Source: Gilliamella apis | GTDB lineage: Bacteria > Pseudomonadota > Gammaproteobacteria > Enterobacterales > Orbaceae | Direction: 5' to 3' | DNA length: 64,000 bases | NCBI RefSeq assembly: GCF_030758615.1 | Contig: NZ_CP132381.1 | Location: forward strand, 744,001 to 808,000 | Part shown: piece after piece, positions 1-64,000 of the stretch | How positions within the stretch are numbered: position 1 is the first letter of the stretch | Layout: every line of letters starts with the position of its first letter | Translations under genes and position numbers: made by a program | Notes under the pieces: model-generated | Seen by the model: the letters and a program-made list of their open reading frames with translations, nothing else | What the model was told of the DNA's origin: nothing | The model's database searches: none

Positions 1-882
1 CAGTCACCATTTATTGCACTAAATATGGCTGCTATTCCTAAAGATCTGATTGAATCGGAACTATTTGGGCATGAAAAAGGGGCATTTACTGGAGCTGCTC
101 AAATAAGGCATGGTCGATTCGAACAAGCTAATGGTGGAACGCTATTTTTAGATGAAATTGGTGATATGCCATTGGATGTGCAAACTCGATTATTAAGAGT
201 TCTTGCTGATGGTCAATTTTATCGGATAGGTGGTTATTCACCTGTAAAAGTTGATGTACGTATAATTGCCGCTACGCATCAAGATTTACAAGCTAGAGTA
301 AAGGAAGGTAAATTTAGAGAAGATTTGTTTCATCGGCTAAATGTGATTCGAATTTTATTACCACCATTACGTGATAGAGCGCAAGATATACCTAAATTAG
401 CTGAACATTTTTTACGGACCACAGCCAAAGAATTAGGTGTTGAAAGTAAAGTGCTAAGCCTTGATGCTCTCAATCTTTTATGTCTGTTCAATTGGCCGGG
501 TAATGTAAGGCAACTAGAAAATGTTTGTCGTTGGGTAACAGTAATGTCGTCCAATAATGAAGTTTATGTACAAGATTTACCACCAGAACTATTACAATTA
601 TCTGCTTCTGATGCCTCAGCTAATTATGAGGTTACTACCAATGTAACCAATCAGATATTACCAGAAACCGATTGGAAAAAACTGTTAGAACAGTGGGCTA
701 AACAAGCCTTATTAGCTGGTCAAACCGGAATTTTGACGCAAACAGTGATTGATGTCGAAAGAATTTTATTGAGGTGTGCGCTTAATTTTACTCGCGGACA
801 TAAGCAAGATGCGGCTAATCTGCTTGGCTGGGGACGAAATACTTTAACGAGAAAACTCAAAGAATTATCAGATGATAATTGA
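1..882 (+). CDS. glnG: Nitrogen regulation response regulator NtrC (5' truncated by window edge)
   Basis: Frame 1 is open from the first base, so the gene starts outside the window; about 293 residues remain. This is the sigma-54-activating AAA+ domain plus DNA-binding tail of NtrC. The GAFTGA loop that contacts sigma-54 lies about 27 residues into the visible part, followed by the Walker B segment [11 protein letters not shown] and the R-finger region ([12 protein letters not shown]). The C-terminus carries a Fis-type helix-turn-helix ([20 protein letters not shown]). The receiver domain is not visible. Similarity to enterobacterial GlnG is high over the whole stretch, so it is named with confidence rather than as a generic enhancer-binding protein. 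glnD, which acts upstream in the same nitrogen cascade, lies at 23-25.7 kb. A weak hairpin (894-910) follows the stop. Confidence 0.93.
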
Positions 883-1029
883 TTATGATAGCATGCCGAT
901 TTTTTCGGCAATAAGTCATAATGTTAATGTTATCATCTAATGTTTTTACCAATTTATTTATTATTATTTTACTGTTTGCTTAAAGTTCATTGAACACTTA
1001 TTTATTTTTAGTTACAATCGAATGTAAAT

Positions 1030-1048
1030 GATAATTATTCTATTTATC
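1030..1048. promoter_or_regulatory. Putative Fur box upstream of siderophore ABC operon
   Basis: The 19-mer GATAATTATTCTATTTATC matches the classical Fur consensus GATAATGATAATCATTATC at 14 of 19 positions by eye and ends 41 bp before the lipoprotein ATG. Position and downstream gene function both fit iron repression. No binding evidence exists here. Confidence 0.7.
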
Positions 1049-1089
1049 ATCCATTCGCTTTTGGACTAAGCTAATAACTAGGAGTTACA

Positions 1090-2046
1090 ATGTATTCATC
1101 TATCAAAGTTAAATTTTTAGTATTACTAGCCGCTTTATTTGTATTAGCTGGCTGTGACGATAAAAAACAACAAGCACCAGTAGCTAATAAAACTATAGCT
1201 GTTGAACATGCTCAAGGTAAAACAGATGTTCCTGAAAACCCGAAAAAAGTGGTAGTTTATAACACAGCGACACTGGATATTATTGATGCATTAAATATTC
1301 CTGTAACTGGTGTTCCGCAATCAGATGTACATTTCCCTGAATTCTTATCAAAGTATGCTGATAAAGCTTATACCAATGTTGGTACTCTATTTGAACCAAA
1401 TTATGAAGTGTTAAGTTCATTACAACCTGATGTGATTATCGCTGGTGGCCGTGCCAATGATGTTTATAAAAAATTAAGTGATATTGCACCAACTATTTCG
1501 CTTGATATTGATCCTAATAATTTTGTAGCTAGCTTAACCGAGCGTACTGAACAGTTAGGCGATATTTTTGGTAAACAAGCAGAAGCTAAAAAATTAATTG
1601 CTGATTTTAACCAAAAAATTGAAACACTAAAACCTAAAACAGATACAGCAGGAACTGCCTTAGTGATTATGGTTAATGGTGGTAAAATGTCTGCTTATGG
1701 CCCTAAATCCCGTTTTGGTTTTATCTTTGATGTATTAGGTTTCAAACCTGCAACAACCTTCCAAGAAGCTGGCCGTCATGGTAATGCAGTAACTTCTGAA
1801 TTTGTGTTAAGTGTTAATCCACAATGGTTATTTGTATTAGATAGAGACAATGCAATTGGTAATAAAGAAGCTCAATCAGCACAACAAGTTCTAAATAACG
1901 AATTAATTCAAAAAACTGATGCATGGCAACAAAATCATATTGTTTATTTAGATTCAACTTCAATGTATATCTCTGGCGGTATTCAAACTTATAGTCAATT
2001 AATCGACCAAATAAGTGATGTTTTACAAAAAACATCAGCCAACTAA
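1090..2046 (+). CDS. Siderophore ABC transporter substrate-binding lipoprotein (FatB/CeuE/VctP type)
   Basis: This is a 318-residue periplasmic binding protein for an iron-siderophore complex. A lipoprotein signal is visible: positively charged start, hydrophobic stretch and lipobox LAGC with Cys22 as the lipidation site. The mature part has the class III binding-protein pattern (VVVYNTATLDIIDAL near residue 50, LQPDVIIAGGRA near 110). It is the first gene of a four-gene set with two permeases and an ATPase, spaced 9 bp from the next gene. The start has a good ribosome site (aggag) 5 bp upstream. A Fur-like box precedes it. The gene order resembles Vibrio vctPDGC and Bacillus yclQNOP (petrobactin/enterobactin breakdown products). 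The exact siderophore cannot be told from sequence. Confidence 0.88.
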   Translation: MYSSIKVKFLVLLAALFVLAGCDDKKQQAPVANKTIAVEHAQGKTDVPENPKKVVVYNTATLDIIDALNIPVTGVPQSDVHFPEFLSKYADKAYTNVGTLFEPNYEVLSSLQPDVIIAGGRANDVYKKLSDIAPTISLDIDPNNFVASLTERTEQLGDIFGKQAEAKKLIADFNQKIETLKPKTDTAGTALVIMVNGGKMSAYGPKSRFGFIFDVLGFKPATTFQEAGRHGNAVTSEFVLSVNPQWLFVLDRDNAIGNKEAQSAQQVLNNELIQKTDAWQQNHIVYLDSTSMYISGGIQTYSQLIDQISDVLQKTSAN

Positions 2047-2055
2047 TCATAAGTT

Positions 2056-3015
2056 ATGACAAAAACGGTTTATTTTATTGCAGGCATTGCTCTTTTAATA
2101 GCAATGGCTGCATTAAGTCTGTTTATTGGTGCTGGGCATGTGACGTTGGCCGATCTTTGGTCAGATAGTAATATGCGACAAATCTTTTTTGTTAGCCGTG
2201 TTCCTAGAACGGTTGCATTAATATTAGCTGGTAGTGCTATGAGTGTTGCCGGCTTAATTATGCAGTTACTTACGCAAAATCGGTTTGTTGAACCTTCATT
2301 AGTGGGGACAACCCAGTCTGCTAGTCTTGGACTATTAGTTATGATGGTATTTGCTCCTGGCGCAACTGTAATGACGAAAATGGTAGTGGCAAGTTTATTT
2401 GCAATGGCTGGCACGATGTTGTTTATGTTTATCTCACGTAAAATCATCTTTAAATCTGCCTTAATGGTACCACTTATTGGGATTATGCTTGGTGCAGTAA
2501 TCAGTGCAATTTGTACTTTTTTTGCCATGTATTTTGATTTATTACAATCACTAGGTGGTTGGGAATCAGGTGATTTTTCTGGCATTTTGCAAGGTCGCTA
2601 TGAACTATTGTGGTTAGTTGGTGGTATTACCTTACTTGCCTGTTGGAGCGCCGATCGTTTCACTGTCGCTGGATTAGGGCGGGACTTTTCCGTCAATGTC
2701 GGACTTAATTATAATAGAGTAATGTTAACTGGCCTGATTGTCATTGCACTTATTGGTGGAATTGTCGTTGTGGTGGTAGGTGTACTGCCATTTTTGGGCT
2801 TAATTGTTCCTAATATTGTGAGTTTATTGTTTGGCGATAATGTTCGTAAAACTATTCCGTGGATCTGTCTACTAGGCAGTGGTTTGGTTTTACTCTGTGA
2901 TATTATTGGACGAGTTATTCGCTACCCCTTCGAAATTCCAGTTAGTGTAATCCTTGGTGTAGTCGGAGCTGTCATATTTTTAGTATTGTTGAGTAAAAAA
3001 CGTCATGCTGGTTAA
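2056..3015 (+). CDS. Iron-siderophore ABC transporter permease 1 (FecCD family)
   Basis: A 319-residue, strongly hydrophobic protein with about nine transmembrane segments, typical of BtuC/FecCD permeases. Family landmarks are visible: SRVPRTVALILAGSAMSVAGLIMQ near residue 47 and GLGRDFSVNVGLNYNRV near 206, followed by GVLPFLGLIVPNI near 245 (the coupling region to the ATPase). It begins 9 bp after the lipoprotein stop and overlaps the next permease by 11 bp, so the genes are probably translationally coupled. It should pair with the second permease as a heterodimeric channel. Function as an iron-siderophore importer is established for the family; the substrate is inferred from the operon. Confidence 0.87.
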   Translation: MTKTVYFIAGIALLIAMAALSLFIGAGHVTLADLWSDSNMRQIFFVSRVPRTVALILAGSAMSVAGLIMQLLTQNRFVEPSLVGTTQSASLGLLVMMVFAPGATVMTKMVVASLFAMAGTMLFMFISRKIIFKSALMVPLIGIMLGAVISAICTFFAMYFDLLQSLGGWESGDFSGILQGRYELLWLVGGITLLACWSADRFTVAGLGRDFSVNVGLNYNRVMLTGLIVIALIGGIVVVVVGVLPFLGLIVPNIVSLLFGDNVRKTIPWICLLGSGLVLLCDIIGRVIRYPFEIPVSVILGVVGAVIFLVLLSKKRHAG

Positions 3016-3976
3016 TCAAAAACGCTTTATTTCAAGTCGAAATACTGTACTGATATTACTAGGTATTGCGCTATTTTGTGTCATTTTTTTCATGACATTC
3101 AATTTAAAAGGCAATATTAGTTATATATTGACTCATCGTGCTTGGATTGTTTTAACGATGATTTTAGTCGCTTTTTCAGCTGCAACGTCGACTTTGCTTT
3201 TTCAGACTGTTACTAATAATCGAATTTTAACCCCTTCGATAATGGGATTTGAATCTTTGTTTGTATTGATTCAAACAGTTGTAATATTTTTTATTGATGC
3301 GCAAGGTATTCCTTATATTGGTATTGTGGGTAAATTTATCTTCGAATCATCATTATTAATTTTATTTTCTCTATTTCTGTATCGAGGATTATTTACCAAA
3401 CTTAAACAAAACCTTCATTTGGTTTTATTAATTGGCATTATTTTAGGAACACTATTTCGTAGTTTCTCCAATTTATTACAACGATTAATGACGCCAACGG
3501 AATTCGCTGTTTTGCAAAGTCGTATTTTTGCAACATTTACCCGAGCAGAACCTGTCTTAATCGTATTTTCATTAGTCATTGCCTCAATTATTGGCCTGTT
3601 TTTATGGCGAATGCGCTTTCGATTTGATGTATTAGCTTTAGGACGGGATAATGCCATTAATCTTGGGGTCGATTATCAGAAAAGTGTCACTATCATTCTA
3701 TTACTCGTTTCGGTATTAGTTTCAATATCAACCGCGTTAGTTGGGCCTTTCACATTCCTAGGTCTACTTATTGCTAATTTAGCTTATAGTATTAGTGGCT
3801 CTAGCCAGCATCGTTTTTTATTACCGACAGCGTTTTTATTAGGCGTGATTTTTCTTGTTGGTGGACAGATGTTTTTAGAACGGGTCCTAAATATGGTGGG
3901 CGCATTATCGATAGTCATTGAGTTTATTGGTGGTTCATTGTTTATCTTCTTATTATTGAAAAAGGTTCCGATGTGA
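3005..3976 (+). CDS. Iron-siderophore ABC transporter permease 2 (FecCD family)
   Basis: A 323-residue membrane protein, second half of the heterodimeric permease. It has the same architecture as its neighbour: ALGRDNAINLGVDYQKSV around residue 217 and VGPFTFLGLLIANLAYSI around 246 match the conserved FecCD cytoplasmic region. Its ATG lies inside the previous gene (11-bp overlap) and its stop overlaps the ATPase start by 4 bp, marking tight coupling in one operon. It resembles VctG/CeuC-type permeases, which lack the usual long N-terminal extension. Confidence 0.87.
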   Translation: MLVNQKRFISSRNTVLILLGIALFCVIFFMTFNLKGNISYILTHRAWIVLTMILVAFSAATSTLLFQTVTNNRILTPSIMGFESLFVLIQTVVIFFIDAQGIPYIGIVGKFIFESSLLILFSLFLYRGLFTKLKQNLHLVLLIGIILGTLFRSFSNLLQRLMTPTEFAVLQSRIFATFTRAEPVLIVFSLVIASIIGLFLWRMRFRFDVLALGRDNAINLGVDYQKSVTIILLLVSVLVSISTALVGPFTFLGLLIANLAYSISGSSQHRFLLPTAFLLGVIFLVGGQMFLERVLNMVGALSIVIEFIGGSLFIFLLLKKVPM

Positions 3977-4728
3977 TAGAAATTGATAATATTAGTAAAA
4001 AGTATCAAACCATACCTGTATTAAAAAATGTGAAAGCAACCATACCTCAAGGTGGTATTACGGCGATCATTGGTCCAAATGGTGCAGGCAAATCAACCTT
4101 ATTATCAATTATTAGCCGTCTATTACTTGCCGATGAGGGACAAGTAAAAATTCAGAATATGGATGTGGTTAATACGCCTAGTGATAAACTTGCGACCTAT
4201 TTATCTGTGTTAAGACAAGAGAACCGTTTTACCAGTCGATTGACTGTGTTTGAATTGGTTGGATTTGGCCGTTATCCTTATTCAAAAGGCCGATTAAATA
4301 AAGATGATTTAGTCCATATTAATCGTGCCCTAGAATTTTTAAATCTAACTGAATATAAAGATAGATTTTTAGATGAACTGTCAGGCGGGCAACGGCAGCG
4401 TGCTTATGTGGCAATGGTACTTTGCCAGGATACTGAATATGTATTACTGGATGAACCATTAAATAACCTTGATATGAAACATGCGGTTGCTATGATGAAA
4501 CAGCTAAGACGAGCAGCTGATGAACTGGGGAAAACCATTGTGATTGTTATTCATGACATTAACTTTGCTTCAGTCTATTCCGATTATATTTTAGCGATGA
4601 AAGATGGCCAACTGGTTTATCAAGGTAGCCCTAAACAAATTATGGATTCAACGATATTAGAGGAAATTTTTGATACACCAGTCAAAATAGAAAATATTCA
4701 TAATCAAAATATTGCTATTTATTATTAG
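3973..4728 (+). CDS. Iron-siderophore ABC transporter ATP-binding protein
   Basis: A 251-residue ABC ATPase. Walker A is GPNGAGKST (residues 34-42), the ABC signature LSGGQRQR lies near 135, Walker B VLLDEP follows near 155, and the switch histidine sits in VIVIHDINFAS near 190. The start is GTG, overlapping the permease stop in a GTGA arrangement; the next in-frame ATG would remove Walker A, so GTG is the only reasonable start. It energises the two permeases above. A rho-independent terminator follows 20 bp after the stop, closing the operon. Confidence 0.9.
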   Translation: MIEIDNISKKYQTIPVLKNVKATIPQGGITAIIGPNGAGKSTLLSIISRLLLADEGQVKIQNMDVVNTPSDKLATYLSVLRQENRFTSRLTVFELVGFGRYPYSKGRLNKDDLVHINRALEFLNLTEYKDRFLDELSGGQRQRAYVAMVLCQDTEYVLLDEPLNNLDMKHAVAMMKQLRRAADELGKTIVIVIHDINFASVYSDYILAMKDGQLVYQGSPKQIMDSTILEEIFDTPVKIENIHNQNIAIYY

Positions 4729-4749
4729 TATCTAATTTTCCTTAACTAC

Positions 4750-4781
4750 AAGGATTTAGAAAATAGCTAAATCCTTTTTTT
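4750..4781 (+). terminator. Rho-independent terminator of the siderophore transport operon
   Basis: Inverted repeat AAGGATTTAG / CTAAATCCTT with a short loop, followed directly by a run of T. Confidence 0.85.
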
Positions 4782-4887
4782 ATTTCTAGCATTTAATTAT
4801 TTAACTTATTTATAAATAGTATAACTTTTGTTTACATTTAATTTATGTTCTTGTTAAATAATCATTAGTTTTTTTTGAGATTTAGTC

Positions 4888-5916
4888 ATGAAATTAGAGC
4901 AGATTGCATTGTTAGCTGGCGTATCGAGAACCACAGCGAGTTATGTGGTTAATGGTAAAGCCAAACAATATCGGGTTAGTGATAAAACCATTGCAAAGGT
5001 GATGGCGGTGGTAAATGAATACAATTATCAACCCAACGCAGTAGCTGCCGGATTAAGAGCGGGTAAAACTCGCACTATTGGTATCATTATTCCTGATTTC
5101 GAAAATATCAGTTATACCCGAATTGCTAGTTATTTAGAGCAATTAGTAAAAAAAGAAGGTTATCAATTACTCCTCTCTTGTTCTGAAGATGATCCGAAAA
5201 TTGAAAAAGAGTGTGTTCGGCATTTAAAACAGCGACGAGTGGATGCGTTGGTGATCTCTTCGTCATTTGTTGCTGAATCAGATTATGCATTTTATGATGG
5301 TTGGCGAAATAGTGATATCCCTCTGTTCGCATTAGATAGAACATTATCTGTATCAGAGTTTAGGAATGTTGTTGGTGCGGATAAAGAAGATTCAAAAATG
5401 CTAGCTGAAGCATTTGATCAGTTAGTCAATGGCACAGTAGTTTATATTGGTGCCTTACCCAATCTATCCGTTAGCCAGCAACGTATGGAAGGCTTTAAGG
5501 AAATTGCATTAAATAGTAGCAATAAAGTTGATTTTTTATGTGCAAATAATTATAGTCGTCGCGACGCTGAGGCTACCTTTAGTCAATGGTTAGAATATAA
5601 TGATTTACCAGATGGTATTTTTTCTACTTCTTTTTCTTTGTTACAAGGCACAATTGATGCAATTTTGAAAAAGTTTGATCATCTGCCAGAAAATCTAACT
5701 ATAGCCACTTTTGGTGATAATGAGTTACTTAATTTTTTACCTTGCAAAATGATTGCGTTATCACAAGATCATAAAGCGATATCAGAAGTAACCATTAAAC
5801 TATTATTTGATAGTTTACATAATAAAAACTATCAGCCAGGAACTACAGTTATTCCTCGACGCTTAATTTATCGAGGTAGCCTGAGTCGAAAAAGTATTGC
5901 TAAAAAGTCAATTTAA
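4888..5916 (+). CDS. cra: Catabolite repressor/activator Cra (FruR)
   Basis: A 342-residue LacI-family regulator nearly collinear with E. coli Cra (334 aa). The N-terminal helix-turn-helix (MKLEQIALLAGVSRTTASYV), hinge (NAVAAGLRAGKTRTIGIIIPD) and C-terminal effector domain (TIATFGDNELLNFLP) all match Cra specifically. Cra represses glycolytic and fru genes and is released by fructose-1-phosphate or fructose-1,6-bisphosphate. It stands alone, 200 bp upstream of fruBKA, where a Cra-type palindrome is present. A weakly conserved tail after residue 330 is slightly longer than in E. coli. Confidence 0.95.
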   Translation: MKLEQIALLAGVSRTTASYVVNGKAKQYRVSDKTIAKVMAVVNEYNYQPNAVAAGLRAGKTRTIGIIIPDFENISYTRIASYLEQLVKKEGYQLLLSCSEDDPKIEKECVRHLKQRRVDALVISSSFVAESDYAFYDGWRNSDIPLFALDRTLSVSEFRNVVGADKEDSKMLAEAFDQLVNGTVVYIGALPNLSVSQQRMEGFKEIALNSSNKVDFLCANNYSRRDAEATFSQWLEYNDLPDGIFSTSFSLLQGTIDAILKKFDHLPENLTIATFGDNELLNFLPCKMIALSQDHKAISEVTIKLLFDSLHNKNYQPGTTVIPRRLIYRGSLSRKSIAKKSI

Positions 5917-5945
5917 GTCGTCATATCGACAATTATTTTCCTCAA

Positions 5946-5967
5946 AAAAACGATCTAGATCACACTT
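5946..5967. promoter_or_regulatory. Putative CRP site upstream of fruBKA
   Basis: The core GATCTAGATCACA is flanked by A-rich and T-rich ends. By eye 18 of 22 positions match the ideal CRP site, with the right half TCACA intact and the left half degenerate. It lies about 150 bp upstream of fruB. Confidence 0.6.
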
Positions 5968-6021
5968 TAGGAATTAATAGATATAATTTATTTGATAATT
6001 AGCCAGTTTATATTCATTATT

Positions 6022-6046
6022 GCTGAAACGATTCAATATGATTCAA
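6022..6046. promoter_or_regulatory. Putative Cra operator(s) of fruBKA
   Basis: GCTGAAACGATTCAA (6022-6036) fits the Cra consensus (TGAAACGTTTCA-like palindrome). A second half-site TGATTCAA follows at 6039-6046. The fru operon is the classical Cra target, and cra itself is adjacent. Confidence 0.75.
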
Positions 6047-6117
6047 TAACGAACTATTGTGGGATTGCTGAGTTGTTTTTAGTTGACCCAACATTATAAC
6101 CCAGAGGTATTTATTTT

Positions 6118-7320
6118 ATGTTTCATTTAGTTAAAGAAGATATTCATTTAAATGAACAAGCAACCAATAAAACGGAAGCAATTAAGAAAATTGCAGCTGC
6201 ATTAACTAGTGCCGGCTTTGTCGGTGAAGGATATGTTGATGGTATGCTTGAGCGTGAAGGTCAGGCGGCAACTTATTTAGGTATTGGTATTGCTATACCT
6301 CATGGTACGCCTAAAACTCGTCACTTAGTTAAAAAAACGGGTGTTCAAGTTTTCTGTTTCCCTGAAGGTGTAGAATGGGGAGATGATGGTGAAAAAGCCT
6401 ATCTTGCCATCGGTATTGCGGCAAGTTCTGATGAACACTTAGAATTACTTCGTCAATTAACTCACGTACTTGGTGCTGATGGTGTTGAAGAAAGAATCAA
6501 GAATATTCAATCAGCCGATGAAGCTCTCGCTATTTTAACTGGTAAAGAGAGTTTAGAAGATAGTCAATTTGTTATTAATGAATCTACATTATTATTAAAT
6601 ATTCAAGCTGACAGTTTGGCTACTTTACAAGCTTTAAATGCATCACGATTAAAACAACAAAATGCTGTTAATGCTAGCTTTATTACTAACGTCCTTGATA
6701 ATACACCGAATTATTTGGGTGACGGCGTATGGTTAAATGACAGCCGTGAAGGTAATTTAAAAAATGCAATTGCGATTAGTCGTACAGTAAGTGAGCTAAA
6801 TCAAGACGGTAAGCCAGTTAAACTTCTAATCACTATTTCAGCGGTTGATGATAATGTTACAGCTATTGTAAATAACATTGCTACCTTAGCTTACAATCAA
6901 AAATTAAACTTACTAATCGCTGCAAATAGCGATGATTTCAGCAATATTTTATTATCAGGTTCGCAGTCAGTTTCATCTCAACGAGCAGAAACTCAATCTA
7001 CAACATCAAGTGCTTCGTCAGAAAGTGTTGGATCTAATGGTGAGCTAAGCAGAGAATTTGTCATTCCTAATGAAAATGGATTGCATACTCGCCCTTCATC
7101 GGTGCTAGTTAAATTAGTAAAAGAATTTAATAGCAAAGTCACCGTTGCCAATATCGATGGTAAAAATGAACCTGTAAGTGCTACCAGTTTAATGAAAATT
7201 GTGGCATTAGGTGCTAAAAAAGGCAGTCGATTACGCTTTACTGCTGTAGGTGATGATGCAGAGCAAGTATTAGATGCAATAGGTAAAGCTATTGAAAGTG
7301 GCTTAGGTGAGGGTGTTTAA
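6118..7320 (+). CDS. fruB: PTS fructose-specific EIIA/HPr fusion protein (diphosphoryl transfer protein)
   Basis: A 400-residue fusion with an N-terminal EIIA-Fru domain (active His62 in IAIPHGTPKTRH), a central linker domain, a Ser/Gln-rich spacer near 285-305, and a C-terminal HPr-like (FPr) domain with the phosphorylated His near residue 323 in NGLHTRPSS. It relays phosphate from EI to FruA. It is a little longer than E. coli FruB (376 aa), mostly in the spacer. It is first in fruBKA, with 2 bp before fruK, downstream of CRP- and Cra-like sites. Confidence 0.95.
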   Translation: MFHLVKEDIHLNEQATNKTEAIKKIAAALTSAGFVGEGYVDGMLEREGQAATYLGIGIAIPHGTPKTRHLVKKTGVQVFCFPEGVEWGDDGEKAYLAIGIAASSDEHLELLRQLTHVLGADGVEERIKNIQSADEALAILTGKESLEDSQFVINESTLLLNIQADSLATLQALNASRLKQQNAVNASFITNVLDNTPNYLGDGVWLNDSREGNLKNAIAISRTVSELNQDGKPVKLLITISAVDDNVTAIVNNIATLAYNQKLNLLIAANSDDFSNILLSGSQSVSSQRAETQSTTSSASSESVGSNGELSREFVIPNENGLHTRPSSVLVKLVKEFNSKVTVANIDGKNEPVSATSLMKIVALGAKKGSRLRFTAVGDDAEQVLDAIGKAIESGLGEGV

Positions 7321-7322
7321 TC

Positions 7323-8258
7323 ATGACTTATCGTGTTGCGACTATTACCTTAAATCCTGCTTATGATCTATTAGGTTTTTGCCCTAAAGTTGAGTTAGGT
7401 GATGTTAATTTAGTGCAAACTAATGCTTTACTGCCAGCAGGTAAAGGTATCAATGTTGCTAAAGTTTTATCTGACTTAGGTATTAAATTAACCGTTGGTG
7501 GTTTTTTAGGTAAAGAAAATCGAGATGGTTTTAATTTACTGTTTGAATCATTAAATGTTACTGATAAATTCCAAACAGTCGAAGGCCGTACTCGTATTAA
7601 TGTTAAATTAACCGAAGAAAACAGTGAAGTTACTGATCTTAATTTTTCTGGTTTTACTATTAGCGAGCAAGATTGGCAAACATTTGTGACTACTTCATTG
7701 GAATGGTTGAAAGAGATTGATATGGTTGCCATTAGTGGCAGTTTACCTGCAGGCGTATCTCTTGAAAAATTTACTGAGTGGATGAAACAAGTAAAAGCAA
7801 TTTGTCCTAAAGTTGTGTTTGACAGTAGCCGTGATGCTTTAGATGCTGGGCTTAAAGCTAATCCATGGTTAATTAAACCGAATGATAAAGAACTCGAAAT
7901 GTGGGTTGGTAGAAAACTAACTACATTATCAGAAATCAAAACTGCTGCTATGGAGCTTATCGATGGTGGCGTAGAAAACGTAGTAATTTCACTAGGAAGT
8001 AAAGGTGCTTTATGGGTTACTAAACATGAAGCATGGTTAGCCAAGCCGCCTAAATGTAAGGTGGTTAGCACGGTTGGTGCTGGTGATTCAATGGTCGGTG
8101 GTTTAATGTATGGTTTACTAACTAACCAATCAATTAAAGACACCTTAGTATTTGCATCAAGTGTTGCCGCTTTATCAGTTGAACAAGCCGGTGTTGGGGT
8201 ATCAGACCGTCAAGCGGTTACCAACATGTCGGAAAGAATTGAAATAATTGCGGGATAG
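7323..8258 (+). CDS. fruK: 1-phosphofructokinase
   Basis: A 311-residue PfkB-family kinase converting fructose-1-phosphate to fructose-1,6-bisphosphate. The N-terminal sugar-binding motif (LLPAGKGINVAKVLSDLG near residue 37) and the C-terminal ATP/anion-hole motif (STVGAGDSMVGGLMYG, catalytic Asp near 256) are present. Length equals E. coli FruK (312 aa). It sits between fruB and fruA with gaps of 2 and 8 bp, consistent with one transcript. Confidence 0.95.
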   Translation: MTYRVATITLNPAYDLLGFCPKVELGDVNLVQTNALLPAGKGINVAKVLSDLGIKLTVGGFLGKENRDGFNLLFESLNVTDKFQTVEGRTRINVKLTEENSEVTDLNFSGFTISEQDWQTFVTTSLEWLKEIDMVAISGSLPAGVSLEKFTEWMKQVKAICPKVVFDSSRDALDAGLKANPWLIKPNDKELEMWVGRKLTTLSEIKTAAMELIDGGVENVVISLGSKGALWVTKHEAWLAKPPKCKVVSTVGAGDSMVGGLMYGLLTNQSIKDTLVFASSVAALSVEQAGVGVSDRQAVTNMSERIEIIAG

Positions 8259-8266
8259 GAGTATTC

Positions 8267-9967
8267 ATGAATATATATATTGTTGAAGGTAGCAATTCAG
8301 GCCCAGTTAATGGCCGTTTAGCTAAAGCGGAATTAGCGTTAGCTGCTAATTCATTAAATTTCAAAGTTGTTGATAATGCGACATCAGCCGATACGATTAT
8401 TTCGGTTGGTGATGGTAATATCAATGATAAATCTGTGATTGGCAAAAAAGTTTATGTGGTAAGTGATCTCAATGAAATTTTTGCTGATCCTAAAAAAATC
8501 TTAAATAATGCAAAACTTAAAGCAACTATTTATGAACAATCTGCTAGTTCTGCACCTGTATCAGCAGCAAATAACGGACAAAAACGTATTGTTGCGGTAA
8601 CAGCTTGTCCAACTGGTGTTGCTCATACATTTATGGCTGCTGAAGCGATTGAAGAAGAAGCAAAAAAACGTGGCTGGTGGTGTAAAGTTGAAACCCGCGG
8701 TTCGGTTGGTGTTGGTAATGAATTAACACCAGAAGAAATCGCTGCAGCTGATGTAGTGATTGTAGCATGTGATATTGATGTTGATTTAAGTAAGTTTGCA
8801 GGTAAAAAAATGTACCGAACTAAAACCGGTCCAGCCCTTAAAAAAACTGCACAAGAATTAGACAGAGCTTTTAACGAAGCTACAATCTATCAACCAACTA
8901 GTTCTGCTTCAACAACAAAATCAAGTAACGAAAAGAAAGGTGTCTATAAGCATCTATTAACTGGTGTATCTTACATGTTACCAATGGTGGTTGCAGGTGG
9001 ATTAATCATTGCTTTATCGTTTGCTTTTGGTTCATTTGAAATGGTTGATGGCGTACAAAAACTGGTAGGTGAATCTCATTTAGCACAAATAGGTGGGCTT
9101 GCATTCTCACTCATGGTACCTTTACTTGCTGGTTATATTTCTTACTCAATTGCCGATAGACCAGGTTTAGCTCCAGGGCTTGTTGGTGGTTTACTTGCCG
9201 TTTCAACTGGTGCAGGTTTCTTAGGTGGTATTATTATTGGTTACTTTGCCGGTTACTTAGCAATGTTAATCACTAAATATTTACCATTACCAAAAACACT
9301 TGAAGCATTAAAACCAATTCTTATTGTGCCATTACTTGCTACATTAGCGACTGGCTTAGTTATGCAGTTTATTGTTGGTACGCCGATAGCATGGCTAATG
9401 GAAGCTTTAACTGAATGGTTGAAATCGATGGGAACAGCAAACGCTGTTCTGTTAGGTGCACTTTTAGGTGGTATGATGTGTACTGATATGGGGGGACCAA
9501 TCAATAAAGTTGCTTATGCATTTGGTACAGGCTTAATTTCGGCTCAAGTATATGCACCAATGGCAGCGGTTATGGCTGGTGGTATGGTTCCACCTTTAGC
9601 AATGGGATTAGCAACTTTAATCGCTCGCAAAAAATTTGCTAAAGCAGAACAAGAAAGTGGCAAAGCTTCATTAGTATTAGGCTTATGTTTCATTTCTGAA
9701 GGGGCAATTCCTTTCGCTGCTCGTGATCCATTACGTGTTATTCCTTGCTGTATTATTGGTGGGGCAATCACGGGTGGTTTATCATTAGCATTTGGTTCTG
9801 AGCTTATGACACCACATGGCGGTCTATTTGCTTTAGCAATCCCTGGCGTAGTTAAACCAGTTGGTGGTTATTTACTATCAATTGTTGTTGGTTCGGTTAT
9901 TGCTGGTGTTGCTTACGCATTGATTAAAAAACCTGAAGCACAGACTTCTGAATTAGTTAGCGCATAA
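8267..9967 (+). CDS. fruA: PTS fructose transporter subunit EIIBC
   Basis: A 566-residue membrane component that imports fructose as fructose-1-phosphate. It has an N-terminal degenerate IIB' domain (residues 1-95), a functional IIB domain with the phosphocysteine Cys114 in VTACPTGVAHTFMAAEA, and a IIC domain from about 230 to the end with roughly nine or ten membrane segments. Conserved IIC features include GGLIIALSFAFG and the FISEGAIPFAARDP loop. Size and order equal E. coli FruA (563 aa). It is the last gene of the operon; a strong terminator follows. Confidence 0.95.
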   Translation: MNIYIVEGSNSGPVNGRLAKAELALAANSLNFKVVDNATSADTIISVGDGNINDKSVIGKKVYVVSDLNEIFADPKKILNNAKLKATIYEQSASSAPVSAANNGQKRIVAVTACPTGVAHTFMAAEAIEEEAKKRGWWCKVETRGSVGVGNELTPEEIAAADVVIVACDIDVDLSKFAGKKMYRTKTGPALKKTAQELDRAFNEATIYQPTSSASTTKSSNEKKGVYKHLLTGVSYMLPMVVAGGLIIALSFAFGSFEMVDGVQKLVGESHLAQIGGLAFSLMVPLLAGYISYSIADRPGLAPGLVGGLLAVSTGAGFLGGIIIGYFAGYLAMLITKYLPLPKTLEALKPILIVPLLATLATGLVMQFIVGTPIAWLMEALTEWLKSMGTANAVLLGALLGGMMCTDMGGPINKVAYAFGTGLISAQVYAPMAAVMAGGMVPPLAMGLATLIARKKFAKAEQESGKASLVLGLCFISEGAIPFAARDPLRVIPCCIIGGAITGGLSLAFGSELMTPHGGLFALAIPGVVKPVGGYLLSIVVGSVIAGVAYALIKKPEAQTSELVSA

Positions 9968-9981
9968 TACATTATGCAACT

Positions 9982-10010
9982 AAAAACGCCATCAGATGAT
10001 GGCGTTTTTT
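9982..10010. terminator. Terminator between fruA and the convergent LOG-family gene
   Basis: AACGCCATCA / TGATGGCGTT stem with a 2-nt loop, followed by seven T on the + strand and preceded by a short A-run. It can therefore serve both strands. Confidence 0.9.
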
Positions 10011-10025
10011 TATTCTTGTCTTAAT

Positions 10026-10601
10026 CTATTTTTTTACCCAACGCTGTAAATCTTTTGGGATAAAATTATCCATCTTTTCTAACATTTCATCAGCAACATC
10101 TGCTACGATCAATGTCCGATAAAAACTGTCTCGTATAAAGCCTTCTTGTACTGCGTGTTCTAAAAAATTGAGCATAGGTTGCCAAAATTGGCTATTTAAT
10201 AAGGCAACTGGTTTTTCATGATAACCAATTTGCATGCCAGTCCATACCTCAAACAGCTCTTCTAATGTTCCTGTGCCTCCAGGCATAGCAATAAAACCAT
10301 CAGCTAGCTCAGTTAATCTTGCTTTGCGTTGATGCATATTTTCAACAACTTCCAAACGCGTAATACCATGGTGTGCAGTTTCAGCTTTAACTAACCGCTC
10401 AGGAATAATGCCAATAACTTCACCACCATGAGCGAGAACGGCATTAGCAATAACACCCATTAGTCCTTTATTGCCTCCACCATAGATTAATCGTCTATTA
10501 TGTTTGGCAATGGTCATACCTAATTGCTCTGCTGCCATACGATATTCTGGACGATTACCTTCACTTGCGCCACAAAACACACAAATATTTTTTTTCATCA
10601 A
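10026..10601 (-). CDS. LOG-family nucleotide 5'-monophosphate phosphoribohydrolase
   Basis: A 191-residue protein of the TIGR00730/LOG family (once annotated as lysine decarboxylase). The Rossmann start (ICVFCGASEG), the family-defining PGGTGTLEELFEVWT motif near residue 108, and GGGNKGLMGVIAN near 42 are all present. Family members release ribose-5-phosphate from nucleoside monophosphates (cytokinin activation in plants, purine turnover in bacteria). Its short length separates it from the larger PpnN. Starts at either of two adjacent Met codons are possible. It is a single gene, convergent with fruA. Confidence 0.85.
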   Translation of the reverse strand: MMKKNICVFCGASEGNRPEYRMAAEQLGMTIAKHNRRLIYGGGNKGLMGVIANAVLAHGGEVIGIIPERLVKAETAHHGITRLEVVENMHQRKARLTELADGFIAMPGGTGTLEELFEVWTGMQIGYHEKPVALLNSQFWQPMLNFLEHAVQEGFIRDSFYRTLIVADVADEMLEKMDNFIPKDLQRWVKK

Positions 10602-10701
10602 TTTTACTCTATTGGTTATGCTAATTTCTCGCTATTTTAGCATAGTTTTCCCTCGATTTGCTTACAAGCTGAGCAGTTAAACCTAATTAGTGTTTTAGAG
10701 A

Positions 10702-10730
10702 TTGACAGAATCGTCATAGATGGTTAATAT
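10702..10730 (+). promoter_or_regulatory. Sigma-70 promoter of tRNA-Asn
   Basis: TTGACA (10702-10707), 17-bp spacer and TAATAT (10725-10730), ending 16 bp before the mature tRNA. This is near consensus. Confidence 0.8.
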
Positions 10731-10746
10731 CTTGTCCGTTAAGTGT

Positions 10747-10822
10747 TCCTCCATAGTTCAGTCGGTAGAACGGCGGACTGTTAATCCGTATGTCACAGGT
10801 TCAAGTCCTGTTGGAGGAGCCA
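10747..10822 (+). tRNA. tRNA-Asn (anticodon GTT)
   Basis: A 76-nt cloverleaf with encoded CCA. The acceptor stem TCCTCCA pairs with TGGAGGA, the anticodon loop is CTGTTAA with GTT at 10780-10782, and the T loop is GGTTCAAGTCC. The sequence is close to E. coli tRNA-Asn. It is a single tRNA with its own promoter and terminator. Confidence 0.97.
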
Positions 10823-10837
10823 ATTTCAGTTTTTAAG

Positions 10838-10863
10838 AACCTGCTTATATAGCAGGTTTTTTT
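10838..10863 (+). terminator. Terminator of tRNA-Asn
   Basis: AACCTGCT / AGCAGGTT stem with a TATAT loop and seven T following. Confidence 0.9.
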
Positions 10864-11050
10864 ATATCTACCATTCAATAGATACTTCAAGATCACTTTT
10901 ATCTGCATAAACATTATTAATTCGCCGTTTAACCATGTTTGAACAGCGATATATAATTATTTTTTATAAGGCGTGTTTTAGCTGGAAAGCCTTATTCTTG
11001 CAGGGTATAATTCAGCCTCCCTCCAATTAATACCAAAGTGTGAAATCAAC

Positions 11051-11788
11051 ATGAAACATAACGTAGTAATTGCAGTATTAATGGCAACTAGCTTATCTTG
11101 TGCCGCTTCAGGACATTCATCTCATTGGGGATATGAAGGTCAAGAAAAACCAGAAAACTGGGGTAAATTATCACCAGAGTATTCTACCTGTGAGAATGGT
11201 AAAAATCAGTCACCGATCAATATTGATCATGCATTAAAAACAGAGCATGAAAACTTAAAGTTCTCATTTAAACCTAGTAAACAGGAAATTATTAATAACG
11301 GACACACTATTCAGGTTAATGTTACTGGGGATAATCAGTTAATATTAGATGAGCAAACCTTTACGTTACAACAATTCCATTTTCATAGTCCAAGTGAAAA
11401 TACTATTAAAGGTAAAAGTTATCCAATGGAAGCCCACTTTGTTTACAAAAATAAAGCTGGTGCGCTTACTGTCGTTGCATTAATGTTTAATAATGGTGAA
11501 GCGAATTCTGAAATTGCAAAAGCTTGGCAGCAAATGCCTGAAGAAGTGGATAACAAAGCAATTTTAGACAAAACTGTTGATATCAATACATTATTTCCTA
11601 AAACACTCGATTATTATCGCTTTAGTGGATCATTAACAACACCACCGTGTACTGAAGGTGTAAGATGGATTGTGTTAGAACAACCTGTGACAGCCTCAGA
11701 ACAACAAATTGAAAAATTCCACTCAATCATGCATCACAACAACAACCGCCCAGTACAGCCATTAAATGGAAGAGTTATTGTTGATTAA
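11051..11788 (+). CDS. cah: Periplasmic alpha-carbonic anhydrase
   Basis: A 245-residue alpha-class carbonic anhydrase (CO2 hydration). The signal peptide spans about residues 1-19. Zinc ligands are visible as His110 and His112 (QQFHFHSPSEN) and His129 (MEAHFVY); the proton-shuttle and substrate regions NQSPINI and SGSLTTPPCTEGVRW match the family. Cys47 and the Cys in TTPPC probably form the usual disulfide. A periplasmic location follows from the signal peptide. It is a monocistronic gene, convergent with the next one across an inverted repeat. Confidence 0.93.
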   Translation: MKHNVVIAVLMATSLSCAASGHSSHWGYEGQEKPENWGKLSPEYSTCENGKNQSPINIDHALKTEHENLKFSFKPSKQEIINNGHTIQVNVTGDNQLILDEQTFTLQQFHFHSPSENTIKGKSYPMEAHFVYKNKAGALTVVALMFNNGEANSEIAKAWQQMPEEVDNKAILDKTVDINTLFPKTLDYYRFSGSLTTPPCTEGVRWIVLEQPVTASEQQIEKFHSIMHHNNNRPVQPLNGRVIVD

Positions 11789-11811
11789 TAAATGAGTTTT
11801 GATTGGCTTTA

Positions 11812-11844
11812 TTAATATTTATTATAAAGCCAATTTCGATTGTT
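11812..11844. terminator. Inverted repeat between cah and the convergent gene
   Basis: ATTGGCTTTAT / ATAAAGCCAAT form an 11-bp perfect stem with an AT loop. The T-tail is weak, so termination is inferred from its position between convergent genes. Confidence 0.6.
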
Positions 11845-11928
11845 ATATTGATTAAAAAAATATCAATTAACGATAGCTAATCACAATGAGGATAACTTTT
11901 TAGTGTCTCTTTTTAGTGATTTTTTTAT

Positions 11929-12873
11929 TTAAGTATTAGTATAATCCCAATCAAAAACTTTTATTTCACCAGTTTGATAAAACTGCTTAACTAACTTAAT
12001 ATAATTATTAAAATCTTTATTTTCTCTAGCAAGACGACTGCAAGAGTCCCAATCAATAATAGTTTTTTCTTGAGCAGGAATTAGAATTTGACTTTCTGAT
12101 GGATTATCTACATCTAATTTAATAACGCCAATACCGTGTGCTGCGCACAATACTCTGAGTTCTTTTAATGTATCACTACCAGTAATTTGTGAAGCCACCA
12201 AATAACCAAAATTAGCCCATGAAGAATTAGATACAGCTTGAAAAAATGATTCTCTAACATTTGACATATTAAGTAATATTTTAACTTCAAATGACCATAG
12301 TTTACTTTGTTGATCGGCATAGAGTTTAACGCAATCTTTGACTAAGCTATCCCAATCGGAGCTGAGATCTTCTAAGCCAACAATATCAGGATGTAGCCAT
12401 ATATTGCCATTTTTACCCATTCTATTTGATGATGTTTTTTCATCAATACGTTTAGAGTACACATTAAGTTCATCATAAAGATATTTACTTAATAATGGAT
12501 AGAGAGAGTGTTCACTATGACCATTCTTCTCTGTTTGGGCTTGTGTGGGCAGTTTCTTTGTAGATAAATACTCGGCGTCTAGTACTTCTGCTTCATCAGA
12601 TTTTTGCGAAAAGTAATACTTTTTAGGACGCCCCTCTGTGGTTTTTATTTCTGGATGTTTTTTTTGTAAAAGTGGTCGCTGGGCACCAATTTCAGCTGCA
12701 ATTTGGGCAATAACATCATCATCAGTCATTAAACGCTCACTAGCTTGTTTTTTTTCAGCACAGGCTTGCGGATTATGTATAAATATCAACTGAGCCAATT
12801 GTCTAGCGGTAAACTGTTTTTGCGGTTGCTGTTTAAGGAGATTAAATATTGTCTTCCTGAGATTTAATGACAT
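11929..12873 (-). CDS. COG2958/HrgA-like protein: winged helix plus possible PD-(D/E)XK domain
   Basis: A protein of about 314 residues from the ATG at 12873; an ATG at 12912 would add 13 residues but lacks conserved-looking sequence. Residues 1-90 read as a winged-helix (HARE-HTH-like) domain: LRKTIFNLLKQQPQKQFTAR, then GRPKKYYF as the wing end. The C-terminal half has HPDIVG, and about 33 residues later WSFEVKILL, an arrangement like the D...ExK active site of PD-(D/E)XK nucleases (D163, E196, K198 in this numbering). It resembles the COG2958/HrgA group, which is often found near restriction systems, but no methylase or specificity gene is nearby. Function unproven; the nuclease idea is inference from the motif. 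Confidence 0.6.
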   Translation of the reverse strand: MSLNLRKTIFNLLKQQPQKQFTARQLAQLIFIHNPQACAEKKQASERLMTDDDVIAQIAAEIGAQRPLLQKKHPEIKTTEGRPKKYYFSQKSDEAEVLDAEYLSTKKLPTQAQTEKNGHSEHSLYPLLSKYLYDELNVYSKRIDEKTSSNRMGKNGNIWLHPDIVGLEDLSSDWDSLVKDCVKLYADQQSKLWSFEVKILLNMSNVRESFFQAVSNSSWANFGYLVASQITGSDTLKELRVLCAAHGIGVIKLDVDNPSESQILIPAQEKTIIDWDSCSRLARENKDFNNYIKLVKQFYQTGEIKVFDWDYTNT

Positions 12874-13266
12874 AATGTTTAATAACTCTTTGTAATAATG
12901 ATTAATATACACGTAATATATAATTTAATTAGCTAGTGCTGTCAATTCAATGTTAACTTTAATAGTTATAAGAAATCGTATAATCATTATTGATAGTTAT
13001 ATATAAAAATGAATAAAAAAATAGATATTAATGGATAATGTACTGTTTTTTTATGTGTTTTAGCGTATTAAAAGAGTGTTACTGAGTAGTGAATTTGTAT
13101 ACTGGCGGAATCTTAACCTTTTCATGAAAATGCTTGTCAATAAAGGTTTTTTTATTTCAATAAACTAAATCGTATACCTAAAACGAAAAGTGACCCTTAA
13201 AATTGGGTATTTTTGATACTCACTTATTTTAGAGTTTTTTTACCAGCATTGATTAACTTTTATAAT
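12874..13266. other. Intergenic region, nothing recognised
   Basis: AT-rich, about 390 bp between two minus-strand genes. It presumably holds the promoter of the HrgA-like gene. I see no RNA gene, repeat or strong hairpin. Confidence 0.5.
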
Positions 13267-13737
13267 TTAATGTTTTTTAGCTGTATAAGCTTTTACTTCA
13301 ATTTTTATGACGCTAATTGGTCTAACATCGCTTTCGGTAAAAGAGAATGTTTTATTAGGAGCAAATTTATTCATCATTACTTGTAACGTCGCTATTTTTG
13401 CGGTGGGTTCTTCAATAAAGGTTGCACATCCATTGCCAATAACACTGGCATAATCAAAGGAATATTTGCAGGCTTTTTCATTAGTAATTAACTGGTGCCC
13501 TGTATCTAGCTCAAAGCTAAGTAAAGGATTTTGTCTGAGTAGTTCAACTTTAGTACCCACTTTTGCGCCATGAATATAAAAAATAAGTTGATTATTTGTT
13601 GTTAGTTCATAACAAAAATTGACAGGAACAATATAGGGAAAATCGCCATTATTCATCGCTAAACGAATAACATCAGTATGTTCTAAAATATTGATCACTT
13701 CATCAAGATTAGTTATTTCTTTATCTTTGCGTCTCAT
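13267..13737 (-). CDS. NimA-like pyridoxamine 5'-phosphate oxidase-fold flavin-binding protein
   Basis: A 156-residue protein of the COG3467/NimA group of split-barrel FMN-binding proteins. The N-terminus MRRKDKEI and the following DVIRLAMNNGDFPYIVPVNFCYE match the family start, where FMN phosphate is bound. YIHGAKVGTKVELLRQNPLLSFELD and YASVIGNGCATFIEE are further typical barrel strands. Relatives include nitroimidazole reductases, but the native substrate is unknown. It is a single gene with a clear start; no operon partner. Confidence 0.8.
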   Translation of the reverse strand: MRRKDKEITNLDEVINILEHTDVIRLAMNNGDFPYIVPVNFCYELTTNNQLIFYIHGAKVGTKVELLRQNPLLSFELDTGHQLITNEKACKYSFDYASVIGNGCATFIEEPTAKIATLQVMMNKFAPNKTFSFTESDVRPISVIKIEVKAYTAKKH

Positions 13738-14161
13738 AAATATCCTTTTTTATATTATAGATAACTTAGATTTAAGTAATAATAGATTGATATGTTTTTA
13801 TTATTAATACCAAACTGATATTAAACCTAAATTGGAATTTCTGCAAAATTTGCAACAGCCTTAAAACTTAGATTAGATGGTAAGTAATATTACTATAGGC
13901 GCAATTTATTTTGCACTTTGGGATATATATTTCCAAATACAGGTTAATGTTATCTTTTGGTTTGATATGTTTTAAAGGATTTAAAAGGAAGTCATTAAAT
14001 AGTAAATTATTGGCATGAAATTCAGTGGGTTAGTTCGAATGAAAATAACGGCATGCATAAATTATGTGCATTTCTGGGCGTTAATATAGTTCGTGTGTAG
14101 TCGATTTATATATAGAAACAGCGCGTTAATTTTTAATCATTTGATTTTATATGGTTTTTGT
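13738..14161. other. Intergenic region 3' of tmRNA, nothing firm recognised
   Basis: About 420 bp, AT-rich. A small imperfect hairpin near 14050-14085 (GCATGCATAA / TTATGTGC) is visible, but there is no T-run or ORF with coding character. I found no repeat of the tmRNA 3' end, so no sign of an integrated element. Confidence 0.4.
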
Positions 14162-14526
14162 TGGTGGAGCTGGCGGGAGTTGAACCCGCGTCCGAAATCT
14201 CTACATCCTTGGTACTACATGCGTAGTTTGTCTTTAAATTTCGCTTACCCGCTGCGGACAAACACGCCACTGATAAACTAGCTTGATTAAATTTAATGCT
14301 TCCGCCCCAAGCAAGGCTTCCACACGATCTCGTTTAGGTTTGACTCCTCTTGATCCCCGTCCTACGAGCGGAGGCTAGGGAGAGAAGGCTCTATACAGGT
14401 TATTAAGCTGCTAGTGCGTAGTTTTCGTCGTTTGCGACTATTTTTTTGCGGTTTATTTACGAGGCCTACCGCACCTCGGCATGCACCTTGGGTTTCGCAA
14501 ATCCCGTCGAATCCAGAATCAGCCCC
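14162..14526 (-). ncRNA. ssrA: tmRNA (ssrA)
   Basis: A 365-nt tmRNA for ribosome rescue. The mature 5' end GGGGCTGATTCTGGATTCGA and the 3' tRNA-Ala-like end GGGTTCAACTCCCGCCAGC with CCA (14162-14164) are both visible. The tag reading frame runs from 14435 down to 14403 and encodes ANDENYALAA then stop, matching the usual alanine-rich proteolysis tag (E. coli ANDENYALAA). Its protein partner SmpB is encoded at 49.5-50.0 kb. Confidence 0.97.
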
Positions 14527-14560
14527 AATTGTGATTGTTGTTTATAGACAATATTGGGGC

Positions 14561-14589
14561 ATTATAGGTGAATTCAAGCAGTAATACAA
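14561..14589 (-). promoter_or_regulatory. Sigma-70 promoter of tmRNA
   Basis: On the minus strand, TTGTAT (14584-14589), a 17-bp spacer and TATAAT (14561-14566), 34 bp upstream of the mature 5' end and tucked just behind the ghrB stop codon. Confidence 0.75.
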
Positions 14590-14590
14590 G

Positions 14591-15571
14591 TTACCCGACT
14601 TCTGGATTAACCCAATTTTCAGTTGGTTGTTCTGGTTTTAACGCAGAAATAATGTTATCAACAGCGCATTTGGCCATGGCATACCGAGTTTCAGTGGTTG
14701 CTGAACCGACATGTGGTGATAATAAAACATTATCAAGTTTTAATAATGGCGAATCTTTGGCTAATGGTTCAACTTCAAAAACGTCTAAGCCAGCAGCCTT
14801 AATTGTTTTGTTTTTTAATGCTTCATAGAGCGCTTGTTCATCAATTATCGCACCTCGAGCGCCATTGATAAGGATAGCTGATGATTTCATTAACGCTAAT
14901 TTTTGTTTAGTAATAAGTCGTTTTGTTTGATCGGTTAGCGGTAAAATGATAACAACAAAGTCAGCTTGTTTAAGGACATCATCTAGTTCAAGACGTTTAG
15001 CATGATAGGCTTGTTCAACATGGGTATTGGCTGAACGATTATAATATATGATGTTCATATCAAAACCACAATGTGCTCGTTTAGCTATGGCTTGACCAAT
15101 ACGGCCCATGCCTAAAATACCAATGGTTTTACCATAAATATCTGTACCAAAGTATTCAGGTGTGATGCTTTTATTCCAACCTCCATTATGAATAAGATTA
15201 GATAATTCAACGGTTCGACGAGCGGTAGCCATGAGTAGGGTAAAAATGAGATCAGCGGTACTTTCAGTGAGAACTTTCGGAGTATTCATTAATCGGACGC
15301 CATGTTTTTTCAAAGCAAGCAAATCATAATTATCAAAACCGACTGAAATTGTCGCCGCCGCTTTTAATTTAGGCGTTTGTTGCAAAAAACTATCATCAAT
15401 TCGAGTTGGAATATTAGATCCAATCATACCGTCAGCATTGGCTAATATTTGGATAAATTCACTAATATCGGTTTTGGGATCACCTTGAAATAGTGTTAGA
15501 TTGAAAGCTTGCGCTAGTCTTTCTTGCTGATCAGCTGGAATTTTACTAAATAAAACAACATTCTTTTTCAT
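14591..15571 (-). CDS. ghrB: Glyoxylate/hydroxypyruvate reductase B (2-ketoaldonate reductase)
   Basis: A 326-residue D-isomer 2-hydroxyacid dehydrogenase, collinear with E. coli GhrB (324 aa). The NAD(P)-binding motif GILGMGRIGQAIAKRA starts near residue 152, and the catalytic triad region includes NGARGAIIDEQAL (Arg), DVFEVEPL (Glu) and SPHVGSAT (His). It reduces glyoxylate, hydroxypyruvate and 2-ketogluconate. A cytoplasmic single gene just upstream of ssrA on the same strand, with the ssrA promoter directly after its stop. Confidence 0.9.
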   Translation of the reverse strand: MKKNVVLFSKIPADQQERLAQAFNLTLFQGDPKTDISEFIQILANADGMIGSNIPTRIDDSFLQQTPKLKAAATISVGFDNYDLLALKKHGVRLMNTPKVLTESTADLIFTLLMATARRTVELSNLIHNGGWNKSITPEYFGTDIYGKTIGILGMGRIGQAIAKRAHCGFDMNIIYYNRSANTHVEQAYHAKRLELDDVLKQADFVVIILPLTDQTKRLITKQKLALMKSSAILINGARGAIIDEQALYEALKNKTIKAAGLDVFEVEPLAKDSPLLKLDNVLLSPHVGSATTETRYAMAKCAVDNIISALKPEQPTENWVNPEVG

Positions 15572-15788
15572 AAATACTCCTATATAGCTATATAGACTAT
15601 TTTTAGCGCAGTATAGCGTTAGCTTATTTAAATTTGCAATGAAATTAAGTTTTAAGCAAATTAGTTTTTATGTGCTGAAAAATGAGAAATATTTATATTT
15701 TTTTAAATATTTTTTAAAATAATTATTTATATAAATCAATATAATAGAATGTTTTTTAGAAAAATATTAAATTTTTTTGAAATTAATT

Positions 15789-15816
15789 GGAACTTTTTGT
15801 GATTTAGTCTGTCTAT
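15789..15816 (+). promoter_or_regulatory. Putative sigma-E (RpoE) promoter
   Basis: GGAACTT (15789-15795), then a spacer of exactly 16 bp, then TCTAT (15812-15816). The sigma-E consensus is GGAACTT, about 16 bp, TCTRA. The match is strong at -35 and 4 of 5 at -10. No protein gene follows within 320 bp. Confidence 0.6.
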
Positions 15817-15822
15817 ATATTC

Positions 15823-15877
15823 AGATTACGTTAATTCATTTTTTTGCCCTCCACTCATTTTTGAGTGGATTTTTTTT
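15823..15877 (+). ncRNA. Candidate sigma-E-dependent small RNA
   Basis: A predicted transcript of about 55 nt running from the putative sigma-E promoter to an intrinsic terminator. The terminator has an 8-bp stem TCCACTCA / TGAGTGGA, a TTTT loop and eight T at 15870-15877. An unpaired 5' part of about 27 nt ends in TTTTTTTGCCC, beside a CTCC stretch able to pair with Shine-Dalgarno sequences. The layout resembles short Hfq-binding envelope-stress RNAs such as RybB or MicA, but I recognise no sequence similarity to them. The start point is estimated from the -10 position. Confidence 0.5.
15850..15877 (+). terminator. Intrinsic terminator of the candidate sRNA
   Basis: An 8-bp perfect stem, 4-nt loop and 8-T run in a region with no upstream plus-strand ORF. 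Confidence 0.85.
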
Positions 15878-16140
15878 GCCTACAATTTTTATTAGTGCTA
15901 ACTAGTCCTGCTATAGAATTATATAATCTACATAAATAATCGATATATGAAAATATATTGAACAATTATTAACAGCAAGTTAATATCTAGCGATTTTCAT
16001 TATTCTAATAAATAGTGTTATTTTTATTATTATCAAGCCTTTTATCTATTCTCAATTTATTTGGTATATTTAGTCTGGTAACTAAGTAATAAGGTAATGG
16101 ATGGTGCTTAAATACTAATAAGTGAGCAGAGAGAATTTTT

Positions 16141-17037
16141 ATGTTATTTTCATCAAGGACAAAAGGCCACCTAATAGCACTCATGACAGTGTTTATTTGG
16201 GGAATCACTTATATTGCCACCAAAGTTTTACTGACAGATTTTAAACCTATTGAAATTCTCTTTTTCCGATTTACCTTAGGCTATATCACGCTTTGGTTAT
16301 TAGCCCCTCGCTTTTTCGCCTGGCAGGGGATTAAACAAGAGTTGATGTTCCTTGGCGCTGGATTTTGTGGTGTCACTTGTTATTTTCTTTGTGAAAATAT
16401 TGCTTTAACCTATACTACCGCATCAAATGTTGGTGTGATCACCACACTAGCTCCAGTCTTTACTGCTATATTGGCCATCTTCTTCCTTAAGGCTGAAAAA
16501 CCAGCGAAAGTATTTTATATTGGCTGTCTATTCGGCATGATAGGTATAGCCTTAATTAGCTTCAATGGTCAGTTTGTATTATCGGTTAATCCGCTTGGTG
16601 ATTTACTGGCGGTGTTTGCTTGCCTATTTTGGGCGTGTTATTCAATTTTAACTAAAAAAAGTAGTAACTATGGTTACAATATTATTTTATTGACGCGAAG
16701 ATTCTTTTTTTACGGTCTAATGTTTATGTTACCCGCACTGTATTTATTTGGTTTTGAATGGAATTTTTCTCGATTTGAGCAACCAATAAACTTAATGAAT
16801 ATCTTATTTTTAGGCGTCGGAGCTTCAGCTATCTGCTTTGCTTCTTGGAACTATGCTGTAAAATTAGTGGGGGCGGTCAAAATTAGCATCTATATCTATT
16901 TAGTGCCAATTTTGACAATTATTAATGCAGTATTAATTTTAGATGAACCTTTTACATGGATTGCGGCAATAGGTACCTTATTTACACTTGGTGGCGTATT
17001 CTTATCAGAAGGTAAAATCAAACTTAAAAAGCATTAA
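16141..17037 (+). CDS. EamA/DMT-family inner-membrane transporter
   Basis: A 298-residue protein with ten predicted membrane segments in two EamA repeats (HLIALMTVFIWGITYIATKV at the start; VNPLGDLLAVFACLFWACYSI opening the second half). Family members export amino acids or metabolites; the substrate is not predictable here. The C-terminal Lys-rich tail (KIKLKKH) would be cytoplasmic. It is preceded by the region with the candidate sRNA and ends at a convergent terminator. Confidence 0.83.
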   Translation: MLFSSRTKGHLIALMTVFIWGITYIATKVLLTDFKPIEILFFRFTLGYITLWLLAPRFFAWQGIKQELMFLGAGFCGVTCYFLCENIALTYTTASNVGVITTLAPVFTAILAIFFLKAEKPAKVFYIGCLFGMIGIALISFNGQFVLSVNPLGDLLAVFACLFWACYSILTKKSSNYGYNIILLTRRFFFYGLMFMLPALYLFGFEWNFSRFEQPINLMNILFLGVGASAICFASWNYAVKLVGAVKISIYIYLVPILTIINAVLILDEPFTWIAAIGTLFTLGGVFLSEGKIKLKKH

Positions 17038-17066
17038 TATTTTTATAATTTTTTATTAATGCTTTT
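17027..17066. terminator. Bidirectional terminator between DMT transporter and virJ
   Basis: AAAAGCATTAATA / TATTAATGCTTTT, a 13-bp perfect stem whose A/T ends provide a T-tail on either strand. It overlaps the transporter stop codon. Confidence 0.8.
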
Positions 17067-17096
17067 ATTTTAAAAATAATACCTAAAGTGCCACAT

Positions 17097-18377
17097 TTAT
17101 TGCATACGTTTGTCGATAGCTTGCATAATAATTTGCCCTAAGTGCGGATAATTTTCATCAAAATGATGCCCACCCGGTAGTTGAAATGCTTCGCCTTTCA
17201 TCTCTGGTTGTAGGCAACCGCTATCGTCTTTCTCTTCTGCACCATAGATACAGAATAATTTCTTTTCCGGAATCTGCGCAACCTCTGGTGCTGTTTTCAT
17301 TTCATCACCAGATTGCCCCAGCCAACCACTAACTTCTATTTCAAAATTAGCATCTTTAGAAAAAGCAATCATAATCAATGCTTGAACGCTTTGTTGATCT
17401 GCTTTGGATAAGCGATTATATAGTGCTGGTAAGATGTCACCCCCAAAAGAATAACCCGCTAGTACAAATTTATTCACCCCCCATTTATCACGGTATTCCT
17501 GCATTAAATAAGTAAGATCTTTAGCACTACGTTCAACCGAGCGATGTTGCCAAAAAAGTTTTAATGCATCGACACCAACCACCGAGTAACCATGTGCAGC
17601 CATATATTCTGCTGAAACTTTATCTAAATCTCGCCAACCACCATCACCTGAATAATAAAAGGTAACACTATTCGGATGTTGTGGATTACCTTTAGCTGGC
17701 AATTCAATCACAGGTAATGGTTCATGTTCACCAAATAAAATAGATGATAAATGTAAACTTAATAGTTCGGTTGGTGACGCTTGATACTCACCAATTGAGG
17801 TGGTTACTTTAATCTGTTTTTGTTGGCGAGGGAAAATAGCCACTTGTTCATCAGGTGGATTGTTCCAAATAACCTGCCATGTTCCATGGCTGGCCTGTGC
17901 AGGTAAAGGTGCGTCGCAATCTTTATGATCTAAAGTAAACTCAATGGATAAAGCTTTAGCATCATCATCTTGTTGTTTGCTTAACCAACGATAAGCGAAA
18001 GCTGCACCTTCTTGCATGCCGGCAACAGTAAATTTATCCTCATTTAAGATCTTCTTCGCTTGTTCAAAGCGTGTTTGTTGTTCGGCACAACTTCCTTGTG
18101 GTTGTAATTCAAATTGCACCAATTTAGCACCCATTGATTCAGATAAGGTTAATAATTGATTAGCGGTAAAGTGATTATCTTGTGTCGCAACAATTATTGC
18201 TGAAGCTTCTGCTGACTGTCTAGGGCTAGCAGATAAGATAGTAAAGTTTTGATTAATTGTAAAAGTATTAACCGAAGCAGTTCGTTGGTTTTTATAACTG
18301 TACCAACCTTTAGCAATACAAAATGTAATGAATACTAAAATAATGAATAATAAAACATAAAGTATGATTTTTTTCAT
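17097..18377 (-). CDS. virJ: AcvB/VirJ-family protein (probable lysyl-phosphatidylglycerol hydrolase)
   Basis: A 426-residue alpha/beta-hydrolase with an N-terminal membrane anchor or signal (residues 5-23). The VirJ domain begins at VTFYYSGDGGWRDLDKVSAEY, and the nucleophile Ser lies in LAGYSFGGDILPALYNRLS. Members of this family next to lpiA/mprF in Agrobacterium and Rhizobium hydrolyse lysyl-phosphatidylglycerol in the periplasm (established for AcvB). It lies 4 bp downstream of mprF on the same strand, so a synthesis/hydrolysis pair is the natural reading. The only clear Cys pairs are in the N-terminal half and the CIYGAEEKDDSGC segment near the end. Confidence 0.82.
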   Translation of the reverse strand: MKKIILYVLLFIILVFITFCIAKGWYSYKNQRTASVNTFTINQNFTILSASPRQSAEASAIIVATQDNHFTANQLLTLSESMGAKLVQFELQPQGSCAEQQTRFEQAKKILNEDKFTVAGMQEGAAFAYRWLSKQQDDDAKALSIEFTLDHKDCDAPLPAQASHGTWQVIWNNPPDEQVAIFPRQQKQIKVTTSIGEYQASPTELLSLHLSSILFGEHEPLPVIELPAKGNPQHPNSVTFYYSGDGGWRDLDKVSAEYMAAHGYSVVGVDALKLFWQHRSVERSAKDLTYLMQEYRDKWGVNKFVLAGYSFGGDILPALYNRLSKADQQSVQALIMIAFSKDANFEIEVSGWLGQSGDEMKTAPEVAQIPEKKLFCIYGAEEKDDSGCLQPEMKGEAFQLPGGHHFDENYPHLGQIIMQAIDKRMQ

Positions 18378-18381
18378 TTGA

Positions 18382-20985
18382 TTAGTTCTTCTGGTTAGTT
18401 AATGTTGTTTTGCCACCTGAAATTAACATGGTAGTATCAATTAAAGCAACTAAGGGGTCGAGTCCGGCAGGAACCGCCATATAACGGGGTTGCCAATGCG
18501 TTGCAAATTTTTCTTTAAACTGGCGTAGGCCTTGGAAGTTATAAAATCGGCCACCTCGGCGAAAGACTAATGCGCCTAAACGTTGGATCATTGGTGCACC
18601 ACGTCTTCTTTGCATGCCGGCAAGTGGTACCATTCCCAAACTAAAATACTGATAACCTTTTTCTTTATAATGTAAAATTAAACCAACCATTAAAAACTCC
18701 ATGGTCGATTTTGGAATATCTTGTAAAACTCGCATTAGATCAATACTAGCACTATAGTTTTGCTTGGTTTCTAATAAATTCACAAAAGCAATAATTTTCC
18801 CCTGATATTCAATTGCGGCAACCGTGAAATTATCTAAATAGGATTTAGAAAAAGCCCCTAATGAGAATTTTTTCTCTTTGGTATGTTTATTTTTTAACCA
18901 TGAATCGGAGACGGCTTTCAATTCATCAATTGGTGCAGTACCCGGTGGATAAAATCTTAAACTAAGCCCATCCCGTAGCCCACGGTTCCAAGTATATCGA
19001 AGATCTTTATATCCCTTAGAGGTTAAATCAAACTCTTTTAAATTAACTAAGGCTTCTTCACCAAGTTTGACAATTCGAAGACCAATATCCATATAAAATG
19101 GTAAATTGTTTGCTTTAACTTGGTAGAAAACCGGACGTAAATGGTGTTGATCACAAAGATCTCTAAATGCCCAGATTAAATCAGCCCGAGCAGCGCTATC
19201 ATTGCCAATAGGATCATATAGCGCAACCATGCTTCTTCCTCGCCTTGCATACATAATGAAAGCAGTATGTGATTGATTGAAGAGCAGTGACTTATCACCA
19301 CTCATCGCTAATCCGCCTTCAGGTTGTTTTGAGTTAAGCATGATTTGATAGGCTTCACTTAATTCCTCTTCAGTAGGAATCGTTAAGATAGGTAATGCTG
19401 GTTTAAATGACCAAAATAACATTACGCTACTCAATAAGATAAAACTACCTAATGCTGCACGTAATGCTCGGGGAACTCGGCTATCTAACTCAAATTGCCA
19501 CCATAAATCATGGCTGTAAGGAATATCTTGATAAATAAATAAGATTAGCCAAACAAATAAGGCAATTAAACCAAAACTGACTACAAAGGATTTTAGTGAG
19601 AAAGGTAAAATACTTAATCGGCTTTTACGATAAAAAGCATGTCTAAAATTGATTAATAGTATGGCTATTACTAATAATGTCGCTGCTTCGATCCAGTGTA
19701 AACCTCTTAGCAACGAGCAGATACTGCCTAATATCAACAAAATAACCGATACTCCCCATGCCGAATAAAGTCTGCGACGTAATCCTACCGCCATTAGTAG
19801 GCATAAAATTCCGATTAAACTTGCGGTTAAATGAGCAAAATTGACAATTTTTTTCGGAAAAAAAGTGCTGACGAAATCATGATTAAAGCCAGGTGTAACA
19901 CTTGAAAACATCATGACTGCTCCGGCAAAAAATACCGTGGTGGCCATAATCGTTGCCGCAATACCGGTATCGGTTTCCTTAACTTGTGGCGCGGTTAACA
20001 AGTGTTTTCCTTCGTTAATTAGCAGTAAAATTCCGGCAGGAATCAATGGTAATATGATATAAATTAGACGGTAAATGACCAAAGCAACCGTTAATGATGC
20101 AGTATCAATTTGTGATGAAAATGCCGCTAATATAACCGCTTCAAATATGCCAACTCCACCAGGAACATGACTAAGTATCCCAGCAACTAATGCCAAGATA
20201 TAAATCATAATAAAGGTAATAAAGTTTGGTTGATTCGGGAGTAAAAAATAGAGAATAGCACCGGCTAAAATGGCATCGATTAAGGTAATTAAAAATTGTC
20301 CACTGGCTAATTGCCAGTTAGGTAAACGGATCTGCCAATGGAAAATTTGATATAGCCAAGTATCTTTATTGGGTTTTTCTGCTAATCGGTGCGCATGTAA
20401 AAATAACAATACACCAGCATAAATGATCAATACTGCACTAGCGATTAATTCAATAGTGATTACCGAGATATGTAGCGCTAGCATGGTATTTTGTATATGT
20501 ATTAATGCAGCAATTGTGGCAATTAAAGGTAATGTAAGGCCTAACGAAAGGCTAACAAAAATCGACATGCGAGCAACATCTATGGTGGTTAATCCATATT
20601 TAAAGTAGAGCCGACAACGAATTGCACCGCCGGATAGGGCGGATAACCCGACTGCATTACCAATGGCGGAGGCACAAATTGCACCAGTAGCTATTGTCGA
20701 TGGTTTTAAATCAACGCCTGCATATCGTGCGGCTGACCATTCATAACCCATCAACATAATATAACTCGCTATCGCCGATAGACATGCTAGTAAAATTGCA
20801 TGGTAAGGCAGTTTATGCAGAGCTGATTGTAAATCGCTAAGGTTAATTGATTGTAATAAATGCCAACACACAACCAGTGCGATACAAAAAATAGTGAGTC
20901 CAAATAGTAGAGCGATAAATTGACGATATCGAGTGAAACATTCTATAAGTTGCCAAGGCAAAACTTTGCGTGCTGATATTTTCAC
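18382..20985 (-). CDS. mprF: Phosphatidylglycerol lysyltransferase MprF (LpiA)
   Basis: An 867-residue bifunctional enzyme. Residues 1-530 hold about 14 membrane segments with the flippase motif region (SALSGGAIRCRLYFKYGLT, HVPGGVGIFEAVIL); residues 560-850 are the DUF2156 aminoacyl-tRNA-dependent transferase (GDKSLLFNQSHTAFIMYARRG, then SLGMVPLAG). It transfers lysine from lysyl-tRNA to phosphatidylglycerol and flips the product, lowering envelope charge and raising resistance to cationic peptides. The length is normal for MprF. It forms a two-gene operon with virJ. Lysine as the amino acid is inferred from the family and the AcvB partner. Confidence 0.92.
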   Translation of the reverse strand: MKISARKVLPWQLIECFTRYRQFIALLFGLTIFCIALVVCWHLLQSINLSDLQSALHKLPYHAILLACLSAIASYIMLMGYEWSAARYAGVDLKPSTIATGAICASAIGNAVGLSALSGGAIRCRLYFKYGLTTIDVARMSIFVSLSLGLTLPLIATIAALIHIQNTMLALHISVITIELIASAVLIIYAGVLLFLHAHRLAEKPNKDTWLYQIFHWQIRLPNWQLASGQFLITLIDAILAGAILYFLLPNQPNFITFIMIYILALVAGILSHVPGGVGIFEAVILAAFSSQIDTASLTVALVIYRLIYIILPLIPAGILLLINEGKHLLTAPQVKETDTGIAATIMATTVFFAGAVMMFSSVTPGFNHDFVSTFFPKKIVNFAHLTASLIGILCLLMAVGLRRRLYSAWGVSVILLILGSICSLLRGLHWIEAATLLVIAILLINFRHAFYRKSRLSILPFSLKSFVVSFGLIALFVWLILFIYQDIPYSHDLWWQFELDSRVPRALRAALGSFILLSSVMLFWSFKPALPILTIPTEEELSEAYQIMLNSKQPEGGLAMSGDKSLLFNQSHTAFIMYARRGRSMVALYDPIGNDSAARADLIWAFRDLCDQHHLRPVFYQVKANNLPFYMDIGLRIVKLGEEALVNLKEFDLTSKGYKDLRYTWNRGLRDGLSLRFYPPGTAPIDELKAVSDSWLKNKHTKEKKFSLGAFSKSYLDNFTVAAIEYQGKIIAFVNLLETKQNYSASIDLMRVLQDIPKSTMEFLMVGLILHYKEKGYQYFSLGMVPLAGMQRRRGAPMIQRLGALVFRRGGRFYNFQGLRQFKEKFATHWQPRYMAVPAGLDPLVALIDTTMLISGGKTTLTNQKN

Positions 20986-21326
20986 TTAATCAACTCCAGT
21001 TATTTGCATTGATAATAAATTGTGATTGGAGCATTCTACCTTTCGTAATTAGTGAAAACAATCGAAAGAAATTAAAAAAAATATAAAAAAAACATTAAAT
21101 GCAAGGAATTTTTGGCAAATCAGTCTAAATAATCATCAATAATGATATTAAATATAATTTTTAACTCATTTTAAATTGATTTTTCTGGTTTTATGCAAGA
21201 ATAAATGACTGATTGATAAAGTATTAACTAAAACCATCAATAGCGATTAGATTTTAACTGCGGTAATATACATAATATCTCGATCAAATATAATCTATCA
21301 TTACTATTTTTAATTAAGCTAATAAA
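20986..21326. other. Intergenic region between divergent mprF and HD gene
   Basis: 340 bp, very AT-rich. It must contain both promoters; I see no clear regulator site or RNA gene. Confidence 0.4.
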
Positions 21327-21995
21327 ATGACCAACCGAATAACTGCCCAACAACAACTAATTCTTAATTCGATTAAACTATTTGTTCGACAAAAGCTTTC
21401 GCATGATTTTTCGGGTCATGATATGGCGCATATTGAACGAGTTGTAAAATTAGCCGAAAAAATCCTTAATGATCAGCCACAAGCAGATGCATTTATTGTA
21501 TTGATGAGTGCTTACTTGCATGATGTCATTGATGAGAAAGTGGTTGAGGATGTTGATAAAGCAATAATTGAATTGCGTGATTATCTGCAATTATTAAAGA
21601 TAACCACTAACGAGATTAACGCTATTTTTGCTATTATCGAAAATATGTCTTATCGGAAAAATCTTTTGCAAAAAAACGAGTTATCGTTGGAAGGACAAAT
21701 AGTTCAAGATGCTGACCGTCTTGATGCTATTGGCGCAATAGGTATTGGCCGTACTTTTTATTATGGTGGTAATAAACATAATATTATGCACGATCCAAAC
21801 ATTCCACCGCGAACGAAACTTAATGAAGACAATTACAAACAGCCCAATACAGTAATTAATCACTTCTATGAAAAACTATTTTTACTCAAAGATATAATGA
21901 ATACTGACACAGCTAAACGGATTGCTGAACAACGGCATAAAATTTTAGTTGAATTTGTTAATCAATTTGAGCAAGAGTGGCTGAATAACGATTAA
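21327..21995 (+). CDS. HD-domain phosphohydrolase (YedJ/YpgQ type)
   Basis: A 222-residue metal-dependent phosphohydrolase. HD-superfamily residues are visible: His in FSGHDMAHIERVV near residue 32, the HD pair in SAYLHDVIDEKV near 70, and Asp in VQDADRLDAIGAIGIGR near 130. This combination matches YedJ/YpgQ-like proteins, some of which act as (deoxy)nucleotide pyrophosphohydrolases. The real substrate here is unknown. It is a single gene, convergent with an AEC transporter. Confidence 0.85.
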   Translation: MTNRITAQQQLILNSIKLFVRQKLSHDFSGHDMAHIERVVKLAEKILNDQPQADAFIVLMSAYLHDVIDEKVVEDVDKAIIELRDYLQLLKITTNEINAIFAIIENMSYRKNLLQKNELSLEGQIVQDADRLDAIGAIGIGRTFYYGGNKHNIMHDPNIPPRTKLNEDNYKQPNTVINHFYEKLFLLKDIMNTDTAKRIAEQRHKILVEFVNQFEQEWLNND

Positions 21996-22007
21996 ATTTT
22001 ATCAAAA

Positions 22008-22036
22008 CTAAATCCTGACGATTAATCAGGATTTAG
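22008..22036. terminator. Bidirectional terminator between HD gene and AEC transporter
   Basis: An 11-bp perfect stem, CTAAATCCTGA / TCAGGATTTAG, with a 7-nt loop between convergent stops. The T-runs are short. Confidence 0.75.
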
Positions 22037-22074
22037 CTAGCTGATTTTCAAACTCTTTAAGGCATCGCTTCTAT

Positions 22075-22998
22075 TTAAAAGGGAATTGGTGCACCAACTA
22101 AAGAGAGTACGATTGGTAATGTAATTAAACTCAATAAAGTACTGACTAAAGTAGCACTTGATACCAGTGCTGGGTTAGTATCAAATTGAACTGACATTAA
22201 TGTGGTATTGGCCGCACTTGGCATTGCCGCTAGAACAATAAGGATTTGTTTTGCCATTGGGGTAATAGGCATAAAATAGACCATGGCAAAAGCGACCAGC
22301 GGAGATATAACCATCCTCGTTACTAAAGCAAAAGAAAGTTTTGGATAATCAAGTTGTTTAATTTTGATTTTGGCCAATTGCATGCCCAAAATAATCATAA
22401 TTATCACAATGGAAGAATCACCGATCATACTAATTGAAGTCATAATCGATTTTGATAATGGTATTTGACACAGTTGGAAAAGAATACCAGCAAAGGCACC
22501 ATAGGCAACCGGCATTCTAATTACTTTGTTAATGACATCTTTTTGACTGACAATATCACTATGTGTGCTGCCCTTGGCTGCATAATAGATGCCAACAGTG
22601 CTCATAACAAATTGTTGTAACACCATCATTATGACACCTAGATCAAAACCGATCGTGCCAAAAAAAACCAGTAGTACTGGTGTACCATAATTACCATTGT
22701 TCATAAAACACGAACTCAAAATCATTGCACAGCGTTGTTTGACCGAATACTTCATTATCATTGACCAGATGCTGACAATAAGAACCAAGGAAAAACAGAG
22801 TCCAATGAGATAAGCAATATAGATTAAATAATCGCTGGTTAAGGTATGTGTATAAAATGTTTTAAATGCCAAAAAGGGTGATAACACATATAGCGACATT
22901 TTTGAGAGATTAGCAACATCAAAATTAAGAATCTTTTGACCAATAAATCCAACAATAAAAATACAAAAAATAGGAAACAAAATAAGGAAAAATTGCAT
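22075..22998 (-). CDS. AEC-family (auxin efflux carrier-like) transporter
   Basis: A 307-residue, ten-segment membrane protein. The N-terminus (FFLILFPIFCIFIVGFIGQKI) and the central SSCFMNNGNYGTPVLLVFFG segment with the NNGN(Y)G(T)P motif are diagnostic of the AEC/YfdV family; the C-terminal PSAANTTLMSVQF motif mirrors it. Bacterial members export or exchange carboxylates such as malate. The substrate is not predictable. It sits 27 bp downstream of glnD on the same strand and may share its transcript. Confidence 0.85.
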   Translation of the reverse strand: MQFFLILFPIFCIFIVGFIGQKILNFDVANLSKMSLYVLSPFLAFKTFYTHTLTSDYLIYIAYLIGLCFSLVLIVSIWSMIMKYSVKQRCAMILSSCFMNNGNYGTPVLLVFFGTIGFDLGVIMMVLQQFVMSTVGIYYAAKGSTHSDIVSQKDVINKVIRMPVAYGAFAGILFQLCQIPLSKSIMTSISMIGDSSIVIIMIILGMQLAKIKIKQLDYPKLSFALVTRMVISPLVAFAMVYFMPITPMAKQILIVLAAMPSAANTTLMSVQFDTNPALVSSATLVSTLLSLITLPIVLSLVGAPIPF

Positions 22999-23025
22999 AA
23001 TTTTAACTTTAAACTTTTTGGTTAA

Positions 23026-25689
23026 TTAATTTATTGAATCAATAGTTTCAACTATCGATTCGGTTAGTTTTTGACAGGTGTTATCATCAAGGGCTTTATT
23101 GTGTTTATCGGTTAGAATAAACAGATCTTCAATATGTTCGCCAATTGTGGCTATTTTAGCACTGCTTAGCGATAAGTCTAATTTTGCAAACACTTCACCA
23201 ACACAAGCAAGTAAACCCGGTTTATCAAGCGCAATGAGTTCCATATAAGTTTGGTTTTCGTTAAATGACGAAATAAAGTTGACTTGTGTTGGTACAGAAA
23301 ACGAACGTAGTCGCTGTTTAGCCGGTTTTATTGTCACGCCTTTGTAGACTGATTGATGTAGTACTTTATGTAGCGCTTGGATAATATCTTGATGTCGATT
23401 TTCTGGCACAATTTGCCCATTAGGTTCAAGCACAATAAAGGTATCTAATGCAAATCCATTTTTATTAGTAATAATCAATGCATCATGAATACTCAAATTT
23501 AACATACTTAACGCATTACATGCTGCGGCAAATAAAAAAGGTCTATCAGATGAGTAGATGATGATTTCGCTGCCACCATGATATGGATTGGAATTAATCG
23601 AAACTAATGTTTGATTCAAATCATGATTTAATAATAGTTGAGCGTGCCAAACGATCTGTTCAGCGCTATAGCGCAAAAAGTAATCGACACGATAATCTTG
23701 CCAAAGGTTTTTTATCATTTGCTCGTCGTAATTTTGTGCCAGCAATTCAGTTAGTGCTTGTTGTTTATGTTGACGAGCAACACTTCGTTGTTCTGGTATT
23801 TGATGAATGCCCGAATCAAATGATCGTTTAGCGGTTAAGTAGAGCTCACGCATTAAGCTCTGCTTCCAACTATTCCATAAGGTTTCATTAGTAGCACAAA
23901 CATCGGCAACCGTTAAACAGAGTAAATAATGTAAACGGCGTTTGCTTTTTACTAATTGAATAAATTCGCGAATAACATCGGGATCTTGGAGATCTCGACT
24001 TTGCGCAGTTACCGACATCAATAAATGATAACGAACTAACCAAACAATCAAATCGGTATCTTTCGCATCGAGTTCATGTAATTGACAAAAAGATTCGACT
24101 AATTTAGCGCCTATTTCCGAGTGATCACCATGTCGACCTTTGCCAATATCATGGAATAATCCCGTTATTACCAGTAATTCAGGTTTAGATAGTTTGGCAA
24201 ATACAGTTGAACTATTAGGATGTTTTTCTTTACCCACTTCGGTTTTTAAACGATCGAGTTCTAGCAATAAGCGGATAGTATGTTCGTCGACCGTATAAGC
24301 ATGAAACAGATCAAATTGCATCATGCCTGAGATTTGCTGCCAACCAGGTATATACACCGCCAAAATACCATATTGATGCATTGGCAAAATGGCTTTTTTA
24401 ATTGCATCTGGATGTTTGATGATTTTCATAAACAATGTTCTTGCTTCTGGCGTTTCACTAAGTAAATAATTGAGTCTTCGTCTTGCAGAACGAAGTTGCC
24501 TAATCGTATTAGAATATAATCCTGTAATTTGCGGATTAAGCAAAATTGTATAAAACAGATTGAGGATCATCAGCGGGTTATCAGTAAACACGCTGTTATG
24601 TTTAACATCAATTAGGTTGCCTCTGACTTGAAAATGTTGATCAATATCATAGGTCTTTTGTGATGAGTAACGTTTTAATAATGACTCATCAAATAGTTGT
24701 AAAAGCATTTGGTTGAGTTCGGTAATATTATGCGCAACACGATAATAATCATGCATCATATTTTCAACCGGTGTATTGCCTTCACCACTATAGCCCAACA
24801 TTTTAGCGATACTTAGTTGACGATCGAATAATAAACGATTGTCATAGCGGTTGATCACGCAGTGAAGCGCAAAGCGCATGCGCCATAAAAATTTGCGGCA
24901 AGTCTTAAATTCGGCCACTTCTTCTGGCGTTAAATAGTCAAACTGGGCAATTTTTTTTAAAAACTCTCCGCCAAAATGTCGGATTGCAACCCATTGGATG
25001 ATTTGCATATCACGTAAACCACCTGGACTATTTTTTAGATCTGGCTCTAAATTATAGGTAGTGCTGTGATATTGTTGGTGTCTTTCTTGTTGCTCTTGCA
25101 TTTTGGCTTGATAAAAAGCTGGAGAAGGCCAGATTTTATCGCTAAAAATTTCACTGCGGAGCTTATTAAGTAATGACTCACTTCCGGCAATTAATCTTGA
25201 TTCAATTAAGTTTGTCATGATAGTGATATCATTTTTAGCTTCTTGCAAGCAGGTTTTTAACGTTCTAACGCTGTGGCCAATATCAAAATGCAGATCCCAA
25301 AGTAGACGGACTAAATCACCAATTTGTTTTTCCAGTTGTTTGGTTAGTGAGTTATCACTTAGTATCAAAATATCAATATCGGATAATGGATGAAGTTCGG
25401 TTCGACCATAACCACCAACTGCAATCAGTGCAATGCGATTTTGTTTAAACAGCGATGAAACTTGTTCGGGAATTCGATAATAATGCCATAATCGTTGAAG
25501 TAGCTGATCAATAAACTGACTGCGCAGATGAACTAAGTCATCAATATCGGCGTTATTTTTAAATTGGGTCACTGACCATTGTTGAAACGCATTTAGTTGC
25601 TGTTTTAGATAGGGGACAGTTATTTGCTCATCACTAAAATCAAGCGGAGAGATAGAATAAAACAAATGCGCATCAGTCATAGTCATCAT
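23026..25689 (-). CDS. glnD: Bifunctional PII uridylyltransferase/uridylyl-removing enzyme
   Basis: An 887-residue nitrogen sensor (E. coli GlnD 890 aa) that uridylylates PII when glutamine is low and removes UMP when it is high. Domains in order: nucleotidyltransferase (GGYGRTELHPLSDIDIL near residue 92), helical linker, HD hydrolase (GLFHDIGKGRHGDHSEIGAK near 510), and two C-terminal ACT domains (DRPFLFAAACNALSMLNLSI and LDKPGLLACVGEVFAKLDLSL). All motifs are intact. Two or three Met codons cluster at the start. It works upstream of NtrC, whose gene begins this window. Confidence 0.95.
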   Translation of the reverse strand: MMTMTDAHLFYSISPLDFSDEQITVPYLKQQLNAFQQWSVTQFKNNADIDDLVHLRSQFIDQLLQRLWHYYRIPEQVSSLFKQNRIALIAVGGYGRTELHPLSDIDILILSDNSLTKQLEKQIGDLVRLLWDLHFDIGHSVRTLKTCLQEAKNDITIMTNLIESRLIAGSESLLNKLRSEIFSDKIWPSPAFYQAKMQEQQERHQQYHSTTYNLEPDLKNSPGGLRDMQIIQWVAIRHFGGEFLKKIAQFDYLTPEEVAEFKTCRKFLWRMRFALHCVINRYDNRLLFDRQLSIAKMLGYSGEGNTPVENMMHDYYRVAHNITELNQMLLQLFDESLLKRYSSQKTYDIDQHFQVRGNLIDVKHNSVFTDNPLMILNLFYTILLNPQITGLYSNTIRQLRSARRRLNYLLSETPEARTLFMKIIKHPDAIKKAILPMHQYGILAVYIPGWQQISGMMQFDLFHAYTVDEHTIRLLLELDRLKTEVGKEKHPNSSTVFAKLSKPELLVITGLFHDIGKGRHGDHSEIGAKLVESFCQLHELDAKDTDLIVWLVRYHLLMSVTAQSRDLQDPDVIREFIQLVKSKRRLHYLLCLTVADVCATNETLWNSWKQSLMRELYLTAKRSFDSGIHQIPEQRSVARQHKQQALTELLAQNYDEQMIKNLWQDYRVDYFLRYSAEQIVWHAQLLLNHDLNQTLVSINSNPYHGGSEIIIYSSDRPFLFAAACNALSMLNLSIHDALIITNKNGFALDTFIVLEPNGQIVPENRHQDIIQALHKVLHQSVYKGVTIKPAKQRLRSFSVPTQVNFISSFNENQTYMELIALDKPGLLACVGEVFAKLDLSLSSAKIATIGEHIEDLFILTDKHNKALDDNTCQKLTESIVETIDSIN

Positions 25690-25835
25690 ATCAAATTAGC
25701 AAAATCGAATTGTTATATCGTCCACCGATTTTAAAGCAGTGTCAAGCTGGAATGACAACAGTTTTCATACAATAACATTAAGCAATAACGTTTATTCAAT
25801 CCATTCGCGACTTTTAAAATTGATGAGTAAATATT

Positions 25836-25880
25836 TTTTGTAAAAATAATTGAGGAGTCTATACCGTCAAATAGTGTTTA
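25836..25880 (+). repeat. Imperfect direct repeat, copy 1
   Basis: Shares about 40 of 45 positions with 26012-26056. The first 19 bases are identical, then single changes occur inside AGTCTATACC and TCAAATA blocks. The second copy starts 176 bp further on. Confidence 0.75.
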
Positions 25881-26011
25881 TTTAGGAAAAATAGTAAGTT
25901 AAATAACTTAATGTGAATGTTCCATGACACAATTTATTTAGAATTATTAACAATAAAAACGAGTTGATAAAAATAGTTATGCCACATGCTTATAAAATGT
26001 ATTATTTAAGA

Positions 26012-26056
26012 TTTTGTAAAAATAATTGAGAAGTCTATACCATCAAATATGATTTA
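26012..26056 (+). repeat. Imperfect direct repeat, copy 2
   Basis: Partner of 25836-25880. The flanks of the two copies are dissimilar, so this is a short dispersed or tandem-duplicated segment, not a long duplication. Confidence 0.75.
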
Positions 26057-26098
26057 TTGCGGGTAAATAAGAGTATTAAATCAGTTAAGCTTGATTTT

Positions 26099-26254
26099 TT
26101 ATTCTATTAGCTTACTGAGTGGTTTAGCTAGTAGATAAAGGTCGATTATCTGTTGTTTAAATAACATTTTCCGTTCTGGCAATAATAACATCCGAGTATT
26201 GGGTGATCGGGCAATAAAGAACATTCCATAATCAGTAGTACGAAAAAAAATCAC
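26099..26254 (-). pseudogene. Short ORF, probably the 3' remnant of a lost gene
   Basis: 51 codons from a GTG at 26254; the frame is open back to 26293 without a better start. The translation has ordinary protein composition (TTDYGMFFIARSPNTRM, then LLPERKMLFKQQII) and ends in a natural-looking tail (AKPLSKLIE). No ribosome binding site is evident before the GTG. I do not recognise the family. It could equally be an expressed small protein starting at Met11. Confidence 0.35.
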
Positions 26255-26391
26255 GATATAGACATTATATTGTTGTATATCAATTAGAAACGATTAAAAT
26301 GGCTAAAAAACAAAGGATAAATAATAAATATTTTTAATAATTTCAAATCAAAAAGAGACATTAGGAATGGGAATACAATGAGGTAAGTTAA

Positions 26392-27258
26392 GTGAATAAA
26401 AAAATACTATTTTTAATTATGTTGTTTATCAGTCACTTTGCACAAAGTGCTGAAGTCACTTGGGATTTAAATTTTGATGACAAATATAATTTACCTTTAA
26501 TCATGATGGATTTTCAAGGTGAAAAAATTGCCATGACATTGGATACGGGTTCGAAAATAGCTTTACATCTACCCATGGATTTAATTAATAAGATTCCTAA
26601 TAAAACCGAAAAACCTGAAAAAATCAGAAATACTGATCTTTCTGGTAATGTCACAGAACTGCGAGCATTTATCATCGATAAGTTAGTGTTAAATTCTTTT
26701 ATCTTTAATAATGTGCAAGTGGTTGAATATAAAGACTGGGGGTTATTTATTTCGAGTGATCCGATGGATAATGATAATAGTGAGGATAGCAATGCATTTA
26801 AAGCTGTTATTGGCCTTAAATTGTTTGATAATTATGTATTAACTATCAATTATCCGGAAAGTAATTTAACAATATCCGATGATACTTCAACCGACTTAAA
26901 TCCAAACTGGGTTGCTATCCCCTTCGATTTAAATGGTGAAGGTTTGGTTGTTAATCTGTCCGATGGTATAAAGAATTATAAAATGGTTTTAGATACAGGG
27001 GCGACAGTATCACTCATCAAAGAACAATCCCTGTCATCGGAATCAATTAAAATAAGCGATCCTGAAGATAATTTTAAATCTATATCACTTGATGTAAATA
27101 ATGTCGCGAATGATAGCGTTCTGCCAATAATAATTGATTCATTTCCTAATGAATTTCAATCTGACGGATTATTAGGCGCTGACTTTTTAAGTAAAAACAG
27201 AGTTAAAATTGATTTTAAAAATAAGCAAATGTGGGTCCAACCTGTTGAGCAAAAATAA
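26392..27258 (+). CDS. Periplasmic retropepsin-like aspartic protease with two DTG motifs
   Basis: A 288-residue protein with a signal peptide (cleavage near SHFAQSA, residue 20). Two aspartic-protease active-site motifs lie exactly 150 residues apart: TLDTGSKIALHL (Asp51) and VLDTGATVSLIK (Asp201). Each is followed by the flap/psi-loop signature in repeated form (AVIGLKLFDNYVLTINY and GLLGADFLSKNRVKIDF). The protein thus looks like two fused retropepsin domains, able to form an active site in one chain like pepsin. The start is GTG. Cellular role unknown; no operon partner. Confidence 0.75.
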   Translation: MNKKILFLIMLFISHFAQSAEVTWDLNFDDKYNLPLIMMDFQGEKIAMTLDTGSKIALHLPMDLINKIPNKTEKPEKIRNTDLSGNVTELRAFIIDKLVLNSFIFNNVQVVEYKDWGLFISSDPMDNDNSEDSNAFKAVIGLKLFDNYVLTINYPESNLTISDDTSTDLNPNWVAIPFDLNGEGLVVNLSDGIKNYKMVLDTGATVSLIKEQSLSSESIKISDPEDNFKSISLDVNNVANDSVLPIIIDSFPNEFQSDGLLGADFLSKNRVKIDFKNKQMWVQPVEQK

Positions 27259-27294
27259 TTTTTCCTAATTAATAGAATTAATAAAATCATTAAA

Positions 27295-27318
27295 AAAGAC
27301 CTACATTAGTAGGTCTTT
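27295..27318 (+). terminator. Hairpin after the aspartic protease gene
   Basis: AAAGACCTAC / GTAGGTCTTT, a 10-bp perfect stem with an ATTA loop and A-run before it. The T-tail after the + strand stem is short, so it may act mainly on the minus strand. Confidence 0.65.
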
Positions 27319-27367
27319 GCTTTAGGAGGTTTTATGAGTTATTTTTCAATTAAATCTCATGTTCAGT

Positions 27368-27454
27368 TCAAGCAATAATATCATCTTGAGTAACAAGTGT
27401 TGTAATAGTTTGGCTACCAAATGATACATTGACGACATGCTTTGACGCGCGTGT
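27368..27454 (-). pseudogene. Remnant of a Mop/TOBE-type molybdate-binding domain
   Basis: A 28-codon open stretch encodes SKHVVNVSFGSQTITTLVTQ then DDIIA and a stop. The alternation and the G-x-x-T-I-T-x-x-V-T pattern resemble the middle of Mop domains (ModE: QHVDVLLADGKTRLKVAIT). No start codon, and neighbouring frames carry the flanking similarity (FDSKHA before, LELNMRF after), as expected after frameshifts. The opposite strand is also open for 52 codons, so the assignment is tentative. Confidence 0.35.
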
Positions 27455-27583
27455 TTACTATCAAAGTGGCTTAAAAATTATGGCAGATGAATTGATGTCA
27501 TTAAAGGCTTTAAATATAGTTAAATTATGCTTTGATAGTTTAATGTAGAAGCAATGATTGTTGTGCATAATGGATTAATAATA

Positions 27584-27610
27584 TTAAAGGAACCGATAAG
27601 GTTCCTTTAA
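27584..27610 (-). terminator. Hairpin downstream of nrdB
   Basis: An 11-bp perfect stem, TTAAAGGAACC / GGTTCCTTTAA, with a 5-nt loop, 38 bp past the nrdB stop. The T-tail on the minus strand is interrupted. Confidence 0.65.
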
Positions 27611-27647
27611 TAAAAAATTTGAGGAAAGGGGTTTTTGCGATTAATAA

Positions 27648-28784
27648 TTATAAGGTAAAATCGCTTAAATCATCTTCACTAATTTCTGAATCGATTTGTC
27701 CAACTAAATATGAGCTCATTTCAGCTTCTTGTGGCGCAACCTGTACGTTATCAGAAACAAGCCAGTTATTGATCCATGGAATTGGATTCGATTTTACTTC
27801 AAATGGTAATTTGAGACCAACCGCTTGCATACGAATATTAGTAATATACTCAACGTATTGGCATAGAATATCTTTGTTTAAACCAATCATTGAACCACCT
27901 TCAAATAGATATTCAGCCCATTCTTTTTCTTGATTAGCAGCTTGTAAGAAGAGGTCGTAACAATCTTGTTCACACTCTTTAGCGATTTCGGCCATTTCTG
28001 GATCATCTTCACCGCTTCTTAGGGTATTAATCATGAACTGTGTACCGGTTAGATGTAATGCTTCATCACGAGCAATCAGTTTGATTATTTTGGCATTACC
28101 TTCCATTAATTCACGTTCTGCAAAGGCAAATGAGCAAGCAAAACTCACATAAAAACGAATCGCTTCAAGCGCATTAACGCTCATTAGGCATAAGTAAAGT
28201 CGTCTTTTTAACTCTCGTAGATCAATAGTGATAGTTCGATTATTGACAGTGTGTTTACCTTCACCTAACAAATTATAATAACTAGCATAACTAATTAATT
28301 CATCGTAGTAGCCTGCAATATCACCAGCCCGTTTTTGAATTTCTTTATTAGTCACAATATCGTCAAATACAACCGATGGATCATTAACGATATTACGAAT
28401 AATGTGGGTGTATGAACGTGAATGAATCGTTTCTGAAAATGACCAAGTTTCTATCCATGTTTCAAGTTCAGGAATAGAAATTAAAGGTAATAACGCCACA
28501 TTTGGACTTCGACCTTGAATGGAATCGAGCAGAGTTTGATATTTTAAGTTACTAATAAATATATGTTTTTCATGTTCTGGGAGCGCTGCATAGTCAATAC
28601 GATCTTGCGATACGTCGACCTCTTCAGGACGCCAAAAGAAAGAAAGTTGTTTTTCAATTAACTTTTCGAACATTTCATATTTTTGTTGATCGTAACGAGC
28701 AACATTTACCGGTTGACCAAGAAACATTGGCTCTTTAAGTTGATCATTATGGACGTGTGAGAAGGTGCTGTAATTCATGCTCAT
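27648..28784 (-). CDS. nrdB: Ribonucleotide reductase class Ia beta subunit
   Basis: A 378-residue diiron-tyrosyl radical subunit (E. coli 376 aa). Iron ligands are seen in [16 protein letters not shown] and [12 protein letters not shown]; the radical Tyr lies in the conserved helix near residue 125. The C-terminal tail ([13 protein letters not shown]) is the peptide that docks on NrdA. The start at 28784 is supported by AGGAG seven bases upstream. It follows nrdA by 120 bp on the same strand; the ferredoxin gene yfaE, which follows nrdB in E. coli, is absent here. Confidence 0.96.
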
Positions 28785-28904
28785 AATCGAACTCCTAACA
28801 GAAATTTGTTAAGCTTTTTACTGTGCAGATAAGTAAAAAGTCGGAATAGTAGGGATAACTCAGTTGTTATCCGCTACTTTTATTTTTAGGGCTAAGCAGA
28901 ACAA

Positions 28905-31190
28905 TTAAATTTTGCATGCTCCGCCTTCACAACCATCATCACTTGATGAGACTTCAATATCACCTTGAATATCTTCAGCACCATCTCGTGTATTATGATA
29001 ATAAAGGGTTTTTACACCATATTTATAAGCTGTTAATAAATCAGCTAATAGCTGTTTCATTGGTACTTTATCATTAGGGAATTTAGTTGGATCATAATTA
29101 GTATTGGCTGAAATTGATTGATCAATAAACTTCTGCATAATACCGACTAAATGCAAATAACCTGTATTATTTGGGATTTGCCAAAGTAACTCATATAAAT
29201 CTTTTAATTTTTTATATTCAGGTACCACTTGTTTTAAAATACCATCTTTTGACGCCTTTATGCTGACATATCCTCGTGGTGGCTCAATACCATTAGTGGC
29301 ATTTGATATTTGCGAGGAAGTTTCAGATGGCATCAATGCTGATAAAGTAGAATTACGTAAACCATAAGTTTTGATTGATTGACGTAAAGATTCCCAATCA
29401 TAATGTAATGGTTCTTTAGTAAGTGTATCGATATCTTGTTTATAAGTATCGATAGGTAAGATACCTTGAGCATAGGTTGTTTCACTAAATAGTGGGCAGG
29501 CACCTTTTTCTTTAGCTAAATTATTTGATGCTTTTAATAAATAATATTGCATTGCTTCAAATGTGCGATGGGTTAAGTTATTGGCACTACCATCAGAATA
29601 TTTAACTCCATGTTTAGCTAAATAATAGGCATAGTTAATTACACCAATACCTAATGTGCGGCGGTTTATTGATGACGTTTTAGCTGCCGGAACCGGATAA
29701 TCTTGATAATCAAGCAATGCGTCTAGTGCACGAACGGTTAAATCAGCTAGCTCTTCAAAATCGTCAAGAGATTCAATTTTACCTAAATTAAAAGCAGATA
29801 ACGTACAAAGTGCAATTTCACCTTTATCATCATTAACATTATTAAGTGGTTTAGTTGGTAGGGCAATTTCCATACATAAATTGGATTGATGTACTGGTGC
29901 CAGTTGAGCATTAAATGGGCTATGAGTATTACAATGATCAACATTTTGAATATAAATTCGGCCAGTTGATGCTCGTTCTTGCATTAATAATGAAAATAAT
30001 TCAACTGCTTTAACTACGCGTTTACGAATATTAACATCTTGTTCATATTGATGATAAAGTGCTTCAAATTTGTTTTGGTCGGCAAAGAAAGCATCGTAAA
30101 GACCCGGCACATCTGATGGACTGAATAAAGAGATGTTTTCATTTTTAATTAGACGTTGGTACATTAATTTATTGATTTGTACACCATAATCTAAATGTCT
30201 TACTCGGTTTTCTTCAACGCCACGGTTATTACGTAGGACTAATAAACTTTCAACTTCTAAATGCCAGAGTGGATAAAATACTGTAGCTGCGCCACCACGA
30301 ACACCACCTTGTGAACATGATTTAACTGCAGTTTGGAAATATTTATAAAATGGGATACAACCAGTATGGAAGGCTTCACCACCACGAATTGAGCTACCTA
30401 ATGCTCGTATACGACCCGCATTAACGCCAATTCCAGCTCGTTGTGAAACATATTTTACAATCGCACCAGCTGTGGCATTGATAGAATCTAAGCTGTCATC
30501 ACATTCAATTAATACACACGAGCTAAACTGGCGAGTTGGTGTACGAACCCCAGCCATTATTGGTGTCGGCAATGAAATTTTAAATGTCGAAACGGCATCA
30601 TAGAAACGTTTGATATAATCTAAACGACTCTCTTTTGGATAGTTAGCAAATAAACACGCGGCAACTAAGATATATAAGAATTGAGCACTTTCATAAATTT
30701 CACCGGTTACGCGATTTTGAACCAAATATTTACCTTCAAGTTGTTTGACGGCTGCATAGGAAAAATTCATATCGCGCCAGTGGTCGATCATTTTATCCAT
30801 TTGTTCAAATTCTTCTTGAGTATAATCTTCAAGAAGGTGTTTGTCATAGCGTTCGCTGGCAACAAGTTTTTTTACATGTTCATAAAGTGACGGAGGTGTA
30901 AATTGATTGTAGGCTTTTTTACGTAAATGAAAGATAGCTAAACGGGCTGCTAAATATTGATAATCAGGCGCATCTTGAGAGATAAGATCAGCTGCTGCAC
31001 GGATAATAGTTTCATGAATGTCCGAAGTACGAATACCATCATAAAATTGAATATGTGAACGTAATTCAACTTGAGAAACAGATACATTATCTAATCCTTC
31101 CGCTGCCCAAGTGATTACTTTGTGGATTTTATCAAGATCGATAGGTTCTTTTTTTCCATCACGTTTAGTTACTAGCATTGATTTGTTCAT
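28905..31190 (-). CDS. nrdA: Ribonucleotide reductase class Ia alpha subunit
   Basis: A 761-residue catalytic subunit, the same length as E. coli NrdA. The N-terminal ATP-cone (MLVTKRDGKKEPIDLDKIHK) senses dATP/ATP; active-site cysteines are in FSSCVLIECDD and in NLCMEIALPT; the C-terminal CEGGAC thiol pair passes electrons from thioredoxin or glutaredoxin. It makes deoxynucleotides aerobically. Two NrdR-type boxes lie upstream, so repression by NrdR is expected. Confidence 0.96.
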   Translation of the reverse strand: MNKSMLVTKRDGKKEPIDLDKIHKVITWAAEGLDNVSVSQVELRSHIQFYDGIRTSDIHETIIRAAADLISQDAPDYQYLAARLAIFHLRKKAYNQFTPPSLYEHVKKLVASERYDKHLLEDYTQEEFEQMDKMIDHWRDMNFSYAAVKQLEGKYLVQNRVTGEIYESAQFLYILVAACLFANYPKESRLDYIKRFYDAVSTFKISLPTPIMAGVRTPTRQFSSCVLIECDDSLDSINATAGAIVKYVSQRAGIGVNAGRIRALGSSIRGGEAFHTGCIPFYKYFQTAVKSCSQGGVRGGAATVFYPLWHLEVESLLVLRNNRGVEENRVRHLDYGVQINKLMYQRLIKNENISLFSPSDVPGLYDAFFADQNKFEALYHQYEQDVNIRKRVVKAVELFSLLMQERASTGRIYIQNVDHCNTHSPFNAQLAPVHQSNLCMEIALPTKPLNNVNDDKGEIALCTLSAFNLGKIESLDDFEELADLTVRALDALLDYQDYPVPAAKTSSINRRTLGIGVINYAYYLAKHGVKYSDGSANNLTHRTFEAMQYYLLKASNNLAKEKGACPLFSETTYAQGILPIDTYKQDIDTLTKEPLHYDWESLRQSIKTYGLRNSTLSALMPSETSSQISNATNGIEPPRGYVSIKASKDGILKQVVPEYKKLKDLYELLWQIPNNTGYLHLVGIMQKFIDQSISANTNYDPTKFPNDKVPMKQLLADLLTAYKYGVKTLYYHNTRDGAEDIQGDIEVSSSDDGCEGGACKI

Positions 31191-31253
31191 TATTCATTTA
31201 TCATCCATTTTTATGTTTTAATGGAGCGTATGATAATTGATAATTGTCAAAAT

Positions 31254-31300
31254 ATACAATATATAGTACCTATTAATCATTTTATTACTATATGTAGTAT
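31254..31300. promoter_or_regulatory. Pair of NrdR boxes upstream of nrdAB
   Basis: ACAATATATAGT (31256-31267) and ACTATATGTAGT (31287-31298) are both close to the NrdR consensus (acaCwAtATaTwGtgt). They are exactly 31 bp apart, three helical turns, as is usual for NrdR operators. They lie about 65-110 bp upstream of nrdA. Confidence 0.75.
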
Positions 31301-31478
31301 GCTTAATAAACAGTGATTGGTAATTTATTAACGAAAATCAATGATTACGGATAATATTTTTTGAATTGGTTTTTAATAGTAAAAACGATAATGATAGGTG
31401 CTATCAAAGAAAAATAAAAATTGCCAATGATAAGCTCTACCTATGAATAGATAGAGCTCTAAATATAAAATGACAAAT

Positions 31479-32858
31479 TTAATTAGTATCGACCGCTATA
31501 CATAAGCCATTTTTATCTTGGCTCTCTTTTTTGCAGTGATATTTACCATCATATGGATGTAAGTCACAAAATTTGTTCATTGTCGGATCATAGACCCAAA
31601 TTCTTTTTCGTTTATTATTTTCTTTTAATGCAGGAGCCCATGAGTCTGGGTATGATTCTTGTGTTGGATAACCCCATTCACTCATTAATGAACCTATTTC
31701 ACGAGTAAATATTGCTTCTTTTCCTGCATTGAAATCTGCGTTACTCAGTTCATCTGCATTAGCAATACGATAATTACCTGGTAACTGCTCACATGCTTCG
31801 GCAATTTGTAATGCTTTTCCTATTGAACTAACACCCGTTCCTATGGTAGCTAGATCCCATCCAGAATACCATTGTGTTATAGTGAATCCATAACGGATTT
31901 TGTAACCATTAGTTTTATGAGTGCCTTCTAAAATGACTTCATAACCGGTATTGTTACCCATGATGTAATTCCAAGCTATCAAGGTATTTTTTGCATTATC
32001 AGTACCAAATCTTAGTGTGACAAAGTCGTTGCTCGCACTGATTATTGGTTCACTGACAAGTTCTTTCCCTTTTAACAGTTGCCAATCATATTGGTCGGCC
32101 ATGCCTTTTTGAGCAAGCGTTAGGTCAAATTGCGCACCATAAAAAGCAGTAGTTGGAAAATTGCTTGATTCTGTATTTGATTGAATTAAGAAACCATAAT
32201 TTTTATTCCATTGGTTTTTTTTGCCACTTTGGGCTTCATTTGGTTGTAACGAAGGTCGTGCATAACAAAATCCATTATCTTCCAATAAGGTATACATTTT
32301 AGATGGGCTATCAATAATGTTTTCATTAGGGTATTGATTTGAATTAGGTAGTCCATATTGAGTATATAATAGTACACCATCTGCTTCTAGTTTGATCTTA
32401 TAAGGCGCATACCACCCTTTTTCTGATAATGAGCAAAATGTATCGCTATCTTCTGGTTCAAATTCAATAAGTTGATTTTTAGCATTGGTATAATACCATT
32501 TCATGGTAATTGCACTACTGGTATCGATTGCAGATAGTTGATCACCATCCTCATCAACAAATTGGCTATTATCAGGAAGTTTTATAGGAGCGACTTTGAT
32601 GTTATTTTTAAATGGATAACTTGTTGAATATGGCATTTTTTTGACTTCATCACCGTAATAGTTCTTACCATCGGTATTTAGGCCAAAAAGATCAAAGTCT
32701 TTCATATTACTTTCTAATTTTGCTGATAATAATGGCTTATTACCATGAATAGCTTCAACGGTTTTTGAATCGAGCGAACCATAGCTAGAGGAAGATACTA
32801 GTAATAAAAGTAGCATTGACGATATTATCTTTACAGACATCTCGATAATTTGATTCAC
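31479..32858 (-). CDS. Secreted protein of unknown function (paralogue A)
   Basis: A 459-residue protein with an N-terminal signal peptide (hydrophobic ISSMLLLLLVSSSSYG, about residues 12-27). The start is GTG, chosen because AGGA lies 8 bases upstream. It is paralogous along its whole length to the neighbour at 33275-34684. Shared blocks include FDLFGL followed by NYYGDEV, ADQYDW/EYEWS-type segments, the W-G-YP-DSWA region, and a C-terminal RIWVYDPTMNKFCDLH with paired Cys and a final LCIAV. The C-terminal 110 residues (YRIANADELSN ... REIGSLMSEWG) resemble the lectin-like end domain of intimin/invasin-type adhesins. No beta-barrel or anchor is present. Family not recognised. Confidence 0.55.
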   Translation of the reverse strand: MNQIIEMSVKIISSMLLLLLVSSSSYGSLDSKTVEAIHGNKPLLSAKLESNMKDFDLFGLNTDGKNYYGDEVKKMPYSTSYPFKNNIKVAPIKLPDNSQFVDEDGDQLSAIDTSSAITMKWYYTNAKNQLIEFEPEDSDTFCSLSEKGWYAPYKIKLEADGVLLYTQYGLPNSNQYPNENIIDSPSKMYTLLEDNGFCYARPSLQPNEAQSGKKNQWNKNYGFLIQSNTESSNFPTTAFYGAQFDLTLAQKGMADQYDWQLLKGKELVSEPIISASNDFVTLRFGTDNAKNTLIAWNYIMGNNTGYEVILEGTHKTNGYKIRYGFTITQWYSGWDLATIGTGVSSIGKALQIAEACEQLPGNYRIANADELSNADFNAGKEAIFTREIGSLMSEWGYPTQESYPDSWAPALKENNKRKRIWVYDPTMNKFCDLHPYDGKYHCKKESQDKNGLCIAVDTN

Positions 32859-33274
32859 TGTTAAATTCCTTTTTATTCATGTTTTATCATTCTAATTTAG
32901 TAATTTATAAGTATTTGATAAAATGATATTTTTATTTTTTTTATGTTTTTGTGGCGCTGATTATAAAGCAAACAATCTCTTTAGTCGATCTCAAAGACAA
33001 CTAATCATTATTTTACTTATAAATAAATATTCATGTTTTTAACATATATTTGATAAATAACAATATTTAAGATTTTGTCTTTCAATATTTGATAATTTAT
33101 ACAATTTAGTGATAATAATTACATGAACAATAAATAACCTTCATCTTATTGAGGTTATTTTCACCAATAGATTGCAAACTAATAAGTTATTTGTTAGTAC
33201 TAATTATCCAAAATCATAAAAAACTATTATTGGATAGTTGGTTAATAGTTATTAAGCAGTCGTATCAAAAATTG
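32859..33274. other. Intergenic region between the two paralogues
   Basis: About 415 bp, AT-rich. It holds a stem-loop (33133-33159) following paralogue B and the promoter of paralogue A; nothing else is recognised. Confidence 0.5.
33133..33159 (-). terminator. Hairpin downstream of paralogue B
   Basis: AATAACCT / AGGTTATT, an 8-bp stem with an 11-nt loop, 115 bp past the stop at 33275. Confidence 0.45.
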
Positions 33275-34684
33275 CTAGTTATATTCAGCTACTGCTGTGC
33301 ATAAGCCATTTTTTAAATCACTTTCAGCGACACAGTGATAAACTGCTTGATAAGTATGTAAATCACAGTATTTTTTTTGGTCCGGATCATATAACCAAAT
33401 TCTTTTGTGTCTAAGATCTTGTTTATCATTGGCCGCCCAAGAGTTTGGGTATGCTTTTTGACTAGGGTCTCCCCATTCACTGAAAAGCGTGCCTATCTCT
33501 CGAGTATATTTAGCTTTAGCCGCCTGTAAGCTGGAATTAACCACTTCGTTAGTATAACTTATGCGATATTTTCCTCCACCAGCTAAGGCGCTACAGCTTT
33601 CATCCACTTTAGGCCCCGTTGTAACAGAGGCACCAGGTTCACCAATTTTATTTTCATCCCAACCGGTAAACCATTTAACGAGGGTAAATGAATATTGAAT
33701 AGTGGTATTTTTTTGGGGATTTTTTCCTTCTACAATAACCGTATATCCATCACCAGATCCCATTATATATTGCCAAGCTTTTGCTGGATCTTTAGCATCT
33801 GGCATATCAAATGACACTGTGACCTCTTGAGTTTTATCGTCTTTGTTAACTTGTACCAACTCACTACCTTGTTTAATTGACCACTCATAATCTTTAGCCA
33901 ATTGTGCATTAGTCAAATTTAACTGAAATCGCGCACCATAAAAACCGGTTGTAGGAAAGTTTTTGCTAGGATCATTTCTCGATTGTGGTAAAAAGCCATT
34001 ATCTCGATCCCATTGTGATATTCCATTAGCTTTGGATTCTTTTGGTTTTATTTCTGGTTTAGCATAACAAATTCCGACATCATCCATAATGGTATAAGTT
34101 TTTGACGGTGGTGTTGTTACATCGTCATTAGGATAGACAAAGTAGTCAGGATGCCCATGAGTAGTTACTAATAATAAAGAATCAGCTGTCAATTTTACTT
34201 TGAACGGAGCATTTATATTTTTTTTGGCTAAAGAACAAAATGTGTCATTATCTTTTGGAACAAACGAAACTAATTTATTTTTTGAATTGGTATAAAACCA
34301 TTCCATTTTAATATTGCCGTTTGCTTCAAATCCAATTAATTCATCACCATCAGCATCATGGAACTCATTTTCATTTGGATATTTCATTGGAGCAATTGCA
34401 ACTTTATCTTTGAAAGGATAGTTACTCATGAGAGGTAAATGATCGACCTCCTCACCATAATAATTTTGATTGTAGACTTTTAAACCAAATAAGTCTAAAT
34501 CGTCCATATTCATCTCTAACGGTAGTGATAAATGTGGTGGTGATCCTACTATCGTTTTAACCGTCGTTTGCGAAAGGCTAGCTTCTGAGGACTGGATTGA
34601 TTGGAATAACAATACTAAATAAAACCATAGTGCTAAATATCTACTGCTCGTTAAGTAACTCACGGTATATTTCCTATATTTCAT
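33275..34684 (-). CDS. Secreted protein of unknown function (paralogue B)
   Basis: A 469-residue protein paralogous to 31479-32858. The N-terminal hydrophobic segment (YLALWFYLVLLFQSI, residues 17-31) is a probable signal peptide with cleavage near SSEAS. The middle has the same Ig-like/beta-rich spacing and conserved Trp and Gly residues, and the C-terminus repeats the CDLHTYQAVYHC then LCTAV pattern, so disulfides are likely in the exported protein. Sequence identity looks moderate (roughly half in the best blocks), meaning an old duplication. There is no ribosome binding site of good quality before the ATG. Function unknown; an envelope or adhesin-like role is inference only. Confidence 0.55.
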   Translation of the reverse strand: MKYRKYTVSYLTSSRYLALWFYLVLLFQSIQSSEASLSQTTVKTIVGSPPHLSLPLEMNMDDLDLFGLKVYNQNYYGEEVDHLPLMSNYPFKDKVAIAPMKYPNENEFHDADGDELIGFEANGNIKMEWFYTNSKNKLVSFVPKDNDTFCSLAKKNINAPFKVKLTADSLLLVTTHGHPDYFVYPNDDVTTPPSKTYTIMDDVGICYAKPEIKPKESKANGISQWDRDNGFLPQSRNDPSKNFPTTGFYGARFQLNLTNAQLAKDYEWSIKQGSELVQVNKDDKTQEVTVSFDMPDAKDPAKAWQYIMGSGDGYTVIVEGKNPQKNTTIQYSFTLVKWFTGWDENKIGEPGASVTTGPKVDESCSALAGGGKYRISYTNEVVNSSLQAAKAKYTREIGTLFSEWGDPSQKAYPNSWAANDKQDLRHKRIWLYDPDQKKYCDLHTYQAVYHCVAESDLKNGLCTAVAEYN

Positions 34685-34992
34685 TTTTCTTTAATTATTT
34701 CTTAGAAAGGCTTTTTTTGCGTGCAAGATTTCACGAATGATTATAGGTTAAACGATAGTTTATAGCGAATGATTTATTGTAAATGATTGTTAATTTCTAA
34801 AATTAATATTGATTTTTTTTGCATTAACACTTTGTTAAATAATATTTTTTGTTTTTTATTTCTATCAATTCTACTTTAATTGTTGTTTGTTCTTTATGTG
34901 GATTAATACGCTTTGATTATTGCTAATTTAGGTTTTGACGAATAATCAATGCAATTTTATTTGGTAAAATATATTAAAATTATATGTTAATT
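34685..34992. other. Intergenic region upstream of paralogue B
   Basis: About 308 bp, very AT-rich. It likely contains the paralogue B promoter; nothing recognised. Confidence 0.4.
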
Positions 34993-36327
34993 TTATTTCG
35001 ATTTATAGCGTTGAATGCTACTCGCTTTATTTTGATCTTCTAACCACGCTAATTTTTCAGCGTAACTTTTTTCAGCTCCTCGTTGGCTGGGATAATAGTA
35101 TTTAGTTGTCGCCATTTCTGGAGGAAAATAGTTTTCACCAGCAGCAAAGGCATTAGGTTCATCATGGGCATAACGATATTGAGCTCCATAACCTAAATTC
35201 TTCATTAATTGGGTTGGTGCGTTGCGTAGATGTTCTGGTACATCATAATCTGGCTGAGATGCGGCATCTTTCATTGCTTGGTTAAATGCAAGATAAACAG
35301 CATTACTTTTGGGTGCACAAGCAAGATAAACGATTGCTTGGGCGATAGCGCGTTCGCCTTCAGCTGGCCCCACTCGGGTAAAACAGTCCCAAGCAGCTAG
35401 TGCTACTTGCATTGCTCTTGGATCGGCATTACCAACATCTTCTGAAGCTATTGCTAATAATCGACGGGCAACATAGAGTGGATCACCACCAGCTGAAATG
35501 ATTCTGGCATACCAATAAAGCGCTGCATCAGGTGCAGAGCCTCTAATTGATTTATGTACTGCGGATATCAGATCATAAAAACGATCGCCTTGATTATCAA
35601 ATCTTGCACTACGCTCGCCAATGACTTCTTTTAGTAATTCTGGTGTAAGGGCTTGGCCATCGGACATATCGACCAATAATTCAAGTGTATTTAGTGCTCG
35701 CCTTGCATCACCACCAACAAATTCGGCAATCTGTTGTTTAGTTTGTTCCGGTAATTTGATATTTAAGTTACCATAACCCCGATCAGTATCATCCATAGCT
35801 TGTTGTAAAATTTGCTCAATATCATTATTGGTCAGTGATTTTAGTAGATATACTCTCGCACGAGATAAAAGTGCTGAATTTAATTCGAATGATGGGTTTT
35901 CAGTTGTTGCGCCGATAAAGGTTACCGTACCATTTTCGACATAAGGTAGGAATGCATCTTGTTGACTTTTATTAAAACGATGGACTTCATCAACAAATAA
36001 GATGGTTCTAACACCAGATTGCTGGTTTATTTTTGCCCTCTCTATTGCCTCTCGAATATCTTTTATACCAGAAGTAACCGCTGAAATACGTTCAACTTTA
36101 GCGTTGGCATGATGGGCAATAATTTCTGCTAAGGTGGTTTTACCTGTACCAGGCGGTCCCCACAGAATCATTGAGTGCAGATGACCCGCCTCAATAGCCT
36201 TGGGTAGCGGTTTATCTTTACCCAGTAGCTGGCTTTGACCAATGTATTCCGATAAATTGCGTGGACGCATCCTTGCAGCTAAAGGTTTAAATTCATCTGA
36301 ACCAAATTCAAAAGAGAGACTAGGCAT
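34993..36327 (-). CDS. rarA: Replication-associated recombination ATPase RarA (MgsA)
   Basis: A 444-residue AAA+ ATPase (E. coli RarA 447 aa) that acts at stalled replication forks. The family start [22 protein letters not shown], Walker [13 protein letters not shown] (near residue 53) and Walker [22 protein letters not shown], as well as sensor 1 [21 protein letters not shown], are present. The C-terminal tetramerisation domain is intact to the end. It lies divergent from lolA, its classical neighbour, though in E. coli the two run in the same direction. Confidence 0.95.
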
Positions 36328-36512
36328 GGTGTACTATATACCTGTAATTACAAAATATGGTTATTATATACCGCTTCATTAATAATAGTGAAAAAGAAAA
36401 GAAAATATCTTCCACAGCTAACGGAAAAACGGTAATATTTTGAACTAAATTAGTTATTAAAATAAATGATTATTGAATATATTTTATTATACAAAATACA
36501 TAAGGATTGGTA

Positions 36513-37106
36513 ATGAAGAAGTTTTTAATGTTAATTGGGTTACTTACAAGTCTTTCTGCATGGGCAGGCGATAAAGAGGTGTTACAAGAACGATTAGCTA
36601 AAATTGATGGATTTTATGCACGATTTTCACAAGATGTCAAAACAGCTGATAAGCAACCAGTTCAACAAGGAAAAGGTGATTTATGGGTGACAAGACCCTA
36701 TTATTTTAATTGGACAATGACTGAACCTGATGAAACTTCGATTATTTCTGATGGCACTAATATGTGGGTCTACACTCCAGCCGTTGAACAAGTGAGTGTA
36801 ATGAGTTTGAAAAAAGCGGTAGATAATCGTTTAATGTTGCTAATTACTGATAGCCATAATCCAATTTGGAATGCCTATAATGTTACACGTAAACAAGATT
36901 CTTTTACCTTAAAACCGACTGATGGCTCTAATCAAGATTTTGTTATTTCGGTTTTACCAACCGGCATGATTTCGAATTTTACGATTATTGAAGAAGATGG
37001 TCAGCGCAGCTTTTATGATTTATCTCGTCAAACTTTAGGCAAAGTTGCGATGGATAAGTTCAAGTTTACACCACCTGCTGGGGTGACAATTGACGATCAA
37101 CGCTAA
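36513..37106 (+). CDS. lolA: Outer-membrane lipoprotein carrier protein LolA
   Basis: A 197-residue periplasmic chaperone moving lipoproteins from LolCDE to LolB. I place the start at the ATG at 36513, after an AAGGA site, rather than at an upstream TTG. The signal peptide ends near WAG (residue 18). The conserved FYARFSQDVKTADKQPVQQGKGDLWV and the FNWTMTEPDETSIISDGTNMW segment, including Trp and Arg contacts for the lipid, are visible. Length matches LolA (about 200 aa). Confidence 0.93.
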   Translation: MKKFLMLIGLLTSLSAWAGDKEVLQERLAKIDGFYARFSQDVKTADKQPVQQGKGDLWVTRPYYFNWTMTEPDETSIISDGTNMWVYTPAVEQVSVMSLKKAVDNRLMLLITDSHNPIWNAYNVTRKQDSFTLKPTDGSNQDFVISVLPTGMISNFTIIEEDGQRSFYDLSRQTLGKVAMDKFKFTPPAGVTIDDQR

Positions 37107-37148
37107 TTATTTTAGCAATATCTAATTTTTTTCTATTCACGAATTGAT

Positions 37149-37174
37149 ACACTTTGCCTACTAATGCAAAGTGT
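37149..37174. terminator. Terminator between lolA and convergent exuR
   Basis: ACACTTTGC / GCAAAGTGT, a 9-bp perfect stem followed by TTTAATTT. Confidence 0.8.
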
Positions 37175-37233
37175 TTTAATTTGCTTTTAAGCTATTTTTG
37201 AGTTTTGCTGTTAAATTGGCTATTTACTCTCTC

Positions 37234-38010
37234 TCAATGCTCCATTTCATTAATACTGATAACTGGGTTATCAGAAAAGAGGTAGTGATCGCGTTTGGTT
37301 TCGAAATCTTCGCTAGCTGCATCAAATAACATTTTTTTTGTATTTTCTAAATGTTGCCACATGGCTAATTTAGCTGCTTTGGGATCTCGATTAATTAGCG
37401 CTTCTAAAATTTTATCATGTTCATCCCACCAACTTTCAATATCTTGTTGTTGTACATGTTCATGAAGTTTTTTCCATAAAGGATTTAATGTCCGTTGTTG
37501 CCATGCTTCTTGAACAATGGTGATCAAAGCAGTGTTGCGGGTAATCATTGCAATTTGAGTATGGAATTTTAAATCCCAATCAGAATCTCGATAATGATCT
37601 TCTTTTTTGGCGTTATGCTGAATTTCTAAAAGTTTAACAATATCATCTTTAGTAATTTGAGTGGCGGCAAATTCAGCGATATTACTTTCAATAAGTTGCC
37701 GAGCTTGTAGTAACTCAAAAGGGCCTGTAGTCGAAAAATTTAAACCTTGTGAGGCGGTAATAATATTATTTTGCAAACTATTGGCAATTACATGGATGCC
37801 AGACCCTTTACGTGCATCAACATAACCTTCAACTTCAAGCATGATAATGGCTTCTCTGACTACTGATCGGCTAACTTTTAACTCTTCACAAATTAATCTT
37901 TCGGAAGGTAGTTTACTGCCAACTGGATAAATACCATTAATAATTCGATTCTTAAGTTCAGTTGCGATGACTTGATAAAGTCGTTGATATTCGTTCTGTT
38001 CTTGGGTCAT
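37234..38010 (-). CDS. exuR: Hexuronate regulator ExuR (GntR/FadR family)
   Basis: A 258-residue repressor collinear with E. coli ExuR (258 aa). The N-terminal winged helix ([25 protein letters not shown]) is followed by an FCD ligand domain with [23 protein letters not shown] and [17 protein letters not shown], all typical of ExuR rather than UxuR. It responds to galacturonate/glucuronate or their metabolites. It is divergent from uxaCBA with a perfect palindrome between them, so direct control of that operon is likely. Confidence 0.9.
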
Positions 38011-38172
38011 GGTGAAGTTGGCATAAATCCTTTAAGTTTTCTCAGACTTTTAAAATAACATCTAATTGCTCTAAGTTAAATAATATTGCTGCAATTTTTT
38101 CAAATAAACATACTTGTCAGCTAACTTTTAATAAAAAATAACCCTTTATATATTATGGGTATGAGTTAATTC

Positions 38173-38188
38173 TGTGATGTATGTCAAC
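38173..38188. promoter_or_regulatory. Putative CRP site upstream of uxaC
   Basis: TGTGA, 6 bp, TCAAC. The left half is perfect; the right half is 3 of 5. It lies 85-100 bp upstream of the uxaC start. Confidence 0.45.
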
Positions 38189-38196
38189 TTTTTAAG

Positions 38197-38222
38197 TTGT
38201 CTTATATGTTAATATAAGACAA
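38197..38222. promoter_or_regulatory. Perfect palindrome, probable ExuR operator of uxaCBA
   Basis: Arms TTGTCTTATAT and ATATAAGACAA are exact inverted copies (11 bp) around a 4-bp centre, in the exuR-uxaC intergenic region 50 bp before uxaC. ExuR binding is inferred from its position; the sequence is not the E. coli AAATTGGTATACCAATTT. Confidence 0.65.
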
Positions 38223-38272
38223 AATATTGACATCTAAACCTACTAGTTAATCACTGCTTTTTGGAGAATAAA

Positions 38273-39685
38273 ATGAGTTTTTTAACTGAAAACTTTTTGC
38301 TTGATACTGAATTTTCTCGTCAACTTTATCATGATTATGCTGCTGAACAACCAATTTTTGATTATCACTGCCATTTACCACCAGAACAAATTGCCAACGA
38401 TTATCAATTTAAAAATTTGTATGACATATGGCTAAAAGGGGATCATTATAAATGGCGGGCAATGCGTACCAATGGTGTTGCTGAAAAATTCTGTACTGGT
38501 ACTGATGTTAATGATTTTGAAAAATTCAAAGCTTGGGCTGAAACTGTACCTCATACGATTGGTAACCCTTTATATCATTGGACTCATTTAGAACTTCGTC
38601 GTCCTTTCGGAATTGATAATATTTTATTATCACCATCAACCGCCGAGAAAATTTGGAATAGTTGTAATGAGATGTTAGCCACTCCGGAATTTTCAGCTCG
38701 CAGTATTATGAAAAAAATGAAAGTTAAAATGGTAGGAACGACAGATGATCCAATCGATGATTTAACGCATCATAAAACTATTGCTCAAGACAGTTCATTT
38801 GACGTTAAAGTTTTACCAAGCTGGCGTCCAGATAAAGCATTCAATATTGATTCTGAATTTTTTGCTGATTATATGCAAAAACTAGCTATGGTTGCCGATC
38901 TTGAAATTTCTAATTTCCAGACTCTTTGTCAAGCTTTATCAAAACGTATGGACCATTTTGCTGCTCATGGCTGTAAGATTTCCGATCATGCATTAGATAC
39001 AGTGGTTTATGAAGAAGCAACAGAAAAGGAATTAGATACTATTTTCAGTAAGCGATTATCTGGTCAAGTGTTGACCACAAAAGAAGTTGCTCAATTTAAA
39101 ACTGCGGTACTTATCTTTTTAGGTGTTGAATACAACAAACGTCAATGGGTCCAACAATACCATATTGGCGCATTACGTAATAATAATTCCAGAATGTTTA
39201 ATTTAATGGGGCCTGATGTTGGATTCGATTCTATTAATGATTCACCGATTGCCCAGCCTCTATCTCGTTTATTAGATGCACAAGCTAAACAAGATGCGCT
39301 ACCTAAAACGATTTTATACTGTTTAAATCCTTCTGATAATGAAATTCTAGGCACGATGATTGGTAACTTCCAAGGTGCAGGTATTCAAGGAAAAATGCAA
39401 TTTGGTTCAGGTTGGTGGTTTAATGATCAAAAAGACGGCATGATTCGTCAAATGACACAGCTTGCCCAACTTGGCTTATTAAGTCGTTTTGTTGGTATGT
39501 TAACTGATAGCCGTAGCTTCTTATCTTATACTCGCCATGAATATTTTAGACGTATTTTATGTCGCATGATTGGACGTTGGGTTGAAGATGGCGAAGCGCC
39601 TCGTGATATCCAATTATTGGGACAAATGGTTAAAAATATTAGTTTTGATAATGCTAAAAATTATTTTGGTATTGAATTAAGTTAA
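38273..39685 (+). CDS. uxaC: Uronate isomerase (glucuronate/galacturonate isomerase)
   Basis: A 470-residue enzyme turning galacturonate to tagaturonate and glucuronate to fructuronate. Identity to E. coli UxaC is high from the start ([20 protein letters not shown]) through metal-binding FDYHCHLPP and [13 protein letters not shown] to the end. The start is the ATG at 38273, after GGAG; an upstream TTG is unlikely. It is the first gene of uxaCBA, with a CRP-like site and palindrome before it. Confidence 0.96.
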
Positions 39686-39732
39686 GAGTATTAAGCCGTT
39701 GTAATTAGAGTAATTAAATAAGAGTTAAAGTA

Positions 39733-41196
39733 ATGAAAACATTAAATAGAAATGATTTTCCGGGAGCAAAATATACGACGCGTGTTGTTCAGTTTGGCGA
39801 AGGTAATTTTTTACGTGCATTTTTAGATTGGCAATTAGATATTCTTAACGAGAAAACCGATCTTGATGCCGGTGTGGTTGTGGTGCGTCCATTGAATACC
39901 GATTTCCCACCATCATTGAGTATTCAAGATGGTTTATATACCACATTAGTTCGTGGGTTAAATGAACAAAATGAAGCCGTAAAAGAGTTTAGACTGATTC
40001 GTTCAGTGAATAATGAAATCAATGTGTATACTCAATATGATGAGTATCTTGAGTTAGCAAAAGATCCAAATATTCAATTTATCTTTTCAAATACGACTGA
40101 AGCAGGAATTAGTTATGTTGAAAGTGACAAATTAACCGATAAACCTGCAACTAGCTATCCAGCTAAATTAACCGCTTTTTTATATGAAAGATTTGTTCAT
40201 TTTGCTGGTAGTAAAGAGAGTGGTTTAATTATTATTCCTTGTGAATTAATTGATTATAACGGTGATGCACTCAAACAATTAGTACTTAAGTATGCTAATC
40301 AATGGGACTTGTCTGACAAATTTGTTGATTGGCTGGAGAATGATAATTTATTTTGTTCAACTCTAGTCGATAGAATTGTTCCTGGTTACCCGAAAGCACA
40401 AATTGCCGAACTTGAAACAGAATTAGATTATAAAGATAACTTTATTGATTCAGCTGAATATTTTTATCTGTTTGTTATTCAAGGACCACAATGGTTAGCA
40501 GAAAAGCTATGCCTTGATAAATGCGATATGAATATCAAAATTGTTGATGATATTAAACCATATAAAGAGCGTAAAGTAGCGATTTTAAATGGAGCACATA
40601 CCGCTCTGGTGCCAGTTGCTTATTTAGCTGGTATTGATACTGTTGGTGAATCAATGAATGATGCACAGATCTTATCTTATATAAAAGAGACTATCTTCGA
40701 TGAAATTATCCCTGTTTTGGATCTACCTCATCAAGAGTTGGTTGATTTTGCTGACTCAGTGATTAGCCGTTTTAAAAATCCATTTATTGAACATCAACTA
40801 ATGTCGATTGCCTTAAATAGTATGACAAAGTTTAAAACCCGTATTCTTCCTCAATTAATCAATTATCAAAAAGCGAACGGGGTATTACCTAAACATTTAG
40901 TATTCTCTTTTGCGGCATTAATTGCTTTTTATCGTGGAGTGCGTAATGAGCAAAGTTACCCATTACAAGATGATGCAATTTGGTTACAACGCTTTAATAG
41001 TAGTTGGACAGCGATTGCTGAGGGTAAAAGTTCATTAGAAGATTTAGTTCATGTTGTATTAGGTGATATAGCCCATTGGCAGCACGATCTACTAAGTATC
41101 CCACAATTAGCACAAACATTAACACAGTATTTAACGATCATAATTGACGATGGTATGCGTCAAGCAATTGAAAAATGTATTGCTGGCAGCAAATAG
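39733..41196 (+). CDS. uxaB: Tagaturonate reductase (altronate oxidoreductase)
   Basis: A 487-residue NADH-dependent polyol/mannitol-type dehydrogenase reducing tagaturonate to altronate. The family N-terminus [20 protein letters not shown] contains the nucleotide-binding region, and [20 protein letters not shown] holds the catalytic Lys/His region. Length matches E. coli UxaB (483 aa). It follows uxaC by 47 bp; uxaA begins at once after its stop. Confidence 0.95.
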
Positions 41197-41197
41197 T

Positions 41198-42709
41198 ATG
41201 AGTGATTCAATGATTAAATTTATAAAAATTAATAATAAAGATAATGTTGGGGTAGCATTATCTGATTTAGAAGCACATGAAGAAAATATTGTCGTAGATG
41301 GTTTGGTCATTGACCTAAAAGAACCAGTTAAACAAGGGCATAAATTTGCCCTTAACGATATTGAGCAAAATGATAATATTATTAAATATGGCTTACCAAT
41401 TGGTCACGCTACTCGCTTTATTAAGGCTGGTGAGCATATTCATTCACATAATTTGAAAACCAATTTAAGTGATATTAATGATTATCAATATCAACCTCGT
41501 TTATCTAAAAACGATCTGTTACATGAGATAGCTGATAAAGAAGTACAGATCTATCGACGTAACAATGGTGAAGTAGGTATCCGTAATGAACTTTGGATTA
41601 TTCCAACTGTCACTTGTATTAATGGTATCGCCGAACAAATTGTTAAACAATTTTGTGATGAGTTAAATAATCAATTAGATATCGACGGTATTACAGTACT
41701 TGAACATCCTTATGGTTGCTCTCAATTAGGACAAGATCATCAAAATACTAAAACTATATTACAAAATTTAGTTAAACATCCTAATGCGGGCGCTGTATTG
41801 GTAATAGGGCTTGGTTGTGAAAATAACCAAGTTTCTGAGTTTAAGGCAGATTTAGGTGAGTATGATCAATCTCGAGTTAGATTTTTAATTGCTCAGCAAG
41901 AAACCGATGAAGTGGAAGCTGCATTGGTTCACTTAAGAGATCTTTATGCGATTATGAAACAAGATAAACGCCAAATAGGGCGCTTAAGTGAATTGAAATT
42001 TGGTTTGGAGTGCGGTGGTTCAGATGGTTTTTCTGGCATTACAGCCAATCCAATGCTCGGTCTTTTTTCTGACTATATTGTTGCTCATGGTGGTACTAGT
42101 GTACTAACGGAAGTGCCAGAAATGTTTGGTGCTGAAAATATCTTGATGTCACATTGTGTTGATGAATCTACTTTCGATAAAACCGTCGATATGATAAATG
42201 ACTTTAAACAGTATTTTATTTCAAATAATCAACCTATCTATGAAAATCCTTCGCCTGGTAACAAGGCTGGTGGGATTACAACCTTAGAAGAAAAGTCTCT
42301 GGGATGTACCCAAAAAGCGGGCGGCAGTGAAGTTATAGATGTCCTTAAATATGGTCAAATGTTAACTAAACATGGCCTGAATTTACTAAGTGCACCAGGT
42401 AATGACGCTGTAGCTACTGGGGCTTTATCGGCTGCTGGATGTCATATGGTTCTTTTCACTACGGGAAGAGGTACGCCTTATGGTGGAATTGTGCCAACAG
42501 TGAAAATTGCAACTAATACCCAATTGGCCGACAAGAAAACCAATTGGATTGATTTTAATGCCGGTAAGCTTATACAAGGCGTGTCCATGCAATCTTTGTT
42601 GCTAGAGTTTATTGAGCATATTGCTCTGATCGCTAGTGGCGAAAAAACTCGAAACGAAATCAATAATTTCAGGAATTTAGCCATCTTAAAAAGCGGCGTA
42701 ACTCTCTAG
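41198..42709 (+). CDS. uxaA: Altronate dehydratase
   Basis: About 503 residues from the ATG at 41198; an ATG four codons later (MIKFIKINNKDNVGVALSD) fits E. coli UxaA (495 aa) equally well. The N-terminal SAF domain and the C-terminal iron-dependent dehydratase domain are complete: YGCSQLGQDH, IGLGCENNQV, KFGLECGGSDGFSGITANP and KSLGCTQKAGGSEV supply conserved Cys and His residues. It makes 2-keto-3-deoxygluconate from altronate. The enzymes for KDG (KdgK, Eda) are not in this window. Confidence 0.95.
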   Translation: MSDSMIKFIKINNKDNVGVALSDLEAHEENIVVDGLVIDLKEPVKQGHKFALNDIEQNDNIIKYGLPIGHATRFIKAGEHIHSHNLKTNLSDINDYQYQPRLSKNDLLHEIADKEVQIYRRNNGEVGIRNELWIIPTVTCINGIAEQIVKQFCDELNNQLDIDGITVLEHPYGCSQLGQDHQNTKTILQNLVKHPNAGAVLVIGLGCENNQVSEFKADLGEYDQSRVRFLIAQQETDEVEAALVHLRDLYAIMKQDKRQIGRLSELKFGLECGGSDGFSGITANPMLGLFSDYIVAHGGTSVLTEVPEMFGAENILMSHCVDESTFDKTVDMINDFKQYFISNNQPIYENPSPGNKAGGITTLEEKSLGCTQKAGGSEVIDVLKYGQMLTKHGLNLLSAPGNDAVATGALSAAGCHMVLFTTGRGTPYGGIVPTVKIATNTQLADKKTNWIDFNAGKLIQGVSMQSLLLEFIEHIALIASGEKTRNEINNFRNLAILKSGVTL

Positions 42710-42737
42710 GCATAAATTCAATAGTTAATACCTATGA

Positions 42738-42778
42738 CATTAAGTCCTTCGGGACTTAATGCGGGGCCCCTTTTTTTT
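42738..42778 (+). terminator. Compound terminator/attenuator after uxaA
   Basis: A 10-bp stem CATTAAGTCC / GGGACTTAATG with a TTC loop is followed by a separate GGGGCCCC self-complementary octamer and eight T. The next gene starts 22 bp later, so read-through control of the transporter is possible. Confidence 0.8.
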
Positions 42779-42799
42779 AAAATAATATAGGTATCTTTT

Positions 42800-44314
42800 A
42801 TGAACGAAAAAAAAGAGAATAAAATTACATGGTTAGTAAGATTCTCATATGGTAGTGGTAATTTAATAGGTAGTGGAGCATTAGCGATTAGCGGTGCTTG
42901 GTTACTCTATTTTTATACCACTTTTTGTGGATTAAGTGTGGTACAAGCTGCACTAATTTTTTCAATTGCCACTTATCTTGATGTCATTCTCAATCCATTG
43001 ATGGGCTTTATTACTGATAATTTTTATCAAACTAAAATAGGTCAACGATTTGGACGACGTCGATTCTTTATTTTGATAGGCATTCCTCTAATGGTTATTT
43101 ATCCTATGCTATGGATCGATGGTATGGGATTTTGGTATTACCTCATAACGTATATTTTATTTGAGATTATTTATACCAGTATTATGATTCCATTTAATAC
43201 ATTACCGGTTGAAATGACCGCTAACTTTTCGGAGCGTACTTATTTAACTGGTTCGAAAGCGATGTTTGGTAAAGTAGCGAACTTCTTGGGGGCGGCAATT
43301 CCCGGTGTATTTTTTTATTTTTATAGTAAAGAATCGGCAACCCCATTTTTATTAACCGGAATCACCTATGCAACTATTATGATGTTAGCGTTAATTTTGT
43401 TGTATTGTAATAGCTGGGAAAAACCTAAAGATGAAGTAAAAGATGAGTCAGTTCATAGCTTTTTTGAGGCTATCAAAAAGCTGTTTATTGATATTCTATC
43501 CACCTTCCGTATTAAAACATTTAGAACGCATTTAGGCATGTATCTATTTGGTTTTGGTGCTGAATGGTTATTTACAGCGGTATTTACCTATTTCATTGTT
43601 TTTAGTCTCGGTGAACCACGTTCATTTGTTGCTTCAATGAATTCATTAAGTAGTATTTGCCAGTTAGTTTCCACTGCCTTTTTTATGATGTATTGTGCCA
43701 AAAAAGGCTTTAAAAAACCTTTTATTATCGCTCTATTAATTGTTGTCTCATCAATGATAGGTTATGTCGGTATCTATTACTTTAATCTACCACATATTAC
43801 TTGGCTTGTAGTGGGTATTACCATTTGGTTTGGTTTAGGAACCGGCGGTGTTTACTATATTCCTTGGAGTGTATATGTATTTTTGGCGGATGTAGATGAG
43901 GTTGTAACCAATAGACGTCGAGAAGGGGTTTATGCTGGAGCGATGACCATGGCGGGTAAATTAGTTAGAGCTTCAATTGTGTTTGTTCTTGGCATGATAT
44001 TAAGTGCATATGGGTTTGAATCGAAATCTCATATTCAGCCACAAAGTGCGATTGATGCAATTAATGGCATTATTTTGTATGGTGTTATTGGCATGGCTTT
44101 AATTGGTGCATTCTTTGCATGGCGAATGAAACTTGATCATGCTACTCATTCTATCATTATTAATGAAGTTGCCCGTATCCGACAAGGAGGCAAAATGGAA
44201 GATGTTAGTCCTGAAACTCGCAAAGTGGTTGAGGAATTATCTGGCATCAATTATGAAAAATGTTTTGGTAATAATAATATTGGTTTCAAACAAAAAACGA
44301 CTAAAACGGAATAA
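42800..44314 (+). CDS. GPH-family sugar:cation symporter, probably for uronides
   Basis: A 504-residue MelB/UidB-type symporter with 12 predicted membrane segments. The N-terminal YGSGNLIGSGALAI and the cytoplasmic TKIGQRFGRRRFFILIG loop are family hallmarks (GRRRP-like). It has a cytoplasmic C-terminal tail of about 60 residues. Its position between uxaCBA and a GH28 polygalacturonase suggests galacturonate oligomers or glucuronides as substrate. That is an inference; the family also carries other glycosides. Confidence 0.82.
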   Translation: MNEKKENKITWLVRFSYGSGNLIGSGALAISGAWLLYFYTTFCGLSVVQAALIFSIATYLDVILNPLMGFITDNFYQTKIGQRFGRRRFFILIGIPLMVIYPMLWIDGMGFWYYLITYILFEIIYTSIMIPFNTLPVEMTANFSERTYLTGSKAMFGKVANFLGAAIPGVFFYFYSKESATPFLLTGITYATIMMLALILLYCNSWEKPKDEVKDESVHSFFEAIKKLFIDILSTFRIKTFRTHLGMYLFGFGAEWLFTAVFTYFIVFSLGEPRSFVASMNSLSSICQLVSTAFFMMYCAKKGFKKPFIIALLIVVSSMIGYVGIYYFNLPHITWLVVGITIWFGLGTGGVYYIPWSVYVFLADVDEVVTNRRREGVYAGAMTMAGKLVRASIVFVLGMILSAYGFESKSHIQPQSAIDAINGIILYGVIGMALIGAFFAWRMKLDHATHSIIINEVARIRQGGKMEDVSPETRKVVEELSGINYEKCFGNNNIGFKQKTTKTE

Positions 44315-44324
44315 ATTCTTAATC

Positions 44325-44345
44325 AGGATCAGCTGTGCTGATCCT
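44325..44345 (+). terminator. Hairpin after the GPH symporter
   Basis: AGGATCAGC / GCTGATCCT, a 9-bp stem with a TGT loop but no T-run. Possibly partial termination before the GH28 gene. Confidence 0.4.
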
Positions 44346-44421
44346 AAAGTTTAAAGTAACAAAGCAAATATTTAAGCCACATTAAATGGGGTATATTTGC
44401 CAAAATATCTAGGACAAACTT

Positions 44422-45744
44422 ATGACGATTCTCTCTATAACAGATTTTGGTGCTATTGGTGATGGAAAATCAATAAATACCTTAGCGTTTGAAAAAGCAA
44501 TTCAACATATTGACCAATTAGGCGGTGGAACATTAGTTATTCCAGTTGGTATCTATTTTACTGGTGCAATCAGACTTTGTAGCAACTTAACCTTAGTTGT
44601 TGAACAAGGGGCAACTTTATTATTTTCTGATGATGAAAAAGATTATCCGGTGGTTAATTCTCGTTGGGAAGGGGTTAAGCAAGATGTGTATATGCCTTGT
44701 ATTTACGGACACAATATCAAAAATGTGGTTATCACCGGAAATGGTAAGATCGATGGTAATGGACAAAAATGGTGGCATACATTCCGTCATGAACGAAGCA
44801 ATCTCAAATATCCACGACCTTATTTAATTGGTTTTGATTTTTGTGAACGAGTGACTATTGAGAAAGTATTTCTGACTCAATCACCTAGTTGGACCGTTCA
44901 TCCAATGGAATCGAATAATGTTGTTGTCGATAATATTTCGATTCTTAACCCTGCTGATTCACCTAATACCGATGGAATTAATCCTGAATCTTGTCGTAAT
45001 GTGAGAATTTCTAATTGTTATATTGATGTTGGCGATGATTGTATTGCGATAAAGGCTGGTACCGAAGAAACAGCAGAAAAAAGTCCATGTGAAAATATTT
45101 TAATTACTAATTGTAATATGATTCATGGTCATGGTGCGGTGGTTCTTGGCAGTGAAATGAGTGGTTGTATTCGTAATGTTACGATTACCAATTGTGTATT
45201 CCAAAAAACAGATCGTGGAGTAAGGTTTAAAACTCGACGAGGTCGAGGTGGAACTATTTCTGACATCACATTTAGTAATATCGTCATGGACGAAGTTCTC
45301 TCTGCGTTTGTGATGAACTATTACTATTATTGTGGCCCTAAAGGGAATGACCCAATTGTCTGGAATAAACAAGCTCTACCTGTCGATGTATCAACGCCGG
45401 CATGTCACAATATTAGTTTCTCAAACATTATTGCTAAAAATGTTCGTGCCTACGCCGGTTTTTTATATGGCATCCCTGAATCGCCAATTTCTAATATCTC
45501 TTTTGATAATATTCGGGTTTCAATGCAATTAAATGCACAAGCTGGTGAAGTCGATATGTTTAAAGATGTAAAACCAGAAGCAGGTAAAGGATTCTTTATT
45601 GAGAATGCTCAAAGTGTTTTGTTTAATAACGTTATTATTGATAATGTAGTCAGTGAGCCACTATGTATTAAAAATAGTCAAGATGTTCATGTTAATCAAT
45701 CTTTTGTTAAGCAAGATGGTAAATTAATTAGCTTAAATGCTTAA
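44422..45744 (+). CDS. Polygalacturonase-type glycoside hydrolase (GH28), cytoplasmic
   Basis: A 440-residue right-handed beta-helix enzyme. All four GH28 motifs are intact: SPNTDGINPE (Asp184), GDDCIAIK (Asp205, Asp206), HGHGAVVLGSE (His237) and GVRFKTRRGRGG (Arg268, Lys270). There is no signal peptide (MTILSITDFGAIGDGKS begins straight in the domain), so it should act in the cytosol on short imported galacturonides as an exo-enzyme, giving galacturonate to uxaCBA. It lies 107 bp downstream of the GPH symporter on the same strand. Related GH28 enzymes act on rhamnogalacturonan or xylogalacturonan; the fine specificity is not visible. Confidence 0.9.
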   Translation: MTILSITDFGAIGDGKSINTLAFEKAIQHIDQLGGGTLVIPVGIYFTGAIRLCSNLTLVVEQGATLLFSDDEKDYPVVNSRWEGVKQDVYMPCIYGHNIKNVVITGNGKIDGNGQKWWHTFRHERSNLKYPRPYLIGFDFCERVTIEKVFLTQSPSWTVHPMESNNVVVDNISILNPADSPNTDGINPESCRNVRISNCYIDVGDDCIAIKAGTEETAEKSPCENILITNCNMIHGHGAVVLGSEMSGCIRNVTITNCVFQKTDRGVRFKTRRGRGGTISDITFSNIVMDEVLSAFVMNYYYYCGPKGNDPIVWNKQALPVDVSTPACHNISFSNIIAKNVRAYAGFLYGIPESPISNISFDNIRVSMQLNAQAGEVDMFKDVKPEAGKGFFIENAQSVLFNNVIIDNVVSEPLCIKNSQDVHVNQSFVKQDGKLISLNA

Positions 45745-45757
45745 CCATGATATTTGA

Positions 45758-45793
45758 AATAACCGCTAGTTTATTATTAGCGGTTATTTTTTT
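45758..45793 (+). terminator. Terminator after the GH28 gene
   Basis: AATAACCGCTA / TAGCGGTTATT, an 11-bp perfect stem with a 9-nt loop and a T-run. It separates the uronate cluster from the next transcription unit. Confidence 0.9.
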
Positions 45794-45939
45794 ATTTATT
45801 GGCTAATTGCATTTTTAGCTATTTTTTTAAGTCTTAAATCGAGATGTTTGACTCTTTTAATTAAATTGTAATTTTTATTCACCTCTCAGTAATTTAAATA
45901 ACATACTGTTTATTAATGTTATTTCTACTTATTGCCAAT

Positions 45940-45950
45940 TAAACCGTTTA
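45940..45950. promoter_or_regulatory. Putative LacI-family operator upstream of the permease-GH172 operon
   Basis: TAAACCGTTTA is a palindrome around a central C, of the kind bound by LacI/ScrR-family repressors. The regulator gene is the third gene of the operon. A second degenerate copy (AAAGCCGTTAAAG) lies near 45990. Confidence 0.45.
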
Positions 45951-45966
45951 CTAAAAATAAAATTAC

Positions 45967-45982
45967 TTTGAAGTTGATCACA
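45967..45982. promoter_or_regulatory. Putative CRP site upstream of the permease-GH172 operon
   Basis: TTTGA, 6 bp, TCACA matches the TGTGA-N6-TCACA rule at 9 of 10 positions. It lies about 80 bp before the permease ATG. Confidence 0.55.
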
Positions 45983-46061
45983 TTTATCCAATAAAGCCGT
46001 TAAAGCTAAATTTTTAGCTATTCATACTCAAATTAGTGCTTAACTCTTTATAGGATAAATT

Positions 46062-47315
46062 ATGACAAGTGCATTTTATAAAAAACCAACTTATTGGTTT
46101 GCTTCGTTTTATAGCATTATGTATTACGCAGCTGGTAGTTTTGTTTTTTCTTTTTATGCAATATGGCTTAGTAAAGAGATTGGTTTAACTGCAAAGCAAA
46201 CCGGTATCATCTATTCATTTAACTATTTTATTTCATTGATCATCATGATCATTTATGGTGTTTATCAAGACAAACTTGTGCTTAAGAAACACCTTATTTG
46301 GTTTCAAAGTATCATTATAACTTGTGCTGCACCTGCGCTAATTTATGTTTATGAACCACTATTGCGACATAATTTTTATGCTGGTGTTATTTTTGGTAGT
46401 TTCTTTCTTGGCTTTGGTTGGATTGCTGGTATGGGGTTAATCGACTCATACTGTGAAAAAATAAGCCGAGCATTTGATTTTGAATTTGGTCAATGTCGTA
46501 CATGGGGATGTATTGCTTATGCAGCTGGTACGTTTGTCGCTGGTATTTTAATTAGTATTAATCCTCATCTTAATTTTTGGGCCGCCTCAGTTGTAGGTAT
46601 CTGTTTTATGATACTCAATCTTAATTTCAAACCTGATTTAAGCAAATCATCTTCGCTAGTATTTCAAAAGAAAGAAAAGTTAAGTTTTAACGAAATTGTT
46701 TCAGTATTTGCATTGAAAAAGTTTTGGATATTTGTTGTTTATGTTCTCGGAACTTATAGCTTGTACAACATTTACGATCAACAGTTATTCCCAGTCTATT
46801 TTACTCAGCAATTTGAAGATGTGAATGATGGTTATCGCTTATACGGTATTTTAAATTCATTTCAGGTCTTTTTAGAAGCTGCGGTTATGTTTTGTGTGCC
46901 ATTTGTGGTTAACAAAGTAGGGGCAAAAAATGCGTTAATCTTTGCTGCTTTTATTTCCGCTACGCGAATCTTCTTAACTGGGCATGTCGAAAGTATTGCT
47001 ATTATTTCAGTAATAAAATTGATGCACTGCTTAGAAATCTCAACCATTTTAGTGTCAGTGTTTAAATATATTGATAATAATTTTAACGCTCGTCTCTCTG
47101 CTACCGTATTTTTAATAGGTTATCAAGTTGCTGGTTCTGTCGGCGTGATTTTGTTCTCTACCTTCGTTGGTAATTTCTATGATACTCATGGTTCAGCAAC
47201 CACCTTTAATAACTTAGGTTTGGTGGTTTTAGCCTTTATGATTTTTGCAGTGTTCTTCTTAAGCCGTGATAAAAAGTCAGATAGTCCTAAGCTTGAAGAC
47301 AACATTAAATCATAA
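46062..47315 (+). CDS. LacY/CscB-type oligosaccharide:H+ symporter (MFS)
   Basis: A 417-residue MFS permease with 12 membrane segments. It aligns well with LacY, RafB and CscB: FYAIWLSKEIGLTAKQTGIIYSFN near the start, SRAFDFEFGQCRTWGCIAYA for the LacY FEFGRARMFGC segment (helix V-loop), and DNNFNARLSATVFLIGYQVAGSVG near the end. It imports a disaccharide or small oligosaccharide with protons. The adjacent GH172 and ScrR-like genes point to a fructose-type glycoside (CscB carries sucrose); that is inference. It begins the operon, 57 bp before the GH172 gene. Confidence 0.85.
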   Translation: MTSAFYKKPTYWFASFYSIMYYAAGSFVFSFYAIWLSKEIGLTAKQTGIIYSFNYFISLIIMIIYGVYQDKLVLKKHLIWFQSIIITCAAPALIYVYEPLLRHNFYAGVIFGSFFLGFGWIAGMGLIDSYCEKISRAFDFEFGQCRTWGCIAYAAGTFVAGILISINPHLNFWAASVVGICFMILNLNFKPDLSKSSSLVFQKKEKLSFNEIVSVFALKKFWIFVVYVLGTYSLYNIYDQQLFPVYFTQQFEDVNDGYRLYGILNSFQVFLEAAVMFCVPFVVNKVGAKNALIFAAFISATRIFLTGHVESIAIISVIKLMHCLEISTILVSVFKYIDNNFNARLSATVFLIGYQVAGSVGVILFSTFVGNFYDTHGSATTFNNLGLVVLAFMIFAVFFLSRDKKSDSPKLEDNIKS

Positions 47316-47371
47316 AACAGGTTTTAGTAATTTAATAAATAGTATTTGATAAAAAATATTGAGGATACAAA

Positions 47372-48490
47372 ATGAATATATTTAATTCAGTAACACAGTT
47401 TAACTTTGAACAAACCAGAACAATTTCTCCAGAAAATATGACTGGCGAAAAAGGTAAATCGTGTATGAAAGCTAGTGCTTTAGGGCCAGGTCGAAAAGGA
47501 CAAGGCTGTATTTCAATTGCAGCGGGTGAAAGAGTAACTATTGCTGAAATTACTGGTCCTGCTGAGATTCGTCATATGTGGTTTACTTTAACCGATAGAA
47601 CGCATCGAGGTAGTTTTGTATTACGTGATGTGGTTATTCGTATCTATTGGGATGACGAAACAGTTCCTTCAGTAGAAAGTCCAATTGGTGACTTTTTCTG
47701 TAATGGTTTTGGTGCTAGATGTGATATAAATTCAATGCCAATCGTGGTTAATCCAACCGGTGGTTTTAATAGTTACTTTAGAATGCCATTTAATAAAAAA
47801 GCGCGAATTGAAATTCATAATGAACATGAAGCTGATTTACAGCATTTCTTCTTTACCATTAACTATGCGTTAATGCCAAAACCGTTTGAAAATCCACTTT
47901 ATTTCCATGCACAATGGCGTCGTCAACGTGTAACTAATTATGCACAAGATTATGTTATATTAGATAATGTTCAAGGTTACGGTTATTATGTCGGTACCTA
48001 CTTAGCACTGACAGCATTAGAGCGTTATTGGTGGGGTGAAGGTGAATTTAAATTCTATCTTGATAATGACAGTGAATATCCAACCCAACATTCAACCGGT
48101 TCAGAAGACTACTTTGGTGGTGCATGGGCATTTCATAATCGAGATAGCCAAGGACGTCCAAAAGCAAAATGTTTCCAAACGATGTTTATGGGTTACCCTT
48201 ATCAAACAAACCGTGATGCGACGCGTGACTTTTTCCAAACAGGTGATTCCAATCCTGTACATGGCTTTGGTGACGATGGTTTACCAATGCATGGTTTATA
48301 CCGTTGGCATCTTCCAGATCCAATTGCATTTCACAAAAATATCAAACTGGCGTTTCAACAAATAGGTAATGATGATATAAGATTGTATGAACGTTGTGAT
48401 GATATCGCCAGTGTTGCTTATTGGTATCAAAGTCCATCGGTGAATAACAACCCAGTATTCCCAAATAAACAACAACGCACCCCACGTTAA
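47372..48490 (+). CDS. DUF2961/GH172 family glycoside hydrolase
   Basis: A 372-residue DUF2961 protein without a signal peptide, hence cytoplasmic. Characteristic segments: AEIRHMWFTLTDRTHRGSFV (first strands of the jelly roll), FCNGFGARCDINSMPIVVNP, and PTQHSTGSEDYFGGAWAF with Glu245, the region holding a catalytic Glu in characterised members; another conserved acidic stretch is GEGEFKFYLDND near 223. Known GH172 enzymes act on alpha-D-fructofuranosides (difructose dianhydride I) or D-arabinofuranosides. It lies between a LacY-type permease and a LacI regulator (18-bp gap), so hydrolysis of an imported oligosaccharide is likely. Which sugar is unknown. Confidence 0.82.
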   Translation: MNIFNSVTQFNFEQTRTISPENMTGEKGKSCMKASALGPGRKGQGCISIAAGERVTIAEITGPAEIRHMWFTLTDRTHRGSFVLRDVVIRIYWDDETVPSVESPIGDFFCNGFGARCDINSMPIVVNPTGGFNSYFRMPFNKKARIEIHNEHEADLQHFFFTINYALMPKPFENPLYFHAQWRRQRVTNYAQDYVILDNVQGYGYYVGTYLALTALERYWWGEGEFKFYLDNDSEYPTQHSTGSEDYFGGAWAFHNRDSQGRPKAKCFQTMFMGYPYQTNRDATRDFFQTGDSNPVHGFGDDGLPMHGLYRWHLPDPIAFHKNIKLAFQQIGNDDIRLYERCDDIASVAYWYQSPSVNNNPVFPNKQQRTPR

Positions 48491-48508
48491 TATTAAGGTG
48501 ATTAGTAT

Positions 48509-49507
48509 ATGGCGAGTAATAAACTGAAAATTAATGATATTGCTCGTTTGGCTGGCGTGTCGGCAACGACCGTCAGTCATATATTTAATAAACGAGATAA
48601 AAAATATCGCATTTCTCCGCAAACTCGACAAAGAGTTTTATCTATTGCGGAAAAATACCGGGATCAATCGCATATTCATCAATATTTAGTTAAAGCTAAC
48701 AGTACCAATACTATTGGTGTTATTGTTCCGGATATGTCAAATTCATTTTTTTCAATGTTTTTACATCATTTAGAAGATTGCTTTCGGCAAAAGAATATTC
48801 AACTATTAATTACCTGTAGTCATTATAATAAAGAAGTTGAGCTTAAAGTTGCGCAAAATTTAGTTGAACGTAAAGTTGACGCAATGATTGTGGTAACGTC
48901 ATTAGATAGTGACCAATTTTATGTCGATATTAATCAAAATACGCCCGTATTGCTTTTTGACCGTTATCTAAAAGATACGACATTACCTTTTATTACTAGT
49001 GAAGCATTGCAATCTGTCGCTGATTTAATCAAACCTTATGCCGAAAAGTTAGATGAATTTTATTTTATTGGCTGTGATATTCAGTTAACGTCAATTCAAG
49101 CTAGACTTAAGGGATTTAAGCAAGGTTTAGAAAGTGTTGGATTAAAAGTTGATAGTGATTGGCTGGTGAGTGATGATTATTGTCCAAATAAAGGTTACCA
49201 ATTGTTGAAAAGTGTTCATCAAAAATTGGGTAGGGTACCAAAAGCTATTTTTACGCCATCAGGTAACTTACTGCAAGAGGTACTGAGTTATTTGGTCGAA
49301 GCTAAAATTGATCCAAAGCAGATCTATTTATGTTCTTATGATTACAATAGTTATCTTGATTATTGTTACTATCCGATAGATGCAATTGAGCAGGATTTTG
49401 AGAAGATGGCGCTGACTTGTGTGAATGTCATTGATGATTTATTAAGTTTTAAAGAATTAAAACATCAGGCATTTTTTATTCAGCCAAAAATTATACGCCA
49501 TCGTTAG
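48509..49507 (+). CDS. LacI-family regulator, ScrR/RafR-like
   Basis: A 332-residue repressor. Helix-turn-helix: KINDIARLAGVSATTVSHI; hinge helix region is less conserved. The effector domain resembles the sucrose regulators ScrR and RafR: for example ADLIKPYAEKLDEFYFIGCD is the counterpart of the ScrR segment ELVERIARLHPDEFYFLGGQ, and ARLKGFKQGL fits RLAGFQLGL. It probably senses fructose or fructose-phosphate-like sugars and controls the two upstream genes, with which it forms an operon. A LacI-type palindrome precedes the operon. Confidence 0.8.
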   Translation: MASNKLKINDIARLAGVSATTVSHIFNKRDKKYRISPQTRQRVLSIAEKYRDQSHIHQYLVKANSTNTIGVIVPDMSNSFFSMFLHHLEDCFRQKNIQLLITCSHYNKEVELKVAQNLVERKVDAMIVVTSLDSDQFYVDINQNTPVLLFDRYLKDTTLPFITSEALQSVADLIKPYAEKLDEFYFIGCDIQLTSIQARLKGFKQGLESVGLKVDSDWLVSDDYCPNKGYQLLKSVHQKLGRVPKAIFTPSGNLLQEVLSYLVEAKIDPKQIYLCSYDYNSYLDYCYYPIDAIEQDFEKMALTCVNVIDDLLSFKELKHQAFFIQPKIIRHR

Positions 49508-49536
49508 TTTAAGATTTGCTACTGTTGTAAGTAAGA

Positions 49537-50019
49537 TTAGCGGTTAGCATTTTTCATTATGCGAGCTTTGTCAACTTGCCACTGTCTTTCTTTTATATCG
49601 GTGCGTTTGTCGTACTCTTTTTTACCTTTTGCGACACCAATTTTGACTTTAGCCCAAGCATTTTTCCAATACAATGATAATGCCACAACGGTATAACCTT
49701 GGCGGTTAATTTGGCCAAATAACGAGTTCAATTCACGTTCATTAAGCAATAATTTTCGAGTACGCATAGGCTCGCATACGACATGTGTAGACGCAACGTT
49801 TAATGGGGTTATTGTTGCACCAAATAGCCATGCTTCACCATTTTTTAGTAACACATAACTGTCACTAATATTCGCTTTACCTGCTCGCAGAGATTTTACT
49901 TCCCAACCTTGAAGTGATAACCCTGCTTCAATTTCCTCTTCAATAAAGTACTCATGGCGTGCACGTTTATTTAATGCAATAGTCGCCGAACCCGGCTTAT
50001 GTGATTTTTTCTTAGTCAT
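49537..50019 (-). CDS. smpB: SsrA-binding protein SmpB
   Basis: A 160-residue partner of tmRNA (E. coli 160 aa). Conserved blocks: [46 protein letters not shown], and the Lys/Arg-rich C-terminal tail ([22 protein letters not shown]) that reads the empty A site. All key residues are present. It is divergent from ratA, the usual arrangement. Its RNA partner ssrA lies at 14.2-14.5 kb. Confidence 0.96.
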
Positions 50020-50085
50020 AATGTGCGTTATTATAGAGTTACATGATACTATATGCCACTAATTTTAACTTTTAATTTTATTATT

Positions 50086-50514
50086 ATGGCACATGTTTTT
50101 CATGAGGTGATCGAGCCTTATTCAACCGAGCAAATGTTTGCATTGGTTAACGATATAGCGAGATACCCCGAATTTGTCCCTGATTGTATCGCAACTGGGA
50201 TTATTAGCAAGCAAGATAACATTTTAACTGCTTTTATTGAAGTTGAGAAATTAGGCTTTAAAAAATCATTTACTACCATAAATAAGATTAATGAACCTAA
50301 TTCAATTGATATGGCATTGTTAGATGGTCCATTTAAACATCTAAAAGGACGATGGCAATTTACTCAACTGGATAACCAAAACAGTAAAATTAGTTTTAGT
50401 TTAGATTTTGAATTTAATAATAAATTAATGGGCGCTGTTTTTTCTCCTATTTTTAAAGAAGTGATGACCAATATGGTTAGAGCATTTTCGCAAAGAGCAA
50501 GGCAGATATATTAA
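50086..50514 (+). CDS. ratA: RatA/Coq10-like START-domain protein
   Basis: A 142-residue START/Coq10-fold protein (E. coli RatA 145-158 aa by start choice). I place the start at ATG 50086 because MAHVFHEVIEPYSTEQMF aligns with RatA; the ATG at 50053 would add 11 residues, mostly hydrophobic and unconserved. Conserved VNDIARYPEFVPDCIA and DGPFKHLKGRWQFTQL are present. Proposed roles are inhibiting 70S assembly and binding ubiquinone. It starts the ratA-rnfH pair. Confidence 0.9.
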   Translation: MAHVFHEVIEPYSTEQMFALVNDIARYPEFVPDCIATGIISKQDNILTAFIEVEKLGFKKSFTTINKINEPNSIDMALLDGPFKHLKGRWQFTQLDNQNSKISFSLDFEFNNKLMGAVFSPIFKEVMTNMVRAFSQRARQIY

Positions 50515-50515
50515 G

Positions 50516-50791
50516 ATGATAAATATTCAAGTTGTATATGCGCTACCTAATCAGCCGACTATTATTGATTGTGCGGTTGATGAACAAACGAATGTCTTGC
50601 AAGCAATTGCAAAATCCAATATCTTATCATTATGCAATATTCAATTAGATGGTCATTTTGTTGGTATTTATGGCAAACGTTGTGAGCTTAATGAACAAGT
50701 AAAAGATGGTGATCGTATTGAAATATATCGAGCTTTAATCAATGATCCGAAAGAGATACGACGAAAGAAAGCGGCATTGAAAAAGAAATAA
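50516..50791 (+). CDS. rnfH: RnfH/RatB family protein (UPF0125)
   Basis: A 91-residue ubiquitin-fold protein one base after the ratA stop. INIQVVYALPNQPTIIDCAVDE, VGIYGKRCELNEQVKDGDRIEIYRAL and DPKEIRRKKA are typical of the family. The partner RatA and its position identify it. It is often listed as the antitoxin partner of RatA, though evidence for toxin-antitoxin function is thin. Confidence 0.93.
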   Translation: MINIQVVYALPNQPTIIDCAVDEQTNVLQAIAKSNILSLCNIQLDGHFVGIYGKRCELNEQVKDGDRIEIYRALINDPKEIRRKKAALKKK

Positions 50792-50814
50792 ATAGATAGA
50801 TTGAAGGGAACTGA

Positions 50815-51249
50815 ATGCATAACTTGCTGATTGAAAAAGTTGAAACTTTATGCAAAAAACGTGGTATTAAGCTGACCAATCAGCGTAAAACCGTTTTAAA
50901 TATTATGCTTAAAGCCAATAGAGCAATGAGCGCATATGATCTTTTAGATCTTTTAAAAGTCAGTGAACCACAAGCTAAACCACCAACAATTTATCGTGCT
51001 CTGGAATTTTTACTTGAGCAAGGTTTTATTCATAAGGTGGAGTCAACTAACTGTTATATTATTTGTCCGCATTTTCATGAACCGCAACATATATCAATTT
51101 TATTTATTTGTGATAATTGTCATCAGATTATTGAAAAGCATTCTGAAAATATTGAAAGTCAACTGAAGTTATTAGCAACACAAAGTGAATTTTTAATAAA
51201 ACATAGTGTGCTTGAAATTCATGGAATTTGTCATTCATGTCAACCTTAA
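50815..51249 (+). CDS. zur: Zinc uptake regulator Zur
   Basis: A 144-residue Fur-family repressor. The block ISAYDLLDLLREAEPQAKPPTVYRALDFLLEQGFVHKVES in E. coli Zur is matched here almost residue for residue (MSAYDLLDLLKVSEPQAKPP onwards). The structural zinc site is in ICDNCHQ and HGICHSC, with His in PHFHEPQHIS as regulatory ligands. It is shorter than E. coli Zur (171 aa), lacking the His-rich tail. It overlaps the first SMR-type transporter gene, an unusual operon for Zur. Confidence 0.92.
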   Translation: MHNLLIEKVETLCKKRGIKLTNQRKTVLNIMLKANRAMSAYDLLDLLKVSEPQAKPPTIYRALEFLLEQGFIHKVESTNCYIICPHFHEPQHISILFICDNCHQIIEKHSENIESQLKLLATQSEFLIKHSVLEIHGICHSCQP

Positions 51250-51590
51250 TTATTTTATTATGGTTAGTTAATATTATTTGTGACACAGTAGGGCAAATTG
51301 CTTTTAAATATGCCGCTGTGACCTCTAATGATAAAGACGGCCGTTATTGGCAGAAATTATTCGGTAACATATGGCTGTGGTTAGGATTCGGTTCTTATTT
51401 CATTGGTTTTGTGTTTTGGTTAGCATTTTTAAGTGAAGTTCCATTATCACAAGGGATCTTATTAGGCTCTTTTAATATGATAACCGTGATGCTTGCTGGG
51501 CGCATCTTATTTAAAGAACATCTAACCCCCTTTCGATTACTAGGAATATTTTTTATAACTACCGGCGTGATATTAGTAGGATTAACTTAA
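51237..51590 (+). CDS. Small EamA/SMR-type transporter half 1 (ArnE-like)
   Basis: About 117 residues from the ATG at 51237, which lies inside the zur 3' end (13-bp overlap). Four membrane segments are visible. The C-terminal half LAFLSEVPLSQGILLGSFNM to ILFKEHLTPFRLLGIFFITT aligns with ArnE (the L-Ara4N-undecaprenol flippase subunit) and other SMR members. The stop overlaps the next ATG by one base. A heterodimer with the second gene is likely. The substrate is unknown. Confidence 0.75.
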   Translation: MSTLIILLWLVNIICDTVGQIAFKYAAVTSNDKDGRYWQKLFGNIWLWLGFGSYFIGFVFWLAFLSEVPLSQGILLGSFNMITVMLAGRILFKEHLTPFRLLGIFFITTGVILVGLT

Positions 51591-51979
51591 TGAAAAAGTT
51601 TTATATCATCGGTTTTGTCTTGTTACTCTTTTTTGATACTTTTGGGCAAACTTTTTTTAAACTCACGGCTATTTCGGCCTTGCCATTTGAAGCAAATATA
51701 AGTTGGTTGTTAAGGATTTTTAGTCATGGGTGGGCATATTTAGTTATGGTTGGATATGCTGGAGCATTTATCACTTGGATGGTATTATTAAAAAAAGCGC
51801 CAGTTGGCCCAGCTTTTGCTGCATCGCATTTGCAACTTGTTACTGTGATGTTAGTGTCTGTTGTTGCATTTAATGAGCAAATTACACTTACGCGCCTACT
51901 AGGGGCATTGTCTATTATTGTTGGGATTGTTTTTCTCGCCTTGGCTGAGCAGAGGTTACATCGTAAATCAGTAAAATAA
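51590..51979 (+). CDS. Small EamA/SMR-type transporter half 2 (ArnF-like)
   Basis: A 129-residue four-segment membrane protein. KAPVGPAFAASHLQLVTVML and VAFNEQITLTRLLGALSIIV are SMR/ArnF-type helices III-IV. It begins in a TAATG overlap with half 1, so the two are translationally coupled, as with MdtIJ, YkkCD or ArnEF pairs. The cytoplasmic tail ends in Arg/Lys-rich residues (EQRLHRKSVK). Function unknown; coupling to zur hints at an envelope or metal-related role (inference). Confidence 0.75.
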   Translation: MKKFYIIGFVLLLFFDTFGQTFFKLTAISALPFEANISWLLRIFSHGWAYLVMVGYAGAFITWMVLLKKAPVGPAFAASHLQLVTVMLVSVVAFNEQITLTRLLGALSIIVGIVFLALAEQRLHRKSVK

Positions 51980-52043
51980 ACAATATTGAGATAATCACCT
52001 TTTTAATAGGAACCAATATAGTTAATTTACATTGATTCCTACT

Positions 52044-52076
52044 ATTAAAATAGAAAAGATTTTATTCTATTTTAAT
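52044..52076. terminator. Bidirectional terminator between SMR pair and DUF4177 gene
   Basis: ATTAAAATAG / CTATTTTAAT, a 10-bp perfect stem with T-rich loop and flanks. A second inverted repeat (GGAACCAAT / ATTGATTCC) lies just upstream. Confidence 0.7.
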
Positions 52077-52291
52077 TAGCTACGATCTCGTTCCATTACA
52101 ACTAAGTAAGCTTCTCGTCGCCAGAATAAAAATAAACGGCGCATATCTTTTTGCATTGTTATAACGCGCCAACCTTGTTGTGCATTATCATTTAAAAAAG
52201 CACCAAATTTTTCAGGATTTGAATTAGCTGCGCCTAAGAGCATTGAAGACAAAGCGCCTTCTTGATAAATTACTACTTTATATTCTTTCAT
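52076..52291 (-). CDS. DUF4177 family protein
   Basis: A 71-residue protein with the DUF4177 pattern: EYKVVIYQEG at the start, FLNDNAQQGWRVITMQKD in the middle and REAYLVVMERD at the end. Small alpha/beta proteins of this kind have no known function. There is no signal peptide or membrane segment. It stands alone between two hairpin-bounded regions. Confidence 0.75.
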   Translation of the reverse strand: MKEYKVVIYQEGALSSMLLGAANSNPEKFGAFLNDNAQQGWRVITMQKDMRRLFLFWRREAYLVVMERDRS

Positions 52292-52526
52292 TGTTTCTAT
52301 ACCTTCTTAAAATAAACACGATAATCTCTAATAATTGTCAAAATTAAGAGAAAATCGTGTTAATAATACGCATATTGGCGATTTTAATCTAGAGGCAATA
52401 AAGCGAGAGGTTAAATTTTAAACAGAATGGGTGAGGGATAGTAGATAATATCACAACAAAATTTTTAGAAAAGCTTTAGTTAAGAATAGCTGATAAGCCA
52501 AATTCTTAACTAATATTAGTGATAAA

Positions 52527-52931
52527 TTAAATTTGCTTATCTAAATTTTTAAGCATTTCAATAATTAGCCTATTAGCATCTGGAAATTCATCTGCATTCA
52601 GATCTTCTTGATCAATCCAACGGCTTGGTTGTCCTTCTTTCGCAAAAGGTACGCCATCCCATTCTTCTACTAAGTAGGCATGAATGGTGATATCGCGATC
52701 TTCATAACTGTGTTCAAAGGTTTTTAAAAATTGAGCCTGATGAATGTGAATGTCGACTTCTTCGGCTATTTCACGTTCTAATGTTTGATAAGGTGTTTCA
52801 CCAGTTTCGATTTTTCCGCCAGGGAACTCCCAAAAACCAGCAAGATGAGAATCTTCACCGCGTTGGGTGATAAAAATTTGACAATCTTGTGAACGAATTA
52901 TACCTACAGCAATTTCAGTATGTTTTTTCAT
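52527..52931 (-). CDS. mutT: 8-oxo-dGTP diphosphatase MutT
   Basis: A 134-residue Nudix hydrolase (E. coli MutT 129 aa) that removes 8-oxo-dGTP. The Nudix box is complete: GGKIETGETPYQTLEREIAE with catalytic Glu residues (REIAEEVDI). IAVGIIRSQDCQIFITQRGEDSHLAGFWEFPGG aligns with MutT. It follows secA by about 117 bp on the same strand, reproducing the classic secM-secA-mutT order. Confidence 0.93.
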   Translation of the reverse strand: MKKHTEIAVGIIRSQDCQIFITQRGEDSHLAGFWEFPGGKIETGETPYQTLEREIAEEVDIHIHQAQFLKTFEHSYEDRDITIHAYLVEEWDGVPFAKEGQPSRWIDQEDLNADEFPDANRLIIEMLKNLDKQI

Positions 52932-53048
52932 GATCCTGTCTGTTTACGATTAAAGTTAGGGAAAGCCTATGCTTTCCCTTTTGATTTTTAAGTAACAAAA
53001 TTCGTTGATTTAAACATCAATATTGTTTAATCATACTAAATTTTTGGC

Positions 53049-55778
53049 TTAATTAACAGCTCCATGACAATGTTTATATTTTTTGCCAGATCCACATGGA
53101 CAAGGATCATTACGTCCTACTTTTGCTTGCGTGCGGACAATCGGTTGTGGTGAATTTGATGATTGCCCATCATTTTCACCATCAATAGTCGTCATTGACT
53201 CGTGGTTAGCTTGTTGTTTTGCCATCAATCTTTCGATTTCAGCTTGACGTTGGCGTTCAGCTTCGTCAACTTCTTCTTGTGAACGAATTTGCACGCGGCT
53301 TAAAATACCAATTACATCATATTTTAATGATTCTAACATATTGGCAAACATATTGAATGATTCACGTTTGTATTCTTGTTTAGGATCTTTTTGTGCATAT
53401 CCTCGTAAATGAATTCCTTGACGTAAATAATCCATAGCGGCTAAATGCTCTTTCCATAATGTATCAAGCGTTTGTAACATAACGCTTTTTTCGAATTGTC
53501 TAAAGGCATCAGCACCAGCTGCATTTTCTTTTTCAAGATATTTATCTTGAGCAAGTTGTAAGATACGTTCACGTAAATTTTCTTCATGAAGATTTTGCTC
53601 TTCATCAAGCCATTTAGCGATAGGTAAATCTAAATCAAAATCATTTTTTAAGGCGGCTTCTAATCCAGCAACATCCCACATTTCTTCAATCGATTGTGGT
53701 GGAATATATTGATCAATAACCGTTGTAAATACATCCCCACGTATTGAATCAATTGTCTCTTTGATATCTACGTTATCTAATAAATCATTACGTTGGCTAT
53801 AAATAGCTTTACGTTGATCATTGGCGACATCATCATATTCGAGTAATTGTTTACGAATATCAAAATTGCGACTTTCAACTTTTTTCTGAGCATTAGCGAT
53901 AGCTTTAGTAATCCATGGGTGTTCAATTGCTTCACCTTCTTTCATACCAAATTTACGCATCATATTACCGACACGATCTGATGCGAAAATACGCATTAAT
54001 GGATCTTCTAATGATAGATAAAAGCGAGAAGCACCAGGATCCCCCTGACGACCAGCACGACCACGTAATTGATTATCAATTCGACGTGATTCATGACGTT
54101 CAGTACCAAGAATATATAATCCACCAAGTGCAATCACTTCTTCATGTTTAGCTTGCCATGCTTGTTTCGCTTTTTCGATATCTGCTTCAGTTGGATTTTC
54201 TAATTTTGCAACTTCACTTTGCCAGTTACCACCAAGCATAATATCTGTACCACGACCAGCCATATTAGTTGCGATTGTCACGGCTCCTTTACTACCTGCA
54301 TCAGCGATAATTTCGGCTTCTTGCGCATGGAATTTGGCGTTAAGAACATTATGTTTGATACCTGCTTTTTTAAAGGCATGTGAGACAAGCTCTGATTTTT
54401 CGATAGATGCAGTACCGACTAATACCGGTTGTCCTCGTTTAACACAAGCTTGTACATCAGCCACGATAGCATCAATTTTTTCTTTTTCAGTCATATAGAC
54501 AAGATCAGGCTGATCTTTTCTTACCATCGGTCGGTTGGTTGGAATAACAATGGTATCCAAACCATAAATTTGGTTAAATTCGAAAGCTTCGGTATCAGCA
54601 GTACCTGTCATACCGGCTAATTTTTCATAGAGACGGAAATAGTTTTGGAAAGTAATAGAGGCTAATGTTTGATTCTCATTTTGAATTTTAACATGTTCTT
54701 TAGCTTCCACTGCTTGGTGTAAACCGTCAGACCAACGACGACCATCCATCGTACGGCCTGTATGTTCATCAACAATAACGATTTCATTGTCTCTAACAAT
54801 ATAATCAACGTCACGATGGAATAAGTGATGAGCACGAAGTGCAGCATTAACATGGTGCATTAGTACAATATTACTAGGTGCATAAAGGGATTCATCACCT
54901 TTCATAATGCCTTGTTTTATTAGTAGTTCTTCAACCTTAATTAAACCTCGTTCGGTTAAGTTAACTTGACGTGATTTTTCATCAATCGAAAAGTCACCAT
55001 CGCCTTGGAACTGATCCGAATCTTCTTTTTCCTGACGGGTTAAGTGTGGAATGATTTTATCGATACTAACATATCTATCTGAGCTGTCTTCTGCTTGACC
55101 AGAAATAATTAGTGGTGTTCTTGCTTCATCAATTAAAATTGAATCGACCTCATCCACTAAAGCATAATGAAGTGGGCGTTGCACTCTGGCCTCTTTACTA
55201 AAGACCATATTGTCACGCAAATAGTCAAACCCATATTCGTTGTTAGTACCATAAGTGATATCAGCATTGTAAGCATCACGTTTTAAATGCGGTGGCATAT
55301 TAGGTAAGTTAATGCCCACTGTTAAGCCTAAAAATTCAAATAAAGGACGATTATTTTCAGCATCACGTTGCGCTAAATAATCATTAACGGTGACAACATG
55401 TACCCCTTTACCGGTTAACGCATTTAAATAAGCAGGCAACGTTGCGGTTAATGTTTTACCTTCACCGGTACGCATTTCAGCTATGCAACGTTCATTTAGA
55501 ACCATACCACCAATTAATTGCACATCAAAATGACGCATACCAAATACACGCTTACTTGCTTCACGGACTACGGCAAAAGCTTCTTCTAATATATCGTCTA
55601 ATTTTGTACCGTCGGCAATTTTTTGTTTAAATTCGTTAGTTTTTGCCTTAAGTTCTTCATCGCTTAATGCTTCCATTGCTGGCTCAAGTGCATTGATCGT
55701 TTCAACACGCTTACGCATAGATTTTAATACGCGTTCATTACGGCTACCGAATACTTTAGTTAATAATTTTAATAACAT
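53049..55778 (-). CDS. secA: Preprotein translocase ATPase SecA
   Basis: A 909-residue motor (E. coli 901 aa). The Walker [22 protein letters not shown]-like motor domains, [20 protein letters not shown] and the C-terminal zinc finger [14 protein letters not shown] (SecB-binding) are present. It drives export through SecYEG. SecM precedes it by 88 bp, and mutT follows. Confidence 0.97.
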
Positions 55779-55866
55779 AACTTTTCTCTTATTGTTTTTT
55801 TATAATGGGAGATATAAGGATTAAACCTTATTAAATAAATTAATTAATTTGATTATGTAAAATCTA

Positions 55867-56211
55867 TTAGGCGGTAGCGTTTGGACCGGCTCTTATTCCA
55901 TTATAGGGAGATAATCGAATAACAGTATTTGGATTAACTTCGTCATAATTTCGCGCGATAATTTGCTTATCGTAATGCTGCTTTGGTGACAAAGATAAGA
56001 TTTGCGAGGTTTTTTTAGTTGGAATTTGCTGATCTTGAACTATTTCAGTAATCGCAATAATACCAACTTGACTTGTAAATGATTGAACTGGTAACGCATT
56101 TTGTTGGTAAAAACCGAACCCAGTAGCAATTACACCTAATAATAAGTGCGATAATGCAGTTTTAATAATAAGGCGTTTACTTATATGTTGCCAGTAATTA
56201 ATCGTAGTCAT
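55867..56211 (-). CDS. secM: Secretion monitor SecM (divergent arrest motif)
   Basis: A 114-residue protein directly upstream of secA. It has an N-terminal membrane/export signal (LIIKTALSHLLLGVIATGFG, residues 14-33) and ends in GIRAGPNATA. GIRAGP (residues 105-110) is the core of the SecM arrest peptide, and the arrest Pro is followed by four residues, as in E. coli SecM (GIRAGPQRLT). The upstream E. coli residues of FxxxxWIxxxxGIRAGP are not conserved: the matching places hold Pro94, Arg99 and Leu100. SecM arrest adjusts secA translation to export capacity. The protein is shorter than in E. coli (170 aa). Identification rests on motif, position and signal sequence together. Confidence 0.85.
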   Translation of the reverse strand: MTTINYWQHISKRLIIKTALSHLLLGVIATGFGFYQQNALPVQSFTSQVGIIAITEIVQDQQIPTKKTSQILSLSPKQHYDKQIIARNYDEVNPNTVIRLSPYNGIRAGPNATA

Positions 56212-56302
56212 AACCGCAGTATCTTAGCATTTTTTGCCAAAATGAAAAACTATTATTATTGATTAATAAACTGTCTGAATATTCGAATTTTTATGATAAT
56301 AG

Positions 56303-56338
56303 TAATTAAAAATACCCACCATTTTTTATAGTGGGTAT
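56303..56338 (-). terminator. Terminator of the multicopper oxidase gene
   Basis: ATACCCAC / GTGGGTAT stem with a 10-nt loop, followed on the minus strand by TTTTTAATTAC. Confidence 0.8.
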
Positions 56339-56346
56339 ATAGTTAT

Positions 56347-57897
56347 CTAATCCTTAACCATTAATTGTCCCATCATACCGAGTGTTTCATGTTCAACAAT
56401 ATGGCAATGGTACATGCGCAATCCTGGCATATTTTGTTGAATTTTTATGGTGATTTTTTCGTGAGGACGTAAATTGATGGTATCTTTTAATGCCACATAT
56501 TCTGGTGGATATTTTTTACCATCAAATTCATGCGATACAATCGTGAATTGAGTACCATGAATATGGAAATTATGATCCATATGTGAATTATTAAATATTG
56601 TCCACTCTTCAACATCGTGGATTTTGCTTTCTAGATCAATTCGTTTCATATCATGGCGTTTGCCATTAATTAAAAACAGCATGCCACCTCTTGGTTCGCT
56701 CTTGTCCATGACCTCTGTATATTCAAGTGTTTTATGCGCTTTTGCTTCACCAATTTTAGGTAGAGTTCGTAATGGCGAAGGTAAAACAATTGAATTCGCT
56801 TGTTGTAGCTCTAATTCAGCAAGTATTATATCTTGTTCTGGTGGTACATTTCCCATCTTACCGCGATCATAACCAATTGATTGTAAGTAAACCGTACCGG
56901 TTTGTTTGGGTAAAATTACCAATTCTGCGCGTTCGGCAGGTGATAATAATAGTGGCTTTTCAAGGGAAATTGGTTCAGGCATCAATCCACCATCACTACC
57001 CACTAAAAAGACATCACAACCTGGAATTGAAAGGTTAAGATAACGTCCAGAACAGGCATTCCAAACTCGAACACGTGTTGCAGTATTAACTTTCATTTTT
57101 GGACGATAACCACCATTAATTAATACAAATTGTCCTTCTCGACCATTCATCCAATCAGTCATTGAGTTATCGGCAATTTCTCCTTTGTCTGTCAGTTTTA
57201 GATCTGAGAAAAACCAATTTAGTTCTGGTAAAGATTCTAAAGGGTCTTTTTTGCTACGAACAATAAATACCCCCGCTAATCCTCTCGCTATTTGTTCGGC
57301 AACGGTGTTGTGACCATGAGGATGATACCAATAGGTACCAGCACTCCCTTCAGGGATGGTAAATTCGTAAATACGTTCACTGCCAGCCGGTATTTCATCT
57401 TGTGGATTGCCATCTTGATTTGATGGCACAAGTAAACCATGCCAGTGCACCGTTGTTGATTGTGACAGTCTATTTTTTACTGTCAATTTGACTTTATCAC
57501 CTTCATAAACTTCAATAAGCGGCCCAGGTATTGAATTATTGTAAGCCCAAAATTCGGTAGTGATATCAGGCGTTAATGCAATTTTTACTGGTTTGGCTTC
57601 AATAGTAGCTTCAAATATACCTGATTGATGACTACTATTTTTTAACAGTTGGAATTTGGGTAAATCATGACCTTTTGGTAATGCTGAAGTAGATAATAGT
57701 TTTTGTGGTTGTTTGTTGTTCATATTCATATTCATATTCATATGATCGTGCATGTTGTCCCCCTTATCACAATTATCAGATTTAACATCACAAACCATGT
57801 CAGACATTGATGAATGATCTAATTTGGCAATGGCTTTTGTTGCAATTAAACCACCAACGGCAGCAGTAATATTCATTATAAAATTTCGGCGTTTCAT
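56347..57897 (-). CDS. Multicopper oxidase, Met/His-rich N-terminus
   Basis: A 516-residue three-cupredoxin oxidase. The start MKRRNFIMNITAAVGGLIAT looks like a Tat signal (RRNFIM). Copper sites: HWHGL (151-155), HPHGH (192-196), HNFHIHG, and the type 1/trinuclear HCHIVEHETLGM (497-508). An insert of about 30 residues after the signal is rich in Met, His and Asp (MHDHMNMNMNMNN) with two Cys, fit for copper capture. It probably oxidises Cu(I) or phenolics in the periplasm. It differs from CueO by lacking the long Met-rich helix near the substrate site. Transcribed after the DUF2946-like gene, 130 bp away. Confidence 0.85.
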   Translation of the reverse strand: MKRRNFIMNITAAVGGLIATKAIAKLDHSSMSDMVCDVKSDNCDKGDNMHDHMNMNMNMNNKQPQKLLSTSALPKGHDLPKFQLLKNSSHQSGIFEATIEAKPVKIALTPDITTEFWAYNNSIPGPLIEVYEGDKVKLTVKNRLSQSTTVHWHGLLVPSNQDGNPQDEIPAGSERIYEFTIPEGSAGTYWYHPHGHNTVAEQIARGLAGVFIVRSKKDPLESLPELNWFFSDLKLTDKGEIADNSMTDWMNGREGQFVLINGGYRPKMKVNTATRVRVWNACSGRYLNLSIPGCDVFLVGSDGGLMPEPISLEKPLLLSPAERAELVILPKQTGTVYLQSIGYDRGKMGNVPPEQDIILAELELQQANSIVLPSPLRTLPKIGEAKAHKTLEYTEVMDKSEPRGGMLFLINGKRHDMKRIDLESKIHDVEEWTIFNNSHMDHNFHIHGTQFTIVSHEFDGKKYPPEYVALKDTINLRPHEKITIKIQQNMPGLRMYHCHIVEHETLGMMGQLMVKD

Positions 57898-58027
57898 AGT
57901 ATTCCTATAATCATTTATTTAGTTAAATAATAACCAGCAGTTTGCTTTCCAAACTCGTCTAGTCGTTTAGCAAGCTAATGTGTTATTGATTTCCAGTATT
58001 TATTACTAATATTTAACAGAGCGTAAA

Positions 58028-58396
58028 TTAGCTAATTTTTGGTGGTTTTAACTCAGGAATAAATTCTTTATATTCAGGAATAAAATTTGTTGGTAGATAT
58101 TGTTCACGGTAAATCGGATAATCAATATTAACGCTATAATTAGCAATAGCCATGCCACAAGCAAAACAATGATTAACTGATTCACTAATAAAAGGTTTTG
58201 TTGATTTAGAAGTCGACAAATCAATTACTGGAGAGTGATGATTTGCGTTCACCCTTAAAGATTGTAAGCTAGGTGAATGATGAACAGTACAAGGTTTGGA
58301 AATAATGAGTGGAACATGCCAAATAGAAGAAAAAAACAAAAAGATTGTTGATATAATTAAAATATTCACTCGCTTTTTGTTTATGGCTAATGACAT
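58028..58396 (-). CDS. DUF2946-like small secreted/anchored protein, possibly copper-related
   Basis: A 122-residue protein with one N-terminal hydrophobic segment (ILIISTIFLFFSSIWHVPLI, residues 12-31). Two Cys in HCFACGMAIA and a His/Ser-rich middle fit the DUF2946 pattern (HCxxC). The closest comparison is a family often beside copper-resistance genes. It lies directly upstream of a multicopper oxidase on the same strand. Family assignment is tentative. Confidence 0.5.
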   Translation of the reverse strand: MSLAINKKRVNILIISTIFLFFSSIWHVPLIISKPCTVHHSPSLQSLRVNANHHSPVIDLSTSKSTKPFISESVNHCFACGMAIANYSVNIDYPIYREQYLPTNFIPEYKEFIPELKPPKIS

Positions 58397-58635
58397 TGTT
58401 TATCACGCAATTAATCTAACAAACCTTGTAGTTATTTTACTAGAGAAAACATTAAATTTATACCACTTTAACAGATGGAAGTTTTATTCAATTTCAATTG
58501 CTAATAATCACTAATTTTTCAATCTGTAACATCAAAATTAATTGGTCTATTAATGGTTACCTAGTACAAGATAATCATAAAAATATATAAGCCAAATATA
58601 ATTGGTTCTGGTATCATATTCACATAAAAAACATT

Positions 58636-59715
58636 ATGAATAATAACGATATGAAAATTCTTTTTGGAGTACAAGGAACAGGAAATGGCCATATCAGTCG
58701 TTGTCGAACATTAGCCAAAGCTTTAAAAAAGGTTGGAGCGGATGTTGACTATATTTTAAGTGGTCGTGATCCTAAAGATTATTTTGACATGCAAGCTTTT
58801 GGCAACTACCGAACGTTTGGTGGCCTTTCATTTGCTACGCTTAATGGCAAAATCAATTTTCGTAAAACCATCCAAAGAATTCGGGCTTTTAGATTAATTA
58901 AAGATGTTCGCGATTTAGATTTATCTGCATATGACTGTATTATTAGTGATTTTGAACCAGTTAGTGCTTGGGCTGCACATCATCAGAATCGCGAATGTTT
59001 AGGTATCAGTAATCAGTCTGTTTGCCAATATCTCAAGCCTAAAGAATATGGCACGATAGCAAATGTGATTATGAAATACTATGCTCCAGTTACACAACCT
59101 ATTGGTTTACATTGGTTCCATTTTGGTCATAAACTGATTCCGCCAATGATTGATTCATTTGCTACACCACCAACTGAAGATGGTAAAATTATCGTTTATT
59201 TGCCTTTTGAAGATTTAACTGAAATTACCGAATTATTAAGCCAATTTCCGCAATATCAATTTAGTTGTTTTCACCCTGAAATAAAACAATCTTCTGCACG
59301 CGGTAATATTTTATTACAACCGCTAAGTCGAGATAATTTTACTCAAGCTCTACTAAGTTGTTCTGGTATTATTTCAAATACCGGATTTGCTTTAATTTCA
59401 GAAGCGTTATCTTTGGGTAAAAAGATTTTAACTAAACCAGTCGCGGGTCAATTTGAACAAGTTTACAATGCCCAATGTTTGCAGTCTTTGGATATGGCAA
59501 CCGTTATGGAACATTTAAATAGTATGAAGTTGAAATATTGGTTAGGTCTACCGTCACCTAAACCTACTATTTATCCTGATGTAGCGACTGAATTAGCGAA
59601 TTGGATAGTTTCAGGTCAAAAAGAGACATTACTTTCTTTAAGCCAAAGACTGTGGTCGCAGACTAAATTTCCGAGTAATGTAAGTGAGCGCATCAAATCT
59701 TTAGGTTATGTATAA
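58636..59715 (+). CDS. MJ1255/VC2487-family glycosyltransferase
   Basis: A 359-residue GT-B-type protein. The nucleotide-sugar domain start ILFGVQGTGNGHISRCRTLAKAL and the C-terminal SCSGIISNTGFALISEALSLGKKILTKPVAGQFEQVYNA match the TIGR00661 family (related to MurG/GT28). The acceptor is unknown in this family. Two in-frame Met codons (positions 1 and 6) are possible starts. It overlaps the folA leader: its stop lies 10 bp before the folA ATG. Confidence 0.82.
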   Translation: MNNNDMKILFGVQGTGNGHISRCRTLAKALKKVGADVDYILSGRDPKDYFDMQAFGNYRTFGGLSFATLNGKINFRKTIQRIRAFRLIKDVRDLDLSAYDCIISDFEPVSAWAAHHQNRECLGISNQSVCQYLKPKEYGTIANVIMKYYAPVTQPIGLHWFHFGHKLIPPMIDSFATPPTEDGKIIVYLPFEDLTEITELLSQFPQYQFSCFHPEIKQSSARGNILLQPLSRDNFTQALLSCSGIISNTGFALISEALSLGKKILTKPVAGQFEQVYNAQCLQSLDMATVMEHLNSMKLKYWLGLPSPKPTIYPDVATELANWIVSGQKETLLSLSQRLWSQTKFPSNVSERIKSLGYV

Positions 59716-59725
59716 AGGAACTACA

Positions 59726-60226
59726 ATGATATTAAGTATAATTGTTGCAATGGCGGATAATCGTGTAATTGGTATGAACAATCAAATGCCATGGCACATG
59801 CCTGCAGATTTAGCGTGGTTTAAAAAAAATACATTAAATAAACCTGTGATTATGGGGCGTAAAACGTTTGAATCTATTGGTAGACCATTGCCTAATCGCC
59901 ACAATATTGTCATCAGTCGACAGGCTGAAAGTAATACGTCAATTAATCCTAATGTTAGTTGGGTTAAATCGATTGATGAGGCAATATCAATTATTAATCA
60001 GCAACAAGTAGAAGAAGCCTTTATTATAGGCGGTGGTAATATTTATCAACAGGTATTACCTTTAGTTAATCGACTTTATTTAACTCATATTGATGCCAAA
60101 TTGACTGGCGATACTTATTTTCCTGATTATTTGCAAACATCATGGCAACAAATTTATTTAGAAAATCATAAAGCGGATGATAAAAATTGTTATGATTACC
60201 AATTTGAGATTTTACAGCGAAGTTAA
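59726..60226 (+). CDS. folA: Dihydrofolate reductase
   Basis: A 166-residue enzyme (E. coli 159 aa) reducing dihydrofolate. ILSIIVAMADNRVIGMNNQMPWHMPADLAWFKKNT carries the substrate pocket (Asp in PADLAWF), and VIMGRKTFESIGRPLPNRHNIVISR the NADPH-binding region. The ATG at 59726 follows AAAGGA; an ATG at 59708 overlaps the previous gene and lacks a site, so I reject it. It is convergent with relA. Confidence 0.95.
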   Translation: MILSIIVAMADNRVIGMNNQMPWHMPADLAWFKKNTLNKPVIMGRKTFESIGRPLPNRHNIVISRQAESNTSINPNVSWVKSIDEAISIINQQQVEEAFIIGGGNIYQQVLPLVNRLYLTHIDAKLTGDTYFPDYLQTSWQQIYLENHKADDKNCYDYQFEILQRS

Positions 60227-60237
60227 TCAATAGATAA

Positions 60238-60265
60238 GGTTGCCACTCACATACTAGTGGCAACC
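60238..60265. terminator. Inverted repeat between convergent folA and relA
   Basis: GGTTGCCACT / AGTGGCAACC, a 10-bp perfect stem with an 8-nt loop. No T-run follows on either strand; termination is inferred from position. Confidence 0.65.
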
Positions 60266-60271
60266 GAATTA

Positions 60272-62530
60272 TTATCCTTGTAAGCGTTTTGCTTCCAGCA
60301 CGTCAGAAAGTTGTTTTATTTTATTCATAACTCGTTCAAGAGAGTCCTGATCAAAAATTTGCATATCCATATCAATCGTTGCAATTTGTTGTTTCATATC
60401 TATGCGACTCGAAACTCCTAAGACGTTTACTTTCTCATTAGCTAAAATTGTTGTTATGTCACGCAATAATCCACTTCTATCACTAGCTATGATGCGAATG
60501 ACCATGGTATAACTTGCGTTATGATTACCACTCCACACTGCACTGGTGATTCGTTCTGGTGCGTGATTTTTTAGCTCTTGCAGCTGTTCACAGTCTGAGC
60601 GATGGATTGAAATACCACGTCCTTGGGTAACAAAACCGACAATTGGATCACCGGGGATAGGGCGACAACAATTAGCAATGGTATAGAGTAAATTATCTAC
60701 TCCTTCAATAATAATTTCACCACCTTTTATCGATGATGTTTTATTGGTATTTTTGGCTTGAGAGGTTGATTTTTGGGTGATCTGTTTAAGAACAGCTTCA
60801 TCTTCCTCTTCAGCAGTTGGTTTATTAAATTGGGCATTAATAAAATTAACTAGTTGGTTAATTCTAACATCCCCACTACCTATCCCAGCTAATACTTCGT
60901 CAAACGAATGAGCGTTATATTTACTAATCAGAATCTTTTCGACACTTTTTAGACTAATATTTAACGGTTCTAATTCATTGTCTAAAATTTGTTGACCAGC
61001 AGCTATATTTTTATCTCGATCTTGTTTTTTAAACCAAGCTTGTATTTTTGCTCGTGCTCGGCTGCTATTTACAAATCCAGTATTTGGATTTAGCCAATCG
61101 CGACTTGGATTAGGTTGTTTTTGGGTAATAATTTCAACTTGATCACCCGTTTTTAATATATAGGTAAACGGTACTATGCGCCCCGCAACTTTAGCACCGA
61201 TACAACGGTGACCAACATCACTATGAATATGATAAGCAAAATCTAATGGGGTTGAACCGGCAGGCAAGTCAACAACATCCCCTTTTGGTGTAAATACATA
61301 AACGCGATCATCAAAAATTTGACTACGGACAGTTTCCTGAATTTCACCACTTTCTGACATCTCTTGTTGCCACGTTAATAATTTACGTAGCCAAGAAATG
61401 CGCTGATCGTAGGCAGTCATTTTATCTGTACTGCCTTCTTTGTATTTCCAATGTGCTGCTACACCTAATTCAGCATCATTGTGCATTTGTTCGGTACGTA
61501 TTTGAATTTCAATAGTTTTATTATTTGGGCCATAAACCACAGTATGAATTGATTGATATCCATTGGGTTTTGGATTGGCGACATAGTCATCAAATTCTTT
61601 TGCAATATGTTTATAATGGCTATGTACGATACCTAAGGCATTATAGCAGTCTTCGATTCGATCACAGATGATGCGTACCGCTCGAATATCATATAAATCT
61701 TCAAATTGTAGATGTTTACGTTCCATTTTTCGCCATATGCTATAGATATGTTTAGGGCGACCGTAAACTTCGGCACGAATATGATCTTTATTCATCATAT
61801 CCTGTAAATTTTTAACAAATTGATTGATATATGATTCGCGATCTAGACGTTTCTCATGTAATTTATGGGCAATAAAACGATATTGGTCAGGATGTAAATA
61901 ACGGAAACAAAAATCTTCAAGCTCCCATTTTAATTGACCAATACCGAGTCGATTAGCTAAGGGGGCATAAATATTAAAGCACTCCTTAGCAGCTAGCACT
62001 TGATCTTCTTTTGGCGCATGCATCAAATTTCGTAAATAAGTAATACGCTCAGCTAGTTTAATGACTACACTACGGAAATCATTAACCATCGCAAGTAACA
62101 TACGACGAATACTATCAATTTGTTCGTTTGTTGCATGACCATTACGGATAGCACGTAGTTGCCTAATGTCTTTCATTTTGACAACACTAGAAAGAATATG
62201 AATTATTTCTCGATCAAAATTTTCCGGTAGATCTTCACGGCAGATAATTTTAGTATCAAAGAAAGGTAGTAAAAGAGCGGTTGCTAAACTATTAATATCC
62301 ATATTTAAGGTTGATAAAATTTCAACCATTTCAATGGCATTTTCGAAGCAATAGATTTGCTCTGGTTCACCAGCACTATGCTCAAAACAAAAATCCCAAA
62401 TATCTTTAAATTTTTGATAAGATTCAATATTGGTTAATAACAGTTCTTGTTTTGCCCATCGTTCAACATCAAATTGTGCGAGCGTGTAATGTTCGTCATT
62501 TTGTTGATGGGCGCCTCTAATTGATACCAT
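60272..62530 (-). CDS. relA: GTP pyrophosphokinase RelA
   Basis: A 752-residue (p)ppGpp synthetase (E. coli 744 aa). Residues 30-190 form a pseudo-HD domain: the HD motif is replaced (TALLLPFFD), so hydrolysis is not expected. The synthetase domain follows (VYGRPKHIYSIWRKMERKHL; ANPKPNGYQSIHTVVYG), then TGS (YVFTPKGDVVDLPAGSTPLDFAYHIHSDVGHRCIGAKV) and the ACT region. The ribosome-bound amino acid starvation sensor. It sits 5 bp after rlmD, the usual partner. Confidence 0.95.
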   Translation of the reverse strand: MVSIRGAHQQNDEHYTLAQFDVERWAKQELLLTNIESYQKFKDIWDFCFEHSAGEPEQIYCFENAIEMVEILSTLNMDINSLATALLLPFFDTKIICREDLPENFDREIIHILSSVVKMKDIRQLRAIRNGHATNEQIDSIRRMLLAMVNDFRSVVIKLAERITYLRNLMHAPKEDQVLAAKECFNIYAPLANRLGIGQLKWELEDFCFRYLHPDQYRFIAHKLHEKRLDRESYINQFVKNLQDMMNKDHIRAEVYGRPKHIYSIWRKMERKHLQFEDLYDIRAVRIICDRIEDCYNALGIVHSHYKHIAKEFDDYVANPKPNGYQSIHTVVYGPNNKTIEIQIRTEQMHNDAELGVAAHWKYKEGSTDKMTAYDQRISWLRKLLTWQQEMSESGEIQETVRSQIFDDRVYVFTPKGDVVDLPAGSTPLDFAYHIHSDVGHRCIGAKVAGRIVPFTYILKTGDQVEIITQKQPNPSRDWLNPNTGFVNSSRARAKIQAWFKKQDRDKNIAAGQQILDNELEPLNISLKSVEKILISKYNAHSFDEVLAGIGSGDVRINQLVNFINAQFNKPTAEEEDEAVLKQITQKSTSQAKNTNKTSSIKGGEIIIEGVDNLLYTIANCCRPIPGDPIVGFVTQGRGISIHRSDCEQLQELKNHAPERITSAVWSGNHNASYTMVIRIIASDRSGLLRDITTILANEKVNVLGVSSRIDMKQQIATIDMDMQIFDQDSLERVMNKIKQLSDVLEAKRLQG

Positions 62531-62535
62531 AATTA

Positions 62536-63867
62536 TTATCCTGATTTAGTTAACATCAACATTGATTCAATGTGCTTAGTTTGTGGAAACATATCCAAAA
62601 TAGCTACTTTTACAATGTTGTATCCTTCCTCAATAAATAGCTTGCAGTCCCTAGCCAATGTAGCAGGATTGCATGAAATATAAACTATTTTTGTCGGTGA
62701 TATCTTAACAATTTCTGCTGTAGCATTATAAGCACCGGCTCTAGCTGGATCTAATAATACTTTGTCAAATTTTGACTGATTCCATATTGAAAATTGCTGT
62801 TTATCTTCTAAATTACAGGTGAAAAACTGAGTTTTAGCACCAATTTTAGCTTTATTTAGTTTAGCATTGATTTTGGCTTTTTCAACCAGAGCATCTACAC
62901 CTTCAATACCTGTGACTGATTGACTTTTTATTGCCATAGGTAATGAGAAATTACCCATACCACAAAATAGGTCGAGTATTTTATCATCTGAAGTTATATC
63001 TAACCATTCTAAGGCTTTATCAATCATCTTTTGATTAATTTGACTATTAACTTGTATAAAATCGAGTGGACTGAAAGTTAATTTTAGATGATTAATCAGA
63101 TAATAATGTTCAGTGGTGCCACTGATATGAATCAGGTCATGACCATGAAAATAGAGTGAAATATTGTGAGCTTCAGCGAATTGTTTTAATAAAATGCTAT
63201 CTTGCTCTGTTAGTGGCATGGTGTGTCTTAACACAAGAATAATGCCACTATCGACGGCAATTAATTCAATATGTCCAAGCGATTTTTTTTGTTTAATTTG
63301 TCTTAAACAAGACTGTAATGGCATTAATAATTTATCTAATTGTTCAACTAATACCGGACAGTGTTCTATATTTATAATTTGGTTTGATTCTGCCTGCCTA
63401 AAGCCGATTAATAATTCACCTTTAACTAAATTAATTGATAATCTAGCTCTCCTACGATAATGATATGGTTGGTCGGCAATGATATTAGGTGAATTGTCTT
63501 TATAGTCCAACTCCGCCCCAGCTTCTTTCTGTAAAAGTTTGATCAAGGCTTCATATTTAGCTTGTTGCTGTAAATTTGATGAAATATGTTGTAATTCACA
63601 GCCTCCACATTTTGTATAGTATTTACATTTTGGTGTGACTCGCTGTTGGCTATAATTGTGATATTTTATAACTTTTGCTTTAGCATAATTTTTTTTATCA
63701 TCAGTTAATTGGATATCAACTATTTCATCAGGTAAAGCTGATTTTACAAAAATTGTTTTACCTTTATGATTTGCCACGCCTTGACCAAAGGCATCTAAAT
63801 TAGTGATAGTAACTGTCAATTTTTGTGCAGTAAGCTTTTTTTTTGTCGGGGTGTAAAAATTAACCAT
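62536..63867 (-). CDS. rlmD: 23S rRNA (uracil-1939-C5)-methyltransferase RlmD
   Basis: A 443-residue enzyme (E. coli RlmD 433 aa). An N-terminal TRAM domain (residues 10-70) precedes the iron-sulfur cluster Cys81-x5-Cys87-x2-Cys90 (CKYYTKCGGC) with a fourth Cys further on. The SAM-binding motif LDLFCGMGNFSLPMA and the catalytic Cys region YISCNPATLARD are present. It methylates U1939 in 23S rRNA. It is between coaD and relA, 15 and 5 bp away, in one likely operon. Confidence 0.95.
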   Translation of the reverse strand: MVNFYTPTKKKLTAQKLTVTITNLDAFGQGVANHKGKTIFVKSALPDEIVDIQLTDDKKNYAKAKVIKYHNYSQQRVTPKCKYYTKCGGCELQHISSNLQQQAKYEALIKLLQKEAGAELDYKDNSPNIIADQPYHYRRRARLSINLVKGELLIGFRQAESNQIINIEHCPVLVEQLDKLLMPLQSCLRQIKQKKSLGHIELIAVDSGIILVLRHTMPLTEQDSILLKQFAEAHNISLYFHGHDLIHISGTTEHYYLINHLKLTFSPLDFIQVNSQINQKMIDKALEWLDITSDDKILDLFCGMGNFSLPMAIKSQSVTGIEGVDALVEKAKINAKLNKAKIGAKTQFFTCNLEDKQQFSIWNQSKFDKVLLDPARAGAYNATAEIVKISPTKIVYISCNPATLARDCKLFIEEGYNIVKVAILDMFPQTKHIESMLMLTKSG

Positions 63868-63882
63868 ATTAATAAATTGAAG

Positions 63883-64000
63883 TTATGTTAACCGTTTTAG
63901 TAACTCTGTTTTGACATGTAAAGGTACTAAATTAGAGATGTCTCCACCATGCAAAGCAACATCTTTAACAATGGTTGATGAAATAAATCCCATCGCAATC
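63883..64000 (-). CDS. coaD: Phosphopantetheine adenylyltransferase CoaD (3' end only, cut by window edge)
   Basis: 39 codons to the stop at 63883 read [20 protein letters not shown], then [16 protein letters not shown]. This is the C-terminal end of CoaD (the ISSTxVKEVAxxGGD motif), the enzyme making dephospho-CoA. The rest of the gene lies past the window. It ends 15 bp before rlmD on the same strand. Confidence 0.88.

Follow-up and report, generated by a model that had tools for sequence, protein, structure and literature searches.

Does the intergenic region between ghrB and a gene for a DMT-type transporter in Gilliamella apis, a member of a core bee-gut genus, encode an envelope-stress small RNA, and if so, on which messages would that RNA act? 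The region lies in the window, by which we mean the whole 64,000-nucleotide stretch analysed (positions 744001-808000 of a 2.71-Mb single-contig genome), whose ghrB protein has its nearest matches in Gilliamella (98% identity to those of G. apis NO3 and Gilliamella sp. N-G2). An earlier note, made from the letters of this stretch, had described a sigma-E type promoter followed by a terminator hairpin, and its layout proved exact: GGAACTT and TCTAT are separated by 16 bp, and 33 bp further on begins an 8-bp perfect stem (15850-15857 with 15862-15869) that has a TTTT loop and is followed by eight T residues (15870-15877). Its remark that no open reading frame uses the promoter or the terminator also holds, plus-strand open reading frames of at least 60 amino acids being absent between ghrB and the transporter gene. 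The 56-nt RNA predicted from this layout is predicted to form a single hairpin, its 5' arm unpaired, with no alternative fold (-12.5 kcal/mol; z score -4.4 against 200 dinucleotide shuffles). Coordinates are collected in Table 1.

Table 1. Features of the small RNA locus and its neighbours (window coordinates).
Feature	Position	Strand	Basis or remark
A/T-rich stretch, possible UP-like element	15760..15788	+	putative role, from base conservation
-35 box GGAACTT, sigma-E type	15789..15795	+	GAACTT invariant in 32/32 aligned loci
Promoter spacer, 16 bp	15796..15811	+	length fixed in 35/35 genomes, several positions variable
-10 box TCTAT	15812..15816	+	TCTAT in 34/35 genomes, TCTAC in 1/35
Predicted small RNA, about 56 nt	15822..15877	+	covariance model R1; start predicted from promoter spacing
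5' pairing element AGAUUACG	15823..15830	+	can pair with CGUAAUCU in both porins (codons 3-5)
UUCAU	15835..15839	+	can pair with AUGAA, which includes the porin start codon
U-rich linker	15840..15845	+	in the porB duplex; possible Hfq contact
GCCCUC	15846..15851	+	complementary to the porin Shine-Dalgarno sequence GAGGG(U); last two bases belong to the terminator stem
Intrinsic terminator: 8-bp stem, UUUU loop, U8	15850..15877	+	sequence
ghrB, 2-hydroxyacid dehydrogenase	14591..15571	-	divergent from the RNA; name from the earlier note
DMT-type transporter gene	16141..17037	+	263 bp past the terminator, same strand as the RNA

The bare motif GAACTT-N15-17-TCTA is not above chance in this genome, with 20 matches as against 36 for a reversed-pattern control, so the weight of the case rests on the composite of promoter and terminator and on its conservation. 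The composite was defined as GAACTT, 15-18 bp, TCTA or TCTG, and a perfect-stem terminator beginning 15-70 bp further along. The window holds one; a 400-kb sample from elsewhere in the genome holds none, and neither do 200 dinucleotide-shuffled windows.

Conservation was followed through the family. With a 121-bp query, BLAST gave matches at E <= 0.01 in 38 of 44 Orbaceae genomes; the 32 long alignments all fall in Gilliamella, and every one of these 32 loci carries the same promoter and RNA, in 23 distinct RNA sequences. A covariance model (R1), built from the alignment A1 of 31 of the loci (L006, whose RNA is identical to that of the window, was left out), finds the RNA in all 35 Gilliamella genomes at E <= 5.7e-10, including three missed by BLAST. 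A convincing copy was not found in nine genomes of four other Orbaceae genera (best E 0.0145), and an order-level search of 394 genomes from 114 genera, under stricter filters and at E <= 0.001, returned 27 Gilliamella genomes only. The -35 element GAACTTTT, the 16-bp spacer, a -10 region reading TGTCTA and then T or C, the RNA and the terminator are present in all 35 Gilliamella genomes, 7 of which have G before GAACTT and 28 of which have T. A comparison of relatives had been suggested as a check, and all 35 genomes of the genus keep the promoter, the unpaired 5' end and the hairpin. Over the 32 loci the commonest-base frequency is 1.0 in both promoter boxes as against 0.46 at 11-80 bp after the terminator, and its mean is 0.80 in the 30 bp directly upstream of GAACTT, compared with 0.68 in the next 50 bp upstream. 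In the 31-sequence alignment, three of the eight terminator stem pairs are invariant, three vary by wobble only and one is broken in one sequence; one pair changes on both sides (G-C in 20, A-U in 8, G-U in 2, broken in 1). We regard it as highly likely that the locus is a real and conserved gene for a sigma-E type small RNA, and the reading given in the earlier note is supported.

The weaker matches were read one by one. Among 13 stretches with weak BLAST matches, two (L125 and L126) are the gene and the other 11 are terminators or chance; among 11 stretches with weak model matches (L301-L304 and L308-L314), one (L308) is the RybB-like gene described below and five have the look of terminators or chance. 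The remaining five (in G000, G006, G018, G019 and G026) correspond to the terminator after one gene, which adjoins what we take to be pth in G000 and G019, the two genomes with listed open reading frames. Seven further weak model matches in other genera are not sRNA-like.

The reverse complement of the RNA's 5' arm resembles a ribosome-binding site followed by a start codon. Family searches of the window's genome gave three genes with OmpA domains and a general porin, whose starts were compared with the arm, and a protein search placed the porin in a tandem arrangement, porB followed by porA, with both genes found in 31 of the 35 Gilliamella genomes. The start regions compared across the family came from 41 porA-type, 33 porB and 44 ompA genes. 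GAGGG and ATGAAACGTAATCT are shared by most of the porins; the departures are the porA genes of G020 (CTTAATCT) and G041 (CGTAATTT) and the porB genes of G003 (CTTAATTT), G030 (CGAAATCT), G004 (Shine-Dalgarno sequence GAGGT) and G028 and G029 (different at both sites). The suggestion that a CTCC block before the stem could target Shine-Dalgarno sequences was right and can be sharpened, since CCCUC pairs with the GAGGG of both general porins. The predicted duplex comprises 24 base pairs with porA and 25 with porB, and it spans the Shine-Dalgarno sequence, AUG and codons 2-5.

The search against outer-membrane protein mRNAs proposed with the candidate gave duplex energies of -29.7 kcal/mol for porA and -29.3 kcal/mol for porB. 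As background, 368 further starts from the window's genome average -10.5 kcal/mol (sd 3.0, minimum -20.6); a simple Shine-Dalgarno rule picked them out of 464 kb of the 2.7-Mb genome (the window plus the 400-kb sample), so that a better target elsewhere is possible. None of 2000 dinucleotide-shuffled arms matched the real duplex for porA or porB, and 36 did so for ompA. The porins stay first with the terminator stem kept closed (-24.4 and -24.2 kcal/mol) and again rank first in cofolding with mRNA structure; with only the 19-nt 5' half of the arm the rank is third, a sign that the arm is needed in full. When the RNA and porins of each genome were set against this same background of 368 starts, porA came first in 32 of 32 cases and porB in 30 of 32, the porB pairing being weak in G028 (rank 4) and G029 (rank 14). 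Rows are missing for porA in G032, G033 and G035, for porB in G033, G034 and G035 and for ompA in G032, and the assemblies concerned (G032-G035) are 59-86% complete. On these comparisons the RNA very probably represses both general porins through a duplex that covers the ribosome-binding site, AUG and codons 2-5.

The duplex with ompA is weaker, at -16.4 kcal/mol (rank 13 of 369; fifth with the stem closed and sixth in the cofold), and with each genome's own RNA against the same starts ompA takes first place in three genomes and one of the top four places in 14 of 34. These values are only suggestive; ompA may be a weaker, secondary target reached through the U-rich middle and CC. They also bear on a different account, in which a real sigma-E RNA has broader or different main targets, such as ompA and lipoproteins, and the porin pairing is incidental to an arm that mimics any Shine-Dalgarno sequence with AUGAAA. 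The arm has such generic anti-Shine-Dalgarno and anti-AUGAAA features, and the rank of 13 in the window's genome and the best-four places among 369 starts fit the account as well; it is nevertheless unlikely, given that about 9 kcal/mol separate the porins from the strongest of the 368 other starts, that AGAUUACG is a specific match to porin codons 3-5 and that porin starts are the only recurring gene starts among the matches listed by the covariance model (11 other matches were read). The model is blind to porins; the antisense of a porin start appears among the matches listed in at least 32 of the 35 Gilliamella genomes and at least 6 of the 9 others, at E values from 7.8e-4 to about 0.6, with a terminator-like match (E 0.022) ahead of the porin antisense (E 0.136) in the window's genome. 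Neither a near-perfect antisense of the arm (24-base pattern, up to 3 mismatches) nor GGAGGG-N4-9-ATGAA was found elsewhere in the genome beyond the gene itself, ungapped patterns of this kind missing the porins because the porin sites need a bulge.

Covariation between RNA and porins was looked at in the same alignments. A candidate compensatory pair occurs in G020, where the RNA has AGATTAAG and porA has CTTAATCT, and it is met by counter-examples, G014 having the same changed RNA with unchanged porins and G003 a porB with CTTAATTT beside an unchanged RNA; the single G020 case is no proof of pairing. The porin N-terminus is strongly conserved, also in genera without a convincing RNA copy, so conservation of the site is no evidence of selection for pairing, and the site probably predates the RNA.

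The proposed sigma factor is present. Absence of an rpoE gene had been named as a result that would refute the candidate, and the genome has a 190-aa protein, which we take to be RpoE from its sequence, followed by a 186-aa open reading frame that is presumably RseA-like; an hfq gene is also present. Upstream of rpoE lies GGAACTT-16-TCTAA, which has the layout of the RNA's promoter. The -10 box TCTAT differs from the enteric GTCAAA, the motifs given for the Salmonella rybB and micA promoters being GGAACTTTT and GTCAAA (PMC1804206). A closer counterpart is described for Rna01 of Actinobacillus pleuropneumoniae, with GAACTT-16-TCTTA and 6 bp to the start (PMC9577009); by this spacing the RNA here would begin at about 15823. 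That the RNA belongs instead to the housekeeping sigma-70 class, with GAACTT and TCTAT coincidental, is suggested by the A/T-rich surroundings and a TATAT overlapping the -10 box, and is very improbable in view of a scan that finds no plus-strand sigma-70 pair overlapping 15780-15822 and of two invariant boxes at a fixed 16-bp spacing, as in the rpoE promoter.

Other sigma-E-like promoters were seen in the same genome. One (G000:C1:874073-874098, minus strand) has GAACTT, a 16-bp spacer and TCTAA and points from porB towards a gene we take to be asnS; GAACTT-16-TCT is present in 12 of 13 genomes read (L322, L336-L348), with no clear terminator, and the promoter could belong to another small RNA or be a regulator site of the porB promoter. 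Another GAACTT-16-TCTAA (G000:C1:2454996-2455021, minus strand; L334) lies about 36 bp before a gene that, from its N-terminus, is presumably lpxC-like and is a possible further sigma-E target.

The surroundings of the RNA vary. It adjoins the DMT gene, downstream and on the same strand, in 31 of the 35 loci, and ghrB was found in 12 of the 35 in the stretches read. This arrangement would suit a regulatory 5' leader, in which the RNA heads the DMT transcript and a signal of some kind lets transcription pass the terminator, as in attenuation. Four loci lack the DMT neighbour, one at a contig end (L010) and the others in G014, G020 and G024 (L305-L307), where the RNA, with the same promoter, arm and terminator, adjoins in convergent orientation a gene whose protein we take to be FabR, and where neither a DMT nor a ghrB match was found in the 2-kb stretches. 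The element beside fabR thus behaves as a free-standing unit, and in these three genomes the sRNA unit has moved. With the unit found apart from the DMT gene, the first 80 bp after the terminator poorly conserved and the single predicted hairpin leaving no alternative structure, the leader account is highly improbable. A function of the opposite strand, as a tiny open reading frame with a good Shine-Dalgarno sequence (GGAGGGCAAAAAATGAAAAAACGTAATCTG) for a leader peptide or as a porin pseudo-start, has in its favour that the minus strand reads as a Shine-Dalgarno sequence, ATG and MKKRNLLI in 6 of the 35 genomes. It can hardly be credited and the mini-ORF was rejected, since conservation of the peptide is lacking (MN in 7, MKNVIC in 6, other short forms, frameshifts and early stops), with the T-run after the stem on the plus strand only and the promoter directed along that strand. 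A tmRNA gene adjoins ghrB (window 14162-14526, minus strand; 284 bits in Rfam).

Our reading of the locus is accordingly kept as a proposal: a trans-acting RNA of about 56 nt, driven by sigma-E, that in all likelihood lowers general-porin synthesis in Gilliamella. The promoter, the presence of rpoE with an anti-sigma gene, a free-standing terminated RNA and complementarity to omp starts are the traits of the sigma-E RNAs that repress outer-membrane proteins. Following the known pathway, envelope stress would free RpoE from RseA, and RpoE would transcribe the RNA from GGAACTT-16-TCTAT, with transcription expected to stop at the hairpin and U8. The 5' arm would then pair with both tandem porin mRNAs over the computed stretch of complementarity (Shine-Dalgarno sequence, AUG and codons 2-5), probably with Hfq on the U8 tail, and this pairing should block 30S binding and speed mRNA decay. 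If the proposal is true, Gilliamella would have an envelope-stress small RNA with a target strong enough for a one-experiment test.

The other Orbaceae may show what preceded it. In all nine genomes of the other genera (G001, G002 and G037-G043; L229-L237, L242-L250) the porin leaders carry GCAGTGGC 40-44 nt before the start, and in 8 of the 9 ompA has it at codon 9; among Gilliamella starts, searched from -100 to +60 nt, it was found in 0 of 32 porA, 33 porB and 35 ompA genes. A RybB-like gene was read in one Orbus-side genome, G039 (L308:778-834, minus strand; G039:C1:183277-183333), with GGAACTT-16-TCTTA, six bases, GCCACTGC... and a terminator; Rfam gave nothing for its RNA up to E 1, so that it is called RybB-like for its promoter, its 8-nt seed and its terminator. 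The 5' end of RybB, GCCACUGC, is complementary to GCAGTGGC (RybB-16; PMC4911921). The simplest reading suggests that Gilliamella shifted sigma-E control of porins from a RybB-type site to a start-codon RNA. Spelled out, and put forward only tentatively, the other Orbaceae examined would use a RybB-type RNA with the seed GCCACUGC on sites in the porin leader and the ompA coding sequence, and Gilliamella would have lost these sites and acquired a new RNA that is almost perfectly antisense to the porin start and may have arisen when a porin 5' region was copied in inverted orientation. In many relatives the complement of the RNA reads RBS-ATG-AAA-AAA-CGT-AAT-CTG-TTA, as against RBS-ATG-AAA-CGT-AAT-CTA-TTA in the porin, the last codon of this comparison lying before the predicted RNA start. 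If true, the swap of a RybB site for start-codon antisense within one family would open to direct test how a conserved stress circuit exchanges its RNA arm and keeps its output, less porin.

The claim that the RNA resembles no catalogued one is borne out by Rfam, in which no sRNA family reaches its gathering threshold in the window; up to E 10, the region 15700-15950 gives three matches, far below gathering and none of them an enteric sigma-E RNA. A search of the open PMC literature by title found no report of a regulatory small RNA or of RpoE in Gilliamella. Among known RNAs, RybB acts in trans and ends at an intrinsic terminator, and MicF is complementary to the start region of the mRNA of a general porin, ompF. 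The likeness to RybB of Salmonella and Escherichia coli, whose sigma-E promoter has GGAACTTTT and which, when the envelope is stressed, represses the major omp mRNAs (PMC1804206), is one of class: the 5' end of RybB is GCCACUGCUUUUCUUU (PMC4911921), whereas the Gilliamella RNA begins near AGAUUACG and is predicted to pair with the ribosome-binding site and start codon. Its arm is CAGAUUACG... and lacks the RybB 5' end GCCACUGC, and the Rfam family model of RybB does not match it. MicA likewise has a sigma-E promoter, a length of about 70 nt and a role in omp regulation, but its locus is luxS-gshA (PMC1804206) as against ghrB-DMT here, and there is no Rfam match. MicF and ompF are named as a pair in the same source (PMC1804206); the likeness is in mode of action only, as the Gilliamella RNA has a sigma-E type promoter and gives no Rfam match to MicF. 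VrrA of Vibrio cholerae needs sigma-E and represses the translation of ompA by pairing with its 5' region (PMC2628432), but is 140 nt long and has a different target. Rna01, from another gammaproteobacterial family (Pasteurellaceae), with its sigma-E type GAACTT-16-TCTTA and a predicted block of OMP ribosome-binding sites backed by partial tests (PMC9577009), has 86 bp, three stem-loops and an sbcB-eriC locus, unlike the single hairpin and other locus of the Gilliamella RNA; as described in that source, the two are set apart by locus, size and fold and give no sign of shared ancestry. Sigma-E RNAs that lower porins are thus a known kind, and what is new here, as far as searched, is the RNA family, its restriction to one genus and the predicted start-codon antisense under a sigma-E type promoter.
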